A stretch of 64,000 nt of DNA from an uncultured Acidimicrobiaceae bacterium (GTDB lineage: Bacteria; Actinomycetota; Acidimicrobiia; Acidimicrobiales; SZUA-35), in assembly GCA_947259095.1 (NCBI GenBank), contig CAMYLA010000026.1, forward strand, positions 1 to 64,000. Reading direction: 5' to 3'. Under the pieces are notes generated by a model. That model saw nothing but the letters and a program-made list of their open reading frames with translations, searched no databases and was not told the origin of the DNA. Position numbers and translations under genes: made by a program. Below, piece by piece: positions 1 to 64,000 of this stretch (position 1 is its first letter; each line of letters opens with the position of its first letter).

Positions 1-351
1 GCGGTGGATCCGACCGATGGATCAGTTATTCTTACGCGGTCCGGCACAAGGGGCCAGGAATTATCCGCTACGCTGTTTCGGCTCAAGAATGGCGATGTGG
101 ATCAAATCGGAGCAAATGTGTTAAATCCGACGGGAGTCGCTTTTGATGCCAACGGGCGGCTTTTTGTAACAAACCGCGCCGACGGGGAAGTCGTTCAAAT
201 CAGCGACGACAGCGAAGCGGTCCCGCTGGCCTCAGATCTGGGTGTCGCGACTGGGCTGGCTTTTGACTCGTCAGATACTCTGTTTGTCGGGGACAGAGGC
301 GGGGTGATTTACAAAATGTCGGGTTTGGGAGACGCAGCACATGCTGACTAA
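1..351 (+). CDS. NHL/SMP-30-like beta-propeller protein, 3' fragment
   Basis: The reading frame is open from the window edge and ends at TAA 349-351, so only a C-terminal part is visible. Blade-like repeats are seen: GVAFDANGRLFVTNR followed about 40 residues later by GLAFDSSDTLFVGDR, the pattern of NHL, SMP-30 and other six-bladed propellers. The substrate cannot be told. Codon use is strikingly different from the rest of the window (many A/T third positions, roughly half GC by eye), and the ORF ends just where the opposite-strand lipoprotein loses its plausible C-terminus. It may be a truncated gene from another source or the edge of an assembly chimera. Family assignment is moderate; gene integrity is doubtful. 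Confidence 0.5.
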   Translation, partial: AVDPTDGSVILTRSGTRGQELSATLFRLKNGDVDQIGANVLNPTGVAFDANGRLFVTNRADGEVVQISDDSEAVPLASDLGVATGLAFDSSDTLFVGDRGGVIYKMSGLGDAAHAD

Positions 352-892
352 TGGAGTCCTCCGGCAGGACCAGTACGACTTCATCGTCTTCATAGACCTC
401 GAAGTCTTCTCCAAGATCGTCGATGGCCTCAGGAGCCGTCAGCTCGAGTAGAGGCGCATAGTCGATATCGGGTACCGGCGGGCCGGCGGCGATATAGAAG
501 GCCTCCCAATACAACTGATAGCGGCCAAAGATCTCGTCGAGGTCCGAGTCCCACTCCGTTGGGATGTCGAGGTCGGGTTTTTCAGTCGTTCCGTCGGCGG
601 TGGTGGCACCGGCAACCGTCGTCGAAGTCGACGAGGACGGCGTGACCCCGTCGCCGGCATCGGAATCGACCGCTGAGACAGACGGCTGGGACGTCGACGC
701 ATCCACATCGGCATCGATGGGCGGGAACGACTCGGGATCGTCCGAGCCGTCGCCGCCACACCCCGCCGCCAACAAGGCAAAACCACCGGCCACCAAGACC
801 AAGCCCACCCGCAGACGACGGCCTAACAACTCCGGGATTCCCGAATCTCGGTCATGTGATGGCAACGGCGTCTCCTCGCCCGATGGGTTCAA
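200..892 (-). CDS. putative lipoprotein with disrupted 3' end
   Basis: The N-terminus has a positively charged stretch, a hydrophobic segment and a lipobox (LLAAGC), so the product should be exported and lipid-anchored. A Ser/Thr/Asp-rich linker follows, then a compact domain with DEIFGRYQLYWEAFY and LLELTAPEA, a pattern I do not recognise as a named family. Plausible coding stops near position 350 (VLVLPEDS). From there to the stop at 200 the frame is antisense to the beta-propeller fragment and uses codons foreign to this genome (TGT, AAA, TCA). The real C-terminus has probably been lost at a junction near 345-352. Start ATG at 892 is upstream of the signal peptide with no strong Shine-Dalgarno. 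Confidence 0.5.
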   Translation of the reverse strand: MNPSGEETPLPSHDRDSGIPELLGRRLRVGLVLVAGGFALLAAGCGGDGSDDPESFPPIDADVDASTSQPSVSAVDSDAGDGVTPSSSTSTTVAGATTADGTTEKPDLDIPTEWDSDLDEIFGRYQLYWEAFYIAAGPPVPDIDYAPLLELTAPEAIDDLGEDFEVYEDDEVVLVLPEDSISQHVLRLPNPTFCKSPRLCPRQTEYLTSQKPAQSRHPDLRPAGPLRCRR

Positions 893-1231
893 AACTCCCT
901 GGAGCGACGCTGCGCCAAGGGCCTACGGCATGAACAGGCACGCAACAAATATTGCCACGAACCCCGGATCGACAAACCGCGTCGGCGATCTGACCAACCC
1001 ACCGGAAGATCATTTGTTCGGGCGAGATCCGCCACCACCGAGTGTCGCCGCTTCGCTTCTCAACCTGTCGTCGGACAGCCGAAGCCGTCGATACGGATGA
1101 GAATTTAGCATCGTGTCACACCAGCTGGCTACAACTTTCTCATCGAACACACACCACACATCCGCACCCGCCACCACCGTTGGTCCGTGGCGGAACGGCC
1201 GAGGTTCCGGCTGCTCATCAGGCTCGTTTTC
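893..1231. other. intergenic stretch, no gene seen
   Basis: About 340 bases separate the lipoprotein start from the MFS stop, both genes on the minus strand. Short ORFs here lack ribosome sites and family signatures. Two AT-richer patches, near 945-955 and 1100-1110, could hold the lipoprotein promoter, but no convincing -35/-10 pair was found. Confidence 0.4.
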
Positions 1232-2473
1232 CTATTCCGGTTCGGGCTGCAGGCCACCCGACGTGGTGACCGGCAGGCCGATGAGCAACAGCCGAGCCGT
1301 CGCCGCCAGGCCGGAACAGAGCAATATGGGGATCGTGTAGCCGGCGGTCCGGTCGATCAGCCAGCCGGCGGTCGGCGGCCCAACCAGTCCGCCCAGGCCC
1401 TGCGAGGTGTAGAAGAGGCCGAGCACCGAACCGAGCCCGAGCACACCGAACCGTTCGGCGAGCACGATCGTGCTGAGCGCCACGAAGCCGCCGTAACCGA
1501 TGCCCAGAGCCGTGACGAACAGCAGCAGCATGAGATAGGAGTCACCGGCGGCGAGCCACACCAGGAAACTGAGGGCGATCAGCACGAAGCACGAGCGGTA
1601 CAGGGCAACCGATCCGAACCGCCGAACCGCCGTGCCGAATCCGATCCTGGCCAGCACGCTGGCCCCGCCGAGCACGCCGACGAGAATTGCGGCAGCAACC
1701 GAGTCCACACCCCGGTCCTTGGCATACTGGCCAACGAAAACGAACGGAACGAACAACGCCAATCCCGAGCACAGTGCCGACAGCTGCAAGCGCCGGAACA
1801 CGGCGGAACCGAAGGCGTCACCGAAACGGGCCGGCTGCGGCCCGGCCTGGCCCGGTGGCCGGCGGACCAGGAGCGTACAGGCCAGCAGAACTGCGGATCC
1901 GCCGATACCGAGCATGACAAACGTGTCCCGCCAGCCGTATCGCTCGATCAGGGCCGCCGACACGGGCGACATCACCAGCGTGCCGGCCCCGATACCGGCA
2001 ACCGCCAAGCCGACCGCGGTGGCCCGGTGGCGATCGAACCAGCCCCCGACCGTCGCCACCATCGGGATGTAGCCGCAGGCTGCGGCGATCCCCACACCGG
2101 CGCCGTAGGTCACGTAGCCGACGGCCAACGAATCCACCCGACTCGTCGCCAGCAGGCCGACCAGAAGCGCAACGGCGCCAACCGCCAGCACCGGCCGGGG
2201 GCCCCACAGGTCAGCGGCCCGGCCGGTGATCAGACTCAGCCAGAAAAAGGCGAAGGTCGTGATACCGAATACCACGGCAGTTGCGCCCCTGGTGGTGTTG
2301 AACTCGGCGGCCATATCGGCGAAGAAGGCACCGAAGCTGTAGGCGATGCCGAGGCTCACGAACGACGACAGGAACGTTGCGACAACCACGAGCCAGGCCT
2401 GGCGGGAGTCAACCCCACCGATCCGGGCCGAACTCGGTGTATCGATGATCGGACGCTGTTCGTCGACGGCCAC
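1232..2473 (-). CDS. MFS transporter (monocarboxylate/OFA-like)
   Basis: A 413-residue, twelve-helix major facilitator. The first helix begins about residue 18 (AWLVVVATFL), the loop between helices 2 and 3 carries the MFS signature GRAADLWGPR, and helix 4 onwards has GYIPMVATVGGWFDRHRATAVG, typical of monocarboxylate and oxalate/formate-like carriers. GTG at 2473 is chosen because it lies eight bases after the stop of the AtuA-like gene and leaves a short hydrophilic N-terminus; the longer open frame upstream is antisense noise inside that gene. The arrangement points to one operon and suggests the carrier imports or exports the acid metabolised by the AtuA-like protein. The substrate is inferred from context only. 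Confidence 0.85.
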   Translation of the reverse strand: MAVDEQRPIIDTPSSARIGGVDSRQAWLVVVATFLSSFVSLGIAYSFGAFFADMAAEFNTTRGATAVVFGITTFAFFWLSLITGRAADLWGPRPVLAVGAVALLVGLLATSRVDSLAVGYVTYGAGVGIAAACGYIPMVATVGGWFDRHRATAVGLAVAGIGAGTLVMSPVSAALIERYGWRDTFVMLGIGGSAVLLACTLLVRRPPGQAGPQPARFGDAFGSAVFRRLQLSALCSGLALFVPFVFVGQYAKDRGVDSVAAAILVGVLGGASVLARIGFGTAVRRFGSVALYRSCFVLIALSFLVWLAAGDSYLMLLLFVTALGIGYGGFVALSTIVLAERFGVLGLGSVLGLFYTSQGLGGLVGPPTAGWLIDRTAGYTIPILLCSGLAATARLLLIGLPVTTSGGLQPEPE

Positions 2474-2481
2474 TCGGCGGG

Positions 2482-4281
2482 TCAGTCGGCGTCGACGAGG
2501 GCGGCAAGCGCCCGGTCGATCTCGACGTCGATGTTCAACAGTGCGTGGCTGTATGTCTTGCCCTGGGCGTCGATGTGGAGGCTGAGGGTTCCGCCCCCGC
2601 CGAGGCACTCGTGGAGGAGGAAGTTGAGGGCCCCGATGTTCGGCACCTCGAACCGCTCGACCTCGCCGAAGGCAATCCCGGTGAAGGCTTCTTTGACCCG
2701 GTCGGCGGTGATGTTGTCCACCAGCCAGGGGTACAACGCCGGATGCCGGGCGATGACCCCGATGTTGCAGGTGTCGCCCTTGTCGCCGGAACGCCCGTGG
2801 GCCAGCGACGACAACTTCACCGTGACCATCTCGCCACTCGGCGATGACCCCTCGGACTCCGACCCACCGGCCGATGCAGGATCCGGTTCGACTCGGCCCG
2901 GCCCGGTCGGGCCCTCGAAGCCCACCGCAGCCTCCACCCGGTCGCCTCCGCCCATCACCACCACGTCCGACTGGCAGAGCCGGCGGGGGATCAGGCATGG
3001 CCAGTAGGCAACCACGTCCTGCACAGGCGGGCGGCCACCGATCACACCAACCCCGGGTGGCCCGGACAGCACCATGGCAGGCAGCATCTTCGAGAATTCC
3101 CGGACCTTGGCCCGGTCATGGTCACGGACACCGAACCTGGCCATGACCTCGGTCGATTCGCCGCTGGGCGAGAGTGGGCCCCACGTTGCATCGGCGCCAA
3201 CCGCTTCGCTCAACGTATCTTCGAACTCGGGCAGCCGGCCCCAGAGGATCTCGCCGAACATCTCGGCCTTGCCCTTGGCGTCTGGCCCGCAGACGATCAC
3301 CCCACCCGATGCCTTGTAGCCGTCGCTGTAGCTCATCGAGACCTTGAGCAGGTCGGTTGGGGCTGCGCCACGAATTCCGGAAACCCGCACCCGGTCCTGG
3401 CCCGCCTCCTCCAGCCGGATACTGCCGAAGTCAACCACCACATCAGGCGTCAGGTAGGCGGCGGGATCGCCCATCTCGTACACGAGTTGTTCCTTGATCG
3501 TTGCAACGCTGATCAAGCCGCCGGTGTCGGGGTGTTTGGTGACAACGAACGAGCCGTCCTCGTCCACCTCGACGATCGGGTAGCCGACGTTGTGGAACGA
3601 CGGCACCTGCCGCCAGTCCGTGAAGTTGCCCCCGGTGCTCTGCGCCCCGCATTCGAGAATATGGCCGGCGATGATGCCGGCGGCCAGGCGATCCCAGTCG
3701 TCGCCGGCCCAACCGAAGTGGTGGATCATCGGCGCCAGCGTGATCCCGGTGTCGGTGACCCGGCCGGTCACGATGAACTTGGCACCCTCCTGCAGGGCTC
3801 GGACGACCGGGGCGGCACCGAAGTAGGCATTGGCGCTCGTCACCCGCTCGATCACCTCGCCGAATCGTCGGCCATCGTCCATGTTGGACATGTCGACCCC
3901 GTCGTCGTGCCAGCCACCGATCCGATCCATCAGATCGTCACCGGCCACCACACCCACCCTCGGATCGAGGCCGCGAGCTGCGCCCCGGCTCACGATCGCT
4001 TCGCCGCATGCCAGCGGCCGCACCCCGCCGGCATTGGAGATGATGGTGATGCCCTTGGCGATGGCATCGGCCATGACCTCGTCGAGCTGATCGACGAAGT
4101 CGACCGCATAGCCGGTGTCGGGGTTGCGTTGGACCTGTTTCTGGAGGATCGACATCGTGATCTCAGCCAGGAAGTCCATGGTGATCACATCGACCGGACC
4201 ACCCTCGATCTGTCGTCGGAGGGCGGTGAGGTCGTCGCCCCAGTAGCCGCTGGCGTTGGCAATTCGTAGTGGCTCTGCCAT
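2482..4281 (-). CDS. AtuA-like acyclic terpene utilisation family protein (DUF1446)
   Basis: A 599-residue protein beginning MAEPLRIANASGYWGDD, the conserved N-terminus of the AtuA/DUF1446 family. Other family blocks are GITIISNAGGVRP, GRVTDTGITLAPMIHHFGW and GGNFTDWR. After a low-complexity linker, residues from about 500 form the second AtuA-type domain (LAHGRSGDKGDTCNIGVIAR). In Pseudomonas, atuA belongs to the citronellol/geranyl-CoA degradation cluster, but many actinobacterial homologues have unknown substrates. ATG 4281 is supported by GGGGAAGAG directly upstream. The gene precedes the MFS gene with an eight-base gap and is divergent from the LLM oxidoreductase. Family is firm; the precise reaction is not established. 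Confidence 0.88.
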   Translation of the reverse strand: MAEPLRIANASGYWGDDLTALRRQIEGGPVDVITMDFLAEITMSILQKQVQRNPDTGYAVDFVDQLDEVMADAIAKGITIISNAGGVRPLACGEAIVSRGAARGLDPRVGVVAGDDLMDRIGGWHDDGVDMSNMDDGRRFGEVIERVTSANAYFGAAPVVRALQEGAKFIVTGRVTDTGITLAPMIHHFGWAGDDWDRLAAGIIAGHILECGAQSTGGNFTDWRQVPSFHNVGYPIVEVDEDGSFVVTKHPDTGGLISVATIKEQLVYEMGDPAAYLTPDVVVDFGSIRLEEAGQDRVRVSGIRGAAPTDLLKVSMSYSDGYKASGGVIVCGPDAKGKAEMFGEILWGRLPEFEDTLSEAVGADATWGPLSPSGESTEVMARFGVRDHDRAKVREFSKMLPAMVLSGPPGVGVIGGRPPVQDVVAYWPCLIPRRLCQSDVVVMGGGDRVEAAVGFEGPTGPGRVEPDPASAGGSESEGSSPSGEMVTVKLSSLAHGRSGDKGDTCNIGVIARHPALYPWLVDNITADRVKEAFTGIAFGEVERFEVPNIGALNFLLHECLGGGGTLSLHIDAQGKTYSHALLNIDVEIDRALAALVDAD

Positions 4282-4447
4282 CTCTTCCCCTGTGCTCGAA
4301 ACGACCGGCCGACCGGCCCGTGGCGACCGATGCCCGCCTCCCAACCCACCGGCGCAGCGCCGGTGCGGCGATAGTGGTCGAGAGTAGCGTCTGGTGCCGC
4401 GCGGGAACGATTGCGTACGATCGGTCAATGCCGGAGGGAAACCGATC
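4282..4447. promoter_or_regulatory. divergent promoter region, AtuA operon / LLM gene
   Basis: The 166 bases between two divergent starts must contain both promoters. The LLM gene has a clear ribosome site (GGAGGG about eight bases before ATG 4448) and the AtuA gene has GGGGAAGAG before its ATG. I see no convincing operator palindrome. Confidence 0.4.
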
Positions 4448-5464
4448 ATGAGAGTCGAGACGTCGCTGCCGAACGCAGACCTGCGAACCGTGGGCGCCGC
4501 CGCGACCCGGCTGGAGAACGCCGGCTACGACACCATCACGACACAGGAGAACCGACACGACCCGTTCCTTCCGTTGGCGGTTGCGGCTGTCAACACGACA
4601 ACGGTCGGTCTGGCCACCAGCGTGGCCATCGCCTTCCCCCGAAGCCCGATGGTGGCGGCCAACGTCGGCTGGGATCTGCAGAAGGCATCGGGCGGCCGCT
4701 TCGAGCTCGGACTCGGCACCCAGGTCCGGGGCCACAACGAACGCAGGTTCAGCGTGCCGTGGTCGGCACCGGCGCCTCGGTTGGAGGAGTACGTCTCGGC
4801 GGTGAAATCGATCTGGAACAGCTGGGCCACCGGTGAGCGTCTCGACTTCCAAGGCGAGCACTACCAGTTCTCACTGATGACACCGAACTTCACTCCCGAG
4901 CCGCTGGAGACAGCACCGCCCCGCATCACCGTTGCCGCGGTCGGGCCCGGCATGCTGCGAGTGGCCGGCCGGGTGGCCGACGGCGTTCGGCTCCACCCGT
5001 TCTGCACCAGGGACTACCTGGAGGCTGCGGTGCTCCCCCAGCTCGCAACCGGTCTGGGCCAGCGCAGGCGTGATCCGGCGGCGCTCGATGTGTACGGCGG
5101 CGGATTCGTCTGTACCGGACCCGACGATGCAGCGGTTGCTGAAGCCATGGACTGGGTTCGGTACCGGATCGGTTTCTACGGCTCCACCCGGGCGTACTGG
5201 CCGGTGCTGGAACAGCACGACCTGCTGGACCTCGGCGAGCGGCTGAACCACCTGTCGAAGAACAACGGCTGGGATGACATGGCCGGTCTGGTCTCCGACG
5301 AGATCGTGAGGCTGTTCGCCGCGGTCGGCCGCCACGACCAGCTGGTCGACGCGATCGAGGAGCGTTTCGGCGGGATCAGCCAGGCGGTGGGTCTCGGCAC
5401 CGGCACCGGCACCGAGACGGATGTGCCGCCGGATCTCCTGGAGGACATCAAGGCCCTCGGGTAG
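4448..5464 (+). CDS. F420-dependent LLM-class oxidoreductase (MSMEG_2256-like)
   Basis: A 338-residue luciferase-like monooxygenase fold protein. The N-terminal block MRVETSLPNADL and the LGLGTQVRGHNERRFSVPWS segment match the F420-dependent LLM subfamily common in mycobacteria and Acidimicrobiia; such enzymes use reduced F420 or FMN to oxidise or reduce small organic molecules in the cytosol. ATG 4448 is chosen over the upstream ATG at 4394 because GGAGGG sits at proper spacing and the family N-terminus starts there. It is divergent from the AtuA/MFS pair, so a role in the same catabolic path is plausible but inferred. The 3' end overlaps a convergent small membrane-protein gene by 17 bases. 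Confidence 0.85.
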   Translation: MRVETSLPNADLRTVGAAATRLENAGYDTITTQENRHDPFLPLAVAAVNTTTVGLATSVAIAFPRSPMVAANVGWDLQKASGGRFELGLGTQVRGHNERRFSVPWSAPAPRLEEYVSAVKSIWNSWATGERLDFQGEHYQFSLMTPNFTPEPLETAPPRITVAAVGPGMLRVAGRVADGVRLHPFCTRDYLEAAVLPQLATGLGQRRRDPAALDVYGGGFVCTGPDDAAVAEAMDWVRYRIGFYGSTRAYWPVLEQHDLLDLGERLNHLSKNNGWDDMAGLVSDEIVRLFAAVGRHDQLVDAIEERFGGISQAVGLGTGTGTETDVPPDLLEDIKALG

Positions 5465-5921
5465 ACGCGCCCTCGTCTGCCGATTCATCGGAGTGCTCAG
5501 GCCCCGATCGGCCTCCGATCTCCGCAAGAACCAGGAGCACACTGCACAAGCTGATGGCGCAGCTGCTCAACAGACCGATGGCAGTCGATCCGGACCCAAT
5601 GGTCAAGACCGCAACCAACAGGTTTGCCGCAACCGCCAGCAACAGCGACCAGCCGGGGATGCCCTTCCTGGTCGACGGCGCCACGGATCGCCGCTTGAAG
5701 TGCACCCTCGACCCGGTCGGCCTGCCACCGACACCCAGCCGGCCACGGGACCGATCGGCGTCGGTGTCGGCGCCGGCGTCCCGTGGGGCCACCACCGGCA
5801 ACCGGTCGGACCCCCGGGGGGGAACGGATCGGGCCGACCTTCCCCTTCCTGCGCTTTCCCACCAATCGTCCAACCCATCACGCCAGGATCGATCTCGTCG
5901 ACCCCTCTCTGGCCATCTCAT
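5448..5921 (-). CDS. small two-helix membrane protein
   Basis: An Arg/Gly-rich soluble N-terminal half is followed by two hydrophobic segments (WSLLLAVAANLLVAVLTIG and AIGLLSSCAISLCSVLLVL) and a charged tail, indicating a two-pass membrane protein of 157 residues. No family is recognised. ATG 5919-5921 overlaps the TGA of the preceding 59-residue gene as ATGA, so translational coupling is likely, and that gene has an excellent ribosome site. An internal start just before the helices would also give a sensible protein. The 3' end overlaps the convergent LLM gene. Function unknown. Confidence 0.5.
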   Translation of the reverse strand: MRWPERGRRDRSWRDGLDDWWESAGRGRSARSVPPRGSDRLPVVAPRDAGADTDADRSRGRLGVGGRPTGSRVHFKRRSVAPSTRKGIPGWSLLLAVAANLLVAVLTIGSGSTAIGLLSSCAISLCSVLLVLAEIGGRSGPEHSDESADEGASTRGP

Positions 5922-6097
5922 TGAGCGCTCCCCCCTGGATACTGGCCGTTCGTCGTCAGCCCCTCGAGAAAGTGGAATGAAAGTGCACCGGACAGGCGTT
6001 CAGGAGTGAATGACTTCGTGACCTGCATCGGGATATTCGCCAATATTCGCTGCACCCGATTGAGAGCGCTTCGAATTGCCAGGGTTCGTTCAGCCAC
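5918..6097 (-). CDS. 59-residue small protein of unknown function
   Basis: The start is GTG 6097, preceded at six bases by a near-perfect Shine-Dalgarno (AAGGAGG at about 6104-6110), the strongest ribosome site in this part of the window. The peptide is amphipathic and basic, begins MAERTLAIRSALNRVQ and ends GGSAQ, with no signal peptide and no recognised family. Its stop overlaps the start of the two-helix membrane protein by four bases, so the two are probably co-translated. The longer ORF starting at 6142 lacks a ribosome site. Existence is fairly likely from the SD and coupling; function is unknown. Confidence 0.55.
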   Translation of the reverse strand: MAERTLAIRSALNRVQRILANIPMQVTKSFTPERLSGALSFHFLEGLTTNGQYPGGSAQ

Positions 6098-6346
6098 GTC
6101 GTCCCTCCTTCGGCTTTCCGGCTTCTGCTCAAGAGACGCCACGAAGAGTCACTGTCGATACCGGGAAGACAAGATATTTTGACGATTTGTCAGCCGACAT
6201 GGTCGGCCGACCCCCCAGGCTTGGCCGGCCAGGATCGACCTCGGGCCGATGCCGAAGGTCTACTTTGGGCTGATTTGACCCCGTACCTCGGGACAGTCGC
6301 CGCCAATTGGTTACCGTAAGTGTTTAGTACCACTGATTGCCACTCT

Positions 6347-6389
6347 ATGTGGCCGCTATCTGTACAGGCGATAGACCGATCGGCCACAT
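6347..6389. repeat. inverted repeat / stem-loop
   Basis: ATGTGGCCG at 6347-6355 is perfectly complementary to CGGCCACAT at 6381-6389, and inside it CTATC (6356-6360) pairs with GATAG (6370-6374) around a nine-base loop; only ACCGAT at 6375-6380 is left as a bulge. Fourteen pairs in a non-coding, AT-richer stretch suggest a folded RNA element or a protein-binding site. No T-tract follows on the plus strand, so a simple terminator is unlikely. Confidence 0.45.
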
Positions 6390-6838
6390 TTCGAGGGATA
6401 GTTGCCATCATCACATACGACTGGATTACCAGCGATGGCCGCCATTCATCCCGAATTCCGGGGTCGCTCGGCCGACCATGCTCCGACTGGCACCTCCATC
6501 GATGACACCCACCACCCGGACTCGAGGGCGGCCCGGCCGGTTGGAACGGCACACGGGACGTCAGCCCACGACCCCCCTGGGGGCCACATCGGATCAAGCG
6601 CCAGCGGGCCCGCCGGTCGACGCCCAGTACTGGATGCCGGGCCGGGCCACGAACGAACGGACCGCTGAGACCTGGTTCGGGCCACGGCTGTATCGGGCCG
6701 ACCGTAGGGCCTTCGGACCGAGCCGGCTCACCGGTCCGGGCGGCCAGGCGTTTCGGCGAACGCTGCCGTCGTTAACGAAAATTCTTTCCGAACGTTTTGT
6801 TTCAGGGTGGGATTTGGTAATAGCGTTTGGCCAACACC

Positions 6839-6857
6839 AGTAGTTGCAACAACTACT
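6839..6857. promoter_or_regulatory. perfect palindrome upstream of sigma-factor gene
   Basis: AGTAGTTG and CAACTACT form exact eight-base arms around CAA, ending 32 bases before the sigma-factor start and just upstream of its ribosome site (CGGAGG). Position and symmetry suggest an operator for a dimeric regulator or an RNA hairpin near the transcript 5' end. The binding protein is unknown. Confidence 0.5.
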
Positions 6858-6889
6858 TACAGTAACCAACCACTCGGAGGATCGGGGCT

Positions 6890-7468
6890 ATGGGGAAGCC
6901 ACGTCATACCGGAGATCGCCCGGAACTGGAGTTGAAGCGAATTCTGACCGTCGCCCGAGCCGCCGCCTTGGCCGTCGGTGCCAACGACCACGAAGCGGAC
7001 GAGGTGGCCCAGACCACCGCGGTCAAGTTGTGGTCCAAGTGGCAGACCGAACACATTCGCCGGGCCCGCCGGCGGGGACGGGAACGATGGGAGGGCTACG
7101 TCCGGCGGGCCGCCAGGAACGTGCACTACGACCTGGTGCGCAGCCACCAGCGTCGAATCGACCGGCAGCATCGGGCGGCCAACCTGGCCTGCGCCTCGAT
7201 CGAGAGTCTGCGGCTCGGTCTGGCCGTACCGGCCTCGCCGGAACAGATCGAAGCCCACCTCGGCCGGAGCATGATTGCCGAGGAGATCATGAGACTCCCG
7301 ACCCGACAGCGTCAGGTCGCAGCCCGGATCTGCCTGGAGGAGATGACGGTCTCGGAAGTGGCCCTCGATCTGAACATCCAGCCACAGTCGGTGCGAAAGC
7401 ATCTTCGACGAGCCCGGAGGACGCTGCAGGTCAGACTCTCCGAGTTCGACGACCATGGCCGAGGCTGA
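6890..7468 (+). CDS. sigma-70 family (ECF-like) RNA polymerase sigma factor
   Basis: A 192-residue protein with the two core ECF domains. Region 2 spans about residues 20-100 (ADEVAQTTAVKLWSKWQ, then a basic segment ending VHYDLVRSHQRRIDR). Region 4 spans about residues 125-185 (LPTRQRQVAARICLEEMT, then the helix-turn-helix SEVALDLNIQPQSVRKHLRRAR). It should direct RNA polymerase to a specific promoter set. ATG 6890 has CGGAGG eight bases upstream. No obvious anti-sigma gene follows; the next gene is convergent and encodes a 59-residue protein. The palindrome at 6839-6857 may be its control site. The stimulus is unknown. Confidence 0.85.
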   Translation: MGKPRHTGDRPELELKRILTVARAAALAVGANDHEADEVAQTTAVKLWSKWQTEHIRRARRRGRERWEGYVRRAARNVHYDLVRSHQRRIDRQHRAANLACASIESLRLGLAVPASPEQIEAHLGRSMIAEEIMRLPTRQRQVAARICLEEMTVSEVALDLNIQPQSVRKHLRRARRTLQVRLSEFDDHGRG

Positions 7469-7485
7469 GCCCGACGAACCGACCT

Positions 7486-7665
7486 CTACCTGGCCGGGCC
7501 CAAGACCGTCACCCCGAGTCCGGGCAGCGTTTCGATTCGGCCGTCGTCATCGGCCAGGTCGATGGTGGCCAATTGTCGTAGGGCTTCCAGTCGGATCCGG
7601 CGGTCGACGGCCTCCGGTACGGAACGGACGTCATTGTCTTCGTTTCCATGGAGCGGTTCAGTCAT
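7486..7665 (-). CDS. 59-residue acidic small protein
   Basis: An ATG at 7665 preceded directly by GGGGAAGAG, the same leader as the AtuA-like gene, opens a 59-codon frame ending at TAG 7486-7488. The peptide begins MTEPLHGNEDNDVRSV, has a charged helical middle (DRRIRLEALRQLATIDLADDD) and a short hydrophobic end (LPGLGVTVLGPAR). It has no signal peptide, membrane segment or recognised family. It is convergent with the sigma factor (17 bases between stops) and lies 184 bases downstream of the permease on the same strand. The ribosome site and sensible codon use argue that it is real. Function unknown. Confidence 0.45.
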   Translation of the reverse strand: MTEPLHGNEDNDVRSVPEAVDRRIRLEALRQLATIDLADDDGRIETLPGLGVTVLGPAR

Positions 7666-7849
7666 CTCTTCCCCGTTGTGGTCGATCCCTCTGGGTTTCG
7701 GTGACCGAGACGAACATCGGTCTCACAGTTCTTGAGACGCCGCAGCCGGCACCGATCGTTACCACCTTCGAGCGGAATTATTGCCGGTGTTCCGGCAAAC
7801 CGTTGCGGGGCCGGGAATTCGGTCGGTATCGACCGCTCGGCCCGCACCG

Positions 7850-8884
7850 TCAAACGTCGAGCCGGGGGTCGATGACCAGCAACAGCGCATCGGCGAACAG
7901 GTTGATCACACCCAGAATCAGGGCGATCACGAACAACGAGCCGACGACGGCCAGGTCGTCGCGCCGGCCGATGGCCACCAGCACATAGTCGCCGAAACCG
8001 GGGAGGATGAAGATCCGCTCGATGATCAACAGGTTGCCGAACAGCAGGCTGGTCTGGGCCGCGATGGCAGCCACCACGCTGGGGGCGGCCGGCCGCAACG
8101 CATGGACTCGAATGATCCGACCCGGTCGGACCCCCTTCGACCGGGCCAGGAGCACATGCTCCAACGGCAGCTGCTGGAGGATCTCCGATCGCAGCAGCAC
8201 CAGATAGATGGCGGCGGTGGTGACCCCCAACGTGAGCGACGGCAACGCCATCGAACGGAAGTGCTCGACCGGGTCCTCACCGAACGGGATGTACCGACCG
8301 ACCGGCAGCAGCTGGGTCCCGAACGACATGCCGAACAGCTCGAAATCACCGACCCCGAGGGTGTACTGGAAGATCGGGCCGATCACGAAGATCGGCAGCG
8401 CCAAACCGAGCAGGGCGATGGCCCGGAAACCGAGATCGACGGCGCGGCCCCGAAATCGGGCACCGAGCAGCGCACCGGGCACGGCCAGCAGCACCGCCAA
8501 CACCTGGCTGTAGACCAGCAGCTGGGTCGAGATCGGGATGGTGCGACTCACCCCCTCACCCACCGTCTCGCTGTAGCTCGAGTCGCCGAGCTCACCGAAG
8601 AGGGCGTCGGCCAGCCAGGTCACATAGCGTTCCATGGCCGGTATCACGCCGGTCGGGGTGCTGCGGGAGGCGTCGGGGTAGTTGTGGACCAGGAACCAGA
8701 TGATGGCCATCGCCAGGAAGATCGTCATCGCCACCCGGACGATCCGCCGCAGGAGATACCGCCTGGCCCCCGCCGGCAGCGCGAACAACCCGGCCAGCAC
8801 CAGCAGGCCGAGACCCAGCACCAGGGGAACACCGCCGAGGGCGGCCGCCACCAACGTCACCGCCGAGGCCGCCGCGGTGGCCAC
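7850..8884 (-). CDS. ABC transporter permease, DppB/OppB type, orphan
   Basis: A 344-residue polytopic protein with about seven hydrophobic segments and the binding-protein-dependent permease signature. The EAA loop lies about residue 245-275 (LLRSEILQQLPLEHVLLARSKGVRPGR), followed by NLLIIERIFILPGFGDYVL, the typical end of DppB/OppB proteins that help move peptides or nickel across the membrane. Such a subunit normally works with a DppC partner, ATPases and a binding protein, and none is encoded nearby. An extra pair of N-terminal hydrophobic segments (residues 5-40) precedes the usual first helix. Start GTG 8884 is tentative. It follows the hydrolase by 61 bases on the same strand. Confidence 0.8.
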   Translation of the reverse strand: MATAAASAVTLVAAALGGVPLVLGLGLLVLAGLFALPAGARRYLLRRIVRVAMTIFLAMAIIWFLVHNYPDASRSTPTGVIPAMERYVTWLADALFGELGDSSYSETVGEGVSRTIPISTQLLVYSQVLAVLLAVPGALLGARFRGRAVDLGFRAIALLGLALPIFVIGPIFQYTLGVGDFELFGMSFGTQLLPVGRYIPFGEDPVEHFRSMALPSLTLGVTTAAIYLVLLRSEILQQLPLEHVLLARSKGVRPGRIIRVHALRPAAPSVVAAIAAQTSLLFGNLLIIERIFILPGFGDYVLVAIGRRDDLAVVGSLFVIALILGVINLFADALLLVIDPRLDV

Positions 8885-8945
8885 GATGACCCGTGCGGCG
8901 GCGGAGATGGTCTGGTCCTGTTCTCGCCGGGGTGGCGATCGACCG

Positions 8946-9683
8946 TCAGCCGGCCGAGGCGAGGTCGGCCATGAACCGGACCCCGTCGGCGACCGACGCC
9001 GGTTGCTTGGCGTGGACCATGTGCCCGGCCCCCTCGACCTGAACCCGCCGCTTCACGTCGAGGTGCTTGTCGAACACGTCGGCCGAGGCCTGGAACCGCT
9101 TGTCACGCTCGCCGACGATGGTGTAGGCCGGGGCGCTGATCTCGCCCATACGATCCATGACCATCGAGTCGACGTGCATCGAGATCTCCTCCATCCCCGG
9201 TGGCAGGTTCTCGGCCTTGGCCGCCATCACCCGCACCGAATCGTTCCACTGCTCCCGGCTGTCGGGGCTCCGGAAACCGGGCCCGGCCGCCACCAGAACC
9301 AGTCCGGCCACGTCCTGGGGCCGGAGGATGGCCTGGGCCAGCGACAGGTAGCCGCCGAGCGAATGACCGACCAGGACAGCCGGCCGACCGGCGATGTCGA
9401 GGATCCGGCCGAGGTCGGCCAGGGCGTGGTCCCTGGTGTAGAGCCCGGGGGCGGCGGCTTCGGATCGGCCATGGCCTCGCATGTCCCAGGTGACGCTGCG
9501 GACCGCATCGTCGAGCTCGGCAACCACCCCGGACCAGATCTCACCGGTGTTGAGCCAGCCGTGGGTGTAGACCACCGGGACACCGTCGCCACGCCGTTCC
9601 GAATACAGTGCCGGCTCGATGTCGACGGCCCCTTCGTCGAGGTTGTGAGGCTCTGGGTTTGACGAGGTTTCACCGCGGGACAT
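8946..9683 (-). CDS. alpha/beta hydrolase
   Basis: A 245-residue hydrolase with the oxyanion-hole motif VVYTHGWLN near residue 40, MRGHGRS near 70, the nucleophile elbow GHSLGG near 106 and the catalytic histidine in EGAGHMVHAK near 220. Spacing fits a Ser-Asp-His cytosolic esterase or epoxide-hydrolase-like enzyme without a large cap. ATG 9683 lies 77 bases from the divergent YdiJ-like gene start, so the two share a short promoter region. Downstream on the same strand is the orphan permease. The substrate is not predictable from sequence. Confidence 0.85.
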   Translation of the reverse strand: MSRGETSSNPEPHNLDEGAVDIEPALYSERRGDGVPVVYTHGWLNTGEIWSGVVAELDDAVRSVTWDMRGHGRSEAAAPGLYTRDHALADLGRILDIAGRPAVLVGHSLGGYLSLAQAILRPQDVAGLVLVAAGPGFRSPDSREQWNDSVRVMAAKAENLPPGMEEISMHVDSMVMDRMGEISAPAYTIVGERDKRFQASADVFDKHLDVKRRVQVEGAGHMVHAKQPASVADGVRFMADLASAG

Positions 9684-9760
9684 CGGCTCGACGCTAGCCG
9701 CGACCCCCGGGCCAACGCCCGCCGAGATGCTTCGGCGGGCGGAGAAATCTAGGCTGCAGC

Positions 9761-12568
9761 ATGGTCGAGATCCGCACCGACGACGTCACGACAACGGTCT
9801 ACTCCACCGACAACTCCATCTATCAGGTCCGGCCGTCGGCGGTGGCGCTGCCGGCCACCGCGGCCGAGATCGCCGAACTGCTGGCCGACAACCACCGGGC
9901 GACGTCGCCCCGCCCGATCGTCGCTCGGGGCGGGGGCACCGGCACCAACGGCCAGAGCCTGACCACCGGGTTGATGATCGACGTCAAGCGCCGGCTCAAT
10001 CGCATCGTCTCCATCGACCCCGAGCGGCTGGAGGCGGTGGTGGAGCCGGGGGTCGTCACGGCCAGACTCAATGCCGAGCTGGCCGGCCACGGCCTGTTCT
10101 GGGCCCCGCACACCTCGACCCTCAACCGGGCCACCGTCGGCGGCATGATCTCCACCGATGCCGCCGGCAAGGGTTCCCTGGTCCATGGCAGAGCGCACCG
10201 CCATGTGCGGTCGCTCGACGTCGTGCTGGCCGACGGCACCCCGTGGACCGCCGAACCGGTCACCGTTGCCGAGGCCGAACGGCGGGCCGACGGTGACGGA
10301 ACCGGCGCCGAGTTGTGGCGGGCCCTGCTCGATCTCCCCATCGGCGAGGAACCGCACCTCCACCTGCCGGAGCTGGCCCGGGGATTCAGCGGCTATGGCA
10401 TCGATCGCCTCCGACGCCACGCCATGGTGGACCCGGTGGCCCTGCTGTGTGGCGGCGAGGGCACCCTGGCCGTGATCACCCGAGCAACGATCGCCCTGAC
10501 CAGGCTGCCGACCACGACGGTCCTACTGGTGGCGAGCTACGACTCGTTCGGCGACGCCCTCGACGATGCGGTGCAGTTGCGGCACACCGGCCCGACCGCC
10601 ATCGAGTCGTTCGACGAGACCACCCTGGAGCGAGGGCGCTCGTCGCCGGCCTGGCCGGCCTTGGGGTCGGTGGTCGGCGACCACCAAGGGGCGGTGCTAC
10701 TGCTGGAATACTCCGGCGACGAGGCGATCGACATCGCCGCCGCCGAGGCCACGGTGACGGCCGGCGGGCGGAGCCGGGCGGTCAAGGCCCTGACCGGCGC
10801 GGCCGAACAGTCGGCGGCGTGGAAGGTCCGGGCCGATGCGGTTGGGCTGCTGGCCAAGGTGGCGACCGGCGGCCCGGAGCGGTCGGCCCGCCCCACGGCC
10901 TTCGTCGAGGACTGCGCCGTTCCGGTCGAGTCGATGAGCGAGTTCATCGCCGGCTTCCGGGCCATCCTCGACCGGGCCGGGGTGAGCTACGGCATGTTCG
11001 GCCACGCCGACGTCGGCTGCGTCCACGTCAGACCGGCGCTGGACCTCACCGACCCCGAACACGAACAGCTTGTCCGGTCGATCACCGATTCGGTGGTCGA
11101 GCTGGTGGCCGGCCACGGGGGTGTGCTGTGGGGTGAGCACGGCCGAGGTTTCCGGGGCGACTCGGTGGAGTCGTTCCTGACCGCCGAGACGATCGACCTC
11201 ATGCGCCGGGTCAAGCGGGCCTTCGACCCCGGCGACCTGCTCAATCCCGGCAAGCTGTACCGACCGGCCGGCTCGGACCAGCGCATCGTGGCGGTCGACG
11301 AACCGCCGCTGCGAGGCCACGCCGACCGCCAGGTCTCGGTGGCGGTTCGGCGCCGCTACGACTCGGCATTCGCCTGCAACGGGAACGGGCTGTGCCATCA
11401 CCACGCCGAGGCCGAGGTGATGTGCCCGTCGTTCAAGGCAAGCGGCGATCCGGCCCTGTCACCAAAAGCCAGGGCCGACCTGCTGCGGGCCTGGCTGCAC
11501 CGCCGGGCCGGGATGGCGTCGCTCGACGATGCCGGCCGGGCCGAGCTCGAAGGTTTCGAGGACGACATCGCGGCCAACCTCCACCAGTGCCTGTCCTGTT
11601 CGGCCTGCACCGGCCACTGCCCGGTCGAGGTCGACATACCGGAGCTGAAATCGAAGTTCCTCGAAAGCTACTACGAGCGCCGCCGCCGCCCGCCGTCGCA
11701 CCGGTTGCTCAGCCGGTTCGAGCAGCTCCTGGCGGCCGGTTCGAAGCTGGCCGGCCGAGCTCCCCGGCTCAGCGCCCTCGGGTCGGGGCCGGCTGGTCGA
11801 CTGCTCGGCCTCGTCGATCTCCCGGTGCCGAAACCGCCATCGCCGACCGACGCACCCCCACCCCGGTTCGAGCCGGGCCGATCCCAGACCGAACTGGTGC
11901 TCATGCCAGACGTGTTCACCAGCGGCCTCGAGCCGGACACCCTGCAGCGGGCGGTGGAGCTGCTGGCGTCGATGGACCTGTCGGTGGCGGTGGCCCGGTT
12001 CGTCCCCTCCGGCAAGTTCGATCATGTCAAGGGCCGCAGGCCGGCGTTCGAGAAGGCGGTGCGAGCCCAGCAACAGATGGTCGACAGCATCGTCGACAGC
12101 GGGGCCCAGCCGGTGGTGATCGAACCGGCCATCGGCCTGCTTCACCGGTCCGAGTACGTGGAGACGGTGCCCGACTACCGGGGCGGGGCGGTCCGCCACC
12201 TCGTCGAGATCCTCGACCACCACCGGGATCGGATCGGCATCGCCGCCAACCCAAGAGCCCTGACCCTGCTTGCCCACTGCACCGAACAGGCAACCGCCCC
12301 GGCGCTGGTGGTGGCGTGGCAGCGGGTGCTGGAGGCGGCCGGCCACACCGTGGCCGTTCCTGCGGTGGGCTGCTGCGGCATGGCCGGCATCTTCGGTCAT
12401 GAGGTGGGCAACCAGTCGATGTCTCGCACCCTGTGGGACCTGACCTGGGCCGAGCGGGTCAGCAGCGACAATGCGGTGCCGGTTGCGACCGGCTATTCCT
12501 GTCGATCACAGGCGGCCCGCTTCGCCGATCGACCGGTGGGCCATCCGCTGGACCATCTCGTGGGGTGA
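9761..12568 (+). CDS. FAD-linked and Fe-S oxidoreductase (YdiJ / D-2-hydroxyacid dehydrogenase-like)
   Basis: A 935-residue fusion. Residues about 25-260 form a PCMH-type FAD-binding domain (ARGGGTGTNGQSLT, then PHTSTLNRATVGGMISTDAAGK). Residues 260-510 are the FAD-linked oxidase C-terminal domain, ending FDPGDLLNPGKLYRP. Residues about 600-640 carry the ferredoxin cysteine motif CLSCSACTGHCP, with an extra Cys-rich patch (CNGNGLCHHHAEAEVMCPS) before it. The C-terminal part is GlpC/HdrD-like with a CCG motif (VGCCGMAGIFGHEVG). E. coli YdiJ of similar layout oxidises D-2-hydroxyglutarate; D-lactate is also possible. It probably passes electrons to the quinone pool. It is a single-gene transcript divergent from the hydrolase. 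Confidence 0.88.
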   Translation: MVEIRTDDVTTTVYSTDNSIYQVRPSAVALPATAAEIAELLADNHRATSPRPIVARGGGTGTNGQSLTTGLMIDVKRRLNRIVSIDPERLEAVVEPGVVTARLNAELAGHGLFWAPHTSTLNRATVGGMISTDAAGKGSLVHGRAHRHVRSLDVVLADGTPWTAEPVTVAEAERRADGDGTGAELWRALLDLPIGEEPHLHLPELARGFSGYGIDRLRRHAMVDPVALLCGGEGTLAVITRATIALTRLPTTTVLLVASYDSFGDALDDAVQLRHTGPTAIESFDETTLERGRSSPAWPALGSVVGDHQGAVLLLEYSGDEAIDIAAAEATVTAGGRSRAVKALTGAAEQSAAWKVRADAVGLLAKVATGGPERSARPTAFVEDCAVPVESMSEFIAGFRAILDRAGVSYGMFGHADVGCVHVRPALDLTDPEHEQLVRSITDSVVELVAGHGGVLWGEHGRGFRGDSVESFLTAETIDLMRRVKRAFDPGDLLNPGKLYRPAGSDQRIVAVDEPPLRGHADRQVSVAVRRRYDSAFACNGNGLCHHHAEAEVMCPSFKASGDPALSPKARADLLRAWLHRRAGMASLDDAGRAELEGFEDDIAANLHQCLSCSACTGHCPVEVDIPELKSKFLESYYERRRRPPSHRLLSRFEQLLAAGSKLAGRAPRLSALGSGPAGRLLGLVDLPVPKPPSPTDAPPPRFEPGRSQTELVLMPDVFTSGLEPDTLQRAVELLASMDLSVAVARFVPSGKFDHVKGRRPAFEKAVRAQQQMVDSIVDSGAQPVVIEPAIGLLHRSEYVETVPDYRGGAVRHLVEILDHHRDRIGIAANPRALTLLAHCTEQATAPALVVAWQRVLEAAGHTVAVPAVGCCGMAGIFGHEVGNQSMSRTLWDLTWAERVSSDNAVPVATGYSCRSQAARFADRPVGHPLDHLVG

Positions 12569-12622
12569 CCACGGCCGCGAGCCGAGCAGCCTCCGCCGGC
12601 GGCGGCGTGGCCCCGGTGGCGC

Positions 12623-13384
12623 TCAGCGCCAGGCTTGACCGCCGCCGTGGACGTTGATCTTCTCGCCGGTGACATAGCTCGCCTTGTCGGAGACGAAGAA
12701 CCGGACGGCGTTTGCGATGTCCTCGGGCTGGCAGACCCGGCCGAACGGCATCTGATCGCTGAGCGAGGTGATGTCGTCGATGTCGGCCGCACCCTTGACC
12801 AGGCGGCGCCCCATCTCGGTCTCGACCAGGCCCGGGGCCACGATGTTGACCCGGATCCCGTTGGCCCGCTCCTCCTTGGCCAGGGTCATGGCCAGCGACT
12901 CGACCGCAGCCTTGCCCATGCTGTACGGGGCGCCGTTTGCGCCGTGGCTGAGCGTCGCCACCGAGGAGATGCAGACGATGTCGGACCGTTCGTGGGTCCG
13001 CAGGTGGGGAACCGCAACCGAGAACAGCTGGTGGGGGCCGAGGGCGTGGGTGGCCATGACCCGCAGCAACTCCCCGGGGTCGGTGTCTGCCACCGACCGA
13101 CCCCGACTGGCGATCCCGCCGTTGTTGACCAGGATCTGAAACCCACCGAATCGATCGATCACCTCGGCGACGTTTCGGCTGTTGTCCTCCGGCTGGGAGA
13201 CATCGCCCTGGAAGGCGGCCGCGGCCCGGCCCATCGACTCGATTTCCGCCACCGTCTCGGCCGCGGCCTCGCCGTCCTTGCGGTAGGTGATGGCAACGTC
13301 GATTCCATCGGCGGCCAAGCCGAGGGCGATGCCCTTGCCGATGCCCCGGCCGCCGCCGGTGACGATTGCTACACGATCAGCCAT
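12623..13384 (-). CDS. SDR family oxidoreductase (FabG-like)
   Basis: A 253-residue classical short-chain dehydrogenase. The NAD(P)-binding motif TGGGRGIGKGIA starts at about residue 9, the NNGG motif is near 90, and the catalytic Ser...Tyr-x-x-x-Lys is seen as SSVATLSHG...YSMGK near 140-160. The C-terminus VTGEKINVHGGGQAWR is typical of 3-oxoacyl-ACP/CoA reductase-like SDRs. It likely reduces a ketone or oxidises an alcohol of an acyl or hydroxylated substrate in the cytosol. ATG 13384 is chosen because AGGGGA precedes it by seven bases; the longer frame upstream is noise. The neighbours do not fix the substrate. Confidence 0.88.
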   Translation of the reverse strand: MADRVAIVTGGGRGIGKGIALGLAADGIDVAITYRKDGEAAAETVAEIESMGRAAAAFQGDVSQPEDNSRNVAEVIDRFGGFQILVNNGGIASRGRSVADTDPGELLRVMATHALGPHQLFSVAVPHLRTHERSDIVCISSVATLSHGANGAPYSMGKAAVESLAMTLAKEERANGIRVNIVAPGLVETEMGRRLVKGAADIDDITSLSDQMPFGRVCQPEDIANAVRFFVSDKASYVTGEKINVHGGGQAWR

Positions 13385-13503
13385 GCCAATTCCCCTGTCG
13401 ATGTCGGTCGGTTCGGCAACCGTGCTAGCACAATCGATCTCGGATGCCCAGATGACCTCCGGCGAGGTGGCGGGCCGGGCCAAGATCGACCGGGCTGTTC
13501 TGC

Positions 13504-16500
13504 TCAGCTGTGGCCGGCAGGGGTCGGGGTCCGCTGCGGTCGGGCGCCGGACCGCTGCTCCGGTTCGGGATCGGACCGGTCGGTCGGCCGGCTGGGCGGT
13601 GCGCTCGGGGCAGGGCCGATCGCCGCCTCTGCGGCCCGGTGGTCGCCGGCCGTGGTGGGGCGGGGGTGGCCGGCCCGTTGGATCAACGACTCGAGCGTGC
13701 CGAACGACCACCACATGGCGGCGGCGATCACCAGCAGCGACAGGCCGATCAGCGACAGGCCACCGGCCGCGGGACCCATGGCGATCAGCGCCACCAGGGC
13801 CAGGATCGACGCCAGGCCGGTGGCCCGCCCCAGGTACTTCCACAGCCAGGGGGCGCTGAGGGTGCCGAAGGCCCGGGCCCTGGCGTAGACCGAGGCCCCC
13901 ACCAACGCCAGGCCGGCCAGGCCCAGCGCCGCCGCCACCGCATCCCGGGTCACGGCGAAATACAGCACCGAGAGCGCGACCGCCACCAGGAACACCGGCA
14001 GACCGTGGCGAACGATCTTCTCCCGCCCGGTCCGGGGCAGGGTGAGGCGGAGGCTGCCGGACAGGAGCCAACCGATGACCACCCGAGACGGTTTCTGGGG
14101 CCGCTCGGAGAAGGCCAGCGCCTTGCCGGCCAGGACCGCACCCTGATTGAGTGCCAGTTTCTTGGCCTTCTGCCTGGCGGGGTCGGCCGACAGGTCGACG
14201 GTCCAGGGACGGACTCCGCCATCGGATCCGTCACCGACCGATGGCCCGCCTGCGACGATCGCATCACCACGGCCGAGGGAGCCTGCAGCCCCATCGACCG
14301 CAGCACCGGCGGCGTCGCCGGCGGGAACGCCGGTGAACAGGGCGATGAAGGCGTCGGCCACGGCGTCGGCCGAGCCTCGGCCGGACCGGAGATCGGCCAG
14401 GGCGGTCTCGGCTCGATGATGGAGCCGGTCCGAACTGTTGCCGTTGACCGCCAGCAGGGCGTCGAGCGGGGTGTCGGCCGAACCATGACCCGAGGGTCCG
14501 CCGTTGGCGGCCGCGGGGTCGCCGGGAGCCGGTGTCGCGGCCTCAGCGGCCAACTCCAACAGCATGGCCCGATGGACCCGGCGCACGTCGTCGGCCGAAC
14601 CGTGGAGGACTCGGCTGACCACCACCTCGGCGGTGTCGAACCGGCCCCAGGTGATGTCGTTCAGCCGCCAATCGGCGTCGAGGAATCCGCCGAAGTGGGC
14701 CAGGGCGTTCCCTCCGAGTTTGCGGCGCTTCAGGCCCGGATCACACTCGTCGACCAGGAGCCGGGCATCGAGTGGGCTGACCCGGACCGCATCGACCGCT
14801 TCGAACTTGCTGTTGGCGATCTCCTCCAGCGGCAGGATCAGCTGATCGTAGTCCCCGTAGTTCACCCAGGCGTCCGCGGCCCGCAACAGCAGCCGATCGT
14901 CGAGGTCGGCGGCCAGGATCGCCTCGCGACCGTCGTCGCTGGAGCGGGCCAACGGGTAGCTCAGCTCCTCGACCGTCTCCTCGATCCGGCGGTCGAACTC
15001 CTCGGATTCGATGTAGCTCAGCAGTTCCTCGTCCGACAGCCGCCGGTGCCCGCCGACCAGGTCCAACGATCGCTGCCGCTCCACGTAGTCGCTCAGATCG
15101 AAGTACAGGTTGTTGATGGTCCGCCTCAGCCGAACGCACTGCTCGAAGAACTCGACATCGGCCGGGGCCGGCGATGCCTTGTCGACGACCGACCGTTGGA
15201 TCTTGCTCAACAGGTGCTCGATCAGGGTGAAGCGGCGGAGCCGGTAGTCCACGTCGAGCAGGGCCAGGCCGACCCGCTGGATGTTGGACACCGGGCCGTT
15301 CCGATTTTCGATCCACTGCTCGATCCGGGTTTGAACCGGCACGGCCAGTCTGGCCACCAGCGCGGTGTCGGCCGGGGTCTCGCCGACCGACAGTGCGGTC
15401 TGGACCAGCAGCGAGACCACCGTCCGCCACCGGTAGTCCTCCTGGGCCACCGCACCCCAACCCCGGGCCGCGGCGAACGCCTCCCGCGGCTGGTTGACCC
15501 AGGTGCCGACCACACCGGTTCTGGATTCGGAGCCGGGGGCGAACCGCCGATAGCCGTTGTCGAGCACGGCGGTGGCCAGCTCACGATCGGTGAGCGCGTC
15601 GCCGCCGGGGAAGGCCGGGCCGAGCCGCTGGACGAGGGCGGCCCTGATCTCGTCGTCGGATCGTGTGAACAACCCGTCGAGCGCCGAGTTCAACCTGGCG
15701 ATCGCATCGTTGTTGGCCGCCAGCGCGGCCACATCCTCCCGGATGTCCTCGGCCCTTGCCAGCCCGTAGGTCCCTGCGGTGTAGCTCCACAGCCCCGGCT
15801 CGGCGGTCTCCTGCCAGCTGTCGAGCTCGGCCACGGGATCCGGTTCGACGAACAGCACCTTGCGGTCGACGGGGATCTCGGCCCGACGGGTCCGGACCGG
15901 GGCCATGGCGTACTTGAACGGCTTGTTGTCCATGGTGCCGCCGTCGGTGTACCAGCGGTCCTCCAGGTTGAGGTAACCCTCCTCGGGGTGGAGTCGAGGT
16001 GACAGGAAGCGCCTGAGCTCGTGATCCCGGTTCGACTTCCGGTCCCGGCCGGCCTCGACCTCGTGCCAGTTGGCCGGATAGAGCGCGGCGGGATGGGCCG
16101 AGGTGGCACGGCCGGCGAAGGCCAGGACCGCATCGTGGCTCCCGTCGAGCTGGGTTTCCCTGTCGCGGGTCTGGGACGGCTTTCGATCGGAGAAGTGGAA
16201 CACCGCCCGCCGCCGCAGCTCCTGGATCTCCATGGTGCCCTCGGTGTCGAGGCGGACCGTCTCGGCCACACCCCGGAGGTCGGTGGTGGTGACGTAACAA
16301 TCCACGTCGTCGACCAGCCGCCCCCGACCCGACCCGTCGTCGAGGTTGGCCGCCTGCTCGGACAGGTCGACCAGGGCGTCGAACAGTATCCGGTGGAACC
16401 TGCGGCCATCGAGCAGGGCCTTTGGCGGCTCGTTCGACCGGGGCACGGCCGGGTCGTTGCCGGCCATCAGGTCCAGGAGCCCGGCCTCGGTGTGCCAGAC

Positions 16501-16809
16501 GTCGCGCAGCCCGTCGAGGTTGCCGCCGTGGGCCAGGGCCTTGGCCAGGAACAAGGCGTTGAGACCGCCGGCCGAACTGCCCGACAGCACGTCGACCACC
16601 ACCCGCCTCGGCTGGCAATCCTCGCCCCCCGATTGGCACAGCCTGCGGTACTCCCGCTCCACCGGCGTCAGCTCGTCATCGGCCACCCGGTCCGATCCGG
16701 CACGAACCACCGAGAGCAGTTCCTTGCAAGCGCCGCTCATGTACACCGCCAGCGACACGCCCCCGTAGAGGACGAGGCTGATCCGGGTCTCGATTCGTGG
16801 TGCATCCAT
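13504..16809 (-). CDS. large patatin-like phospholipase family protein with C-terminal membrane segments
   Basis: A 1101-residue protein. The N-terminal 300 residues are a patatin domain: oxyanion-hole block YGGVSLAVYMSG at 15-26, nucleophile elbow GSSAGG at 77-82 (Ser79), and the Asp dyad in WYTDGGTMDNKPF near 285. A long middle region resembles the DUF3376 segment of patatin-related proteins. The C-terminal 200 residues hold about four hydrophobic helices (VFLVAVALSVLYFAV, LGLAGLALVGASVYA, LASILALVALIAMG, LIGLSLLVIAAAMWW), so it is probably membrane-bound and acts on lipid acyl esters at the inner face. AAAGGAG before ATG 16809 supports the start. The preserved dyad suggests an active enzyme. 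Confidence 0.85.
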   Translation of the reverse strand: MDAPRIETRISLVLYGGVSLAVYMSGACKELLSVVRAGSDRVADDELTPVEREYRRLCQSGGEDCQPRRVVVDVLSGSSAGGLNALFLAKALAHGGNLDGLRDVWHTEAGLLDLMAGNDPAVPRSNEPPKALLDGRRFHRILFDALVDLSEQAANLDDGSGRGRLVDDVDCYVTTTDLRGVAETVRLDTEGTMEIQELRRRAVFHFSDRKPSQTRDRETQLDGSHDAVLAFAGRATSAHPAALYPANWHEVEAGRDRKSNRDHELRRFLSPRLHPEEGYLNLEDRWYTDGGTMDNKPFKYAMAPVRTRRAEIPVDRKVLFVEPDPVAELDSWQETAEPGLWSYTAGTYGLARAEDIREDVAALAANNDAIARLNSALDGLFTRSDDEIRAALVQRLGPAFPGGDALTDRELATAVLDNGYRRFAPGSESRTGVVGTWVNQPREAFAAARGWGAVAQEDYRWRTVVSLLVQTALSVGETPADTALVARLAVPVQTRIEQWIENRNGPVSNIQRVGLALLDVDYRLRRFTLIEHLLSKIQRSVVDKASPAPADVEFFEQCVRLRRTINNLYFDLSDYVERQRSLDLVGGHRRLSDEELLSYIESEEFDRRIEETVEELSYPLARSSDDGREAILAADLDDRLLLRAADAWVNYGDYDQLILPLEEIANSKFEAVDAVRVSPLDARLLVDECDPGLKRRKLGGNALAHFGGFLDADWRLNDITWGRFDTAEVVVSRVLHGSADDVRRVHRAMLLELAAEAATPAPGDPAAANGGPSGHGSADTPLDALLAVNGNSSDRLHHRAETALADLRSGRGSADAVADAFIALFTGVPAGDAAGAAVDGAAGSLGRGDAIVAGGPSVGDGSDGGVRPWTVDLSADPARQKAKKLALNQGAVLAGKALAFSERPQKPSRVVIGWLLSGSLRLTLPRTGREKIVRHGLPVFLVAVALSVLYFAVTRDAVAAALGLAGLALVGASVYARARAFGTLSAPWLWKYLGRATGLASILALVALIAMGPAAGGLSLIGLSLLVIAAAMWWSFGTLESLIQRAGHPRPTTAGDHRAAEAAIGPAPSAPPSRPTDRSDPEPEQRSGARPQRTPTPAGHS

Positions 16810-16936
16810 GATCGCTCCTTTGCCCTATGACCCCCGGATCGGCGCTCAGATACAGGTATCCCGCAGGCCGGGCCTGGCCGAACCGCAACCAACGCCCGTT
16901 TTGGGTGGGATGGCACGGCAGCGATACCTTCTGGCC

Positions 16937-17710
16937 ATGAGACCGAACCCGGTGAAGACCATGCTGGGCGACGGTGAGACCGTCATCGGCACCATGGTGT
17001 TCGAGTTCCTCAGCCCCGGCCTGCCCCAGGTGCTGCAGAACGCCGGGGCCCAGTTCGTGTTCTACGACATGGAGCACAGCGGCTTCTCGGTCGACCAGAT
17101 CAAGTGGCAGCTGGCCCTGTGCCGGGGGCTGGACATCGTGCCCCTGGTGCGGCCGCCCGACACCAGCTCCCACGACACCGCCCGGTTGCTCGATCTGGGG
17201 GCGATGGGGCTGCTGTTCCAGATGTGCGAGACCGCAGAGCAGGCCGAGGAGTTCGTCCGGTGGACCAGGTACCCGCCGGAAGGTCGGCGGGGAGCGATGT
17301 TCGGCGGGGCCCACGACGACTACCGGGCCGGGCCGGTACCGGACGTGATCGCCGGCGCCCACGATCGGACCATGGTCTGTGTGCTCATCGAGTCGGCCAG
17401 GGGGCTGGCCAACGCCGAGGAGATCATGGCGGTGCCGGGCGTCGATGTGGCCCATCTCGGGCACGGCGACCTGTCGCTCTCGCTCGGGGTGCCGGGTCGG
17501 ATCGATCATCCCGACATGGTGGCCGGGATCGACACCATCCTCGCCGCCTGCGAGCAACACGGGAAACCTGCCGCCTGCCTGGCCGGGTCGGTGGAGATCG
17601 GCCAGGACTGGCTGCGCCGAGGCTTCCGGATGATCAGCTACAGCTACGACATCGGCCTGCTGAGCGCGGCGCTGGCCGATGGCATCGGCCGACTGCGAGA
17701 ACAGGCATGA
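16937..17710 (+). CDS. HpcH/HpaI aldolase family protein
   Basis: A 257-residue TIM-barrel aldolase of the HpcH/HpaI/citrate-lyase beta family. Family blocks include VFYDMEHSGFS, VRPPDTSSHDTARLLDLGAMGLLF, CVLIESARGLANAEEI (metal-ligand Glu) and HLGHGDLSLSLG (metal-ligand Asp). Such class II aldolases cleave or form 4-hydroxy-2-oxoacids with pyruvate. ATG 16937 gives the family N-terminus MRPNPVKTMLGDGE; the longer frame from 16808 overlaps the divergent patatin start. Its stop overlaps the start of the PhyH-like dioxygenase as ATGA, so the two are co-translated and probably act in one catabolic path. Confidence 0.87.
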   Translation: MRPNPVKTMLGDGETVIGTMVFEFLSPGLPQVLQNAGAQFVFYDMEHSGFSVDQIKWQLALCRGLDIVPLVRPPDTSSHDTARLLDLGAMGLLFQMCETAEQAEEFVRWTRYPPEGRRGAMFGGAHDDYRAGPVPDVIAGAHDRTMVCVLIESARGLANAEEIMAVPGVDVAHLGHGDLSLSLGVPGRIDHPDMVAGIDTILAACEQHGKPAACLAGSVEIGQDWLRRGFRMISYSYDIGLLSAALADGIGRLREQA

Positions 17711-18621
17711 GCAACATGTCGAACCTGTCGAACCCGTCTTCGACGGCGACGACGGCGACGACGGCGGCCACCGCAGCGGGCAGCCCACTGACACATGCGC
17801 AGGTCCGGGACTACCGGGACCAGGGCTGGATCGTGTTGCCCGACGTGTTCGACCGGGCCGAGGTCGGGGTGCTGGCCGCGGCGGCGGAAGAGGTGCTGGA
17901 TCGGCCCGGCCCCGAGGTGGGGCGTGAGCGCAACGGCGTAGCGTCGATCTGTTGGGGCATGCATCTGTTCGACGAGCGCCTGGCTGCGCTGACCCGCCAC
18001 CCGGCGTTGCTGCTGCCGGCCCGGCAACTGCTCGGCAACGACGTGTTCGTCCACCAGTCCAGGATCAACATGAAGCAGCCGAACGGCTCGGTCGTGGCCT
18101 GGCATCAGGACTTCGGCACCTACCACCGGGTCGACGGCGTGCCGGAACCGCGAGGCATCATGATCGCGGTGTTCGTCGACGATGTGAGCGTCGTCAATGC
18201 ACCGCTGCTGGCGGTGCCCGGATCCCACCGGGAGGGTCTGGTCTCCACCGCCGGGATCGACCCCGACTCGCCCGATCACGAGAACGTCTCCACCTACCGC
18301 TACGACATCACCGACGAGACGATGGCCGATCTGGTCGGCCGGTACGGGCTTGAGGCCATCACCGGCGATGCCGGCTCGGTGGTGCTGATGGACATGACCG
18401 TGGTCCACGGATCCTCGATCAACATCAGCCCGTTGCGCAGGCTCGTGCTGTACGTGAACATGTGCCCGGTCGACAATCGTGGCCTGAGCTACGAGCGACC
18501 GGAATACTTCGCGGCCCGCGACTTCGCACCGCTGCAGCCACTCCCGCCGGACTGCCTGATCCGCGATGGCGGGCAACCGGCAGCCGTCGATCCCGGCCGA
18601 CCCGGGCCGGCCGAGCCCTAG
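17707..18621 (+). CDS. phytanoyl-CoA dioxygenase (PhyH) family protein
   Basis: A 304-residue non-haem Fe(II)/2-oxoglutarate oxygenase. The iron-binding HxD is in WHQDFGTYH near residue 135 and the distal histidine in TVVHGSSINIS near 237, followed by the likely 2-oxoglutarate-binding Arg in PLRRLVLYVNM. The N-terminus has a low-complexity Thr/Ala tract encoded by imperfect ACG/GCG triplet repeats (17741-17780). Homologues hydroxylate acyl-CoAs, ectoine or other small molecules. The start overlaps the aldolase stop by four bases, pointing to a joint pathway in which a hydroxylated product is later cleaved; that link is inferred. Confidence 0.85.
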   Translation: MSNMSNLSNPSSTATTATTAATAAGSPLTHAQVRDYRDQGWIVLPDVFDRAEVGVLAAAAEEVLDRPGPEVGRERNGVASICWGMHLFDERLAALTRHPALLLPARQLLGNDVFVHQSRINMKQPNGSVVAWHQDFGTYHRVDGVPEPRGIMIAVFVDDVSVVNAPLLAVPGSHREGLVSTAGIDPDSPDHENVSTYRYDITDETMADLVGRYGLEAITGDAGSVVLMDMTVVHGSSINISPLRRLVLYVNMCPVDNRGLSYERPEYFAARDFAPLQPLPPDCLIRDGGQPAAVDPGRPGPAEP

Positions 18622-18734
18622 TGATTCTGTGACCCGATGACGGTCCGCAGGCTCAGCACGCGGCCAGATCGGACACCCTGCGGCCACCATCGAGTTCCAC
18701 GGGGGTGTTCGACCGCCAGGTAGCCTTGGCGCCA

Positions 18735-19571
18735 ATGCTCCCCCTGCGTGACGAGAACCCGACGACCCGGACCCCGGTGATGACGCTGGTCCTCATCGTC
18801 GCCTGCATCGCCGCCTACTTCGGGCCACAGGACGCACTGTCCGACGAGGTCGACGCCGTCCTGTTCAACCTGGAGTACGCCGCCATCCCCTGCGAGCTCA
18901 ACACCGGCCAACCGCTCAGCGAGGCCGAGATCGACGCCACCTTCAACCGCGGTATCGACGATGCCTGCGTCGCCGACGAGACCGGACCGCAGCTGTTTCC
19001 AGACAAGCAGGTCTACCTCGGCCTGCTGACCTCGATGTTCCTCCACGGCAGCCTGCTCCACCTCGCGGGCAACATGTGGTTCCTGTGGCTCTTCGGCAAC
19101 AACATCGAGGATCGCCTCGGCTCGGTGGCCTTCGTCGGCTTCTACCTGATCGGCGGCCTTGTCGGCTCCGCGGCCCACGTCGCGGCGCAGCCACTGAGCA
19201 CCGTGCCGGTGGTCGGCGCCTCGGGGGCCATCGCCGCCATCATGGGGGCCTATGCGGTCTGGTTCCCGGACGCGCCGATCCGGACGCTGGTGTTCTATTT
19301 CCTCCGCGACATCAGCGCCAAGTGGTTCCTCGGGATCTGGTTGATCACCCAGTTCTTCATCGGTGGCGACAGCGGGATCGCATGGGTGGCTCACGTCGGT
19401 GGGTTCGTCTTCGGGGCGCTGATCGCCCTGCTGGTACGACGGTCCGACTTCGGGGAGAGGAAACTGAACCGCTCGTCGGAGCCACGGAAATGGGACAACA
19501 CCGGAGGTGCCGGCCGGGGACCGCTCCCCCACCCGTTCGACAGCCGGCGAGGCAATATCTCCGACGTCTGA
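18735..19571 (+). CDS. rhomboid family intramembrane serine protease
   Basis: A 278-residue membrane protein with six to seven hydrophobic segments. The rhomboid HGSLLHLAGNMWFLWLFG block lies at about 104-121, the nucleophile motif GASG at 161-164 (Ser163), and the catalytic histidine at 220 in WVAHVGGFVFG, giving the Ser-His dyad expected of an active protease. A roughly 55-residue insertion containing two cysteines (Cys53 and Cys78) sits between the first helix and the core and is probably extracytoplasmic. ATG 18735 is chosen over 18705 because a charged cytosolic N-terminus then precedes helix 1. It cleaves membrane-protein substrates within the bilayer; the target is unknown. Confidence 0.9.
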   Translation: MLPLRDENPTTRTPVMTLVLIVACIAAYFGPQDALSDEVDAVLFNLEYAAIPCELNTGQPLSEAEIDATFNRGIDDACVADETGPQLFPDKQVYLGLLTSMFLHGSLLHLAGNMWFLWLFGNNIEDRLGSVAFVGFYLIGGLVGSAAHVAAQPLSTVPVVGASGAIAAIMGAYAVWFPDAPIRTLVFYFLRDISAKWFLGIWLITQFFIGGDSGIAWVAHVGGFVFGALIALLVRRSDFGERKLNRSSEPRKWDNTGGAGRGPLPHPFDSRRGNISDV

Positions 19572-19687
19572 CCCGGCGCTCGCCTGAGCTGAGGCTTCGA
19601 AACGAAGCGGCTGTCCAAGTCGGTCCCGAGTAGCGTTGGGCCATCTGGTCCAGACAGAATCAGGCGCTCGCCGTCGCCGCCACCGCC

Positions 19688-21040
19688 ATGCTGCTGGCCG
19701 CCTTCGTCGGCACCGCAACCAACATTGCGGTGCCGGTGCTGGAGGAGGAGTTCCCCGATGCCGGCCTGGCCACGATCTCCTGGGTGGTGTCGGCGTTCAA
19801 CGTCGCCCAGGTCACGTTCATGCTGCTTGGCGGCCGGCTCGCCGACCGGCTGGGTCGCAAGAAGATCTTCCTCCGGGGCCTGGCGGTGTTCGCAGTCGGT
19901 GCGGCCCTGTCCGGCATCGCCCCGTCGATCGAGCTGGTGATCGTGGCCCGCATCGGCCAGGCGGTTGGTGTGGCCATGATGTTGCCGTCGTCGCTGGCCG
20001 CGGTGCTGCCGGAGTTCCCAAGTGAGCGGCGAGGATCGGTGGTGTCGCTGTGGTCGTCGATGGGGGTGCTGGGGGCGGCGATCGCCCCCACCGTGGCCGC
20101 CGGCATCCTCTTTGTCTCGAGTTGGCGGGTGGTCTTCCTGGCCGCGGTGCCGGTTGCCCTGCTTGCCATCGTGGCCGGCCGCCGGGTCCTGCAGGCGGGG
20201 CTGGTGGCAGAGCAGCCGCCACCGCTGGACCTGGTGGGAGCGGTCACCGGCACCGCCGCGGTCGGTGGCCTGACCTTCGCCATCGTCCAAGGCCGGATCT
20301 GGGGCTGGACCGACGGCCGGATCCTGGCCATCGTCGCCGCCACGATGATCAGTGGCGTGGTGTTCGTTCGCAGCTCACGACGCCACCCCGAGCCGCTGCT
20401 CGACCTGGACCTGTTGACCATCCCCACCTTCACCGTGGCAACCGCGGCCAGTGCGCTGCTCGCCACCTCGACCAGCGCCACCTGGTTCCTCTATCCGCTG
20501 TTCGTCACCGAGGTGTGGGACTACAGCATTCTCCAGGTCGGCCTGGCCATGACCCCGGGGCCGGTGGTCCTGGTCATCTTCGCCCCCTGGGCCGGCAGGC
20601 TGGCCGACCGCCACGGCTACCGCAACCTGCTGCTTTTTGGTGCCACCCTGGCCACGCTTGGCACCGCCTGGATGGCATGGCGGCTCCAGCCCGGCGAAAC
20701 CTACGTTCGGGCTTTCCTGCCGGGCACGGTCGGCATCGGCTTCGGCATGGCGTTCATGCTTGGCCCGGCAAACGCCGCCGCCCTCCGGGACGTGCCAGGC
20801 CACCAACTCGGGGCGGCAAACGCCACCTACAACATGGCCCGGATGACCTGCAGCGCCCTCGGGGTTGCCATCACCGCCGCCATCATCGGCGACACCGTGG
20901 TCGGGCAGCGGCTGGAGGCCTTCCGGCTCAGCTGGTGGGTGATGGTGGCCGTGATGGCCACCGCCCCTGTGCTGCTGCTGGTGAAGTTCCCGGCCGAGGA
21001 GCCGAGCCCCGATGCCAACGAGGTGCCGGCGCCGGTTTGA
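19688..21040 (+). CDS. MFS transporter, DHA2-like drug/solute exporter
   Basis: About 450 residues with twelve to fourteen helices. Helix 1 ends in FVGTATNIAVPVLEEEF, then ISWVVSAFNVAQVTFMLLGGRLADRLGRKK, the classic DHA2 pattern with the RLADRLGRKK loop. It probably exports hydrophobic compounds by proton antiport. The ATG at 19688 starts inside helix 1. In-frame sequence upstream (WSRQNQALAVAATA) looks like the genuine cytosolic N-terminus but, back to the in-frame TAG at 19631-19633, contains no ATG, GTG or TTG; an ATC at 19643 is the only near-cognate candidate. The true start is therefore uncertain. No regulator lies beside it. Confidence 0.85.
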   Translation: MLLAAFVGTATNIAVPVLEEEFPDAGLATISWVVSAFNVAQVTFMLLGGRLADRLGRKKIFLRGLAVFAVGAALSGIAPSIELVIVARIGQAVGVAMMLPSSLAAVLPEFPSERRGSVVSLWSSMGVLGAAIAPTVAAGILFVSSWRVVFLAAVPVALLAIVAGRRVLQAGLVAEQPPPLDLVGAVTGTAAVGGLTFAIVQGRIWGWTDGRILAIVAATMISGVVFVRSSRRHPEPLLDLDLLTIPTFTVATAASALLATSTSATWFLYPLFVTEVWDYSILQVGLAMTPGPVVLVIFAPWAGRLADRHGYRNLLLFGATLATLGTAWMAWRLQPGETYVRAFLPGTVGIGFGMAFMLGPANAAALRDVPGHQLGAANATYNMARMTCSALGVAITAAIIGDTVVGQRLEAFRLSWWVMVAVMATAPVLLLVKFPAEEPSPDANEVPAPV

Positions 21041-21176
21041 ACCGGTTGACCTGGCCCGGAAGAATTGGCCGGGTCGGGCCCCGACCAGCCCCACGCCGGG
21101 GCCCGAACCCCGAGCAGACAACCAGCCGAGCGAACGAGCCACCGTCGTCATCCGGCGGCATCGACAGGAGCGAACC

Positions 21177-24100
21177 GTGCCCCACAATCGAGTACTGATC
21201 AGCAACCGAGGCGAGATCGCCATCCGGATCGCCAAGGCGGCGGCGGTGATGGGAATGGAATCGGTGAGCGTGTATCCCCCGGCCGATCGGTTCTCCCTCC
21301 ACACCACGGTCACCACCTCGACCGAGGAACTCGACGCCGGCCCGTCCGGCGGCCAAGCCGACCCGGTGGCCGCCTACCTCGACATCGAGGCCATGATCGA
21401 CGTCGCAAAACGAACCGGCTGCGACTGCGTCCATCCCGGCTACGGCTTCCTGGCCGAGAATCCCCGATTCGCCCGCCGCTGCGCCGAGGAGGGCATCGCC
21501 TTCATCGGGCCCCCACCCGAGGCTCTGGCACTGTTCGGCGACAAGGTCCGGGCCAGAACGCTGGCCACCTCGCTCGACATCCCGGTGATCAGCGGCAGCG
21601 CCGAGGCGTTGGCCACCGCCGCCGAGGCGGCGGCCGAAGCCGAACGGGTTGGCTATCCGGTGATGCTGAAGGCGGCCGCCGGCGGCGGTGGTCGCGGCAT
21701 GCGGGCAGTGGCAGGGGCGGCCGAGATGGAGGAGGCGTTCGCCCGCTGCGGCAGCGAGGCCGAGGCCGGGTTCGGCGACGGCACCCTTTTCCTGGAGAAG
21801 CTGGTCCGCCGACCCCGCCACATCGAGGTCCAGGTCCTGGCCGACGGTGCCGGCAATGTCATCCACCTCTACGAGCGCGACTGTTCGGTTCAGCAACGCA
21901 ACCAGAAGGTGCTGGAGATCGCACCGGCGGCCGGCCTCGACCCGGCGTTGCGACACCGGATCCTCGGCGACGCGGTGCGGCTGATCGCCGGCACCGACTA
22001 CCTTGCGGCCGGCACGGTCGAGTTCCTGGTGTCGCAGGAGACCGGCGAGCACTACTTCATCGAGTGCAATCCCCGGATCCAGGTCGAGCACACGATCACC
22101 GAGCAGATCACCGGCGTCGACCTGGTTGCGGCCCAGTTCCATGTCGCGGCCGGGGGGTCGCTGGCCGACCTCGGGCTTGGCGACCAGGGGGCGATTCCCG
22201 AGCCGCGAGGTTACGCCGTCCAGGCCAGGGTGGTGGCCACCGGTCCCGGCACCATCACCGCCTACAAGGAGCCGTCCGGCCCCGGGGTTCGGGTCGACGG
22301 CAGCGGCTACGCAGGCTACGCCCCACCACCTCAGTTCGACCCGCTCCTGGCCAAGGTCATCGCGTCGTCGGGGTTCGTGGCCACCCTCGACTCGGCACTG
22401 CAGCGGACCCTGACCGCCCTGGACGAGTTCCACATCGCCGGGCTTCCGACCAACCTGGACCAGTTGCGGGCCATCGTCACCAACCGCGAGGTGCGGGCCG
22501 GCAACGCCAGGACGACCCTCCTGGCCGAACAGCCGGACCTGGCATCCGGCGGTTCGGGCCCGGCCAGCGCCCGCACCGACAACGGCGGCGGGTCGGCCCC
22601 GGAGCACAACCCCATTTTGTCGCTGCTCGACGAGCGGGCCGGGGCGCTGGTCGGGGCCACCGGAGGCGCAGCCGCCGCCGGTGCGGCCGGGCCCGGCCAC
22701 GGCGCCGAGTCGGCGAACGGGGGCCGCTCGCTGGCGGTTTCGCCCGGCAACCACGGGGTGATCTGCCCCATGGCCGCGGCGTTGCTGGAGCGACGGGTCG
22801 AGGTCGGCGACGAGGTGGCAGCGGGCGACACGCTGGTGATCGTCCACGCCATGAAGATGGAGACCAACGTGACCGCCCCGGTCGACGGCACCATCACCGA
22901 CCTGCTCGATGCCGGTGTTGGCGATGCCGTCGGCGCCGATCAGGTGATCGCCGTCATCGCCCCCGGCCAGGGCCGCAGCGGCGCCGCGGGGTCCGGCGCC
23001 GCTGGTGACGAGGCCGGGACCGACCCCGAGGACGGCTGGCAACCGACCCTGGACGACGTCGCCACCCTGCACCGGCTGGCCCGGGACCGGCTGGCCCCGG
23101 ACTCCGACGAACCGGGGGTGGTACGCCAACGCAGCAGGAACAAGTTGAACTGCCGGGAACGGATCGATCTGCTGCTCGACGACGGCACATTCCGCGAGGT
23201 CGGCAGCGTGACCGGCTTCGCCTCCTACGACGAGGACGGCACCATCTCGGCCTTCACCCCCTCCAACCACGTCGGCGGCTGGGGGGAGATCGACGACAGG
23301 ACCGCCATCGTCTGCGCCGACGATTTCACCTCCCGGGGAGGCCACGCCGACGGAGCAATCGGCGAGAAGAGCCGATACCTCGATCAGCTGTCGATCGAGT
23401 TGGGGGTGCCGTCGATCCGGCTGCTCGACGGGTCGTCGGGCGGGGGCAGCGTGGCCGCCATGGTCCCCCAGCAGCGCAAGGAGGGTGACAGCACGGCCAA
23501 GGAGAGCAGCGGGGCCATCAAGGCCGGGCGACCACGGGTGGCCGGCGGCGGCGGCTCGTTCCTTCCCGGTCACCTCGGCTCCACGATGTACACCGAGCAG
23601 CTGTCGACGGTGCCGGTGGTGAACCTGCTGCTGGGCTCCGTGGTCGGGATCGGGGCGGCCAAGGCGGTGCTGGGCCACTTCTCGGTGATGGTGCGGGACA
23701 TCGCTCAGCTGTTTGTTGCCGGGCCCCCGGTGGTCAGCCACGCCATGGGCTACGACATCACCAAGGAGGATCTCGGTGGCTGGCACATCCATTGCACAAA
23801 CGGGTCGGTCGACAATCTGGCCGAGACCGAGCAGGACGCCCTGGACCAGACCAGGCGCTTCCTGTCCTACCTGCCGGCCAATGTGTTCGAGCCGCCCCCG
23901 GTGCTGCCGCCGTCGACCGCCGATCCGGCCGACCGTCGGGACGAGGAACTGTTCACCCTGGTGCCCCGCAAGCGGACCACCACCTTCGACATGCGGCGGG
24001 CCATCGAGCTGATGGCCGACCGTGGTTCGTTCTTCGAGGTCGGACCGCTGTGGGGGACCGACCAGATCACCGGTTTCGTCCGGTTCGACGGGCACCCGCT

Positions 24101-24695
24101 GGGGGTGATCGCCTCCGACAGCCGCCATGTCAATGGTGGGGCCCTGACCGCAGACGGCTGCGCCAAGTTGACCCGCCACCTCGACCTGTGCGACCTGTTC
24201 CACATCCCGGTGTTGAACCTGGTCGACAACCCGGGGTTCGCGGTGGGCCTGGAGCACGAGATCAACGGCACCATCCGCAAGGGCGGGGAGTGGATGGTGG
24301 CCTTCGCCCAGGTCAAGGTGCCGATCTTCACCGTGCTGATGCGGCGCAGCTTCGGCGTTGCCGGCAACAACTACGCCACCCCCCGGGCCACGGCGTCGGT
24401 CCGGGTGACCTGGCCGGCCGCCGACGTCGGCGGCATCCCGCCCGAGGGCGGGATCGAGGCCGCCTACAAGCGGCAATTGGCCGAAGCCGAGAATCCCGAC
24501 GCCCTGCGGGCCGAGCTGAACGCCAGGATCGAGAGTGTCCGGGGGCCGCTGGGGCCGCTGTCGAGGTTCCAGATCGAAGAGATGATCGACCCCCGCGACA
24601 CCCGCCGCTACATCTGCGACTGGGTGCCGAACGCCTACGGACAGATCGCCCGACCGGCCAACCTCACCCCACGGGCGCTGCAATTCCGTCCCTGA
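21177..24695 (+). CDS. single-chain biotin-dependent acyl-CoA carboxylase (BC-BCCP-CT fusion)
   Basis: A 1172-residue fusion of the three parts of acetyl/propionyl-CoA carboxylase. Residues 1-450 are biotin carboxylase (ISNRGEIAIRIAKAA, the ATP-grasp AAAGGGGRGMR, IECNPRIQVEHT). After an Ala/Gly-rich linker the biotinyl domain carries HAMKMET with biotinyl Lys560. Residues about 640-1172 are the carboxyltransferase pair (RERIDLLLDDGTF, LDGSSGGGSVA, LVDNPGFAVGLEHE, GVAGNNYATPRA). It uses ATP and bicarbonate to carboxylate an acyl-CoA. GTG 21177 has AGGAG at suitable spacing. In most bacteria these are two or three chains, so the full fusion is unusual though known in actinobacteria. The exact acyl-CoA substrate is not settled. 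Confidence 0.9.
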   Translation: MPHNRVLISNRGEIAIRIAKAAAVMGMESVSVYPPADRFSLHTTVTTSTEELDAGPSGGQADPVAAYLDIEAMIDVAKRTGCDCVHPGYGFLAENPRFARRCAEEGIAFIGPPPEALALFGDKVRARTLATSLDIPVISGSAEALATAAEAAAEAERVGYPVMLKAAAGGGGRGMRAVAGAAEMEEAFARCGSEAEAGFGDGTLFLEKLVRRPRHIEVQVLADGAGNVIHLYERDCSVQQRNQKVLEIAPAAGLDPALRHRILGDAVRLIAGTDYLAAGTVEFLVSQETGEHYFIECNPRIQVEHTITEQITGVDLVAAQFHVAAGGSLADLGLGDQGAIPEPRGYAVQARVVATGPGTITAYKEPSGPGVRVDGSGYAGYAPPPQFDPLLAKVIASSGFVATLDSALQRTLTALDEFHIAGLPTNLDQLRAIVTNREVRAGNARTTLLAEQPDLASGGSGPASARTDNGGGSAPEHNPILSLLDERAGALVGATGGAAAAGAAGPGHGAESANGGRSLAVSPGNHGVICPMAAALLERRVEVGDEVAAGDTLVIVHAMKMETNVTAPVDGTITDLLDAGVGDAVGADQVIAVIAPGQGRSGAAGSGAAGDEAGTDPEDGWQPTLDDVATLHRLARDRLAPDSDEPGVVRQRSRNKLNCRERIDLLLDDGTFREVGSVTGFASYDEDGTISAFTPSNHVGGWGEIDDRTAIVCADDFTSRGGHADGAIGEKSRYLDQLSIELGVPSIRLLDGSSGGGSVAAMVPQQRKEGDSTAKESSGAIKAGRPRVAGGGGSFLPGHLGSTMYTEQLSTVPVVNLLLGSVVGIGAAKAVLGHFSVMVRDIAQLFVAGPPVVSHAMGYDITKEDLGGWHIHCTNGSVDNLAETEQDALDQTRRFLSYLPANVFEPPPVLPPSTADPADRRDEELFTLVPRKRTTTFDMRRAIELMADRGSFFEVGPLWGTDQITGFVRFDGHPLGVIASDSRHVNGGALTADGCAKLTRHLDLCDLFHIPVLNLVDNPGFAVGLEHEINGTIRKGGEWMVAFAQVKVPIFTVLMRRSFGVAGNNYATPRATASVRVTWPAADVGGIPPEGGIEAAYKRQLAEAENPDALRAELNARIESVRGPLGPLSRFQIEEMIDPRDTRRYICDWVPNAYGQIARPANLTPRALQFRP

Positions 24696-24751
24696 TCGGC
24701 GATCAGGCCGTTGGCGAGGGTGCGAGCTCGACCAAATCGTAGACTCCGGGG

Positions 24752-25219
24752 GTGGAGCTTCCGCTGTTCGATCAGGTGGCAGACGTGGTCCGGGCCCTGA
24801 CCCCGGAGGAGTTGGGCCAGCTCCGGCTGCGAACCCACCGGCGGGGCATCAAGGTGTGGGTGGCCCCGGAGGGGACCAAAATCGACAAGCCGCCCCGGGA
24901 GCACTACGAAGCCCAGCTGTTGGCCCGCCGCCACGTGGACGGCACCGACGGCATGGCGTTGGAGATCGGGTTTCATGCCGAGAACCCCGATGCCGATGCC
25001 AACGTCTCGGCTGTTGCCGCCATCGCCCGGACCGAGCAGCGTTGGCGACGGATCCTGGGCGACGACGCCGTGGTCGGCGAGTTCATCGGGGCGCCGGACT
25101 GGCGACGGGTCTCGGAGACCTGGATCGAACCAGACCTCGACGACCCGGAGCTGTCGTTCGAGGTGGCCAGCCGATTGGTCGACTATCTGGAAGCGATCGA
25201 GCCGGCTCGCCGCCACTGA
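24752..25219 (+). CDS. hypothetical protein, 155 residues
   Basis: Starts at GTG 24752 with MELPLFDQVADVVRALTPEEL. The basic middle (LRLRTHRRGIKVWVAP) is followed by EHYEAQLLARRHVDGTDGMALEIGFHAENPD and an acidic C-terminus. It is soluble and rich in charged residues, with no recognised family. Codon use matches the neighbours, so it is likely real. It follows the acyl-CoA carboxylase by 56 bases on the same strand and might be co-transcribed. Function unknown. Confidence 0.7.
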   Translation: MELPLFDQVADVVRALTPEELGQLRLRTHRRGIKVWVAPEGTKIDKPPREHYEAQLLARRHVDGTDGMALEIGFHAENPDADANVSAVAAIARTEQRWRRILGDDAVVGEFIGAPDWRRVSETWIEPDLDDPELSFEVASRLVDYLEAIEPARRH

Positions 25220-25262
25220 CCACCATCCCCGATCGATCGCCGACATCGCATCACCCCGGCGA

Positions 25263-25342
25263 ACCGTGACAGCATCAGACCGTGGCAGCGGCAGAACGTG
25301 ACAGCGGCAGACCGTTCCAGCCCCGGACCGTCACAGCTGCCG
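25263..25342. repeat. five tandem 16-bp degenerate repeats
   Basis: Five consecutive 16-base units, consensus ACCGTGACAGCGGCAG, run without spacers between the hypothetical gene and the PadR gene. Units 1-3 differ by one to three bases; units 4 and 5 are more diverged. The array is non-coding and lies upstream of the PadR promoter. It could bind a protein or be neutral slippage. Confidence 0.6.
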
Positions 25343-25386
25343 ATCGGCAAACCATCTCGCCATCTCCGATTGGCATCTCGATAGGA

Positions 25387-25450
25387 GATACCGTGTTGCC
25401 CGGTTCTGACACTGGTCAATGAAACGAGGTACTGTGTTATACATGGTATC
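25387..25450. promoter_or_regulatory. PadR-type operator candidates
   Basis: GATACCGTGT at 25387-25396 and, inverted, ACATGGTATC at 25441-25450 (reverse complement GATACCATGT) differ by one base. A third related copy, GGTACTGTGT, starts at about 25428. PadR regulators usually repress their own operon through such inverted repeats, so this is the probable autoregulation region of the PadR-NfeD-flotillin operon. Confidence 0.5.
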
Positions 25451-25781
25451 CAGCGTTGAGGTGCACCATTCGCAAACCCTCAAGGGGGTGCTCGACATGT
25501 GTGTACTGGCTTCGGTCATGAGGAAGCCCAATTACGGTTATGCCCTGATGCAGGAGTTGAACCAGCGGGGTCTGGCGGTACCGAACGAGGGAAGCATCTA
25601 TCTGGTCCTGAAACGGCTGGAGACCAACGGGCGGATCGAGGGCCGGCTGGAAGCGTCGGAATCCGGCCCGGCCCGGCGGGTCTACCGCGCCACCGAAGCC
25701 GGCCGGGATGTTCTGGCGGCGTGGACCGCCGATTGGCTGGCCGTTCGGGCCGGCGTCGATGCCGTCCTCGATACACCGTGA
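25419..25781 (+). CDS. PadR family transcriptional regulator
   Basis: A winged-helix PadR protein of up to 120 residues: LKGVLDMCVLASVMRKPNYGYALMQELNQRG is the recognition-fold start, SIYLVLKRLETNGRIEGRLE the wing region, and RRVYRATEAGRDVLAAW the conserved end. It is of the short type with little C-terminal dimer helix. The start is uncertain: ATG 25419 and ATG 25443 are both in frame and neither has a good ribosome site. The gene ends 13 bases before the NfeD-like gene, so it is the first gene of that operon and presumably controls it in response to a membrane stress or ligand. Confidence 0.85.
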   Translation: MKRGTVLYMVSSVEVHHSQTLKGVLDMCVLASVMRKPNYGYALMQELNQRGLAVPNEGSIYLVLKRLETNGRIEGRLEASESGPARRVYRATEAGRDVLAAWTADWLAVRAGVDAVLDTP

Positions 25782-25794
25782 GGGGGAGCACAAC

Positions 25795-26439
25795 ATGACT
25801 TGGATCTATCTTGCAGCCGCCATTTTCGGCGGCGCGTTCCTGATCCCGATGGTGCTCGGCGGACTCGACGGCGACCTCGATGCCGGCGGCGACCTCGGCG
25901 AGACAGACGTGAGCGGCGGGCTCGACGTCGACACCGATCTGGACGCCGATGGCGGTACCCCGGTCGACGGCGACGCCGGCGGGATGTTCGACGGAACCAT
26001 CGGCTCGGTGGTCGCCAGCCTCGTGTCGCTGCGAACGATGGTGTTCTTCACCGCATTCTTCGGGACCTCGGGTCTGGTGTTCACCGCGCTCGGGTACTCC
26101 GTTGGCGCCACCCTGACCACCGCCCTGCTGCTCGGCGTCATCGCTGCGGCCATCAACTCGGTGCTGTTCGGTATGATCCGGAGCTCGCAGCCGAATTCGC
26201 AGATCTCCGATCACACCCTCGAGGGGCGACCGGCCCGGGTGGTACTGCCGATGGACCCCGGCACCCGGGGTCGGATCCGGGTCGACCTCAGCGGTCAGCC
26301 CCACTATCTGGTAGCCCGTCCCATGGATGGCCTCCAGGAGCGGTTCGACGTCGGAGCCTCCGTCGTCGTTGTGAAGATCGAGCATGGCACGGCGCAGGTT
26401 GCGTCACTGGCCGAACTCGAAACAGGAGAGGAGTCCTGA
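25795..26439 (+). CDS. NfeD-like membrane protein with OB-fold domain
   Basis: A 214-residue protein: an N-terminal helix (WIYLAAAIFGGAFLIPMVLGG), a 45-residue Asp/Gly-rich loop, two or three further helices (MVFFTAFFGTSGLVFTALGY, ALLLGVIAAAINSVLFGM), then a soluble C-terminal beta-barrel domain beginning near residue 140 (LEGRPARVVLPMDPGTRGRIRVDL), as in NfeD/YuaF partners of flotillins. GGGGGAGCACAAC precedes ATG 25795. Its TGA overlaps the ATG of the flotillin gene, the classic NfeD-SPFH arrangement, and the two are expected to act together in membrane microdomains. The acidic loop is unusually rich in Asp. Confidence 0.85.
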   Translation: MTWIYLAAAIFGGAFLIPMVLGGLDGDLDAGGDLGETDVSGGLDVDTDLDADGGTPVDGDAGGMFDGTIGSVVASLVSLRTMVFFTAFFGTSGLVFTALGYSVGATLTTALLLGVIAAAINSVLFGMIRSSQPNSQISDHTLEGRPARVVLPMDPGTRGRIRVDLSGQPHYLVARPMDGLQERFDVGASVVVVKIEHGTAQVASLAELETGEES

Positions 26440-27830
26440 TGGAGTGGTTGGCACTGTTCGCAACCTTCATTGTGGTCGCGGTTCTGGCCGCAATGTATGC
26501 GGTCAAGAGTCTCATCATCATTTGTCCCCCAAACCGGGTGGCCGTGGTTTCCGGTCGTACCCGAGTCCTCAGCGACGGCCGCAAGGTCGGCTACCGGGTG
26601 ATCAAGGGAGGTCGGACGGTTCGAATCCCCCTGGTCGAGAAGGTGGACTACATGGATCTGAACACGATCCCCATCGAGGTATCGGTCACCAACGCCTATT
26701 CGAAGGGTGCGATCCCACTCGATGTGCAGGGGGTGGCCAATATCAAGGTCGCCAGCCGGGAGGGTGTGCTCGAGAATTCGGTGGAGCGGTTCCTCGGTCG
26801 GCCGTCGGAATACATCCAGCAGATCGCCAAGGAGAACCTGGAGGCCAACCTCCGCGGCGTCCTGGCAACGCTGACCCCTGAAGAGGTCAACGAGGATCGG
26901 CTCAAGTTCGCCCAGACCCTCATCGACGAGGCCGACGACGACATCCGTACCCTCGGCCTCGAACTGGATGTGCTGAAGATCCAGAACGTGACCGACCAGG
27001 TCGGCTACCTGGAGGCGGTGGGACGGCGCCGAACCGCCGGCGTGCTCCGGGAGGCCAGGGAAACCGAGGCGGACCAGGCCGCGGAGGCGGAGGAGGCCGA
27101 GGCCACCGGGCGTCAGCGGGCCGAACTGGCCCGGGTCCAGGCCGACCTCATCATCGCCGAGCAGGAGAACAAGCTTCGGGTCCGCACCGCGGAGCTCGAC
27201 GCCGAGGCCATGGCTTCGGAGAAGGAGGCCACGGTGGCCGGTGAGAAGGCCCGTGTCATCGCCGAGCAATCGTTGGAGGGTGAGCGGATCGAGTTGCAGA
27301 AGCGCAAGCTCGAGGCCGACATCGTCGCCCCGGCCCGAGCCGAACGAGAGGCGATGGAGCTCAAGGCTCGGGGCCATGCGGCGACGATCATCGAGGACGG
27401 CAACGCCACCATCGCGGTGTTCGAGAAGATGGCCGCCGAATTCGATGCCGCAGGGCCAAACGCCTATGACGTGATGGTCCTCAGCATGCTGCCGGAGCTG
27501 GTCCACCGGATAACCGAGACCGTCGCCAACATCGACATCGACAAGCTGACGATTATCGACGGTGGCGGCTCGGGGGGCTCCGGCGGCCTGGCCGGTCTTG
27601 CCGGCCAGATGCCGGCGGCGGTGATCTCGATCGTGGAACAGATCGAGACCGCAACCGGGGTCAACATTCTCCATGCGCTGGCCCCGCCCGGTGGCGACAA
27701 CGGGTCCCACGCCGGAGCGAACCTACCGGCCGAGCTTGCCATCGGCGACGACGACCCGGCCGAGTTGGCCATCGGCGACGACGACCCGGCCGAGTTGGCC
27801 ATCGGCGACCACGATCCGGCCGAGTCGTAG
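26439..27830 (+). CDS. flotillin-like SPFH domain protein
   Basis: A 463-residue protein with one N-terminal membrane helix (LALFATFIVVAVLAAMYAV), an SPFH domain (about 40-200; IPLVEKVDYMDLNTIPIEVS, LDVQGVANIKVASREGVLEN) and a long Ala/Glu coiled coil (about 200-330; EADQAAEAEEAEATGRQRAE). The C-terminal third keeps the flotillin block AEFDAAGPNAYDVMVLSMLPELVHRITETVANI. Flotillins scaffold ordered membrane regions. The start ATG overlaps the NfeD stop, with AGGAGAGGAG just upstream. The tail is a Gly/Ala segment ending in three perfect or near-perfect copies of PAELAIGDDD, which are not part of the family and are acidic, possibly a protein-binding tail. Confidence 0.92.
   Translation: MEWLALFATFIVVAVLAAMYAVKSLIIICPPNRVAVVSGRTRVLSDGRKVGYRVIKGGRTVRIPLVEKVDYMDLNTIPIEVSVTNAYSKGAIPLDVQGVANIKVASREGVLENSVERFLGRPSEYIQQIAKENLEANLRGVLATLTPEEVNEDRLKFAQTLIDEADDDIRTLGLELDVLKIQNVTDQVGYLEAVGRRRTAGVLREARETEADQAAEAEEAEATGRQRAELARVQADLIIAEQENKLRVRTAELDAEAMASEKEATVAGEKARVIAEQSLEGERIELQKRKLEADIVAPARAEREAMELKARGHAATIIEDGNATIAVFEKMAAEFDAAGPNAYDVMVLSMLPELVHRITETVANIDIDKLTIIDGGGSGGSGGLAGLAGQMPAAVISIVEQIETATGVNILHALAPPGGDNGSHAGANLPAELAIGDDDPAELAIGDDDPAELAIGDHDPAES
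27727..27827 (+). repeat. 30-bp in-frame tandem repeat at flotillin C-terminus
   Basis: Three 30-base units encode PAELAIGDDD, PAELAIGDDD and PAELAIGDHD, followed by a partial fourth (PAES) before the stop. The units are nearly identical in DNA, which implies recent expansion, so copy number may vary between strains. Confidence 0.85.
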
Positions 27831-27892
27831 CCCGGCCCGGGGGCCAGGGGCGCCGACTCGAACCGCTGACCGGCGGAATCTAGGATCGGGCG

Positions 27893-28393
27893 ATGACCAA
27901 CCCGCCAACGTCGCTCATCCCGGACGAGACCATGGATCGGGTCGGCCACCTGCTGGCCGACCCGGTCACCGTGATCATCGATCGCCGCGAGTCCCAGCGG
28001 TACGCCCTTGCGGTCGATGACCGGAACCCGGTCTATTTCGATGAGACCGCGGCCAAGGCGGCCGGGCACCGGACGATCATCGCCCCGCCGACCTTCATCA
28101 CCCATGCCATCGTCCCGCCACGGGCCAACGACCAGACCCGTGAGGACGGGCTGTGGCGGGATGGCGCCGGGGTCCGGCTCGAGGTGAAGCGGATGATGTT
28201 CGGGGGCGAGGAGTGGGACTTCCTGGAGCCGGTCTGTGTCGGCGACCGGATCACCGCCGAAACCCGGTTGGCCGGGCTGGATCAGAAGGAGGGCTCGAAG
28301 GGTCCGTTCGTCCGGGTCGTGCGGGAAACCACGTTCACCAATGCCGATGGCGAAATCGTTGCCCGGTCACGCCAGATCGGCATTGCCCGATGA
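27893..28393 (+). CDS. MaoC-like dehydratase, N-terminal hot-dog subunit (FAS1-like dehydratase domain)
   Basis: A 166-residue hot-dog protein of the MaoC_dehydrat_N type, with RYALAVDDRNPVYFDETAAKAAGHRTIIAPPTF, the block found in HadA/HadC-like subunits and in mesaconyl-CoA hydratase-like proteins. It generally lacks the catalytic Asp/His hydratase motif and pairs with a MaoC partner. Here the partner overlaps by ATGA at 28390, so a heterodimeric enoyl-CoA or hydroxyacyl hydratase is likely. The substrate is unknown; a role in fatty-acid or branched-chain acyl-CoA metabolism is inferred. Confidence 0.85.
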   Translation: MTNPPTSLIPDETMDRVGHLLADPVTVIIDRRESQRYALAVDDRNPVYFDETAAKAAGHRTIIAPPTFITHAIVPPRANDQTREDGLWRDGAGVRLEVKRMMFGGEEWDFLEPVCVGDRITAETRLAGLDQKEGSKGPFVRVVRETTFTNADGEIVARSRQIGIAR

Positions 28394-28833
28394 CCGCCGC
28401 CGAGCCTGGAGCGGGCCGACCCCAACTGCGGATCGGCGATGTGGAGGTCGGCCGGCAGCTCCCGGTGATGACCAAGAACGCATCGCGGGTCCAGCTGTTC
28501 CTCTACAGTGCGGCCAGCTTCAACCCCCACCGGATCCACTACGACCGCGACTACGCCGCGGTCGAGGGTCACCCCGACGTGTTGGTTCACGGTCCACTCC
28601 AGGGCTCATGGCTGACCCAGTTCCTCACCGATTGGATCGGTCCGCTCGGCCGGCTGCAATCGGTGACCTGGCAGAATCGGGCCAGCGCCATGCCAGAACA
28701 GGATCTGGAGTTTCACGGCCGGGTCACCGCGGTGGACCAGGCGGCGGGCACGGTGGCGCTGGAGGTGTGGGAGCAAACCGCCGACGGCCGAGTGCTGATG
28801 CCGGGAACGGCAACGGTCCTGCTGCCGGTCTGA
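28390..28833 (+). CDS. MaoC-like hydratase, catalytic hot-dog subunit
   Basis: A 147-residue MaoC-fold protein. The hydratase-2-like motif is seen in YSAASFNPHRIHYDRDYA, where Asn/His replaces the usual D-x-N-P-x-H pattern in part (N-P-x-x-I-H-x-D is kept). LVHGPLQGSWLTQFLTDWIG follows, as in HadB-type subunits. ATG 28390 overlaps the upstream stop. With the preceding gene it should form the two halves of one hydratase. The modified first position of the motif is worth noting when assigning activity. Confidence 0.85.
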   Translation: MTAAEPGAGRPQLRIGDVEVGRQLPVMTKNASRVQLFLYSAASFNPHRIHYDRDYAAVEGHPDVLVHGPLQGSWLTQFLTDWIGPLGRLQSVTWQNRASAMPEQDLEFHGRVTAVDQAAGTVALEVWEQTADGRVLMPGTATVLLPV

Positions 28834-28888
28834 ACGCCCGACCGTTGTCGGATCGGTGGGCGAACCCCGGCGCCCGACCGCAACCGGA

Positions 28889-30634
28889 TCAGGTCGGGGG
28901 GCCGGGAACGCCGGATGGGGTGGTCCCCGCGGCTCCCGCGGTTCCGTTGCCGCCGCCGACCCCGGCCCCGGGGGCCGCATCGGACCTGGGCGTGGCATCG
29001 GGCGGCGGCGCCGCATGGGACTGGGCCGTGGCATCGGGCCGGGTCGCGGCGTCGCCTGGACTCCCGGCATCCGCCGATGCCGGAGCGGCTACCGCGGCGG
29101 CCGGTTGTGGGCCCGCGCTCGGCGGCGGCGGGGGTTGGTTGCCGCCCCAGGGACCGCCGGGCGGGGTCGGCCTGGCCGGGCGGCGCCGGAGCAGGGCCCG
29201 GACACCGATCCACAGCAACACCAGCAGCGGCACCAGGATCAGCAGCGGCACCAGGAAGCCGAGCACCACCACCAAGGCGGTCCACAGCCCGCCGAGGATG
29301 GCGACCGCAGTGGAGAACCCGTCACTGAAACCGGGCGGACGGTCGGCCTCGAAGACCCGGATCTCATAGGCGACCTGGGTGCTGACCGACGGCCCGACCT
29401 GCTCCGGGCTGACCCCGTCGGTCGGCACCGCGGTGACCCTGGTCCGCAACCGCAGATCCCGCTCCGGCTCGATCTCGGTGGCCACCAGCACGGCCTGGCC
29501 TGGGGCCAACTCGTCGAGTGAGCCGAACACCTCGATCAGCTCCGTTTCACCGTCGATCTCCAGCACGGTGTCGGTCAGCGTGATGTCGGTCAGCGTCTGG
29601 TCACCCTGGTTGATGATGTCGAAACAGACCGTGGTCTTGGAACCGGCTTCGATGGCGCCCTGGTCCTGGCCGGGGCAGGATGCACCGGTGTCGTGGCCGT
29701 CGTAGGTCGACACCCGCAGTTCGATGGCGTTGTCGACCCGATCCTGGGTCAGCAACAGGGTGATGGTTGCCAGGTCGACCCGATCCTCCAGGGTCCGCAG
29801 TTGGCCCCGCATGACCTCGAGGTTGCTCTCACGATCGAGGAGGAGCCGTTCGATCTCGGCGTAGTCCTCGAGCGAAGGTGCGGCCTCGAGGGCGGCCCGC
29901 AATCGCTCGACTCCCAGTTCGGCCACCTGGATCCGGCTCTCCAGGTCGACGATCCGTTCGGTGACATCGTCGGTGGTGACGCTCTGATTCCGCAGCTCAC
30001 CGACCGCGCCGAGCTGTTCCAGCGCCCGGTTGAAATCGTCGGGGAGCACCTTGAAGGTGAGTTGTGAGCTGGCCTGTGGCCCGCCGGTGGTCTCCTGGCC
30101 GAACAGGAAGCCGCCCATCCCCTCGATGATCGAGGTGGCCTCGGCACTGGCCGCGGCCACATCGTCCACGCCGACGGTCACGAACGCGGTGAAGATCAGC
30201 TTGCGACCGAGGTCGGCCGCGGTGGGGGTGACACTGGTGCCACCGGCCCCGAGGGGGTTGTCGGCACTGCCATCGGCCGGCGTGGGCGCCTCGGCGTCGA
30301 GATCGCCATCGGCCATGGCGTCGCCCTCCTCCATGGCCGCCTCGTCTTCGGCCCCGTCGAATGATTCGGCCGCCGTCGTCGCCGGGGCGGGCTCGCCGGC
30401 CTCGACGCCGCCGGCATTCCGTTCGGCGTCCTCGCCACCTGCCATGTCGGCGTCGACCGACGCGGCCTCGGTCTCCGAGGCGCTGTCGTCGTCGTCGCCG
30501 CTGCAGGCCGCCGCCGCCAGGAGCAGGGCGCCGAGCAGCACCAGCAGCCTGATCGGGCCCGACAATCGACGCCCCAACAATCGATGCCCCGCCACTCGAC
30601 CGGGGCCGGTGTTCTGCCTTCGAGCGCTGTCCAT
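28889..30634 (-). CDS. DUF4349 domain lipoprotein with C-terminal membrane anchor
   Basis: A 581-residue exported protein. A basic N-terminus, hydrophobic segment and lipobox (LLLAAAACSG) are followed by an acidic, low-complexity linker of about 100 residues. The DUF4349 domain comes next (KLIFTAFVTVGVDDVAAAS, GGFLFGQET, LTFKVLPDDF, NQSVTTDDVTERIVDLESRI, a predicted coiled coil, then LERLLLDRE-like text and DLATITLLL). A DUF11-like beta domain with CPGQDQ and TVCFDIINQGDQTLTDI follows, then a membrane helix (LWTALVVVLGFLVPLLILVP) and a Pro/Ala/Gly tail. ATG 30634 is chosen since it opens the signal peptide. Function in the envelope is not known. Confidence 0.85.
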   Translation of the reverse strand: MDSARRQNTGPGRVAGHRLLGRRLSGPIRLLVLLGALLLAAAACSGDDDDSASETEAASVDADMAGGEDAERNAGGVEAGEPAPATTAAESFDGAEDEAAMEEGDAMADGDLDAEAPTPADGSADNPLGAGGTSVTPTAADLGRKLIFTAFVTVGVDDVAAASAEATSIIEGMGGFLFGQETTGGPQASSQLTFKVLPDDFNRALEQLGAVGELRNQSVTTDDVTERIVDLESRIQVAELGVERLRAALEAAPSLEDYAEIERLLLDRESNLEVMRGQLRTLEDRVDLATITLLLTQDRVDNAIELRVSTYDGHDTGASCPGQDQGAIEAGSKTTVCFDIINQGDQTLTDITLTDTVLEIDGETELIEVFGSLDELAPGQAVLVATEIEPERDLRLRTRVTAVPTDGVSPEQVGPSVSTQVAYEIRVFEADRPPGFSDGFSTAVAILGGLWTALVVVLGFLVPLLILVPLLVLLWIGVRALLRRRPARPTPPGGPWGGNQPPPPPSAGPQPAAAVAAPASADAGSPGDAATRPDATAQSHAAPPPDATPRSDAAPGAGVGGGNGTAGAAGTTPSGVPGPPT

Positions 30635-30798
30635 GTCGCTTGATCCCTTCGATGCACCGACCACGAAACCATCGGCCGGAACCCCCTGTGTGCAAGTGAG
30701 ACGCTCAAGTTCAGCCCACGGGTTCCGACCAGGACGTCGACGTAACCCGATCGCAATGGCCGGGTCGGGCGACACCGCCGGGCCGAGGACACGGCGGG

Positions 30799-31302
30799 CT
30801 ACCGGCCCTCCAGCAACTCCAGCAGCTCCGGGTCCCGGGGGATGATCAACGGCCGCCAGCCCGATCCGATATGGCCGATCACGTCGGCTCGGGAGCGCAC
30901 GATGAAGTCGGCGACCCCTCGGCCGAAGCTGACCGAGCGGTTGCGCACCGCGTCGCCGAAGCGACGCCATGCCACCCAGCGGGAATAGCCAAGTGGCCCC
31001 AGCGACGGGAGCATGGCCTCGTCGCCACTGACCGCCTGCTCGGTGGAGGTTCGATAGAGGGCCTCGATGAAATACATCCCACACCGCTGCTGGGAGTGCT
31101 GGAAGAGGTCGAGCGGATTGGCCGAGGCGGTGACCACATCGTGAACGAGTGAATCGTAGACCCGGCGCTCGAAGGCCGCCCCGGCCAGGAGTCGGCGGAG
31201 CTGGGGCACATAGTCGTCGTCGGTCAGTCGATGTTGCAGGCAGCGAGCCCGCAACCCGTCACCGACCTCGAGCCGGTGTCTCTGATGACCCATCGTCGTC
31301 AC
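30799..31302 (-). CDS. hypothetical protein, 167 residues
   Basis: A soluble, Arg-rich, mainly helical protein (MGHQRHRLEVGDG near the start; DDYVPQLRRLLAGAAFERRVYDSLVHDVV; SQQRCGMYFIEALYRTSTEQA; LLELLEGR at the end). No family is recognised. Of several in-frame starts, GTG 31302 has GGAGG at five bases; ATG 31293 is the alternative. A good sigma-70-like promoter lies about 185 bases upstream (31486-31515), indicating a separate transcript with a long leader, or a start further upstream. Confidence 0.65.
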   Translation of the reverse strand: MTTMGHQRHRLEVGDGLRARCLQHRLTDDDYVPQLRRLLAGAAFERRVYDSLVHDVVTASANPLDLFQHSQQRCGMYFIEALYRTSTEQAVSGDEAMLPSLGPLGYSRWVAWRRFGDAVRNRSVSFGRGVADFIVRSRADVIGHIGSGWRPLIIPRDPELLELLEGR

Positions 31303-31485
31303 CACTCCCTCCAGTCGACCGCACCGTTTGCGTCCTCGGCGCCCATGAGGACGCCGGTTTTCGATTCCCGGTGACAACGACAGAGCCAGGGGCTCGGTTG
31401 ATACCTCGAACCGGACGTCCACCTCCGATCGTGGGAATGTGGCGCTGTGGGTCGAGCTTGCGGCGTCGCCGTGTCTGTTGAACGA

Positions 31486-31515
31486 ATAGTATTTCTATGG
31501 ATCTGAACCGGTCAA
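31486..31515 (-). promoter_or_regulatory. sigma-70-like promoter for the hypothetical gene
   Basis: On the minus strand TTGACC (31510-31515) and TACTAT (31486-31491) are separated by 18 bases in a locally AT-rich patch, one of the best -35/-10 pairs in the window. It faces the hypothetical gene ending at 30799. Confidence 0.55.
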
Positions 31516-31557
31516 GCGCTGCGGGCCGATGCGGCCTGTCGGCGACGGGCCGGGTGC

Positions 31558-31881
31558 TCAGCAGGGATTCCGCAGCGCCACCGGCAGCCGGCCGGTGAGC
31601 TTCAGCAGGTAGTCCCGCACCTCGTTCCACCGGGCGCTGTGGCCGCGGCCGATGAAACCGGTGGCGATGATGTCGTCCCGGAGTCTCAGCGCAGCCCGGC
31701 GGGGACCGATGGCGGCCTGGGTCACCCCGGGCCGAACCCGACCGTAGAGCGGCGACGCCTTGAACACCTCCACCGCCCGATTCGGATTGGCGCCTCGACC
31801 AAGGCCCTCCTCGAGCAACACCCACGGAGCGTGCAGGACCGGGCGATGGCGCTCGTCAGGAGACAGCACCGCATCGACCAC
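31558..31881 (-). CDS. hypothetical protein, possibly 5'-truncated
   Basis: A frame of 107 codons from GTG 31881, ending GRLPVALRNPC. The segment ATGFIGRGHSARWNEVRDYLLKLTG looks like a compact helical domain, but I do not recognise it. Coding-like sequence continues upstream in frame to a TGA at 31975-31977 (FVHERVDFQRPTDVV) without any ATG, GTG or TTG, and another frame looks coding just before that, so the gene may have lost its 5' end by frameshift or truncation. No ribosome site is seen at GTG 31881. Confidence 0.4.
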   Translation of the reverse strand: MVDAVLSPDERHRPVLHAPWVLLEEGLGRGANPNRAVEVFKASPLYGRVRPGVTQAAIGPRRAALRLRDDIIATGFIGRGHSARWNEVRDYLLKLTGRLPVALRNPC

Positions 31882-32107
31882 GTCGGTGGGGCGCTGGAAG
31901 TCGACCCGCTCATGGACAAAATCGGCGCCACCCCGCTGTACACATCGGTGCCGACCTCTCGGGTCTGCTTGACCTCATCGTGGACGAAGCAACTGAACGT
32001 AAGACTGCTACGAAAAGTTACCACGGCAGGAGAATCGGGCAGGAGAATCACGCAAGGAGCACCGTAGAGGGGCGTTCCGGGGCCACCCGATGGCATACTC
32101 GGCCACG

Positions 32108-32518
32108 ATGGACACTGCAGAGACCGTGTACGAAGCCGTCGGCGGCGAACCATTCTTCAACGAGCTGGTCGAGCGGTTCTACGCCGGGGTGGCGGCCGAT
32201 CCCGAGCTGCTGGCCATGTACCCGAAACCCGACGACCTCGCCGATGCCAAGAAGCACCTGGCGCAGTTCCTGGTCCAGTACTGGGGAGGTCCGACCACCT
32301 ACAGCGACTCCCGGGGCCACCCCCGGCTTCGGATGCGGCACATGCCGTTCCGGATCGGCCCCGCCGAGCGCGATGCCTGGCTCCGGCACATGACGGCGGC
32401 GGTGGCCGGCGCCGTTGACCTCGACCGGGCGATCGCCGGCCGGTTGCTCGACTACTTCGACATGGCGGCTCAACACCTGGTCAACGCCGAGCCCGGCGCC
32501 GGACAGCAGACAGGCTGA
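32108..32518 (+). CDS. glbO: group II truncated haemoglobin
   Basis: A 136-residue 2-on-2 globin closely resembling mycobacterial GlbO. The segment HLAQFLVQYWGGPTTYSD followed by RGHPRLRMRHMPFRIG and RDAWLRHM contains the group II signature, including the proximal histidine region and the conserved Trp. It should bind haem and O2 or react with peroxide and nitric oxide in the cytosol. ATG 32108 aligns with the GlbO N-terminus (YEAVGG block); ATG 32090 is an alternative. It stands alone, convergent with the OmpA-family gene and only four bases from its stop. Confidence 0.92.
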   Translation: MDTAETVYEAVGGEPFFNELVERFYAGVAADPELLAMYPKPDDLADAKKHLAQFLVQYWGGPTTYSDSRGHPRLRMRHMPFRIGPAERDAWLRHMTAAVAGAVDLDRAIAGRLLDYFDMAAQHLVNAEPGAGQQTG

Positions 32519-32522
32519 CCGG

Positions 32523-34427
32523 CTACAAACCGCGGTCGATGACGAATTCGATGCGGCGGTTGAGCGCCCGACCTTCGGGGGTCTCGTTGTCGGCGACCGG
32601 GTTGGTGGCGCCGTCGCCTCTGGTCGAGAGGTTGTCGGCATTCACGCCGTTGGCCACCAGCTCGGCCCGGACCGCATTGGCCCGCTGAAGCGACAACTCG
32701 AAGTTGTAGACGTCGGTGCCGGTGGCGTCGGTGTGGCCGACGACGATGGTCTGCCACTCGGGGCGGGCGTTGAGCACAGCCGCCAGGTCGGCGATGGCCG
32801 TCCCGCCACCGACCAGCTCGTCGCTGTTCACGTCGAACAACACCGCATCGTCGATGGTGATCAGACCGCTGGGGAGCGGTGCCCCCTCGACGACGGCCAG
32901 CTCGTCGACCAGTTCGAGGCCGGCATCGCCGACATCTGCGAATTCGGCCATCAACCGATCGGCGGTGGCCTGATCGGCGACGTCGCCCCGGAGGATGACC
33001 CGACCGGACTCGATGACGGCCGAGGCCCCACCGCTGGCGGGATCGAACAGCGATTCCTCGGCCGAGGGCGCCTCACCGGAGCCGCCGCCGTCTTCGGGCA
33101 TCGCCGCCGACAGCTGGGCCCGGATGGTGAAGTCGCCGCTCGGGTCGTGCATCTCGACGTAGTGCCCGGCCTTGTCGTTGAGGATCGTCTCCAGCTCCAA
33201 CGGTGTGATCGTGGTACAACCGATGTCGGCGTTGTTCAGGGCACCGAAGTCGACCACGATGCCGCCCTTGACCCCGGCCGGGCCGACATGGATGTGTCCG
33301 TCGTAGGGGGAGCCGATCTGCTCGGCGGTGACGTTGTAGCAGATCTCGCCGGTCTCGGGCTGGAACCGCAGCTCGGCAACACCGGTTGACGCCGACACGC
33401 CGCTGGGGTCGTCCATCATCACGTCGATGGCGATCGGCTCCGAAAGCGGGCCGCTGGTTGTCTCCTCGGCGTCGGCCTGGCCGTCGCCCTGATCGGTGTC
33501 GATGGCGACATCACCGGCGTTCTGGGCGGTGGCGTCGTCGTCCCGCAGCAGGAAGTAGATTGCGGCCAGCCCGGCGAGCAACAGGGCCACCAGGCCGAGC
33601 AGCGGGAGCAGACGGCTTCGGTTGCCGTCGTGCGATTCCTGGGCCGGGCCGGCCGGTACCCGCCCGCTGGTGGTCGCCCGACGGTGGGCGACCGGTCCGG
33701 CGGCCATCGGGTTGCGACCGTTCGTGGGCTGGGAGCGGGGGCGGGCCGGAGTGCCGGGCTCATCGCCGGACTGCCGGGCGCTCCTCGAGACCGGCGGCGG
33801 ATAATTGGAGGTCTGCTGACCCGATCCGGCCGGGCCGAGAGCCGGGTCGGCCACCGCGGCGGCACCGAGCTGGCGGGAGGCCCCCGCGGCCGCCGACTGC
33901 TGCACGGTGGCGGTGCTGGTGGCGTCGAGCCATGGCCCCCAACCGCCTTCGACCAGGTCCGTCTCCTCCTTCTTGAGGATGGCGATCAACGATTGGCGAT
34001 CGACCCGACTGCCGTAGCGGTCCGCAATCGAGGCCAGAACCGCCCATGCGGTGGGAGCCAGCAGTCCGGCGGCGCTGCGCTCGCTGATACCCGCTTCGCC
34101 GGAGATCACCGAGGCGACCTTCTGGCGGCCCTCACCCAGCAGGGTGTTGACCAGTTGGGTCCCCACCGGCTCGTAGAGGCGGGCCTCGACCGCGGCCCCC
34201 GGGTCTTGGAGTGGGCCGGTCTCGATCGAGCGAAGCGAGTTCAGGATGGTGACGGACCGGTCGGGATCATCGGCCCACTCGCTGAGCCGGGACACGAACA
34301 CCGGCACACCGAGAACCGCACCGTTCCCGGCGGCTTGTTCGGACTCGATACGAAACTGGGAGGCAAGGGCCCGAGTACAGGACCTGCTCTCCAGTAACGT
34401 AACGACCTCTTCGAACAGCTCTGCCAT
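32523..34427 (-). CDS. DUF937-CHRD-BON/OmpA multidomain envelope protein
   Basis: A 634-residue protein. Residues about 1-180 resemble the DUF937/YidB helical domain (TQLVNTLLGEGRQKVASVISGEAGIS...SAAGLLAPTAWAVLA). A Pro/Arg linker and one membrane helix (LLPLLGLVALLLAGLAAIYFLL) follow. Outside lie a CHRD domain (ELRFQPETGEICYNVT, GHIHVGPAGVKGGIVVDF), a BON-like module (SGRVILRGDVADQATADRLM) and a C-terminal OmpA peptidoglycan-binding domain (TIVVGHTDATGTDVYNFELSLQRANAV, RRIEFVI). It probably links the membrane to the cell wall. CGGAGAATCG precedes ATG 34427. The combination of DUF937 with CHRD and OmpA is unusual. Confidence 0.85.
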   Translation of the reverse strand: MAELFEEVVTLLESRSCTRALASQFRIESEQAAGNGAVLGVPVFVSRLSEWADDPDRSVTILNSLRSIETGPLQDPGAAVEARLYEPVGTQLVNTLLGEGRQKVASVISGEAGISERSAAGLLAPTAWAVLASIADRYGSRVDRQSLIAILKKEETDLVEGGWGPWLDATSTATVQQSAAAGASRQLGAAAVADPALGPAGSGQQTSNYPPPVSRSARQSGDEPGTPARPRSQPTNGRNPMAAGPVAHRRATTSGRVPAGPAQESHDGNRSRLLPLLGLVALLLAGLAAIYFLLRDDDATAQNAGDVAIDTDQGDGQADAEETTSGPLSEPIAIDVMMDDPSGVSASTGVAELRFQPETGEICYNVTAEQIGSPYDGHIHVGPAGVKGGIVVDFGALNNADIGCTTITPLELETILNDKAGHYVEMHDPSGDFTIRAQLSAAMPEDGGGSGEAPSAEESLFDPASGGASAVIESGRVILRGDVADQATADRLMAEFADVGDAGLELVDELAVVEGAPLPSGLITIDDAVLFDVNSDELVGGGTAIADLAAVLNARPEWQTIVVGHTDATGTDVYNFELSLQRANAVRAELVANGVNADNLSTRGDGATNPVADNETPEGRALNRRIEFVIDRGL

Positions 34428-34759
34428 CGATTCTCCGAAACGCCCAGTCGCAACTCTGCCGAACCGCGGCAAAGAACTCCGAGCCCGGCCGCCGTGCTCA
34501 CCGTAACTGTAGCGCAACACTCCGGTCGTTTCGCCAATGTTGTCCACGTTTGTAGTGTCTTGTCCGGCGACCACACCGGCCCGGGCGACACCGACAGACC
34601 CCAGCGGCAGAAGCATCTCGGCGGGTCACCGAACGGGCGGGCCGCCGGCCTGCGCCTCGTCTCCCGAATGTCACCATGGGCCGCGCTGTCAACGCAAATA
34701 CCTCATCGCGATACATGACGATCGACATATCTGCGGTTGATGGGACGCCACCCAATCGG
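34428..34759. other. intergenic region upstream of probable small RNA
   Basis: About 330 bases with no supported gene. It contains the OmpA-family gene promoter on the minus strand and an AT-richer patch at 34690-34740. Short frames on both strands lack ribosome sites. Confidence 0.4.
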
Positions 34760-34790
34760 TTGACAGCGAGCCGGGAGCCCGGTGTAAGGT
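34760..34790 (+). promoter_or_regulatory. sigma-70-like promoter of putative small RNA
   Basis: A perfect TTGACA at 34760-34765 is followed after 19 bases by TAAGGT (34785-34790), which keeps the TAxxxT core of actinobacterial -10 boxes. Spacing is slightly long. No gene start follows, but a structured region with a terminator does. Confidence 0.5.
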
Positions 34791-34794
34791 ACAC

Positions 34795-35070
34795 CTTGTT
34801 GTAGGACTGTAGTAGGACATAGCTACAACCTCACCCGCCGAACGAGGAGGTCCAGGCAGCCGGTAAACGGCCGCAGAAAACGCCGAAATCGAACGTGTGA
34901 GATTCGAGCGCTGTGACAGTCAGTGAGCAGCGATCGTCCCATACCACCAGCGTCAATCCTCCCCCATTCTCGCAACCGTAAGCGCTCGGGGCGCTACCTA
35001 AGAATGTCGTGAGAGCTGATCGGCGTTGGCAAGTACATCCGGACCTTCGGGCCCGGATGTACTTCGTTTT
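34795..35070 (+). ncRNA. putative structured small RNA, about 275 nt, family unknown
   Basis: The region lies between a consensus-like promoter and a textbook intrinsic terminator and contains no credible ORF. Several stems are visible: GTTGTAG 34798-34804 with CTACAAC 34823-34829, GCCG/CGGC around GTAAA just after 34856, and AGCGC/GCGCT around TCGGG near 34982. A perfect AGGAGGT (34845-34851) is present without a start codon at usable distance and may be masked by CCTC upstream. Signature sequences of RNase P, tmRNA and SRP RNA were not found; a 6S/Ms1-like regulator is possible but unproved. The existence of a transcript is inferred. Confidence 0.45.
35031..35070 (+). terminator. intrinsic terminator with UUCG tetraloop
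   Basis: AAGTACATCCGG (35031-35042) pairs perfectly with CCGGATGTACTT (35053-35064); inside, CC-TTCG-GG forms a tetraloop. A T-rich run (TTCGTTTTCT) follows on the plus strand only, so it ends a plus-strand transcript rather than the convergent HAD gene, whose side lacks a T-tract. Confidence 0.8.
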
Positions 35071-35127
35071 CTCCCGAATCTCGACCCAACCACCCGCCTC
35101 CGGCGGGCGTCGCCCGGCACCACTGGG

Positions 35128-35928
35128 TCAGAGGTGGTCGAGCACCGTCCGCCAACCGCCGTCGTCGGGATCGGGAATCACCAGATCCACAACGTCGAGC
35201 ACCTCGGCCTGGCCACCGGCGACGCCGATACTGAGATCGGCGTTGGCCAACATCTCCAGATCGTTGACCGCATCACCGATGGCCACGATCCGATCCGGCT
35301 GGAGATCGGCGTAGCTCAGGTAGGCCTTGATGCCGTCCCATTTTGTGATCGCCGGCGGCTGGATGTGGACCGACCAGGCCCGGTACAACCGGTCCTCGTA
35401 CAGCAGCACGTCGGCCGCAGCCCCATCAAGGGCCGCCACCGCCGGCTCCAAGCGTTCTCGCTCCATGCCCAGCATGCTGAAGCTGAGGATCGACGCCCTG
35501 CGGGCGGTGGTCGAGGCCGGCCCGGCCCGGTGGTCGTCGCCGAATCCGGCCACATGGTCGGGGTGGGTCGTCACCCCGGACTCGCAGTGAACCAGGCCAT
35601 CGTCGGTGTAGATCACCGGCGAGAGCCCGACCCCGGCCAGCGACTCCACCACTCGTCGAGCGGCCTCCGATGTGAACGGATGGGCGTGAAATCTGGTGTC
35701 GGTCGGCAGGTCGACGCCCAAGGCCCCGTTCAACAACACCGCCGGCAACGACAGGCCGTTGTCCTCCAGCCCCCGCTTGGTCGACGCCTCACGCCTGCCG
35801 GTTGCCACCAGCAACGGAATTCCGGCCAAGCGCAGTTCTCCGACCGCGGCCAGCGTCGACGGATGGCAGCGCAACGCCGAGCCCCAGAACGAGCCGTCCA
35901 GGTCGGTGATCACCAGGGTTCGGGACAT
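35128..35928 (-). CDS. HAD-superfamily (Cof/IIB) phosphatase
   Basis: A 266-residue HAD hydrolase. Motif I is VITDLDGSFWG (Asp9, Asp11), motif II is in LLVATGRR, the lysine motif in ITKWDGIKAYL, and motif IV in VAIGDAVNDLEMLANAD. The Cof-type cap lies between. Members dephosphorylate sugar phosphates or nucleotides such as flavin precursors. It follows the baeRF gene by 76 bases on the same strand and may be the last gene of the DabBA-PII-baeRF operon. Start ATG 35928 gives the family N-terminus; the longer frame is antisense noise. Substrate not predictable. Confidence 0.85.
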   Translation of the reverse strand: MSRTLVITDLDGSFWGSALRCHPSTLAAVGELRLAGIPLLVATGRREASTKRGLEDNGLSLPAVLLNGALGVDLPTDTRFHAHPFTSEAARRVVESLAGVGLSPVIYTDDGLVHCESGVTTHPDHVAGFGDDHRAGPASTTARRASILSFSMLGMERERLEPAVAALDGAAADVLLYEDRLYRAWSVHIQPPAITKWDGIKAYLSYADLQPDRIVAIGDAVNDLEMLANADLSIGVAGGQAEVLDVVDLVIPDPDDGGWRTVLDHL

Positions 35929-36004
35929 CGGCTCAGCGTAGGGCGCCGGTGACCGAGGCCACCGGCGCCACCTGGATCGCAACTCGGGGAAGCGGCGGCT
36001 CAGC

Positions 36005-37021
36005 TCAGTAGCGGAGCACCGCGGCGATGCGCCCGTGGCTGTCGAGGGCGCCGTTGTCGACGATGGCGGCCTCGCCGTCGTAACGGAGCACCGCCTCGAG
36101 AATCTCGTCGACCACGTCGTCGGTGACCTCCCGATGATCCTCATCCGTCGGCTGGAGGTGACCCTGTTCATCGATGCGGGCCGACATGGAGAACCCGTTC
36201 TCCACCACCACGAGGTCGATACGACCCTCACCGGCCAGCGACCAGATCTCGTCGACACCGGAAGCGTACTGCTTCGACGAGCGGGCCCGGTCGAGGCGCT
36301 CCAGGGCCCGGTCCTGGCGGCTGGCAAGCCAATCGACCACCAGCGGCCAGGCCATCGTGTGGAGGTCGGACGGGTTTGTCCGATCGTGGTTTCCGGCGAC
36401 GACGCCGATGATGTTCAGTGCAGTGTCGTCCACCAGCCGGGTCGTGGTTCGCTTGACCCCGGCCACCACGATCGGCAGCGAGTACTCGGCATCCAACTCG
36501 CTGAGGGCCTCGGCGACGATCTTGGACCAGACGGTGATGCTGGTGCCCTCTTCCCGGCGCAGGGGCCACTCGTCCGACCGCTCCTCCACGATCCGGACCC
36601 GGTCGCCCAGGAACTCCCTGACCATCGATTCGCTGACCGCCACCACCCGGTAGGCGGCGGTACGGTGCAGATCGGCCACCAGATCACGGGTGGCGAACGT
36701 CTCGTCGATCACCACCCGCTCCTCGACGCCGCCGCCGAGCGAGATGACCGATCGGTGCTCGGGCGACACGCAGAGGGCGAGCGCATGGCCGTTGCGCTGA
36801 CCACCGCGCTCGGCCAACAGCGACTTCAGCCGCTCCACCAGTTCCAGCCGTTGGGCCTCCTCGACCCGGTCCGAGAGACGTCCGTCGGCGGTGGCGATGA
36901 GCTTGGCCGCGCCGGCCTGTTCCTCGACCGAGAGCGGGGTTCCGGGATTGGTGTTGAGCAACACGGTGACACTGGGATAGCTCCGCATCCGTTGGAGCTG
37001 ATCGAGGAGCAGTCTGTTCAT
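36005..37021 (-). CDS. baeRF-family protein (bacterial archaeo-eukaryotic release-factor homologue)
   Basis: A 338-residue protein of the family typified by MNRLLLDQLQRMRSYPSVTVLLNTNPG, then LVERLKSLLAER, ALALCVSPEHRSVISLGGGVEERVVIDETFATRDLV, and an eRF1 domain-3-like C-terminal part (RIDLVVVENGFSM, DEILEAVLRYDGEAAIVDNG). Bacterial members are thought to act on ribosomes or peptidyl-tRNA, perhaps in rescue or hibernation, but few have been tested. A GGQ tripeptide occurs in ERGGQRNG near residue 73, although whether it is equivalent to the eRF1 GGQ is unclear. It lies 64 bases after the PII-like gene, in the DAB operon. Confidence 0.8.
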   Translation of the reverse strand: MNRLLLDQLQRMRSYPSVTVLLNTNPGTPLSVEEQAGAAKLIATADGRLSDRVEEAQRLELVERLKSLLAERGGQRNGHALALCVSPEHRSVISLGGGVEERVVIDETFATRDLVADLHRTAAYRVVAVSESMVREFLGDRVRIVEERSDEWPLRREEGTSITVWSKIVAEALSELDAEYSLPIVVAGVKRTTTRLVDDTALNIIGVVAGNHDRTNPSDLHTMAWPLVVDWLASRQDRALERLDRARSSKQYASGVDEIWSLAGEGRIDLVVVENGFSMSARIDEQGHLQPTDEDHREVTDDVVDEILEAVLRYDGEAAIVDNGALDSHGRIAAVLRY

Positions 37022-37085
37022 GAGGTGCCTTTCATGGTTGGCGGAGTCCTCTTGGAGGAGGTGGGATTCGAGGTCATATCCGAGG

Positions 37086-37433
37086 TCAGGTGGCTTCGCC
37101 GTCGACCGGACGGAAGTATTCGGGACGGCTGACGTTTGTCTCGCTGACGAACACCACGCCGTGATGGCTCTCCAGCAGCCGGCGGATTCCGGCCACCACC
37201 GGTTCGGCCCGCTCCAGCGGTACCACGCTGATCAGCAGCGAGAGGCTGTTGCGATCGTTGAACAGCAGCCGACCCTCGTGCTGGCCGTGGTGGCCGAACC
37301 CGGACACCCCGTGCAGTGCGGTGTAGCCGGTGGCGCCCGACGCCAGCAGCAGATCCCGGATGGTCGGCACCTGCTCGCCGTCGATGACAACCTCGATGCG
37401 GGCCATGGGAGTGAAGCCGGTCCAAGTGGTCAT
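37086..37433 (-). CDS. PII-like regulatory protein of the DAB locus
   Basis: A 115-residue ferredoxin-like protein of the PII superfamily: ARIEVVIDGEQVPTIRDLLLASGATGYTALHGVSGFGHHG, with the position of the PII T-loop occupied by GFGHHGQHEGRLLFNDRN, then LLISVVPLERAEPVVAGIRRLLES. The Tyr-uridylylation site of GlnB is not evident; the GxGHxG block is shared with carboxysome/bicarbonate-associated PII-like proteins (CPII, SbtB-like). ATG 37433 overlaps the DabBA stop by four bases (ATGA), with GGAGAAGAC as ribosome site. It likely binds adenine nucleotides and tunes bicarbonate uptake at the membrane; this role is inferred from family and position. Confidence 0.82.
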   Translation of the reverse strand: MTTWTGFTPMARIEVVIDGEQVPTIRDLLLASGATGYTALHGVSGFGHHGQHEGRLLFNDRNSLSLLISVVPLERAEPVVAGIRRLLESHHGVVFVSETNVSRPEYFRPVDGEAT

Positions 37434-40400
37434 GTCTTCTCCGTCGTGATGTTTGTCAGGGTGCCGATTGGGTCGAGTGGTCGGTGGTTGGTGATCCAGG
37501 TGCCCTGGGGCGTCCGGATGGACCACGGTTCGTGGGGATGGGATCGTCCGGCGATGCGTAGCCAGGAGCCGCCGGTCAGCGTCTGCAGGATCGGATTTTC
37601 GGCGATGATGTTCTCGATGCGGGTCAGGTCGGCCTGTATCACCGCCATCAGCCGGACCGGCTGGTGGTACCGGTGGCCGTCGACGTGGGTGCTCTGCATC
37701 GGCAGGCCGACCCGCAGGTCTCCCCCCTCGCCCGAGATCACGCCGGTGGTCCCGATCGGATTGTGGATCAGCTTGTTGCCGGCGCCGAACACCTCCGGGT
37801 CGACGGTCGAGAAGTAGTACTGGGCGGAGATCCAATGGCCGACCACCAGCGGTGCGGTCATGATCGTCTCCAGCACCCGACCGGAAGGGTCGTTGTCGGC
37901 ATCATAGCTGTGGAGGAAGGCCCGGCCGGCGAGGTCGAGCCCGGCGGTCATCGACCGGGGCCCGATGATGAAGGCGGCGTTGCGGGCCAGGCCCCATTCC
38001 GGCCGCACCTGCGCCCAGTCCGAGCCCCGGTCCCGGACGGCCGAAGCCGGTCCGGGGAGGTGGGTGGCCCGGTCAACGGCCTGACGAGCTCCGGCGTCTG
38101 CCAGCAATGTCGCCAGCCGGGCGATCGGTTCCCGATGATCGGGCGGTGCATCGGCGACATCGAGCAGGGCGACATGATCGCTGGCGGTGTCATGCAGCCC
38201 GGCCACGAACCAGGTGTCATCCGGGATCGTGATGCCCCGCTCGAGCAGGCCGTGGCGAACGTCGGGTGAGTTGAGCAGCGCGGCCACCGCCCGGGCGTTG
38301 TCGTCACCGGAGGCGCCGGCACAGGCCCCGCACTCCAGGGCGGTTGCGTGGGCGTTGTTGGCGGTGATGCTGGTGTGGCCGCACAGCAACACGATCGGGG
38401 CGAACCGATCGATCAACCCCATCGTGTTCAGCACCGCCTCGGCGAAGAACACCCGCTGCTCCACCAGCATGTCGTCGTCGTCGATGAGCATCCGGGTGAG
38501 CGGCGGCCGCAGCGGCCGGCTGCGCTTCGGCAGGAAGGTGCGGGCCGCAGCGGTGGGTCCGAGGAGCCAACCGAGGGACTCGGCCAACACGAACGGGGCC
38601 CCCGGGCCGTGCTTGGCCTCGGCATGGGCCCGATGGAGGCCGGCCAGGGCCCGCTGCCTCGACAGTCCACTCGCCACCGCGTCGATCTGGTCGCTGCGAA
38701 CCTGTTCGGCGGCATCGATGGCCGGAGCGACCAGTACCGGGCAGCGGGCCTCGGTGTGGCCCCAACCGAGGCGCCGGATGCGCATCGGCACCCCGAAAAA
38801 GCCGGCGAATCCCAACGTCTCGATGTTGCCGGCCGCCTCCAGATGGCGCCGCAGACCTTCGGAGCGGACGTCGATGCAGAACACCAGCTGGGCGTCCGGC
38901 CGGGCGAGCCCCTGGCCGGGGTCGAGCCGATCCAGCGTGGACAGCAGCCGCTCGTCCATGTTGCGTTCCTGCGCCTCGAGCCACAACGACGGCCGAATGT
39001 CGGCCGGCACCTCGGCCAGGATCTCGGCCACCGCATCGTGGGCCCCGTCCGGGTCCCGGGGCGAAACCACGGCGGCGGCGGCACGGACCCGCTCGTCGAG
39101 GCGTTCGGCCGCGTCTGGCTCGGCCACTGCCGGCGTGGCGTCTGGCCGCGATCCGATCGCCGCCGCTTCCAGCATGGCCCGGACCGCCACCACGTCGATC
39201 GGAGCCAGCGCCGGCCGATGCTCGTCGGGCTGGGCCCACTCGTTTCGCCACTTCGCCAGCCCCGACCAACCGATCAGCCGGGCCAGGTGGCCACGGATCT
39301 CGTCCACCCGTTCGCCGGCGGTGACACCGCTCAGCGAGAACGCGGCTTCGATCACCGCCGCCGGGTCGTCTTCGAGGGAGGCGATCCAGCGGGCTCCGGG
39401 CCGACCGACCAGGGTGACGACCCGGGGATCGGCGGCGGCAACCCGGCGGCACATCGGGACCAACCGCTCCCCGGGTTCGTGGCGGGCCCAGGTCGGCGGC
39501 GACACGTAGGCGGCCAGCCACTCCGAGACGAGGCGATCGATCTCGTCGCCCAGATCCTCGGCGGCGGGGCCCCGCCGTTCGAGGGCGGTCCGGGGCACGG
39601 GGACGGGGTCGACGTCGGGCCCGTGGAGCAGGTCGGCCACGACGACGTCGACCGGATCAACGGCTCGACCATCGAGCTCGATCGACCCTCTTGCGCCGAG
39701 CTCGGCCAATCGGTGATGGACGGCAAAAGCCAGATCGTCGGGGCTGGTGAGACCACGTTCATGGTCCCTGCGATAGTCGTCCAACGAGAGATGGGTCCGG
39801 CTCCGAAGCCAGCGACGGGCGGCGGCCGCGGCCTGATCGAACCCGGCCGATTCCAATCCACCGAGTGGGTTGACGGCCACGAACGAGGCCAGCGGCCACT
39901 GGGGGGCCACGATGTCACCGGCCCGGGCCACGTCGGCCCGGATCCGGGCCCGATCGGAGGCACCCTCGGCTGCGGCAGGTGCCCCGGCCCAGGTTGTGGC
40001 CGACGCCGAACCCGACGGGGCCCGGCCGCTGCGCAACGATGAGGACACGGCTGCCGGGGCGGTCAGCACCGAGATGAAGCCCTGGGCCCGGGCCCGCAGC
40101 GCGGGACCGCCGGTGCCCGGTGCCAACGCCACGACGCCGACCACAACCGCAGCGGCCACAATCGTGACCAGCAGCACCGCAGGACCGATGGCGGTGCCCT
40201 CGGACCCGGCCGGGAAGCTCGGCGCCACGAAGTACTCCACCAGCCGGAGGCCGGCCACGTAGCCGAAGACCGAGACCACGGCCGCCGTCGAGCCGACCAC
40301 GATCGTCGCCGGTGGGCTCAGCGGGCCCCGGGCCAGCCAACCGTGGAGCCCGAACGCAACGCTCAGCCAGGCGAACACCACCACCAGAATCCGCCCCCCG

Positions 40401-41566
40401 TCCGACACATCGGGAGGTATGGCCCACACCGCAGCGCCGACCGCCACCGTCGGGACGAGCAGCACCACCAGCCACCTCACCGGCGACGATGCCAGTTGCA
40501 GGGCACCCGGCCGGCGCCGGTTCGCCAGCCCGGCGGTGACCGAATCCCCGGCGCCGAGGAACAGGGCCGCCTTGTACATGCCGTGACCGGCGATGTGGAA
40601 CACCGCACTGCTGAAGGCCCCGACGGCGCACTGCACGACCATGAACGCCATCTGGGCCACCGTGGACCATGCCAGCCCACCCTTCACATCGGAGCGGAGC
40701 AGCGATGCGGCCGAAGCCACCACGATCGTGACCACCCCGAGGGTGAAGGCCATGGTCACCGCCGGCGCCGAGGCGGCGAACGGGGCGGCGAACCGGATGA
40801 GCAGCAGCCCGGCGCCGCTGACGAAGCCGGCGTGGACCAGAGCCGAGACCGGGGTGGGGGCCACCAGCGTGCCGACCAGCCATCGGTGGAACGGGACCAG
40901 TGCCGAGCGGGAGGCGCCGGCCACCACCACCAGCATGGCGAACAGGTGGAGGGAGGCGACCCCGGCCACCGAGGAGGCTCGGAGCTCATCGACGGCCGCC
41001 GTCATGTCGCCGGTGAACAGCCCGTCGCTGTGGACGGCGGCCAGGACCAGCGCCGCCACCAGCGCCACATCGCCGACCAGCAGCGTGCGCACGATCCGCC
41101 GCCTGGCGGCCAGGGCCGGCCGCCACCGGTCCTCGAACCCGATCAACGCCACCAGGGCCCCACCGGACAGGAACCAGCCGAACGCCAGGAGCCACCCCGA
41201 CCCGGCCACGACCACCAACGCCGAGCCGGTGGCAACGAAACCGATCAGCCCGAAGAACCGGCCGGGCCGACCGTCATCGTCGAGACTGCGCCGCGAGAAG
41301 CCGGCCACGACGGTTGCGGTGGCCATCGCCACCAACAGCAGCAACGCGCCGGCCCGATCGCCCCGGAGGCCGAGCCAGGCGACCTCGCCCACTCGACCGG
41401 CGTCGTCCCGGGCGCTCGCCGCCAGCACCGCGGCCGCGGCCAGGGCCGACAGCCCGCAGCCGGCGACGACCAGCCGACCGGCCTGCTCCAGGGATCGCAC
41501 CACCATCGCCGCCACCCCCACGACCAGCGGAACGAAGATCGCAATGATCAGCAACCAGGACCCCAT
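37430..41566 (-). CDS. fused DabB-DabA inorganic-carbon transporter
   Basis: A 1378-residue single chain. Residues about 1-515 are a NuoL/MrpA-like proton channel (DabB): HAGFVSGAGLLLIRFAAPF, DVKGGLAWSTVAQMAFMVVQ, FHIAGHGMYKAALFLGAGDS. After a linker, residues about 540-1378 are DUF2309/DabA, a beta-carbonic-anhydrase-like subunit. Its zinc site is intact: Cys897 and Asp899 (FCIDVRSEG), His1064 (CGHTSITANN) and Cys1079 (ECGACAG), the same C-x-D...H-14-C layout as described DabA. DAB complexes couple ion movement to CO2 hydration, accumulating bicarbonate. Start ATG 41566 is chosen because the -10 box (TATATT at 41638-41643) lies downstream of the alternative ATG 41653. DabA and DabB are usually separate genes. 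Confidence 0.88.
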   Translation of the reverse strand: MGSWLLIIAIFVPLVVGVAAMVVRSLEQAGRLVVAGCGLSALAAAAVLAASARDDAGRVGEVAWLGLRGDRAGALLLLVAMATATVVAGFSRRSLDDDGRPGRFFGLIGFVATGSALVVVAGSGWLLAFGWFLSGGALVALIGFEDRWRPALAARRRIVRTLLVGDVALVAALVLAAVHSDGLFTGDMTAAVDELRASSVAGVASLHLFAMLVVVAGASRSALVPFHRWLVGTLVAPTPVSALVHAGFVSGAGLLLIRFAAPFAASAPAVTMAFTLGVVTIVVASAASLLRSDVKGGLAWSTVAQMAFMVVQCAVGAFSSAVFHIAGHGMYKAALFLGAGDSVTAGLANRRRPGALQLASSPVRWLVVLLVPTVAVGAAVWAIPPDVSDGGRILVVVFAWLSVAFGLHGWLARGPLSPPATIVVGSTAAVVSVFGYVAGLRLVEYFVAPSFPAGSEGTAIGPAVLLVTIVAAAVVVGVVALAPGTGGPALRARAQGFISVLTAPAAVSSSLRSGRAPSGSASATTWAGAPAAAEGASDRARIRADVARAGDIVAPQWPLASFVAVNPLGGLESAGFDQAAAAARRWLRSRTHLSLDDYRRDHERGLTSPDDLAFAVHHRLAELGARGSIELDGRAVDPVDVVVADLLHGPDVDPVPVPRTALERRGPAAEDLGDEIDRLVSEWLAAYVSPPTWARHEPGERLVPMCRRVAAADPRVVTLVGRPGARWIASLEDDPAAVIEAAFSLSGVTAGERVDEIRGHLARLIGWSGLAKWRNEWAQPDEHRPALAPIDVVAVRAMLEAAAIGSRPDATPAVAEPDAAERLDERVRAAAAVVSPRDPDGAHDAVAEILAEVPADIRPSLWLEAQERNMDERLLSTLDRLDPGQGLARPDAQLVFCIDVRSEGLRRHLEAAGNIETLGFAGFFGVPMRIRRLGWGHTEARCPVLVAPAIDAAEQVRSDQIDAVASGLSRQRALAGLHRAHAEAKHGPGAPFVLAESLGWLLGPTAAARTFLPKRSRPLRPPLTRMLIDDDDMLVEQRVFFAEAVLNTMGLIDRFAPIVLLCGHTSITANNAHATALECGACAGASGDDNARAVAALLNSPDVRHGLLERGITIPDDTWFVAGLHDTASDHVALLDVADAPPDHREPIARLATLLADAGARQAVDRATHLPGPASAVRDRGSDWAQVRPEWGLARNAAFIIGPRSMTAGLDLAGRAFLHSYDADNDPSGRVLETIMTAPLVVGHWISAQYYFSTVDPEVFGAGNKLIHNPIGTTGVISGEGGDLRVGLPMQSTHVDGHRYHQPVRLMAVIQADLTRIENIIAENPILQTLTGGSWLRIAGRSHPHEPWSIRTPQGTWITNHRPLDPIGTLTNITTEKT

Positions 41567-41731
41567 CAGCTTGGCAGGAGGCCGCCGACGCCGGAACGGA
41601 GCGCAGTCGGAGAGAGGTAGTTCGAAACCACAAGTTAAATATATGCAATTCATTTCCTATATAGCAAGTTTTGTTATCTGATTCAGGATTACGATCACCC
41701 CCTTCGAGCCGATGCGGAGTAGATTCCGGGT
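41567..41731. promoter_or_regulatory. AT-rich divergent promoter/operator, DabBA and winged-helix regulator
   Basis: This is the most AT-rich stretch of the window (41630-41700). On the minus strand TTGCTA (41662-41667) and TATATT (41638-41643) are 18 bases apart and face the DabBA gene. The inverted TATAT/ATATA arms at 41640-41644 and 41659-41663 overlap this promoter and could be the binding site of the divergent winged-helix regulator. Confidence 0.55.
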
Positions 41732-42043
41732 ATGACCGGCGAATCGCATCGACGCTGGACCTTCCTCACCAACCATGCCCACGTGCTGCTGGCGGTCGCC
41801 CGGACCCCCGACCTCCGACTCAGGGACATCGCCGAACTGGTGGAGGTCACCGAGCGAACGGCGATGCAGATCATCGTCGACCTCGAAGAGGACGGGTACC
41901 TCACCCGGGAACGGCAGGGCCGGCGGAACCACTACCGCATCAATCATGGCAATCCGCTCCGCCATCCCCTGGAGGAGCACCACCACATCGACGACCTGCT
42001 CCGGGCGTTGGCCCACGAGGAACCGAACCCCCGACCGGCATGA
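41732..42043 (+). CDS. winged helix-turn-helix regulator (MarR/ArsR-like)
   Basis: A 103-residue DNA-binding protein: WTFLTNHAHVLLAVARTPDLRLRDIAELVEVTERTAMQIIVDLEEDGYLTRERQGRRNHYRINHG is a complete winged helix with the recognition helix ERTAMQIIVDLEEDGY and wing RERQGRRNHYRI. No metal- or ligand-binding motif is obvious beyond a His cluster (EEHHHIDD) near the end. It is divergent from the DabBA operon across a short AT-rich region, so it is the likely regulator of carbon uptake. Family is clear; the signal is unknown. Confidence 0.85.
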   Translation: MTGESHRRWTFLTNHAHVLLAVARTPDLRLRDIAELVEVTERTAMQIIVDLEEDGYLTRERQGRRNHYRINHGNPLRHPLEEHHHIDDLLRALAHEEPNPRPA

Positions 42044-42090
42044 GGGGCCCGGCTCATCACCGGTGACCGAGGCGGGCGCCGGGTGGTGAC

Positions 42091-43317
42091 TCAGTCGGCT
42101 CGGGGAACCACACCCTTGTCGGCCAGCTCGGCGATCTCCTCGGGGCTGTACCCGAGCAGCCGGCCCAGGATCCGCTCCGAGTGCTGGCCCCGTTCCGGCG
42201 CAGGCCCTCGGGGCCCGACCTCATCGTTGTTCGGCATGCGGAACGGCGCACCGACCGTCTCGAATCGGCCGAGCTCGGGGTGGTCGACCGACTGGAACAC
42301 CCCGGCCGCCCGAACCTGCGGGTCCTGGGCCGCCGAGGCCGCATCGTTGATCGGGGCCCAGATGCAGCCGTACTCGTCCAGCCGGGGGGCCCAGTAATCG
42401 AACGGCCGCTCGCCGACCGTCTCGTCGATCAGCGCCACCAGCGGCGGCATGTTCCGGTAGCGGAGCGAGCCGTTTGCGTAGTTCTCGTGCTCGATCAGGT
42501 CCTCCCGCTGCAGTGCCCGACAGAACCGGTTCCAGGCGTCGGACCGGTCCGGCATCGTGAACTGGATCCAACGACCGTCCGAGCACTGGAAGGCCTCGAG
42601 CATGACCGAGATCGACTTGTCCCGGGGTCGGTCGGGAGTGGGTCGACCGTCGACCACCGCAGTGCAAAGGTCGACGCCGATGGTGAACGCCGCAGTGCGA
42701 ACCAATGACGTCTCGATGACCTGCCCCTCGCCGGTCAGATCCCGGCCCCTGAGTCCGGCCATCAAGCCCCCGAACAGGGCGATCGAGGTGGTGTGGTCGC
42801 CCTGACCGGGCCGGGGATGGGGTGGCACCCCGCCCGGCGGGGTCATGCCTCCAATCAGGCCCGAGCGGGCGAAGAAGGCCGTCATGTCGTAGCCGGGACG
42901 GTTGATCTCGTCGCCCTGCTCGCCGTAGCCGGACAGCAGCCCGATCACCAGATCGGGCTTGATGGCGTGCAGCTGGTCGACGTCGAGCTGGAACCGCCGC
43001 CGCCGATCCGGCAACAGGTTGAGCACGACCACGTCGGCCACCGCAACCAGCCGGTGGGCCACCGCCACCCCGGCCGGGTCGTCGAGGTTCAACTCGATCG
43101 ACTGCTTGCCCCGGTTGATGAACTGGAACGGGTAGTCGGGGTTGACCTCGCCCTCGGGGACCTTGGCCTGCTTCATCAGCCCCCGGATCGGGTCGCCGCC
43201 GACGGCCTCGACCTTGATCACCTCGGCCCCGAGGTCGGCCATGATCGCCGCCGCGGTGGGGGCGGCGGCGAAGCTGGCGATCTCCACCACCCGGACGCCG
43301 TCGAGGGGCGATGTCAT
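42091..43317 (-). CDS. CaiB/BaiF (class III) CoA-transferase
   Basis: A 408-residue class III CoA-transferase with the N-terminal block PLDGVRVVEIASFAAAPTAAAIMADLGAEVIKVE, the FINRGKQSIELNLDDPAG segment, and the catalytic Asp expected in NRPGYDMTAFFARSGL. It moves CoA between carboxylic acids; substrates range from formate/oxalate and carnitine to bile acids. ATG 43317 has GGAGGTCGCC just upstream. On the minus strand it follows a decayed SDR and a PNPOx-fold gene. A second member of the family lies at 51084. The specific acids are not predictable. Confidence 0.88.
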   Translation of the reverse strand: MTSPLDGVRVVEIASFAAAPTAAAIMADLGAEVIKVEAVGGDPIRGLMKQAKVPEGEVNPDYPFQFINRGKQSIELNLDDPAGVAVAHRLVAVADVVVLNLLPDRRRRFQLDVDQLHAIKPDLVIGLLSGYGEQGDEINRPGYDMTAFFARSGLIGGMTPPGGVPPHPRPGQGDHTTSIALFGGLMAGLRGRDLTGEGQVIETSLVRTAAFTIGVDLCTAVVDGRPTPDRPRDKSISVMLEAFQCSDGRWIQFTMPDRSDAWNRFCRALQREDLIEHENYANGSLRYRNMPPLVALIDETVGERPFDYWAPRLDEYGCIWAPINDAASAAQDPQVRAAGVFQSVDHPELGRFETVGAPFRMPNNDEVGPRGPAPERGQHSERILGRLLGYSPEEIAELADKGVVPRAD

Positions 43318-43425
43318 GGCGACCTCCGAACGGGGTCGAGGAGCCGGCCGAGAGTGGACGTCGAGCGAAACGGCTGATCGATCATGGCGCCAAGGTAGCT
43401 TCCCGTCCCGGTTGCCGGTAATTCC

Positions 43426-43566
43426 TCAGCGGCGGCCGCCGTCGACGAGGAATTGCCGGGCGGTGCAGGCTGCACCGCTCCCGATGCCGTCGGCGCCCCC
43501 GGTGACGAACACGGTCCGGTCGACCAGGGACGGACAGCCGGCGTCGCGGGGCTCGAGATCGGCCAT
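43426..43566 (-). pseudogene. remnant of an SDR gene, internal deletion leaving 46 codons
   Basis: A 46-codon frame from ATG 43566 to TGA 43426 reads LVDRTVFVTGGADGIGSG, the start of an SDR Rossmann fold, joined directly to ARQFLVDGGRR, the typical SDR C-terminus. About 200 middle codons, including the catalytic Tyr-Lys, are absent and the frame is preserved. The start lies one base after the stop of the PNPOx-fold gene, as in a normal operon. This is an inactive remnant, or an assembly collapse. Confidence 0.75.
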
Positions 43567-43567
43567 C

Positions 43568-44008
43568 TCAGGCCGCCCAGCGTTGCATGCCGCCCATGCC
43601 GTACTGCTTCAGCACAAGTGCCCTCGTCGGTCGGATGGCCAGGAAGCCGGTGTCTGGCGAGTCGTCGGGGCCGCCGGGAGCGAAGGCGCTGAGGTCGTAG
43701 TCGAACACCCCTTCCCACAGGCGCCGTTTCGTTTCGACATCGGTGAACAGCTCGGCGGTCCCCCACAGCTCCACACCATCGCCAACCTCGGTGACCTGCC
43801 AGTGGAGGGCGACCTTGTTGTTGGCCGCCACGTTGCGGGCCTTGACCGAGTTGGCACCCAGCATGGTCCACAGGGTGTCGCCCTCCCAGCAGGGGTGGAC
43901 GGGAACGACGTCCGGTTCACCGTCGGCCCCGACCGTGGCCAGGTGGGCCCAGACGCTGAGGCCGGAGGCACATGCCTTCACCTCGTCGAGATCGATCCTG
44001 TCGCTCAT
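43568..44008 (-). CDS. pyridoxamine 5'-phosphate oxidase-fold protein
   Basis: A 146-residue split-barrel flavin protein: VWAHLATVGADGEPDVVPVHPCWEGDTLW, then ARNVAANNKVALHWQVTEVGDGVELWGTAELF, the pattern of the PNPOx-like/F420-dependent split barrel family (FDOR-like). It probably binds F420 or FMN and reduces small molecules; actinobacterial members are often F420-linked. Three ATG codons in a row (44014, 44011, 44008) follow GGAG; the last has the best spacing. The downstream gene is the SDR remnant and upstream lies a 23-bp repeat array. Confidence 0.8.
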   Translation of the reverse strand: MSDRIDLDEVKACASGLSVWAHLATVGADGEPDVVPVHPCWEGDTLWTMLGANSVKARNVAANNKVALHWQVTEVGDGVELWGTAELFTDVETKRRLWEGVFDYDLSAFAPGGPDDSPDTGFLAIRPTRALVLKQYGMGGMQRWAA

Positions 44009-44054
44009 CATCATCTCCGTTCTGCCGCGTCCGGATGGCCGCACGACATTGAAT

Positions 44055-44169
44055 CACACAGACGACCGTCGCCCGACCACACAGACGACAGTCGCCCGAC
44101 CACACAGACGACCGTCGCCCGACCACACAGACGACCGTCGCCCGACCACACAGACGACCGTCGGCCGCT
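44055..44169. repeat. five tandem 23-bp repeats
   Basis: Five head-to-tail copies of the 23-base unit CACACAGACGACCGTCGCCCGAC (shown here as CACACAGACGA plus CCGTCGCCCGAC) lie between the PNPOx-fold gene start and the esterase stop. Units 3 and 4 are identical to unit 1, unit 2 has one change, and unit 5 diverges after base 17. There are no spacers, so it is not a CRISPR array. Each unit holds the near-palindrome CGACGGTCGTC on the reverse strand. Confidence 0.85.
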
Positions 44170-44170
44170 G

Positions 44171-45466
44171 TCAACGCTCTGTCCGATTCCGAGCAGCTGC
44201 GTCGGCGACGACCCAGCCCGCGAACCGCTCGCAAGCGTCGACGGCGGCGCTGCAGCGGCGCGAGTTCAACATGTCGAACGCGTGCTGGGCGCCAGGCACC
44301 TCCCAGTAGACGACGGGCGCCTCGGAGACCGAGGCCAGGCGCTCGGCGAAGAGCCGGTTCTCCTCCCGCCGGACCAGCACGTCGATCGCACCCTGGATGA
44401 TGAAGAACGGCGGGGCGTCGGCACGGATGTGATCGATCGGTGACATCGCCCGGTAGAGGTCGGGGGCGTCCCTCATGCCACCCGGCATCACCGTGTGCTT
44501 CAACAGAACCTCGAACGAGTCGATTCGTCCCCGGAGGCCGTCGCGGTCGGTGAAGTCGGTCGGCCCGTAGAACGGGAGGCAGGCACTGACCGAGGTGTCT
44601 GCCGATTCGAAGCCGGGCTGGTACTCGGGGTCGTTCGGGGTCAGCGCCGCCAGTGCACTGAGATGGCCACCGGCCGACCCGCCGGTGACCATGATCATGT
44701 TCGGGTCGCCACCATGGGCTGCGATGTGTTCCCTGGTCCAAGCGATGGCCCGCTTGACGTCGATCAACTGCTCCGGCATCCGGTACTTCGGGGCGAGGCG
44801 ATAGTTGATCGACACGGCCACGTAGCCGTTGCGGACCAACCGGTGCACGAGCGGCATACCCTGCTGGCGTTTGTGGCCTGTCACCCAGCCTCCGCCGTGG
44901 ATCTGGATGATGACCGGGAGCAGGCCCTCGCCGGCAGCGGGCCGGTACACGTCGAGAAGGTGCCGCTTCCGGTGGTCGCCGTAGGAGATGTTTTGTTGGC
45001 GGACGATACCGGTGGCGTCGTGGTGAAAGGGCAGCAGGGTGATCGCCGGGCCGGGTCGGTCCCGCAGTGCGGCCCGGCGCTCGACCGACAGGTGATCGAG
45101 ATAGTCATCCCCCAGCCCGCGGCGAAGGGCCGCCTCCGCGGTGGGTCTGGCCCGGGACTGGACAAGGCGCACCGCCACCAGTCCGGTCCACGACATCGCG
45201 AGGGCGACGAGGCCGACGGATCCAGCGATGCCATCGAGGCCGCCGAGCGCCACCAGCAGGGCGGCCGCCGCCCCCTGCCAGATGATCTGGAACAGCGGCC
45301 ACTCCCCGGTGACCAAGCTGGTCATCATCGTGGGCAGGGCGAACGCCGCCGGCCGCTTGACCCGCACCAGTGCCGTGAACGTGGCCCACAGGCTGAACAC
45401 CTCGAGCACGAGCAAGAACCATGGGGCCAAGACCGCCAGGTTAGGGACCGGAGCCTGTCGGGCCAC
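44171..45466 (-). CDS. alpha/beta hydrolase (HSL/GDXG-type esterase) with N-terminal membrane helices
   Basis: About 431 residues. Two or three hydrophobic segments at the N-terminus (VLAPWFLLVLEVFSLWATF, IIWQGAAAALLVALGGL, VGLVALAMSWTGLVAV) anchor a hormone-sensitive-lipase-type hydrolase: oxyanion motif IQIHGGGWVTGHKRQ, nucleophile VTGGSAGGHLSALAA, catalytic Asp in QGAIDVLV and His in VPGAQHAFDM. It should hydrolyse esters at the membrane. The start is uncertain: GTG 45466 is the first good codon before helix 1, with no strong ribosome site; the frame itself is open to 45715. It is divergent from another hydrolase. Confidence 0.8.
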   Translation of the reverse strand: MARQAPVPNLAVLAPWFLLVLEVFSLWATFTALVRVKRPAAFALPTMMTSLVTGEWPLFQIIWQGAAAALLVALGGLDGIAGSVGLVALAMSWTGLVAVRLVQSRARPTAEAALRRGLGDDYLDHLSVERRAALRDRPGPAITLLPFHHDATGIVRQQNISYGDHRKRHLLDVYRPAAGEGLLPVIIQIHGGGWVTGHKRQQGMPLVHRLVRNGYVAVSINYRLAPKYRMPEQLIDVKRAIAWTREHIAAHGGDPNMIMVTGGSAGGHLSALAALTPNDPEYQPGFESADTSVSACLPFYGPTDFTDRDGLRGRIDSFEVLLKHTVMPGGMRDAPDLYRAMSPIDHIRADAPPFFIIQGAIDVLVRREENRLFAERLASVSEAPVVYWEVPGAQHAFDMLNSRRCSAAVDACERFAGWVVADAAARNRTER

Positions 45467-45587
45467 ACTCGACGGTTGGCCGCCACCGAGACCACCGACC
45501 CGGACGGGTGACACCGCCCGCCGCCAACACCAGCGAGGCCCATCACCTTTGGGCCGGACCGGGAGAGAGGGGCTAAGGTCGCCAATC

Positions 45588-46532
45588 GTGGACTCGAACC
45601 GGCAGACCGAGAACCGAGGAGCGCCCGCCGCGGCCAGACCACCGAGCTGGTTCACCGGTGCCATCGCCAACCGGCCGGAGTTCCATGCCGTCGAAGTCGA
45701 CGGCTGCCGGATCAATTACCTGTGCTGGGGCGACCCTGACCTCCCGGCGCTGATCCTGCTCCACGGTGGCGCCGCCCACGCCCACTGGTGGTCCTTCATC
45801 GCCCCCCAGTTCACCCAGCAATACTTCGTGGTGGCACCCGACCTGTCCGGCCACGGCGACAGCGGCCGGCGGCCGGACGGTTACACCATGGAGCAGTGGG
45901 CGGACGAGGTGATGGCGGTGGCCCGACACGCCCGGGCCCAGGATCGGCCGATCGTGATCGGCCATTCGATGGGCGGGCACGTGGCCATCGTGGTGGCGGC
46001 CCGATACGGCGACGATCTTGGCGGGGCCATGATCCTCGACACGCCGATCCAGCGGCCCGATCCCGAGTCCGAGGAGGGGGAGAAGGGCCGAATGTTCCGC
46101 AACCCCAAGACCTACCCCGACCTGGAGACGGCGCTGGAGCACTTTCACCTCCAACCACCCCAGCCCACCACCAACGACTACATCGTGAACCACATCGCCC
46201 GCCACTCCCTCAAGGAGGTCGACGGCGGCTGGACCTGGAAGTTCGATGCCGGGGTGTTCGCCAGGGAGCCGACCATCACCAACGCCTACCTCGACAAGAC
46301 CCGATGCCGGTTGGCGCTGATGCACGGCCAGCTCAGCGACCTGGTCACCCCCGAGGTCCAGTCCTACATGGAGGAGCTGACCGGCCGGAGCGCCCCGATG
46401 GTGGAGATCCCGCAGGCATACCATCACATCCCACTCGATCAGCCACTGGCCCTGATCGCCGCCATCCGGGCCATCCTGGCCGACTGGCAGCATTCGGTGG
46501 ACAAGAAACGTTTGCGGGACCTGACCAGCTAA
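45588..46532 (+). CDS. alpha/beta hydrolase
   Basis: A 314-residue hydrolase: LILLHGGAAHAHWWSFIAPQF (oxyanion hole), APDLSGHGDSGRR, nucleophile elbow IGHSMGGHVA near residue 124, a cap region, and a C-terminal histidine in PQAYHHIPLDQP. It resembles haloalkane/epoxide-hydrolase-like and meta-cleavage-product hydrolases. GTG 45588 gives the expected short N-terminus. The last 15 codons are duplicated downstream (46561-46606). It is divergent from the membrane esterase. The substrate is unknown. Confidence 0.85.
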   Translation: MDSNRQTENRGAPAAARPPSWFTGAIANRPEFHAVEVDGCRINYLCWGDPDLPALILLHGGAAHAHWWSFIAPQFTQQYFVVAPDLSGHGDSGRRPDGYTMEQWADEVMAVARHARAQDRPIVIGHSMGGHVAIVVAARYGDDLGGAMILDTPIQRPDPESEEGEKGRMFRNPKTYPDLETALEHFHLQPPQPTTNDYIVNHIARHSLKEVDGGWTWKFDAGVFAREPTITNAYLDKTRCRLALMHGQLSDLVTPEVQSYMEELTGRSAPMVEIPQAYHHIPLDQPLALIAAIRAILADWQHSVDKKRLRDLTS

Positions 46533-46606
46533 CTCGCCCCGCGACGTCGGCCCGCCGACATGGCAGCACTCGGTGGACAAGAAACGTTTGCGGGACCTGA
46601 CCAGCT
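46485..46606. repeat. 46-bp direct duplication of the hydrolase 3' end
   Basis: Bases 46485-46530, the last codons of the hydrolase, recur at 46561-46606 with a single mismatch (T/C), offset by 76 bases. The copy lies beyond the stop in non-coding DNA, before the convergent response regulator. It is a recent local duplication. Confidence 0.9.
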
Positions 46607-46636
46607 GAACCGCCCGGGGACGCGCCCCGGGCCCCG

Positions 46637-47278
46637 TCAGACGATGCGGCGGCGGGCGGCCCAGTTCTGGAGCTCGTTGCGGCTCGAGAACTGGAGCTTG
46701 CGAAGCACGGCCGAGGCGTGGGTCTCCACCGTCTTGACCGAGATGGTCAGCCGGCGGGCAATTTCTTTGTAGGCGTAGCCACGGGCCAGCAACCGCATGA
46801 CCTCCTTCTCCCGGGGCGACAGCTGATCGAGCTCCGGGTCGACCGGCTCGACGACCGAGGCCGAGAAGGCGTCGATCACGAACCCGGCCAGGCGGGGCGA
46901 GAACACCGCGTCGCCGTCGGCCACACGCAGGATCGACGACACCAGCTCCGGGCCCTTGATCGATTTCGTGACATAGCCCCGGGCCCCGGCCCGGATGGTC
47001 TCGATGACGTCCTCGGGGGCGTCGGAGACCGACAGGGCCAGGAACTTCGACGTCTGACCCCTGGCCGCAAGGGCGGCGATCACATCGGCCCCGGTCCCCG
47101 ACGGGAGGTGAACGTCGAGTAGCACCACATCGGGCGACGTCGCGACGATCACATCGACGGCGTCGGCCACGTCGGCGGCTTCTCCGACCACGTGGACCGT
47201 GTCGCCCAGTTCGGCCCGAACCCCGGCCCGGACGAGATCGTGGTCGTCGACGAGGACCACGGTCGGCTGGAAGGTCAT
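46637..47278 (-). CDS. NarL/LuxR family response regulator
   Basis: A 213-residue two-domain regulator. The receiver has the acidic pair LVDDHDL, phospho-acceptor Asp55 in VVLLDVHLPSG and Lys in YVTKSIKG. The LuxR helix-turn-helix spans about residues 148-205 (LSPREKEVMRLLARGYAYKEIARRLTIS, KTVETHASAVLRKL). It is partner to the PspC histidine kinase, whose gene ends 28 bases upstream on the same strand. Together they likely respond to membrane or cell-wall stress and may control the divergent PspC/LiaF-like operon. ATG 47278. Confidence 0.92.
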   Translation of the reverse strand: MTFQPTVVLVDDHDLVRAGVRAELGDTVHVVGEAADVADAVDVIVATSPDVVLLDVHLPSGTGADVIAALAARGQTSKFLALSVSDAPEDVIETIRAGARGYVTKSIKGPELVSSILRVADGDAVFSPRLAGFVIDAFSASVVEPVDPELDQLSPREKEVMRLLARGYAYKEIARRLTISVKTVETHASAVLRKLQFSSRNELQNWAARRRIV

Positions 47279-47305
47279 GTTGTCATCCTGCCACGGTCGA
47301 ACCGA

Positions 47306-48286
47306 TCACGCCGACGGTTGCCCCGACGTCGGGCCCGGTCGGCGGGAGATCGAGATCTCGACCTCGGTCCCTTCGCCGATATCGGACGTGATCACCGCAG
47401 TGCCGCCGGCTCGCTCCATGCGGCCGATGATGGATTCGGTGACCCCCCGTCTGTCACCGTCGATCTCGGCCAGGACGAACCCGCAGCCCGCATCACGAAC
47501 GAAGAACTCCACCAGCTCGTCCGAGACTTCGGCGTACACGTCGATCCGGTCTGCGCCGGAGTGCTTGGCGGCATTGACCGTGGCCTCCCTGGCGGCGTCG
47601 AGGGCGGCGGCGATGTCAGCGTCGACCAGGCAGTCCCCGGCGGTGACCACCTCGACCGGCACCCCGTGCAGCTCCTCGACATCGGTGGCCATCTGATCGA
47701 GGCGGCCCCGGATCGATTCCCCGACCCTGGAGGCCCGGTCGGGGTCGAGCCAGTTCCGCAGTTCCCGCTCCTGGCGGCGGGCCAGGGTCAGCATGGTCTG
47801 GGGATCGTCGGCGTTGCGTTGGATCAGCGACAACGTCTGCAGGACCGAATCGTGGAGGTGGGCCGCAACCTCGGCCCGTTCCTCGGAGCGGACCCTGGCC
47901 TGGCGCTCCCGGTCGCGCTCCCTGGCCAATCTGAGCCACCACGGGGCCGAGAGGGCGACCGCCACGAACACCAGCCCGGCCAACAGCAGGATCCCCCGTA
48001 GGCCCGTCCCGGCCCACAGTGGGGTCACCACCGAGAACAGGATGACCAGTGAGACCACGATCATCAGGAACCCGAATCGCCTGGCCCTGACCGAGCGGGC
48101 CTTTGGGAACCGGGTCACCGTGTCGGCCGGGGCCGAGGGCAGCAGCAGCCAACAGCCGAGGTACAACAGGGCGCCCCAGCCGCCGGTCAACAGCAGAACC
48201 ACGAACGCGGCCCGCACCAGTTGGGGCGACACACCCGATTGTCCCATTCCCGGCCCCCACCGGGCCACCGGGGTTTTCCCCGACAA
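47306..48286 (-). CDS. PspC-domain sensor histidine kinase
   Basis: A 326-residue kinase. The N-terminal PspC domain is short (GVSPQLVRAAFVVLLLTGGWGALLYLGCWLLLP), followed by two helices (GFLMIVVSLVILFSVV, GILLLAGLVFVAVALS). The HisKA_3 dimerisation block is AAHLHDSVLQTLSLIQRNA, with the phospho-acceptor His, and the ATPase domain has NAAKHSGADRIDVY and RDAGCGFVLAEIDG. The start is uncertain: TTG 48286 opens the frame and later GTG/ATG codons would cut into the PspC domain. It forms a two-component pair with the downstream regulator and is divergent from another PspC protein. Confidence 0.88.
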   Translation of the reverse strand: MSGKTPVARWGPGMGQSGVSPQLVRAAFVVLLLTGGWGALLYLGCWLLLPSAPADTVTRFPKARSVRARRFGFLMIVVSLVILFSVVTPLWAGTGLRGILLLAGLVFVAVALSAPWWLRLARERDRERQARVRSEERAEVAAHLHDSVLQTLSLIQRNADDPQTMLTLARRQERELRNWLDPDRASRVGESIRGRLDQMATDVEELHGVPVEVVTAGDCLVDADIAAALDAAREATVNAAKHSGADRIDVYAEVSDELVEFFVRDAGCGFVLAEIDGDRRGVTESIIGRMERAGGTAVITSDIGEGTEVEISISRRPGPTSGQPSA

Positions 48287-48353
48287 AACCCTGACCGACT
48301 GGGGGGTCGATCAAGGCTCCCTCCCATTGCCGGACCGGGGATCGGCGGTGACA

Positions 48354-49907
48354 ATGAAGGCCATGACCGACTGGTTCCCCATCGAGTCGCCGGATGGCGG
48401 CTCGGCACTGCGGCGATCCGGCGACGCCAAGATCGCCGGGGTGTCGGGTGGTCTCGAGGATCGGCTGGGGATCGACCGCAACATCATCCGGGTCGGCTTC
48501 GTGGTGCTGGCCCTGGCCGGAGGGGCGGGGTTCGCCGCCTACCTCGGCGCCTGGATCCTGATGCCGGTCGAAGGGGCGGGGCCGACCACCCGCCAGACCG
48601 GCTCGTTGGTGTTCGGCGGCGGGCTGCTGGCCATCGCAGCCATCCTGGCCCTGGTCACCATCGGCGGCATCGAACCGGTTGCGGTGGCCGTCCTCGGCCT
48701 GGCCTTCGCCGGGGTGGTGGTGCTCAATCGACGGCCCCGACCACAGCCGGCCCCGGCCCCCATGGCCGGACCGGCACCGGTGGCCGATCCCCCACCGCCC
48801 TATCCTTTCAGCCCGCCTCCGACGCTGATCGAGCCACCACCAACACCGCCACCGCCGGCAGCGGCCGAAACGGGCGGCCCGGCCCGGCCCCCCATCCTCG
48901 CCGGGGTCGATCCGACAACCGAATTCGAACCGTCGCCAACACCGGACCCCACCACCGAACTGCGCATCGCCGCCGAGGCCGACGCCGACCCGACGACCGA
49001 GCTCGAACGAGCGGCCACACCCAACCCCGCACCACCACCGCCTCCGCCGGCCGTAGCGGCCGCACCGGCCCCGCCACCTGCGGCCTCTCCGACATCTCCG
49101 ACATCTCCGACATCTCCGACGCAGCCCCGACCGGCACCTTCGACACAGCCCGATCCGTTCCGGGCCAACAGCTACGGATCGAGCGGCCCGGTCGATGGTG
49201 GACCGCGAGCCCACTGGGCCATGACCAGGACCGCCGACGAGACGATCCTCGCCCCGCCGAAGGGCCCGGAGGCCCGACGGCCGTCTGGCCCGCCACTGGC
49301 ATCGATCACCATCGCCGCCCTGCTGGCGATCCTGGGGTTGGCCCTGGTGATCACCACCGTGGCCGGCAGCTACGTCGGTGCGGTGGCGGTGATCGGCACC
49401 GGCTTGGCGGTGGTGGGGCTGATGATGATCGTCAGCGCCTTCGTGGGCCGGACCGCCCGCCTGGTCCCGCTGGCGGTGCTGCTGCTGGTGCTGCTGCCGG
49501 CGGCGCCGATCATCGATCAGGCCATCGGCGACGGGGTGGGGACCACCGACATCACCGCGTCCCGGGTCGGCAATCTCGACACGCCCTATCGGCTTGGCAT
49601 CGGTGAGCTCCGGCTCGACCTCTCCAGGCTGGAGATCACCGAGGACACCCGGGTCGAGGTGGTGATCGGCACCGGATCGATGGTGGTGATCGTGCCGCCG
49701 GAAACCGCGGTCGAGCTGCACGGCGAGACCACGATCGGCTACGTGTCGGCTCTCGGTGAGGAGCGGGCCGGCATCGGGTCGGACCTGAACCTCCAGCCCC
49801 CGCCGTCGGCCGACCCGGACGCCCCACGGCTGATCCTCGACCTGTCGGCCACCATCGGCAGCGTCGAGGTGTACCGGGGCCGACCGATGGTGGACGGCGA
49901 TGGCTGA
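48354..49907 (+). CDS. PspC domain protein with LiaF-like C-terminus
   Basis: A 517-residue membrane protein. Residues about 17-75 are a PspC domain (RSGDAKIAGVSGGLEDRLGID, IIRVGFVVLALAGG, YLGAWILMPVE). Two more helices follow, then a Pro/Ala-rich, repeat-containing linker (TSPTSPTSPT, 9-base DNA repeat near 49090-49120; DPTTE repeated three times). A second membrane block (ITIAALLAILGLALVITTVAG to LVPLAVLLLVLLPAAPII) precedes a LiaF-like beta domain (LDTPYRLGIGELRLDLS, VVIVPPETAVEL). Such proteins modulate the adjacent envelope-stress two-component system. ATG 48354 or 48363 is the start. Probably controlled by the divergent kinase/regulator. Confidence 0.85.
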   Translation: MKAMTDWFPIESPDGGSALRRSGDAKIAGVSGGLEDRLGIDRNIIRVGFVVLALAGGAGFAAYLGAWILMPVEGAGPTTRQTGSLVFGGGLLAIAAILALVTIGGIEPVAVAVLGLAFAGVVVLNRRPRPQPAPAPMAGPAPVADPPPPYPFSPPPTLIEPPPTPPPPAAAETGGPARPPILAGVDPTTEFEPSPTPDPTTELRIAAEADADPTTELERAATPNPAPPPPPPAVAAAPAPPPAASPTSPTSPTSPTQPRPAPSTQPDPFRANSYGSSGPVDGGPRAHWAMTRTADETILAPPKGPEARRPSGPPLASITIAALLAILGLALVITTVAGSYVGAVAVIGTGLAVVGLMMIVSAFVGRTARLVPLAVLLLVLLPAAPIIDQAIGDGVGTTDITASRVGNLDTPYRLGIGELRLDLSRLEITEDTRVEVVIGTGSMVVIVPPETAVELHGETTIGYVSALGEERAGIGSDLNLQPPPSADPDAPRLILDLSATIGSVEVYRGRPMVDGDG

Positions 49908-50121
49908 GTCGAGGCGCCGCCCCCCAAACGCCGCAGCCCTGCTGTTCGGCATCATCCTGCTCGGCATCGGGGGCACCGCCGCCATGGCGGCCCAGACCGG
50001 CCTGTCGTTGCTGCAGTCGGCGTCGATCTGGCTGCTGGTCTGCGCCGCCATGATGCTCGGCTTCCTGGTCGACCGGGCCCGGTCCACCCCGTCAAGCGGA
50101 AGCGGGGGCCCGAACCCCTGA
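49900..50121 (+). CDS. small two-helix membrane protein
   Basis: A 73-residue protein with two hydrophobic segments (AALLFGIILLGIGGTAAMAA and ASIWLLVCAAMMLGFLV), a basic N-terminus and a Ser/Gly tail. Its ATG overlaps the end of the PspC/LiaF-like gene by eight bases, so it is co-translated with it. Not recognised as a named family; likely an accessory of the envelope-stress locus. Confidence 0.7.
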   Translation: MAESRRRPPNAAALLFGIILLGIGGTAAMAAQTGLSLLQSASIWLLVCAAMMLGFLVDRARSTPSSGSGGPNP

Positions 50122-50232
50122 TCGCCGGGCGGTGATCGCCGGACCCTGCCCGGCCCCGCCCCGGCGCTGTGCCCGGCCCCAGCCCCTGCCCCTGACCCGG
50201 TGGGGCGAGCCCGGGGTTGCCATACTGGTGCG

Positions 50233-50994
50233 GTGACCGTCGAGCCTCACTCCGACCCGGCACCGGCCATCGACCGGTATCCGGAGGTCTGCCCTCATGT
50301 CATCCGCCGAACCCCGATGCGGATGAAGTGGGAGGAGTTGACCATGCTCCACTGGCGCTACCCGGCGGCCGAGGTCCAGGCGCTGTTGCCGGAGGGTTTG
50401 ACGGTGGAGACGTTCGACGGCTCGGCCTGGGTCGGCCTGGTTCCGTTCCAGATGCGGATCGATGTGCCGTTCGTCCCGGCCCTGCCACGGATCCTGCATT
50501 TTCCCGAGACCAATGTGCGGACCTACGTCTCGGGCCGGTCCGGCGAACCCGGCGTGTACTTCTTCTCGCTGGAGGCCTCGGCGCTGGTGTCGGTGGTGAC
50601 GGCCCGGGTGACCTACCAGGTGCCGTATTTCTGGGCCGACATGTCGATCGAGCACCGCGGCGACCGGTTGCGCTACGAGTCCCGCCGGTACTGGCCGAAA
50701 CCCCGGGGGGCCAGCTCCCTGGTCGAGGTCGATGTTGGGCCGGCGTTCGAGCCGGGCGAGGCCGACGACCTCGACCGTTTCCTCACCGCCCGGTGGGCGC
50801 TCTACGGTGACCTCGGTCCGTGGATCACCTATGCGTCGATGTTCCATGAGCCGTGGCCGCTCCATCACGCCGAGGTGATCCGCTGGGACGATGAACTGGT
50901 GGCGGCGGCCGGCTTGTCGCAACCGACGGTGCCGCCGCTGGTCCACTACTCCCCCGGCGTGAACGTCCGCTGCGGCTGGCCCGGGCGGGGCTGA
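50233..50994 (+). CDS. DUF2071 (YqjF-like) family protein
   Basis: A 253-residue protein with the family blocks MKWEELTMLHWRYPAAEVQALLPEGLTVETFDGSAWVGLVPFQM, NVRTYVSGRSGEPGVYFFSLEAS and ARWALYGDL. DUF2071/YqjF members share a lipocalin-like or acetoacetate-decarboxylase-like beta fold; the biochemical role is not known. GTG 50233 is chosen as the first start in frame with coding-like sequence. It stands between the PspC operon and a CoA-transferase and shows no clear link to either. Confidence 0.85.
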   Translation: MTVEPHSDPAPAIDRYPEVCPHVIRRTPMRMKWEELTMLHWRYPAAEVQALLPEGLTVETFDGSAWVGLVPFQMRIDVPFVPALPRILHFPETNVRTYVSGRSGEPGVYFFSLEASALVSVVTARVTYQVPYFWADMSIEHRGDRLRYESRRYWPKPRGASSLVEVDVGPAFEPGEADDLDRFLTARWALYGDLGPWITYASMFHEPWPLHHAEVIRWDDELVAAAGLSQPTVPPLVHYSPGVNVRCGWPGRG

Positions 50995-51083
50995 ACCACC
51001 GGTGCTGGGCCAGGGGCTGCTGCCGGTGCCGACCAGACCCCCGCCCCTTCGCCCCGGTCGGCGCCGACCACTACCGTGCAGCC

Positions 51084-52418
51084 ATGGAGCCAGACACTTC
51101 CCTCTTCGGCGACCTCACCGTCATCGAGCTCGGTCAGTACATCGCCGCCCCCTACGCCGCCGAACTCCTGGCCCACGGCGGGGCGAACGTGGTCTCGGTG
51201 GAACCGGTCGACGGCGGACCGACCCGTCACAACTCACCGCTCGGCCCCGACGGCGAAGGCCGCCAGTACGTCATCAAGGCCAGGGGTAAGCGGGCCATCC
51301 CCCTTCGGCTGTCGTCGCCGGAGGGGGCGGCCGTCGTTCGCCGCCTGGTCGAGGGGGCCGACGTGCTGATCACCAACCTCCGGCCCGGGCTGGCGGCCGA
51401 GATCGGCCTCGGCTGGGAACAGTTGCAGGCCGAGCAGCCGAAGCTGATCTACGCCGAGGTTCGAGGGTTCGGCGACCAGGGTCCGCTGGCCGAGGTGGCC
51501 TGTGTCGACATCGTGGCCCAGGCCGCATCGGGTCTGATGCGATCCCTCGGTCGCCGGGAGGAGGGTCGGGCGGTGCCCTCCGATGTGATGATCGCCGACT
51601 TCACCGCCGGCACCCTGCTGGCGTTCGGCATCGCCTCGGCATTGCGCCACCGGGAACGGAACGGCCGGGGCCAGCGGGTCTCCACCTCGCTGCTGGCGGC
51701 CTGCCTCACCGCCCAGCACCGCCGGGCCAACCGATTCGACCGGATCGACGATTGGCACGCCCGACTCCCCGAGCTCCTGGCCGACGCCGAGACCGGGAGC
51801 GGCTGCGGGAGCGGCGACGTCCAGCGGCCCGACATCGAAGAGATCGCAGCCTGGCGGGAGGAGCAGATCGGCACGCCGCCGTTCTTCTACAACTGTTATG
51901 CGGTGGCCGACGGCGAGGTGGCGGTGGGAGCGGTGGCGGCCAACGGTCCCCGGCTCCTGCGGATCGCCGGTCTCGACCCCGAGGACCTGGAGCGACCGGC
52001 CCAGCTCCGGGGGCTGACCGTGGCCGAAACGACCGACCTGGTCGCCGCCCATCTGGTCGATCATCGGGCCGATCGGTTGGTCGACAACCTGCGGGCGGCC
52101 GGGGTGCCGAGCGCCAGGGTCCGCTTCCTCGAAGAGGCCATGGCCGATCCCGATCTGGTGGCGGCCGGCCTGTTCCAGACCTTCGACCACCCCAGGCTCG
52201 GGCCGAGCACGCTGCCCGCACCCCCGGTGCGGTTCTCCGCCGTCGACTACAGCGCCGGTACCGACACCCCGGCCTTCGGCGGCCACACCGACGTGCTGCT
52301 CCGGGAGCTCGGCTACCCGGACGACGTGATCGGGCGGCTGGTGGCCGACGGCATCGTGGCCAGGGCCGAGGTCGCCCAGCCCGAACCGGTCAGGCCGGCC
52401 GATGGGCTCCGATCGTGA
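51084..52418 (+). CDS. CaiB/BaiF (class III) CoA-transferase
   Basis: A 444-residue class III CoA-transferase: LTVIELGQYIAAPYAAELLAHGGANVVSVEP, GKRAIPLRLSSPEG, LITNLRPGLAAEIGLGWEQL, and the catalytic Asp expected in VACVDIVAQAASGLMRSLG. It differs clearly in sequence from the family member at 42091, so the two are not recent duplicates. It probably activates a carboxylic acid by CoA exchange during catabolism. ATG 51084. The 3' end overlaps the convergent methyltransferase remnant by 29 bases. Confidence 0.88.
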   Translation: MEPDTSLFGDLTVIELGQYIAAPYAAELLAHGGANVVSVEPVDGGPTRHNSPLGPDGEGRQYVIKARGKRAIPLRLSSPEGAAVVRRLVEGADVLITNLRPGLAAEIGLGWEQLQAEQPKLIYAEVRGFGDQGPLAEVACVDIVAQAASGLMRSLGRREEGRAVPSDVMIADFTAGTLLAFGIASALRHRERNGRGQRVSTSLLAACLTAQHRRANRFDRIDDWHARLPELLADAETGSGCGSGDVQRPDIEEIAAWREEQIGTPPFFYNCYAVADGEVAVGAVAANGPRLLRIAGLDPEDLERPAQLRGLTVAETTDLVAAHLVDHRADRLVDNLRAAGVPSARVRFLEEAMADPDLVAAGLFQTFDHPRLGPSTLPAPPVRFSAVDYSAGTDTPAFGGHTDVLLRELGYPDDVIGRLVADGIVARAEVAQPEPVRPADGLRS

Positions 52419-53689
52419 ACGACAGCGGCACCGATCGGCCAAGCGGTTCCGGCAGTCGCCACCAGCCCGGCCGATCCGGCGCCGGTTCCATCCATGGCAG
52501 AAACGGCCACGGCAGCTCCCGATGCTCGTCGAGGCGATCGATGACCAGACCGGCGTCGACCAACGCCTGGACGACCGAACCGAGATGGTGGGCCCACTCC
52601 ACGCAGCGTGGTGACGCCACCTCCCCGGTCCCGATGTAGGACGCCGCATCGTCGAACCACATCGGTGGGCTGCCGTCGAAGTAGGGGTACTCGATCGTCA
52701 TCGCCTCGGGGGTCGCCTCGTCGGAGAAGATCATGGCCATCGGGTGGCCCTCGGTCATGTGGAAGCGGCCGCCCGGTCGGAGCAGGGCCGCCACCACCTC
52801 GGCCCATCGCCCGATGTCCGGCAGCCAGTTGATGGCCCCCACCCCGGTGTAGACCACGTCGTAGGTGCGGCCGAGCCGACGCCCCCAACCGGGCCAGCGA
52901 GACCGTGTCGGTACCGATGTGGCACTGCAGGTGGACCAGTTCCCGGCCGGCCAGATCGCCGAGATACCGCCGGTCGAACTCGATCACCTCCGTTTGCGCA
53001 ACCGGGTCGGCCACCAGCCGGTCCAGCGCATAACCGCCATCGCCGGTGTGGACCGGGACCCGGGCGTTCCAGTTGTCGAGGTTGATCGCCATCTCCGTCT
53101 CAGCGAGGTGGGCCGATTCGGTCCGGCCGGGCCCGCCAACCCGAGGTTGGACGATCGAGCCTGCCCGGTCCGAGGCGAGCAACTCCATCAGCAACCCGTC
53201 GGCCCAGGAGCCGTCGGCCTGGCGCTCGTAGCAGCGCATCACACCGACGGGCCGAAACCCGACCTTCCGGTAGCACCGGATCGCCGGCCGGTTGTCGGCT
53301 GCCGGATCGATCGTGAGCCGATGATGGCCGCGGTGGTCGAACAGATGGTCGGCCAGGGTGGCGATGGCATCGCTGGCGTAGCCCCGCCGGTGGGCGGCGG
53401 GGTCTATGTAGATGTCGATCGACGCATGGCGGTAGTCGCCCTCGTCCTCCTCGGCGAACTGGACGAGCCCCACCACGGTGCCCTGGGGGCCGACCACGGT
53501 CAGCAGATGGAGCTCGTCGTCCTCGAGATCCCGTTGGAACTCCGATGCGAGATCGTCACCCCGCCATCTCGACCGGACCTCCGGTGTGTTGCGGATCTCG
53601 ATCAGACGAGGACCGTCGGCGGCAATGGTGGTGCGCAGCCCGACCTTGGACCCGGCCAGTTCGATCGATGCTCCAACCGGTCTTCCCAT
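52390..53689 (-). pseudogene. GNAT acetyltransferase-SAM methyltransferase fusion, frameshifted by internal deletion
   Basis: From ATG 53689 a GNAT domain reads VGLRTTIAADGPRLIEIRN, the acetyl-CoA loop RRGYASDAIATLADHLFDHRG and a GFRPVGVMRCYER end. Without a stop it continues into a class I methyltransferase (NLDNWNARVPVHTGDGGYALDRL, LVHLQCHIGTDTVSLARLGA). At about 52870-52885 roughly 35-40 codons after motif I are missing and the frame shifts; the rest (YDVVYTGVGAINWLPDIGRW to SFTIGAHRPA) is in another frame ending at 52390. The upstream frame runs on as noise. The methyltransferase cannot bind SAM normally. The GNAT half could still be made. Confidence 0.75.
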
Positions 53690-53843
53690 GCCTGCATTCT
53701 GGCAACGATTCGCCGCCGACGTTGAGGAGTATTGATGGTGGCGGGGCCCGGTCAACCGCTCATCATCGGCCCCGGCCGGCCGATGACCTACTGGTGTGTG
53801 GCCGACATGAGTACCTGGTCCGTTCGCCGCGGCCCACCCCCGT

Positions 53844-54809
53844 ATGAGGGCTGCACGGCCGCGACCGACCGCCGCCCTCGCGGCCGCGCTGCTTGTCGCC
53901 ATGGCCGCGGTCGTCGCCACCGCGGTACCGGACACCGCGGTACCGGACACCGCGGTTTCGGACACCGCGGTTTCGGACCGCCGGTCGTCCGCCCTCGGGC
54001 CGCCCGATCTCGATGATCGGGCGGAATGGTCGCCATCCCCAGACCGGCCCCCGCTCGCCGGTCTGGCATACGCCGATGCCTCGACCCATCTCCCGGCCAC
54101 CGATCCCGGGGGTGCACCGTACCGAACCTGCACCTCCGACTACCGCCAGATCGACTGGGAGGCCGAGCCGGGCGCCATCGTTGCCGCCCATCGCCGAGCC
54201 TCGGCCGGGCCCTGCAGCACCGAGGCGTGGTACCGCAGAACCGCGTTCCAGAATGCGATCCTGGGGTTCATGGTCCTGGTTGGCGAGGCCTCGCTGGCCG
54301 AGGCACTGCCGACGGCAGACGACTCGGAGGCGATGGTGGCGAGCCTGCGTCGCCAGGGATTCGATCGGCTGGTCTCGATGGAGATCTCCGATTCGGGCCC
54401 CTGTGAGGGGGGCGGCGTCCAGGTGGCGATGTTCACCCTACGAACCCGGCCGAGCGGGCGGGACCGGTTCGACGGGGCGGTGGCCGGCAGTGCTCTCGAT
54501 GGCCTTGAGGCGCTGCTCGGTGGTGCCGAGGCGGCGGGGGCGACGGTGGAGCGGGGTGAGACCAAAACGGTGGTCACCGGCGGTGGGGCCGCCTGTGCCA
54601 CCGCCATCGTCCACGCCGGGCGGGTCTTCGGATGGCTGACCACCTCGGATCGGGGTCGACTGGACGGGGTCCTGGCCGAACTCGACCATGCGCCCGGACC
54701 GGCGCCCGGGCCGGCACTCGGCTCGGTCCGCCCACCGGGATCAGCACCGCCGGGGCGACCTGGCGAACCTCCGTGGCACTCCCCACCGCCGGCGGTCGAG
54801 CGGGCCTGA
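53844..54809 (+). CDS. secreted or membrane-anchored hypothetical protein with N-terminal repeat
   Basis: A 321-residue protein with a basic N-terminus and hydrophobic segment (TAALAAALLVAMAAVVATAV), immediately followed by repeated pentapeptides (VPDTA, VSDTA), so it is probably exported. The body has two Cys-containing regions (YRTCTSDYRQIDW, GPCSTEAWYRRTAFQNAILGFMVLVG, GPCEGGGVQVAMFTLRT) and a Pro-rich tail. No family is recognised. ATG 53844. It lies between the broken GNAT-methyltransferase and the sigma/kinase operon; function unknown. Confidence 0.7.
   Translation: MRAARPRPTAALAAALLVAMAAVVATAVPDTAVPDTAVSDTAVSDRRSSALGPPDLDDRAEWSPSPDRPPLAGLAYADASTHLPATDPGGAPYRTCTSDYRQIDWEAEPGAIVAAHRRASAGPCSTEAWYRRTAFQNAILGFMVLVGEASLAEALPTADDSEAMVASLRRQGFDRLVSMEISDSGPCEGGGVQVAMFTLRTRPSGRDRFDGAVAGSALDGLEALLGGAEAAGATVERGETKTVVTGGGAACATAIVHAGRVFGWLTTSDRGRLDGVLAELDHAPGPAPGPALGSVRPPGSAPPGRPGEPPWHSPPPAVERA
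53916..53975 (+). repeat. four in-frame 15-bp repeats
   Basis: Four 15-base units (consensus GACACCGCGGTACCG or with TTTCG at the end) encode ATAVP/DTAVP/DTAVS/DTAVS directly after the signal segment of the secreted protein. The near identity of DNA copies implies recent slippage. Confidence 0.85.
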
Positions 54810-54960
54810 CCGCCGAGCGTCGGTCTCGCCGAGCGCCGGTGTCGTCAGTTCCGAGGTTGGAGCACGGCCCGGGTCTGGGTCACCTTGGCCACGTCCGCAG
54901 CAACCATCATCCACAACGAACGATTCGGTGATGTGATCGCCGAGACCGATCGATTGGCCG

Positions 54961-54978
54961 CCCACCGGCCCCGGTGGG
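54961..54978. promoter_or_regulatory. perfect palindrome upstream of sigma-kinase operon
   Basis: CCCACCGG and CCGGTGGG are exact inverted eight-base arms around CC, 77 bases before the sigma-factor start. It could be an operator or a GC-rich hairpin ending the upstream transcript; no T-tract follows. Confidence 0.4.
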
Positions 54979-55055
54979 TGAACCTTGGACATGGAGATTG
55001 AAGCAGAGAGAAAAATGTGGCGTTTCGTCATCTAGCTGCAATAGGGTGAGCAAGA

Positions 55056-55736
55056 GTGGTTTGGCGATCAAAACACGACGAAAACCCCCAGAGGTCGGGA
55101 TCCGCGGTGGCTGACCTCGTTTTCCAGCTCGAGTCCGGATCTTCGCCGGCCGAGTCTCGGTTGAGCGCCCTTTTCGGAGCCGGCGACGACGCGGTGAGGA
55201 ACGAGGTGCTTGGCAGCCTGGCCAACTCGGCTTCGGCCGGCTCCCCGTTCTCCCTCGAACTGCTGCTCGGTCTCGTGACCGACCACCACCTGGCAGCCCC
55301 GGCCATAGGTCGTCACGTCCAGAGCAAGACGGTGGTGGAAGAGGTTGAGCAGGAGGTGTTGATCTCCGTCGCCCGCTCGATCCACCGCTACCGGGGCGAG
55401 TCCAAGTTCACCACCTGGCTCTACTCGTTGGCCAGGAACACCGCGGTCAGCGAACTGCGTCGCCAGCGCCGAACCTCGAGCATCAACGAAGACGACATGG
55501 ACGACTGGTCCCAACGCCGGGTCAGCTCCCTCGTCGCCGAACGGGACATGGTCCGAGAAGCGGTGTACTCGCTGCCGCCGGTGTTCCGCGAAACCGTGCT
55601 CCTTCGAGATGTGGAGCGGCTGAGCTACAGCGAGATCGCCGAACGACAAGGCCTGGCCATCAACACCGTCAGGTCCAGACTCTCGAGAGGACGGGCGCTG
55701 TTGGCGGCCCGGCTCCCGGAGCAACAGCCGGGCTGA
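55056..55736 (+). CDS. sigma-70 family (ECF) RNA polymerase sigma factor
   Basis: A 226-residue sigma factor. Region 2 is about residues 85-150 (VEEVEQEVLISVARSIHRYRGESKFTTWLYSLARNTAVSELRRQRR), with the classic FTTWLYxLARN segment. Region 4 is about 165-220 (LPPVFRETVLLRDVERLSYSEIAERQGLAINTVRSRLSRGRALL). The N-terminal 80 residues are extra and not typical. Start GTG 55056, with AGGGTGAG upstream. Its stop is four bases before the Ser/Thr kinase gene, so the kinase may regulate this factor by phosphorylation, as in the sigma groups controlled by membrane kinases. Confidence 0.9.
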   Translation: MVWRSKHDENPQRSGSAVADLVFQLESGSSPAESRLSALFGAGDDAVRNEVLGSLANSASAGSPFSLELLLGLVTDHHLAAPAIGRHVQSKTVVEEVEQEVLISVARSIHRYRGESKFTTWLYSLARNTAVSELRRQRRTSSINEDDMDDWSQRRVSSLVAERDMVREAVYSLPPVFRETVLLRDVERLSYSEIAERQGLAINTVRSRLSRGRALLAARLPEQQPG

Positions 55737-55740
55737 TCCG

Positions 55741-57267
55741 ATGGTTCGCACCAAGCACCGAATCGGCGGCTACCGCGTCATTGCGCCGATCGGCGCCGGC
55801 GGCTTTGCCACCGTGTACCGGGCCCTCAAGGAGTCGACCGGCCAGGAGGTTGCGATAAAGGTCCTGGCCGAGAACCACAGCCTGGTCGCCGACACCCGAC
55901 GACGGTTCGTGGATGAGGTCGGCCTGCTGTCGACCATCGACAGCCCGACCATCGCCAAGATCTACGAGGTCGGCGAGACCGAGAACGGCCAGCCCTACAT
56001 GGTGCTGGAGCTGGCCGACCGAGGAGACCTCCGCCGACGGTTGGAGGAGATCAGGGGCAGCCATCAGGTATTGAACCGGGCCGACCTGGCCATGCTGGCC
56101 CACCATCTCTACGACTCGCTGAACACACTCCATCGGGCGGAGATCGTGCACCGGGACGTCTCGCCGAGCAACATACTCATCCGCACCAGGCGGGCGCCGG
56201 GCCAGCAGGTCCGGTCTCGCAATGGAGGCGTGACCCTCCTCGAGCCGGGTGAGCGGTTCCTGCTCACCGACCTCGGCCACGCCAAGGACATGATCCGGGG
56301 CTCTGGGTTCACCGCCGGTGGTGGCACCAGGGGGTTCGCCTCCCCCGAGCAGCAGGACGACATCACGGTGGTCGACCTGCGAACCGACATCTTCAGCGCC
56401 ACCGCGATCCTCGAATGGGCCGCCCACGATGGCGAGTTCGCCGACGATCTGGAACCGTTCTTCGACATCGGGCTGGCGGCCGAACCGGACGACCGGTTCG
56501 CCACCATGACCGATTGGCACAATGCGTTCTCCGAGGCCCTTGGATCGGGGACCCCGGAGGGGCGGAGACGGTTGCTCGGCCTGGGCGGCCGCTGGCCCCG
56601 CCGGCCCGGCGGCGGCAGATCGAAACGCCGGGCCCGGCTGCTGGCGCTGACGGCGCTCATCATCGCCGCCATGGCGGTGCTCGGCGGCGTGATCCGGGCC
56701 GGCCCCGATCCCGCCGATCCGCAGGACCGGGCCGAGGCCTCGGGCGACGGCTCGGCGGAGAACGCAATCGGCGGTAGCGCCGGCTCGACATCGGAGTTCC
56801 GAGGCGTGGCGGTTTCGGTCCCCGATGGTGGCGGCGAACCGCTCACGGTGATGACCGCTGAGAGCGATGCCGTGTCGAGCAGGATCGTGCCAGACCCCGA
56901 ACCGTCGGTGATCGACGAGCTGTCGCTTGACGGCCCGATTGCCGACGTGGTGACCCCGGTCGCCGGTGCGGTGGTCGACGGAGACCTCGAGATCAGCGGC
57001 AGCGCCGCCTTCCCCGAAGGACCCGGCTCGGTGGAGATCACCGTCACCAATATGCGGACCGATGTCCATTGGGATCCGAAGAGCGGACGGTTCCAGCCGA
57101 ACCTGCGCCGCTTCGAGCTGTCGATCACCGGCGACCATCACCACGGTGCCTGGGAGTACTCCATTCCCGGCGAGCAACTCGAGCACGGCCTCTACCTCAT
57201 TCGGGTCTGGGCCATGGATGCCGAGACCGGCACCGGCACCGACAGCCAGACCGTGATCGTGTCATGA
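55741..57267 (+). CDS. membrane Ser/Thr protein kinase with C-terminal Gmad2-like domain
   Basis: A 508-residue Hanks-type kinase. The Gly-rich loop is IGAGGFATVYRA, catalytic Lys40 in VAIKVL, the catalytic loop HRDVSPSNILI, and the metal-binding motif reads DLG (LLTDLGHAK) instead of DFG. GFASPEQQDD replaces the APE motif. The C-lobe appears shortened. After a basic stretch comes one membrane helix (LLALTALIIAAMAVLGGVI), then an extracytoplasmic linker and a Gmad2-like beta domain (ADVVTPVAGAVVDGDLEISGSA, YSIPGEQLEHGLYLIRVWAMDAETG), a likely sensor. ATG 55741 lies four bases after the sigma stop. Together they form a signal-transduction pair. Confidence 0.88.
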   Translation: MVRTKHRIGGYRVIAPIGAGGFATVYRALKESTGQEVAIKVLAENHSLVADTRRRFVDEVGLLSTIDSPTIAKIYEVGETENGQPYMVLELADRGDLRRRLEEIRGSHQVLNRADLAMLAHHLYDSLNTLHRAEIVHRDVSPSNILIRTRRAPGQQVRSRNGGVTLLEPGERFLLTDLGHAKDMIRGSGFTAGGGTRGFASPEQQDDITVVDLRTDIFSATAILEWAAHDGEFADDLEPFFDIGLAAEPDDRFATMTDWHNAFSEALGSGTPEGRRRLLGLGGRWPRRPGGGRSKRRARLLALTALIIAAMAVLGGVIRAGPDPADPQDRAEASGDGSAENAIGGSAGSTSEFRGVAVSVPDGGGEPLTVMTAESDAVSSRIVPDPEPSVIDELSLDGPIADVVTPVAGAVVDGDLEISGSAAFPEGPGSVEITVTNMRTDVHWDPKSGRFQPNLRRFELSITGDHHHGAWEYSIPGEQLEHGLYLIRVWAMDAETGTGTDSQTVIVS

Positions 57268-57282
57268 CCTGAGCCGACCGGT

Positions 57283-57298
57283 CGGGCCTGACGGCCCG
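57283..57298. terminator. GC-rich hairpin after the kinase gene
   Basis: CGGGCC (57283-57288) and GGCCCG (57293-57298) form a six-pair stem with a TGAC loop 15 bases after the kinase stop. There is no T-tract, as is common for actinobacterial terminators. Confidence 0.4.
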
Positions 57299-57519
57299 GG
57301 AGCCGTCCGCACCGGCCCGGAACAGGTCGATCTGGACGCCGGCGACCGCCGAGCCATCCGGTTCCGCCTCTGTTTTCACCGAAACCGTACCTGGCAACAA
57401 TATTGCGCTTTGATGACGACCTCCTGGGTACTTTTTCCCGACCTGCGGTTTTTGCCCGCCGGTGGCGCCGGTCCGAGGCCCGGCAACGGGTCGTCGAAAC
57501 CGCCAAATAGGATGATCCG

Positions 57520-58566
57520 ATGTCCCCATCGGCGCAGGCCACCACTGGAAGGAACGGCGGCGAGGTGGTGATCGAAGCCATCGACGTGGTTCGCCACTTC
57601 GGCGATGTGAAGGCGGTGGACGGGGTCACCATCACCGTCACCAGAGGCGAGGTGTTCGGCCTGCTGGGGCCGAACGGGGCCGGCAAGACCACCCTGGTGC
57701 GAATGTTGGCAACCCTGCTCCCACCGACGGCCGGGGTCTGCCGGATCGGCGGGATCGATGTGCAGCAGGATCCCATGGGGGTCCGTGCGCTCATCGGTCT
57801 GGCCGGGCAGAGCGCGGCGGTCGACGACCTGCTGACCGGCCGGGAGAACCTGGAGATCGTCGGCCGCCTGTACCAGCTTTCGAAGCCCGAGGCCCGCCGC
57901 CGGGCCCAGGACATCCTGGAGCGGCTGTCGCTGACCGACGCCGCCGATCGTCTCGTGAAGACCTACTCCGGGGGCATGCGACGCCGGATCGATCTCGGCG
58001 CCAGCCTGGTCGGGCGGCCGGAGATCCTGATCCTCGACGAGCCGACAACCGGCCTCGACCCCCGGACCAGGATCGAACTGTGGGAGTTCATCCAGCACCT
58101 GGTCGGTGGCGGCACCACGGTGTTGCTCACCACCCAGTACCTGGAGGAGGCCGACGAGCTGGCCGATCGGCTGGCGGTACTCGATCAGGGCAAGATCATC
58201 GCCGAGGGCACCTCGGACGAACTCAAGGAACAGGTCGGGGGCGACGTCCTGATGGCCGCCCCGGTCAACCCGGCCGACCTGCCGGCGGTGATCGAGGTAC
58301 TCGGTGGCCTCGACCATGCCGCGCCCTGGGTCGACGAGCGGCGCCAGCAGGCATCGGTGCCGGTCAACGACCGGATCGCCGCACTGCTGGCGGCGGGCGA
58401 GCTGTTCGAGCAGCGCAACATCGCCCTGCGGGACCTGGCGGTGTCGCGGCCCTCCCTCGACCAGGTCTTCCTGACCCTCACCGGCCACATGGCCGAGGAG
58501 CAAGCCGACGACGAGACCACCCCCCTGCCCCCGGCCGGGCAATCGAGCAACGGGTCGAGATCATGA
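57520..58566 (+). CDS. ABC transporter ATP-binding protein (DrrA-like)
   Basis: A 348-residue ATPase: Walker A GPNGAGKTT near residue 54, Q-loop GLAGQSAAVDDLLTGREN, signature YSGGMRRRIDLGASLVGRP, Walker B LILDEPTTGLD and a C-terminal extension ending with the DrrA-type block SLDQVFLTLTGH. Members export antibiotics, lipids or polyketides. The gene overlaps the permease gene by ATGA (58563). ATG 57520. Upstream, 57300-57519 is an AT-richer non-coding stretch that presumably holds the promoter. Confidence 0.92.
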   Translation: MSPSAQATTGRNGGEVVIEAIDVVRHFGDVKAVDGVTITVTRGEVFGLLGPNGAGKTTLVRMLATLLPPTAGVCRIGGIDVQQDPMGVRALIGLAGQSAAVDDLLTGRENLEIVGRLYQLSKPEARRRAQDILERLSLTDAADRLVKTYSGGMRRRIDLGASLVGRPEILILDEPTTGLDPRTRIELWEFIQHLVGGGTTVLLTTQYLEEADELADRLAVLDQGKIIAEGTSDELKEQVGGDVLMAAPVNPADLPAVIEVLGGLDHAAPWVDERRQQASVPVNDRIAALLAAGELFEQRNIALRDLAVSRPSLDQVFLTLTGHMAEEQADDETTPLPPAGQSSNGSRS

Positions 58567-59387
58567 CCGCAACCGACGCAGCAACCGAGATCGAGGCAGA
58601 CCGGAGCGGGCCGGTCCAACGGTCTGCACCGGCCCGGTTCGTCAACGACACGTTGACCATGACCAAGCGGAACCTGCTCTACCTCTATCGCCAACCCCAG
58701 ATCCTGGTGTTCACCCTGCTCACCCCGATCATGTTCGTCTCGCTGTTCAACTTCGTGTTCGGCGGCTCGCTCATCGTGCCCGGCTACGACACCTACGCCG
58801 ACTTCCTGATCCCCGGCATCATGGTCCAGACGGTGATGTTCGGCGGCAGCAACACCGCCATCGGCCTTGCCGAGGACATGACCCGGGGCGTGATCGATCG
58901 GTTCCGATCGTTGCCGATGTCGCGGCTGGCGGTGCTGACCGGGCGGACCCTGGCCGACGGGGCCCGGGGGGTGCTGACCAACACGGTGATCATCGCGGTC
59001 GGGCTGGTGATCGGCTTCCGGCCCGCCAACGGCCTCTGGTGGTTCCTGGCCGGCTTCGGCCTGGTGCTGCTGTTCGGCTACGCCACCACCTGGTTCTTCG
59101 CCTGGATGGGGCTGAAACTCAAAACGGTGGAGGCGGTCCAGACCGCCAGCTTCCTGCCGGTGTTCCCGCTCACCTTCGCAGCCTCCACGTTCGCCCCGGT
59201 CGAGAACATGCCGGGCTGGCTGCAGGTGTTCGCCGCCAATCAACCGGTGACGATCGTGGTCGACACGGTTCGGGCCATGATGTTCGGAGGCGAGATCGCC
59301 TGGCCGGCCACCAAGTCGCTGCTGTGGTGCGCGGGAATTACGGTGGTGTTCGCCTACCTGTCGGTGCGGGAGTACCGCAAGGGCTGA
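58563..59387 (+). CDS. ABC-2 type transporter permease (DrrB-like)
   Basis: A 274-residue permease with six hydrophobic segments: TMTKRNLLYLYRQPQILVF opens helix 1, YADFLIPGIMVQTVMFG and LAEDMTRGVIDRFRSLPMSRLAVLTGR are hallmarks of ABC-2/DrrB proteins, and FLPVFPLTFAASTFAPVENMPGWLQ is the conserved block before helix 6. With the overlapping ATPase gene it forms a two-gene exporter, presumably as a dimer of each. Start ATG 58563. The exported compound is unknown. Confidence 0.92.
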   Translation: MTATDAATEIEADRSGPVQRSAPARFVNDTLTMTKRNLLYLYRQPQILVFTLLTPIMFVSLFNFVFGGSLIVPGYDTYADFLIPGIMVQTVMFGGSNTAIGLAEDMTRGVIDRFRSLPMSRLAVLTGRTLADGARGVLTNTVIIAVGLVIGFRPANGLWWFLAGFGLVLLFGYATTWFFAWMGLKLKTVEAVQTASFLPVFPLTFAASTFAPVENMPGWLQVFAANQPVTIVVDTVRAMMFGGEIAWPATKSLLWCAGITVVFAYLSVREYRKG

Positions 59388-59482
59388 CCCCCGACCACGA
59401 TCACATTGGAGCCGCTGATGGCCGCTGTTCGAACGGAGCCTGCTGCGTCTGCGGTGCCAGGGGCTCGGATCGGATCCTGCTG

Positions 59483-60532
59483 ATGGCTGCGATCGAATCG
59501 GTGACCGCCGAGGTGCTGTCGAACGAGGCCCTGGTCAACGTGATCGTCAGGGTGACCGATACCGACGGCGCCGAGGGTGTCGGCGAGGCCTGGTGGGGTA
59601 TCCCGGACCGGGACAGCCCCGGTCGTTCGGCCTCACCGATCGTGGCCGTTGTCCGGGATCTGCTGGCGCCGAAGCTGATCGGCCGTGAGGCCGACCACAT
59701 CGAGCGGTTGTGGTTCGAGCTGTGGGACTGGGGCTATCGCTACGCCGACCAGGGCATCTTCCAGATGGGCTTGTCCGGGGTCGACCTCGCCCTGTGGGAT
59801 CTGAAGGGGAGGCGGCTCGACACATCGGTGGCATCGCTGCTCGGCGGGCCGACCGTTGACGGCATTCCGGCCTATGCCAGCTTTCCCCCACTTCGGGAAA
59901 AGGACGTCCTGCTCAGCGAGACCGGCCGGGCCATCGAGGCCGGCTTCACCGCGGTGAAGCTCCACGAGTTGGACCCGGAGCTCACGGCCCTGCTGCGAAA
60001 CGAGTTCGGCCGGGACCTGAAGCTCATGGTGGATGTCAACGGCCACTTCGACCCGATCGAGGCCATCGAGCACGGCCGAAGGTTGAGCGACCTCGGGGTG
60101 GTGTGGTTCGAGGAGCCGGTCCGGCCGATGCGGGACCATCGGGCCCTGACCCGGATCGGTCTGGCCGTCGACTGCGATCTGGCGGCCGGGGAGAACGAGC
60201 ACACCCTCGACGATTTCGATCGGCTGCTCCGGACCGGGGCCATCACCTACCTCCAGCCGGAGATCACCAAGATCGGCGGGCTGACCGCAGCCAAGCGGGT
60301 CGGTGCGCTGGCCGAGTTGTACAACGTGGCGCTCTGTCCCCACAACTTCCGGTTGGGGCCGGCCCTGTACGCCTCGGTCCAGTGGGCCTTCACCAGCCCC
60401 GCCTCCCGGTGGCTGGAGATCCCGTGGGTCCCGCCCGGTCTGGCGTTCTCGTTCCCGGTCGACCTCCCGACCATGGCCGACGGGCTGGTGCTGGCACCGA
60501 CCGGTCCCGGTCTCGGCCTCCCCTCGCCCTGA
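59483..60532 (+). CDS. mandelate racemase/muconate lactonizing enzyme family protein
   Basis: A 349-residue enolase-superfamily enzyme. The capping domain starts IESVTAEVLSNEALVNVIVRV. In the barrel, the catalytic Lys region reads FTAVKLHELD, where the second Lys of the usual KxK is His, metal ligands are Asp in MVDVNGHFD, Glu in VWFEEPV and Glu in AAGENEHTLDD, and LCPHNFRLGP carries the mandelate-racemase-type His. It probably dehydrates or epimerises a sugar acid or related hydroxy acid with Mg2+. ATG 59483. It follows the ABC exporter by 95 bases but is likely unrelated in function. Confidence 0.85.
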   Translation: MAAIESVTAEVLSNEALVNVIVRVTDTDGAEGVGEAWWGIPDRDSPGRSASPIVAVVRDLLAPKLIGREADHIERLWFELWDWGYRYADQGIFQMGLSGVDLALWDLKGRRLDTSVASLLGGPTVDGIPAYASFPPLREKDVLLSETGRAIEAGFTAVKLHELDPELTALLRNEFGRDLKLMVDVNGHFDPIEAIEHGRRLSDLGVVWFEEPVRPMRDHRALTRIGLAVDCDLAAGENEHTLDDFDRLLRTGAITYLQPEITKIGGLTAAKRVGALAELYNVALCPHNFRLGPALYASVQWAFTSPASRWLEIPWVPPGLAFSFPVDLPTMADGLVLAPTGPGLGLPSP

Positions 60533-60602
60533 GCCCCGGCCAGGCCGGGTGGTGCGGTCGGTGCGGTCGGGCTGGGTGGTCCGGCCGGTGCGGCGGGCGC
60601 GG

Positions 60603-61643
60603 TCAGGCCCCGGTGCCGGCGAACGATCCGGTCCTGACCAGGGAGTCGGTCAGGATGCAGGCGATGGTCCGGTGGCCGTGGTCCCAGGTCTCGGCGGTGG
60701 GGCGGCTGGCCAGCGACGAGATGGTCGACGACTCATGGGCGATGCCGACGAACTCGGTGAAGGGGGCACCGAAACAGGCTTCGCCGGCGATCCGATCGAT
60801 CTCCGGCTCGCCGGGAAACGGTCCGTCGTCGAGCGTCGTCGAGGCGAAGATCTCGGCGTCATGGGGCTGGGCACAGTCCACGAGGCCGAAGCGGGTGCTG
60901 GTCTGCTCAAAATCGAGCAGGCAGTCTCCGGCCTCCAACCCGTACAACGAGACCCGATCGAAGGCCCGCAACGGATCGATCTCGGCCAGGGTCAGCTCGG
61001 TCGGGGCGGGATAGGTCACAGAGCAGGTCACATCCCGCTCGCCGGCTAGCCAGCTGGCCTCGCTCGGCCGCAGCACCGAACGTTCGACGATGGTGGCCAA
61101 ACCGAGACCGAAGCCGTGGTCGGCCCTGAAGCGCTCGTCGCACAGGGCCACGGCGGCATCGAGGCCGGGAAACGGCGCACCGGCGGCGCCGGCCAGGGTG
61201 GCGACGGCGTAGACCTCGATCGTGTGGGGTTGCCGGCACGGCACCTCGTCCGGCGCCCCGCCGGCGGCCGGCGACCGATGGCAGGAACCGGGCCGATAGG
61301 CGACCGCCGGGTCGGTGGAGAGACCGGCCGCCACAATGCCCGGGCCGCCATTCTCGGTGCCCGGTTCACCGGTCACGAGGTTCAGGCCGTCCCCCTCGGT
61401 GGCCGGGGCGCCGGTGGCGGGGGCGCCGATGGCGCCGGTTGCGATCGGACCGTTGATCACGTCGCTGGCCAGGGTCGGTTGCGTTGCGGTCCCGGTGCCG
61501 GCTCCCAGCTCGGTGCCGTCTCCGGCCAGCCCGAGGTCGGCCACGCTGCAGCCGGCGGACAGTGCGGCCGCAACCATGGTGGCCGCCACGGCCAGGAACC
61601 ATGGCGCGACAAACGACGGCAGACGGCGGACTGGGTGCGGCAC
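60603..61643 (-). CDS. septum-formation family lipoprotein
   Basis: A 346-residue exported protein: hydrophobic segment and lipobox (VAAALSAGCS), an Ala/Gly/Thr linker with short repeats (ATGAPAT), then two copies of the septum_form domain. Each has a Cys...Cys-x-x-PH pattern: GSCHRSPA...VPCRQPHTIEVYAVATL and GDCLLDFE...VDCAQPHDAEIFASTTL, ending in a Cys that may form disulfides (VTCSVTYP, TIACILTD). Actinobacterial members are linked to cell division or envelope maintenance. GTG 61643. It is divergent from the TetR gene across 120 bases containing two operator-like repeats. Confidence 0.82.
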   Translation of the reverse strand: MPHPVRRLPSFVAPWFLAVAATMVAAALSAGCSVADLGLAGDGTELGAGTGTATQPTLASDVINGPIATGAIGAPATGAPATEGDGLNLVTGEPGTENGGPGIVAAGLSTDPAVAYRPGSCHRSPAAGGAPDEVPCRQPHTIEVYAVATLAGAAGAPFPGLDAAVALCDERFRADHGFGLGLATIVERSVLRPSEASWLAGERDVTCSVTYPAPTELTLAEIDPLRAFDRVSLYGLEAGDCLLDFEQTSTRFGLVDCAQPHDAEIFASTTLDDGPFPGEPEIDRIAGEACFGAPFTEFVGIAHESSTISSLASRPTAETWDHGHRTIACILTDSLVRTGSFAGTGA

Positions 61644-61721
61644 TGCGCCAGCCTAGTGTCCCGATCGGGGTCACCGCCGGCTCCGCCGTCCAGCGCCGGA
61701 AGAGATCGATCACCGTGCAAG

Positions 61722-61753
61722 TATCACTTGATAGTAGTTATATCGATTGATAG
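61722..61753. promoter_or_regulatory. twin operator-like repeats before TetR gene
   Basis: TATCACTTGATAG (61722-61734) and TATCGATTGATAG (61741-61753) are 19 bases apart start to start; each is nearly palindromic (TATCxxTTGATA). They lie in an AT-rich patch just upstream of GTG 61764 and are the likely binding sites of the TetR regulator, able to control both divergent genes. Confidence 0.6.
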
Positions 61754-61763
61754 CGTTTGTCTC

Positions 61764-62408
61764 GTGGGGTTGCGAACCGAGAGCCCGGCAAGGGGAAGGC
61801 AGCGGCTGAACCGCGGATCGGAACAGGTCCGCGGCCGGCTGATCGAGGCGGCGCTGTCGGAGTTCGCAGCCCACGGCTTCGACGGGGCATCCACCAGAGC
61901 CATCGCCAGGCGAGCGGAAGCCCACCAGCCGCAGATCAACTACCACTTCGAATCGAAGGACGAGCTGTGGCGGGCCTGCCTGGAGCAGCTCATGGGCGAA
62001 CTGGACGCGGTGATCGGTGAGCACACCGCAGGCCTGGACCAAACCGACGATCGGGCGCTCTTCGCCGCCGTCGTGCGGTCGTTGGTGGTGTTCGCCGCCC
62101 GGCGGCCGGAACTCAACCGGATCATGATGCACGAGGGCACGGCGCCCGGCCCGAGGCTGGACTGGCTTGTCGCCAACCACCTCAAGCGGCGCCACCGAGA
62201 CCTGGCCCTGCGCTGGAAGCGGCTCACTCGAAGCGGCGATGCTGCCGCGCTGTCGGCCGACATCCTCTTCCATGTCCTCATCGGCGCCGCATCGCTGCTC
62301 TACGCCAACGCCCCCGAGGCGCGGCTCCTCGGCGTCGACCCCGACGATCCAGCGGTGGTCGATGCCCACGCCGAGGCCCTTGTCTCGATGTTGTTGGTCA
62401 GCCGCTGA
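61764..62408 (+). CDS. TetR family transcriptional regulator
   Basis: A 214-residue regulator. The helix-turn-helix is at about residues 22-68: RGRLIEAALSEFAAHGFDGASTRAIARRAEAHQPQINYHFESKDELWRACLEQL. The C-terminal ligand domain (ALFAAVVRSLVVFAARRPELNRIMMHEGTAPGPRLDWLV) resembles TetR_C proteins of catabolic clusters. GTG 61764 is chosen from the length of the N-terminal arm. Downstream on the same strand are the VOC protein and an HsaA-like monooxygenase, so it probably represses an aromatic or steroid-like degradation cluster; the inducer is unknown. Confidence 0.9.
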   Translation: MGLRTESPARGRQRLNRGSEQVRGRLIEAALSEFAAHGFDGASTRAIARRAEAHQPQINYHFESKDELWRACLEQLMGELDAVIGEHTAGLDQTDDRALFAAVVRSLVVFAARRPELNRIMMHEGTAPGPRLDWLVANHLKRRHRDLALRWKRLTRSGDAAALSADILFHVLIGAASLLYANAPEARLLGVDPDDPAVVDAHAEALVSMLLVSR

Positions 62409-62464
62409 ACCAACCGAACCCGCCAACAACCGAACCGAACGAAACCGGCAATCGAGGAGGCCCC

Positions 62465-63022
62465 ATGGTCGCACCATCCAAATTCGCACATGTGGTGTAC
62501 GCCACCCACCACTACGAGGACATGATCGAGTGGTACACCAACGTCTTCGAGGCGAAGACCCAGCACCGGGATGACCGGCTGGCCTTCCTCACCTACGACG
62601 ACGAGCACCACCGGTTCGCCTTTCTCAACCTCGGCCCACCGAAGAGCGAGGAACGGTCGCGCAAGGCCGGAGGGGTCGGCGTGCATCATGTGGCATACAC
62701 CTGGCCCGACATCGACGGCCTGATGGACACCTACGAGCGGCTGCGCGACATCGGGGTGACGCCGGTGATCCGGCTCCGGCACGGGATGACCCTGTCGATG
62801 TACTACGAGGACCCGGACGGCAACCGCTCCGAGTTCCAGATCGACCTGCTCGGTCCTGACGAAGCCAACACCTTCATGGCGAGCGACGCCTTCGAGGCCA
62901 ACCCGATCGGTGAGGAGTTCGATCCCGACGAGGTGCTTCGGGCCCATCGGGCCGGCGAGGATGTCAGCCGGCTGGTCTGGCGGTCAGACCAGGTCGTCAC
63001 ACCGCTCGAGACGGTGTCGTGA
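62465..63022 (+). CDS. VOC family protein (extradiol dioxygenase-like)
   Basis: A 185-residue vicinal-oxygen-chelate protein. Metal ligands of the extradiol type are visible: His9 (KFAHVVYAT), His74/75 (GVGVHHVAYTW) and Glu123 (DPDGNRSEFQIDL). It is a short form compared with the roughly 300-residue two-domain bacterial extradiol dioxygenases, with one two-module core and a C-terminal extension (GEEFDPDEVLRAHRAGED). CGAGGAGG precedes ATG 62465. It precedes the HsaA-like gene by one base between stop and start, so both are in one operon and probably act on a ring-hydroxylated substrate. Confidence 0.85.
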   Translation: MVAPSKFAHVVYATHHYEDMIEWYTNVFEAKTQHRDDRLAFLTYDDEHHRFAFLNLGPPKSEERSRKAGGVGVHHVAYTWPDIDGLMDTYERLRDIGVTPVIRLRHGMTLSMYYEDPDGNRSEFQIDLLGPDEANTFMASDAFEANPIGEEFDPDEVLRAHRAGEDVSRLVWRSDQVVTPLETVS

Positions 63023-63023
63023 G

Positions 63024-64000
63024 ATGACCTCGGCGGTCGACACGGCCCGACCCGGCCCCGATCCGGTCACCCCGACCGACCGGGACCGCTACCTCGATTC
63101 GTTGCGGGCCCTGCTCCCCGGCTTCCGGGAGCGGGCCGCCGCCACCGAGGACCAGGGCCGGGTCTGCGATGCGACGATGGAGGAGCTGAGCGACGCCGGG
63201 GTGTTCACCGCCCTCCAGCCGAGCGCCTGGGGTGGGCTGGAGCTCCATCCCGCAACCTTCTTCGAGGGGGCGGTCCTGGTCGGATCGGCCTGCCCGTCCA
63301 CCGGTTGGATCGCCGCGGTGCTCGGCGTGCACGCCTGGGAGCTCGGCTGTATGGAACCCGAGGCCCAGGCCGACGTCTGGTCCGAGAAACCCAGGACCAG
63401 GCTCTCGTCGTCCTACGCCCCGACCGGAGCGGCCCGCCGCAACGGCGACGGCTACACGGTCAGCGGTCGGTGGGGTTTCTCCAGCGGCGTCGACCACTGC
63501 GACTGGGCGCTGTTGGCCGCCTTCGTCGAAGGTGAGGAGAAGCGGGGACCAAGGGTCTTCCTGATTCCCCGGTCCGACGTCTCGATCGACCAGGGGAGCT
63601 GGGACGTGACCGGCCTGGCCGGCACCGGCAGCAAGGCGGTGGAGGTCACCGAGGCCGCGGTCCCGGCCCATCGAACCCACCTGATGGCCGAGATCAACGA
63701 CCCGTCCTGGGAGCGCCCGGGCTGGCAGGTCAGCCGGAACCCGCTCTACCAGCACGGCTTCCGGGACCTGTTCAGTTGGGGTATCGGTGCCCCGGCCCTC
63801 GGGGCGGCCACCGGTTTCGCCGAGGAGTGGATCCGCCAGTCACGGAGCCGGAAACCGGCGCTGGGAGGGCCGCCGGTCGCCGAGAACCCGGATCATCAGT
63901 TGCGGCTGGCCGAGGGGCTGAACCGGATCGACGTGCTGCGACGATCGATGGTGTCATCGTGGCAGGAGGTCCACGACGGGGTGGCGGCACATGGCCCGGC
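63024..64000 (+). CDS. HsaA-like flavin-dependent monooxygenase (acyl-CoA dehydrogenase fold), 5' part
   Basis: The frame starts at ATG 63024 and runs off the window after about 325 residues. It has the acyl-CoA dehydrogenase fold of two-component flavin hydroxylases: LQPSAWGGLELHPATFFE, ACPSTGWIAAVLGVHAWEL and especially RWGFSSGVDHCDWALLAAF, the block of HsaA and p-hydroxyphenylacetate/3-HSA hydroxylases, then GTGSKAVEVTEAAVPAHRT. With a separate reductase it would hydroxylate a phenolic ring before cleavage by an extradiol enzyme, here perhaps the upstream VOC protein. The 3' end is outside the window. Confidence 0.88.
   Translation, partial: MTSAVDTARPGPDPVTPTDRDRYLDSLRALLPGFRERAAATEDQGRVCDATMEELSDAGVFTALQPSAWGGLELHPATFFEGAVLVGSACPSTGWIAAVLGVHAWELGCMEPEAQADVWSEKPRTRLSSSYAPTGAARRNGDGYTVSGRWGFSSGVDHCDWALLAAFVEGEEKRGPRVFLIPRSDVSIDQGSWDVTGLAGTGSKAVEVTEAAVPAHRTHLMAEINDPSWERPGWQVSRNPLYQHGFRDLFSWGIGAPALGAATGFAEEWIRQSRSRKPALGGPPVAENPDHQLRLAEGLNRIDVLRRSMVSSWQEVHDGVAAHGP

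Follow-up and report, generated by a model that had tools for sequence, protein, structure and literature searches.

A fused dabB-dabA gene that would encode a single-chain inorganic-carbon pump beside a PII-like gene in an uncultured Acidimicrobiaceae bacterium

The window, by which we mean the whole 64,000-nucleotide stretch of DNA that we analysed, comes from the genome of an uncultured Acidimicrobiaceae bacterium (G000), and on its minus strand at 37430..41566 we found, from the open frame, Pfam matches and a search of its own genome, a fused dabB-dabA gene that runs from an ATG at 41566 to a stop codon at 37432-37430 and encodes 1378 residues with zero internal stops. The original prediction had placed DabB and DabA in one 1378-residue frame, and this is borne out by the open frame and by the presence in it of both PF00361 and PF10070. 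Residues 1-492 (40091..41566, minus strand) make up the DabB half, a NuoL-like proton channel delimited by its Proton_antipo_M match (PF00361, residues 127-363, E 4.7e-27, 95.4 bits against a cut-off of 21.5), by the residue map to DabB2 of 9rd0 and by hydrophobic stretches reaching residue 492. Residues 539-1378 (37430..39952, minus strand) make up the beta-carbonic-anhydrase-like DabA half, where PF10070 matches at residues 546-1336 over its full profile (1-747 of 747, E 1.8e-215, 718.2 bits against a cut-off of 25). Between them lies a variable interdomain linker rich in Ala, Ser, Pro and Thr (residues 493-538, 39953..40090, minus strand), which we delimited by identity, pLDDT and a scan for start codons. 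The best matches among solved structures are the subunits 9rd0_A (E 9.1e-113) and 9rd0_B (E 3.2e-33) of DAB2 from Halothiobacillus neapolitanus (PMC13144422).

The mechanical choice of start would be an in-frame ATG at 41653, 29 codons upstream; relatives and the hydrophobic N-terminus MGSWLLIIAIF favour the one at 41566. By its profile matches the channel half belongs to the Mrp/NuoL family, and it falls short of the NCBIfam NuoL equivalog cut-off (best 174.3 bits against 380). A PHROGs search with the fused protein gave no match. The genome has one PF10070 match, and the fused protein's four other matches in it are all on the channel half. The minus strand of 41566..37430 was absent from the original prediction.

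The fused gene's stop overlaps, as ATGA, the ATG of a gene for a PII-like protein of 115 aa (37086..37433, minus strand; PF00543, E 1.4e-19). The closest PDB entries of this product are 5d4n (E 1.8e-20) and 5d4l (2.1e-20), both labelled P-II there, and no other PII chain does better than E 0.045; in bits the difference is 76 to 5d4n/5d4l against 17 to the next PII chain. We take these two entries to be the Thiomonas CPII, a protein that responds to bicarbonate, and on that assumption the neighbour protein would resemble CPII more closely than canonical PII. The gene after the PII gene is ribosome-hibernation-like, and at 1e-20 none of the family's 38 other genomes has a counterpart. Divergent from the fused gene is a winged-helix (MarR/ArsR-like) gene at 41732..42043 on the plus strand (MarR_2, E 2.5e-7), whose product is probably the regulator of the fused-gene operon, and a weak sigma-70-like promoter match lies at 41638..41667 on the minus strand (one found in 35900-42100, where 0.3 would be expected by chance). 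Beyond the winged-helix gene, the gene at 42091-43317 is CaiB-like by our reading.

We mapped 22 DAB2 positions onto the window protein in an alignment of 38 rows with the DAB2 chains of 9rd0, and 19/22 are identical, 11/11 in DabA and 8/11 in DabB. In the DabA half, Cys897, Asp899, Arg901, Ser902, Ala921, Glu996, His1064, Cys1079, His1125, Asp1130 and Leu1193 match DabA2 Cys351, Asp353, Arg355, Ser356, Ala376, Glu444, His524, Cys539, His585, Asp590 and Leu658, respectively. In the DabB half, D166, S241, H245, K295, S301, H324, H328 and K332 match DabB2 Asp185, Ser256, His260, Lys310, Ser316, His339, His343 and Lys347, so the channel residues, whose loss the original prediction had allowed for, are still there; all seven mutated DabB2 proton-path residues (S241 to K332 in this list) are kept, as is the finger glutamate E996. 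Changing metal, dyad, finger or channel residues in DAB2 significantly lowered or abolished growth (PMC13144422). The three positions that differ are all in the DabB half: DabB2 Lys235 is Arg220 here, Arg182 is Leu163, and Ile151 is Phe132. Thus, among the ion-pair positions, Asp185 is kept as Asp166, Lys235 and Arg182 are replaced, and there is no Glu at position 151. DAB2, too, is without the Glu that NuoL has at this position. Changing Lys235 or Arg182 of DAB2 to Ala lowers growth yield (PMC13144422); the Arg182 position varies widely among the aligned rows.

The zinc site spans 38330..38878 on the minus strand, with Cys897, the Asp899-Arg901 dyad, His1064 and Cys1079 aligned with Cys351, Asp353-Arg355, His524 and Cys539 of DabA2. 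Cys897, Asp899, His1064 and Cys1079 had all been proposed as zinc ligands with the spacing of characterised DabA. Three of them do align with DabA2 ligands, but Asp899 corresponds to Asp353, which in the DAB2 structure is half of the Asp-Arg dyad and no zinc ligand (PMC13144422), and while the spacing from His to Cys is 15 in both proteins, that from Cys to His is 167 here and 173 in DabA2. The finger, a helix-loop-helix of residues 958-1011 (38534..38695, minus strand) that we placed from the alignment and the model helices, includes Glu996, the equivalent of DabA2 Glu444. This glutamate is present in 36/36 rows that have letters there, two further rows being cut. Its loss in relatives was considered and rejected, as a pairwise alignment had misplaced the residue that the alignment of 38 rows with DAB2 places at Glu996.

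An AlphaFold2 model of residues 179-1378 (residues 1-178 were left out), made with 65 other alignment rows, has a mean pLDDT of 81.3 and a pTM of 0.77, with finger helices at 958-984 (model 780-806) and 990-1011 (model 812-833) and with linker residues 503-528 (model 325-350) below a pLDDT of 50. When it was compared with the PDB by Foldseek, the channel half alone was recognised, weakly, by complex I L-type subunits (7z7r_L, E 9.3e-6, TM 0.29 by target); 9rd0, which is possibly newer than the library, is not among the best 50 matches listed. Because residues 1-178 are missing and most alignment rows hold one half only, the model is no test of the DabB-DabA interface, and it adds little beyond the sequence. 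The original prediction went too far in saying that the fusion shows how the halves meet: the interface had already been seen in the DAB2 structure, in which a helix-loop-helix finger of DabA lies against TM11-14 of DabB (PMC13144422), and the natural linker is modelled at low confidence and unconserved (residues 491-538 are in frame and 26-27% identical among fusions, against 33-77% for parts between residues 61 and 1340). The stoichiometry is indeed fixed, in that the fusion enforces 1:1, but this is the same ratio as in the known heterodimer.

We counted a fusion only where one frame holds both domains. A long open frame was rejected as a sign of fusion, as many PF10070 frames longer than 1100 aa are separate dabB and dabA genes in overlapping GC-rich frames, or DabA with insertions. 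PF10070 is found in 4/39 genomes of the window's family (G000, G027, G022 and G020), with both halves in one frame in the first three and a cut at the contig end in G020. In a sample of the order it is found in 49/298 genomes; frames were read in 42/49, and both halves share one frame in four (G000, G069, G203 and G157). In the seven left out of the frame reading (G160, G172, G182, G253, G256, G270 and G294) no DabA frame exceeds 795 residues, which leaves no room for an entire fusion, although one might be concealed by a cut gene. In a sample of the phylum (PF10070 in 23/396) the loci examined, some of them cut, gave no new fusion. A scan of named genomes, limited to the best 80 of 552 relatives, gave 4/80 fused loci. 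Two of them, L104 and L106, we counted as G157 and G022 because the frames are identical; the others are L134, a cut locus in an Acidimicrobiia MAG, and L135, from Sphingomonas psychrolutea. Fusions of the window's type are thus present in six genomes (G000, G027, G203, G157, G022 and L134), those of G022 and L134 being cut within DabA, and the complete relatives are 53% (G027), 61% (G203) and 56% (G157) identical to the window protein.

An assembly or sequencing artefact that joined two genes is hardly credible, even though the genome is a draft (6.39 Mb in 229 contigs, 96% complete, 7.1% contamination) and dabB and dabA are often parted, within the same frame, by just one stop codon (29/76 named loci that have both genes as separate frames, from the best 80 of 552 relatives, in a scan whose ranking may favour single-stop loci). 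The missed stop or frameshift that the original prediction had considered is countered by the same fusion, in the same place, in five other assemblies (three complete, two cut within DabA), the complete ones 53-61% identical to ours. In addition, GC3 is continuous through the linker (0.84 there, 0.81-0.94 elsewhere in the gene), and the gene at 42091-43317 fits the genus with 83% identity to that of same-genus G026, yet is 82% identical to that of G001, from another genus of the family (and 76% to that of G034, where the gene after it is also syntenic). An internal start in the linker, which would yield a separate DabA from the same frame, is very unlikely in our view. There are nine ATG, GTG or TTG codons between residues 465 and 559, and the different fusion of Sphingomonas psychrolutea offers a precedent, with an ATG just downstream of AGGAG at the expected DabA start; but 0/9 of these codons have an SD-like sequence in the window gene and only 1/27 candidates do in the five other window-type fusions (G157 GTG519, GGAG), with the caveat that leaderless or SD-free starts are possible. 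With both domains in one conserved frame in six genomes and, in the window, no internal start that has an SD-like sequence, the protein would, by these sequences, belong to the single-chain DAC class.

In a quick IQ-TREE tree of 38 DabB+DabA rows, the six window-type fusions form one clade (SH-aLRT 100), whose sister is a group of seven unfused operons (G103, G115, G545, G140, G066, G047 and G427, the last taken as the Nitriliruptoraceae MAG of L105). On the opposite side of the tree, in the company of proteobacterial types, are the fusions of G069, which we take to be A. ferrooxidans, and of L135. The AU test rejects a common origin of all eight fused rows (p 8.3e-5), which the frame check had defined before the tree was made, and also a single clade of the window fusions with A. 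ferrooxidans (p 3.9e-5), a grouping chosen with the tree already in view. The fusion of the window clade therefore seems to have arisen independently of that of A. ferrooxidans. From the sequences we would count two sure origins of natural fusion, in the window clade and in A. ferrooxidans, and one possible origin in Sphingomonas psychrolutea, which may still make two proteins because its ATG with AGGAG sits where DabA would begin. Since so many of the named loci described above part the two frames by one stop codon alone, fusion is one change away.

We infer that the fused operon may have spread horizontally, because DabA is present in 2/12 genomes of the window's genus, the ribosome-hibernation-like gene is matched in no other genome of the family at 1e-20, and the tree places the window nearer G203, from another family, than G027, from its own genus. 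A PII homolog follows DabA in 5/5 other window-type loci whose 3' end is covered (G027, G203, G157, L080 of G022 and L081 of G020) and also in a number of unfused loci; it was not found in the loci examined of the RuBisCO-bearing G140, G103, G066, G115, G067 and G545. A winged-helix homolog has the same divergent place in 5/5 window-type fused loci whose 5' side is covered (G027, G022, G203, G157 and L134) and in four unfused operons (L091, L094, L096 and L097), and in L089 it is on the other side.

We searched 24 chosen genomes, L134's genome being left out, for RuBisCO with PF00016 as the sole fixation marker, and found it in 0/6 window-type genomes (the fused G000, G027, G022, G203 and G157, and the cut G020); the genomes searched being 83-98% complete, the case for absence is that all six agree. 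Full or nearly full matches are present in A. ferrooxidans and the unfused G140, G103, G066, G115, G067 and G545, and partial ones only in G047 and G427. Except in G067, the full or nearly full matches share a contig with the dab genes, at distances of about 6.6 to 10.6 kb. A beta-carbonic anhydrase (PF00484) is matched three times in the window genome (best E 9.9e-29) and in full in G203 and G157, by N-terminal parts only in G027, G022 and G020, and by a short match in G545 and G427; none was found with this profile in G069, G140, G103, G066, G115, G067 and G047. Given the matches in the window genome, the idea that the pump replaces a missing carbonic anhydrase is not supported, and the pump is probably not the sole CO2 hydratase there. 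A cytoplasmic carbonic anhydrase would undo bicarbonate accumulation, which counts against the pump explanation.

Two further alternatives were considered. A part in an autotrophic CO2-concentrating mechanism, as would be expected for A. ferrooxidans, is suggested by the five unfused operons, out of the seven in the sister group, that have a RuBisCO match about 6.6-7.8 kb away, and by the A. ferrooxidans fusion, whose match is about 10.6 kb away; but we regard such a role as quite unlikely for the window, given the lack of RuBisCO matches in the window-type genomes searched and the presence in them of the beta-carbonic anhydrase matches that A. ferrooxidans and the RuBisCO-bearing genomes do not have, the short match of G545 being the exception. 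Coupling to sodium instead of protons is also unlikely. In its favour are the membership of the channel half in the Mrp/NuoL family and the argument that MpsAB of Staphylococcus aureus uses a sodium gradient (PMC13144422); against this, in a comparison made with DAB2, the window protein keeps the tested DabB2 proton-path residues and the finger glutamate, and DAB2 is fully active without sodium (PMC13144422).

We therefore favour, with a probability of roughly 0.85, a single-chain DAB/DAC inorganic-carbon pump, that is, a proton-driven one-way CO2 hydratase that would supply bicarbonate to a heterotroph, its function being read by analogy with DAB2. Both domains are complete, both match DAB2 of 9rd0 and most of the mapped positions are identical; the differences at Lys235, Arg182 and Ile151 of DabB2 speak against it. 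Proton coupling and CO2 hydration would work as in DAB2: the membrane potential would drive protons into the cell by way of the NuoL-like half at the N-terminus, the finger of the C-terminal half would complete the channel and relay movement to the buried zinc site, and this site would hydrate CO2 one way to cytoplasmic bicarbonate. When CO2 is low, a heterotroph might then use the bicarbonate for anaplerotic and biosynthetic carboxylation, perhaps with the PII-like protein in control. Because the window-type genomes searched have no RuBisCO match, the pump most likely feeds bicarbonate to carboxylations other than those of the Calvin cycle. We give about even odds to the broader reading that natural single-chain DABs arose at least two times, perhaps three, and that in the window clade fusion went with leaving Calvin-cycle fixation, giving a one-piece, PII-controlled bicarbonate supplier of heterotrophs.

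The kind of system and a natural B-A fusion are already known, and what the window adds is that its fusion has an origin of its own and adjoins a PII-like gene in a genome that gave no RuBisCO match. The original prediction was wrong to treat described DABs as separate subunits only: PF00361-PF10070 fusions have been on record since 2015, the dabB and dabA of A. ferrooxidans were called 'a single fused gene' in 2019 (PMC6689103), and its natural single-subunit DAC is mentioned again in 2026, with Schmid et al. 2021 as the source (PMC13144422). The same 2026 study engineered a DabB2-DabA2 fusion that mirrors the A. ferrooxidans one and was solved by cryo-EM, with growth yield not significantly affected by the engineered B-A fusion of DAB2 (PMC13144422). 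Operons of ybcC and nuoL are discussed with no fusion mentioned in PMC5700660, and the part of PMC10880623 that was available contains neither 'fused' nor 'fusion'. Within a mainly open-access literature, some of it available in part, we recognised no paper that treats the fusion clade of the window.

The A. ferrooxidans fused DAC (L082) resembles the window protein in having DabB then DabA in one frame and in its zinc site, dyad, finger glutamate and proton-path residues. However, it belongs to a different DAB clade, keeps Lys235 and Arg182 and has Glu for DabA2 Asp590, the window protein being the opposite at all three, and has, besides its RuBisCO match, no PII gene in the 16 kb around it. 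DAB2 shares with the window protein the domains, zinc site, Asp-Arg dyad, finger glutamate and proton-path residues, and its artificial fusion Dab2 also the B-to-A order, but DAB2 is naturally two genes, whereas the window protein has a natural linker in addition to the three substitutions described above. The window fusion is thus a natural, conserved counterpart of the engineered fusion behind the DAB2 structure; it leaves the kind of known system unchanged, its repeated origin shows how small the step to fusion is, and a more stable one-piece pump may be available for carbon-uptake engineering and for tests of proton coupling.

DAB homologs are known from non-autotrophs (PMC6689103). One of them, MpsAB of Staphylococcus aureus, has the same Pfam pair as the window protein in a host that does not live by carbon fixation (PMC6689103), but it is encoded by two genes, is argued to be sodium-coupled (PMC13144422), and its host has no carbonic anhydrase homolog according to Table 1 of PMC6689103, whereas the window genome has matches. 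In the window clade, whose searched genomes gave no RuBisCO match, a DAB pump is linked with a PII-like partner. A PII gene is also found beside DUF2309 in alpha-carboxysome loci (PMC4633670), and these resemble the window in that a PII-like gene adjoins DabA and differ from it in that the window genome has no RuBisCO match by PF00016.

A fused frame was also seen in Sphingomonas psychrolutea, among the loci from the named genomes scanned (the best 80 of 552 relatives), where dabB and dabA are read as a single frame of 1375 residues (L135:5662-9786). At the expected DabA start, this frame has an ATG together with an AGGAG; possibly the stop has gone while the second start remains. The same scan yielded two tandem pairs of dab operons, one in a proteobacterial and one in a Bacteroidetes MAG (L140:5704-16571 and L125:688-9783), and in both pairs a PII gene lies downstream of the second operon. 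In L140, the DabA frame of the second operon is 1071 residues long.

Long DabA proteins also occur with insertions. In eleven loci of the searched genomes (L041-L046, L048, L050, and L052-L054), which belong to families f67, f77, and f104 of the phylum, the N-terminal helical domain of DabA carries an insertion of ~450 residues, in frames of ~1300-1390 residues. The gene order is dabA followed by dabB wherever both genes are present in the sequence read. In a Pfam search of the L044 protein, the PF10070 profile (747 positions) is stretched across residues 54-1265, and no match other than PF10070 was found. A smaller insertion of ~200 residues is seen in L020 (genome G188) and L022 (genome G128), where one of the two DabA genes in each genome is ~1000 residues long.

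Directly after the PII gene of the window is a baeRF family 3 gene (36005-37021, minus strand; Pfam 71.5 bits versus a cut-off of 31.5). Its score against the ribosome-hibernation-factor model, 204.6 versus a cut-off of 330, is under threshold, and when the family's 38 other genomes were searched at 1e-20, none gave a match to it. The window also contains two repeats, a 23-base unit in 4.9 copies with 96% matches (44055-44167) and a 76-base unit repeated twice at 89% (46479-46629).
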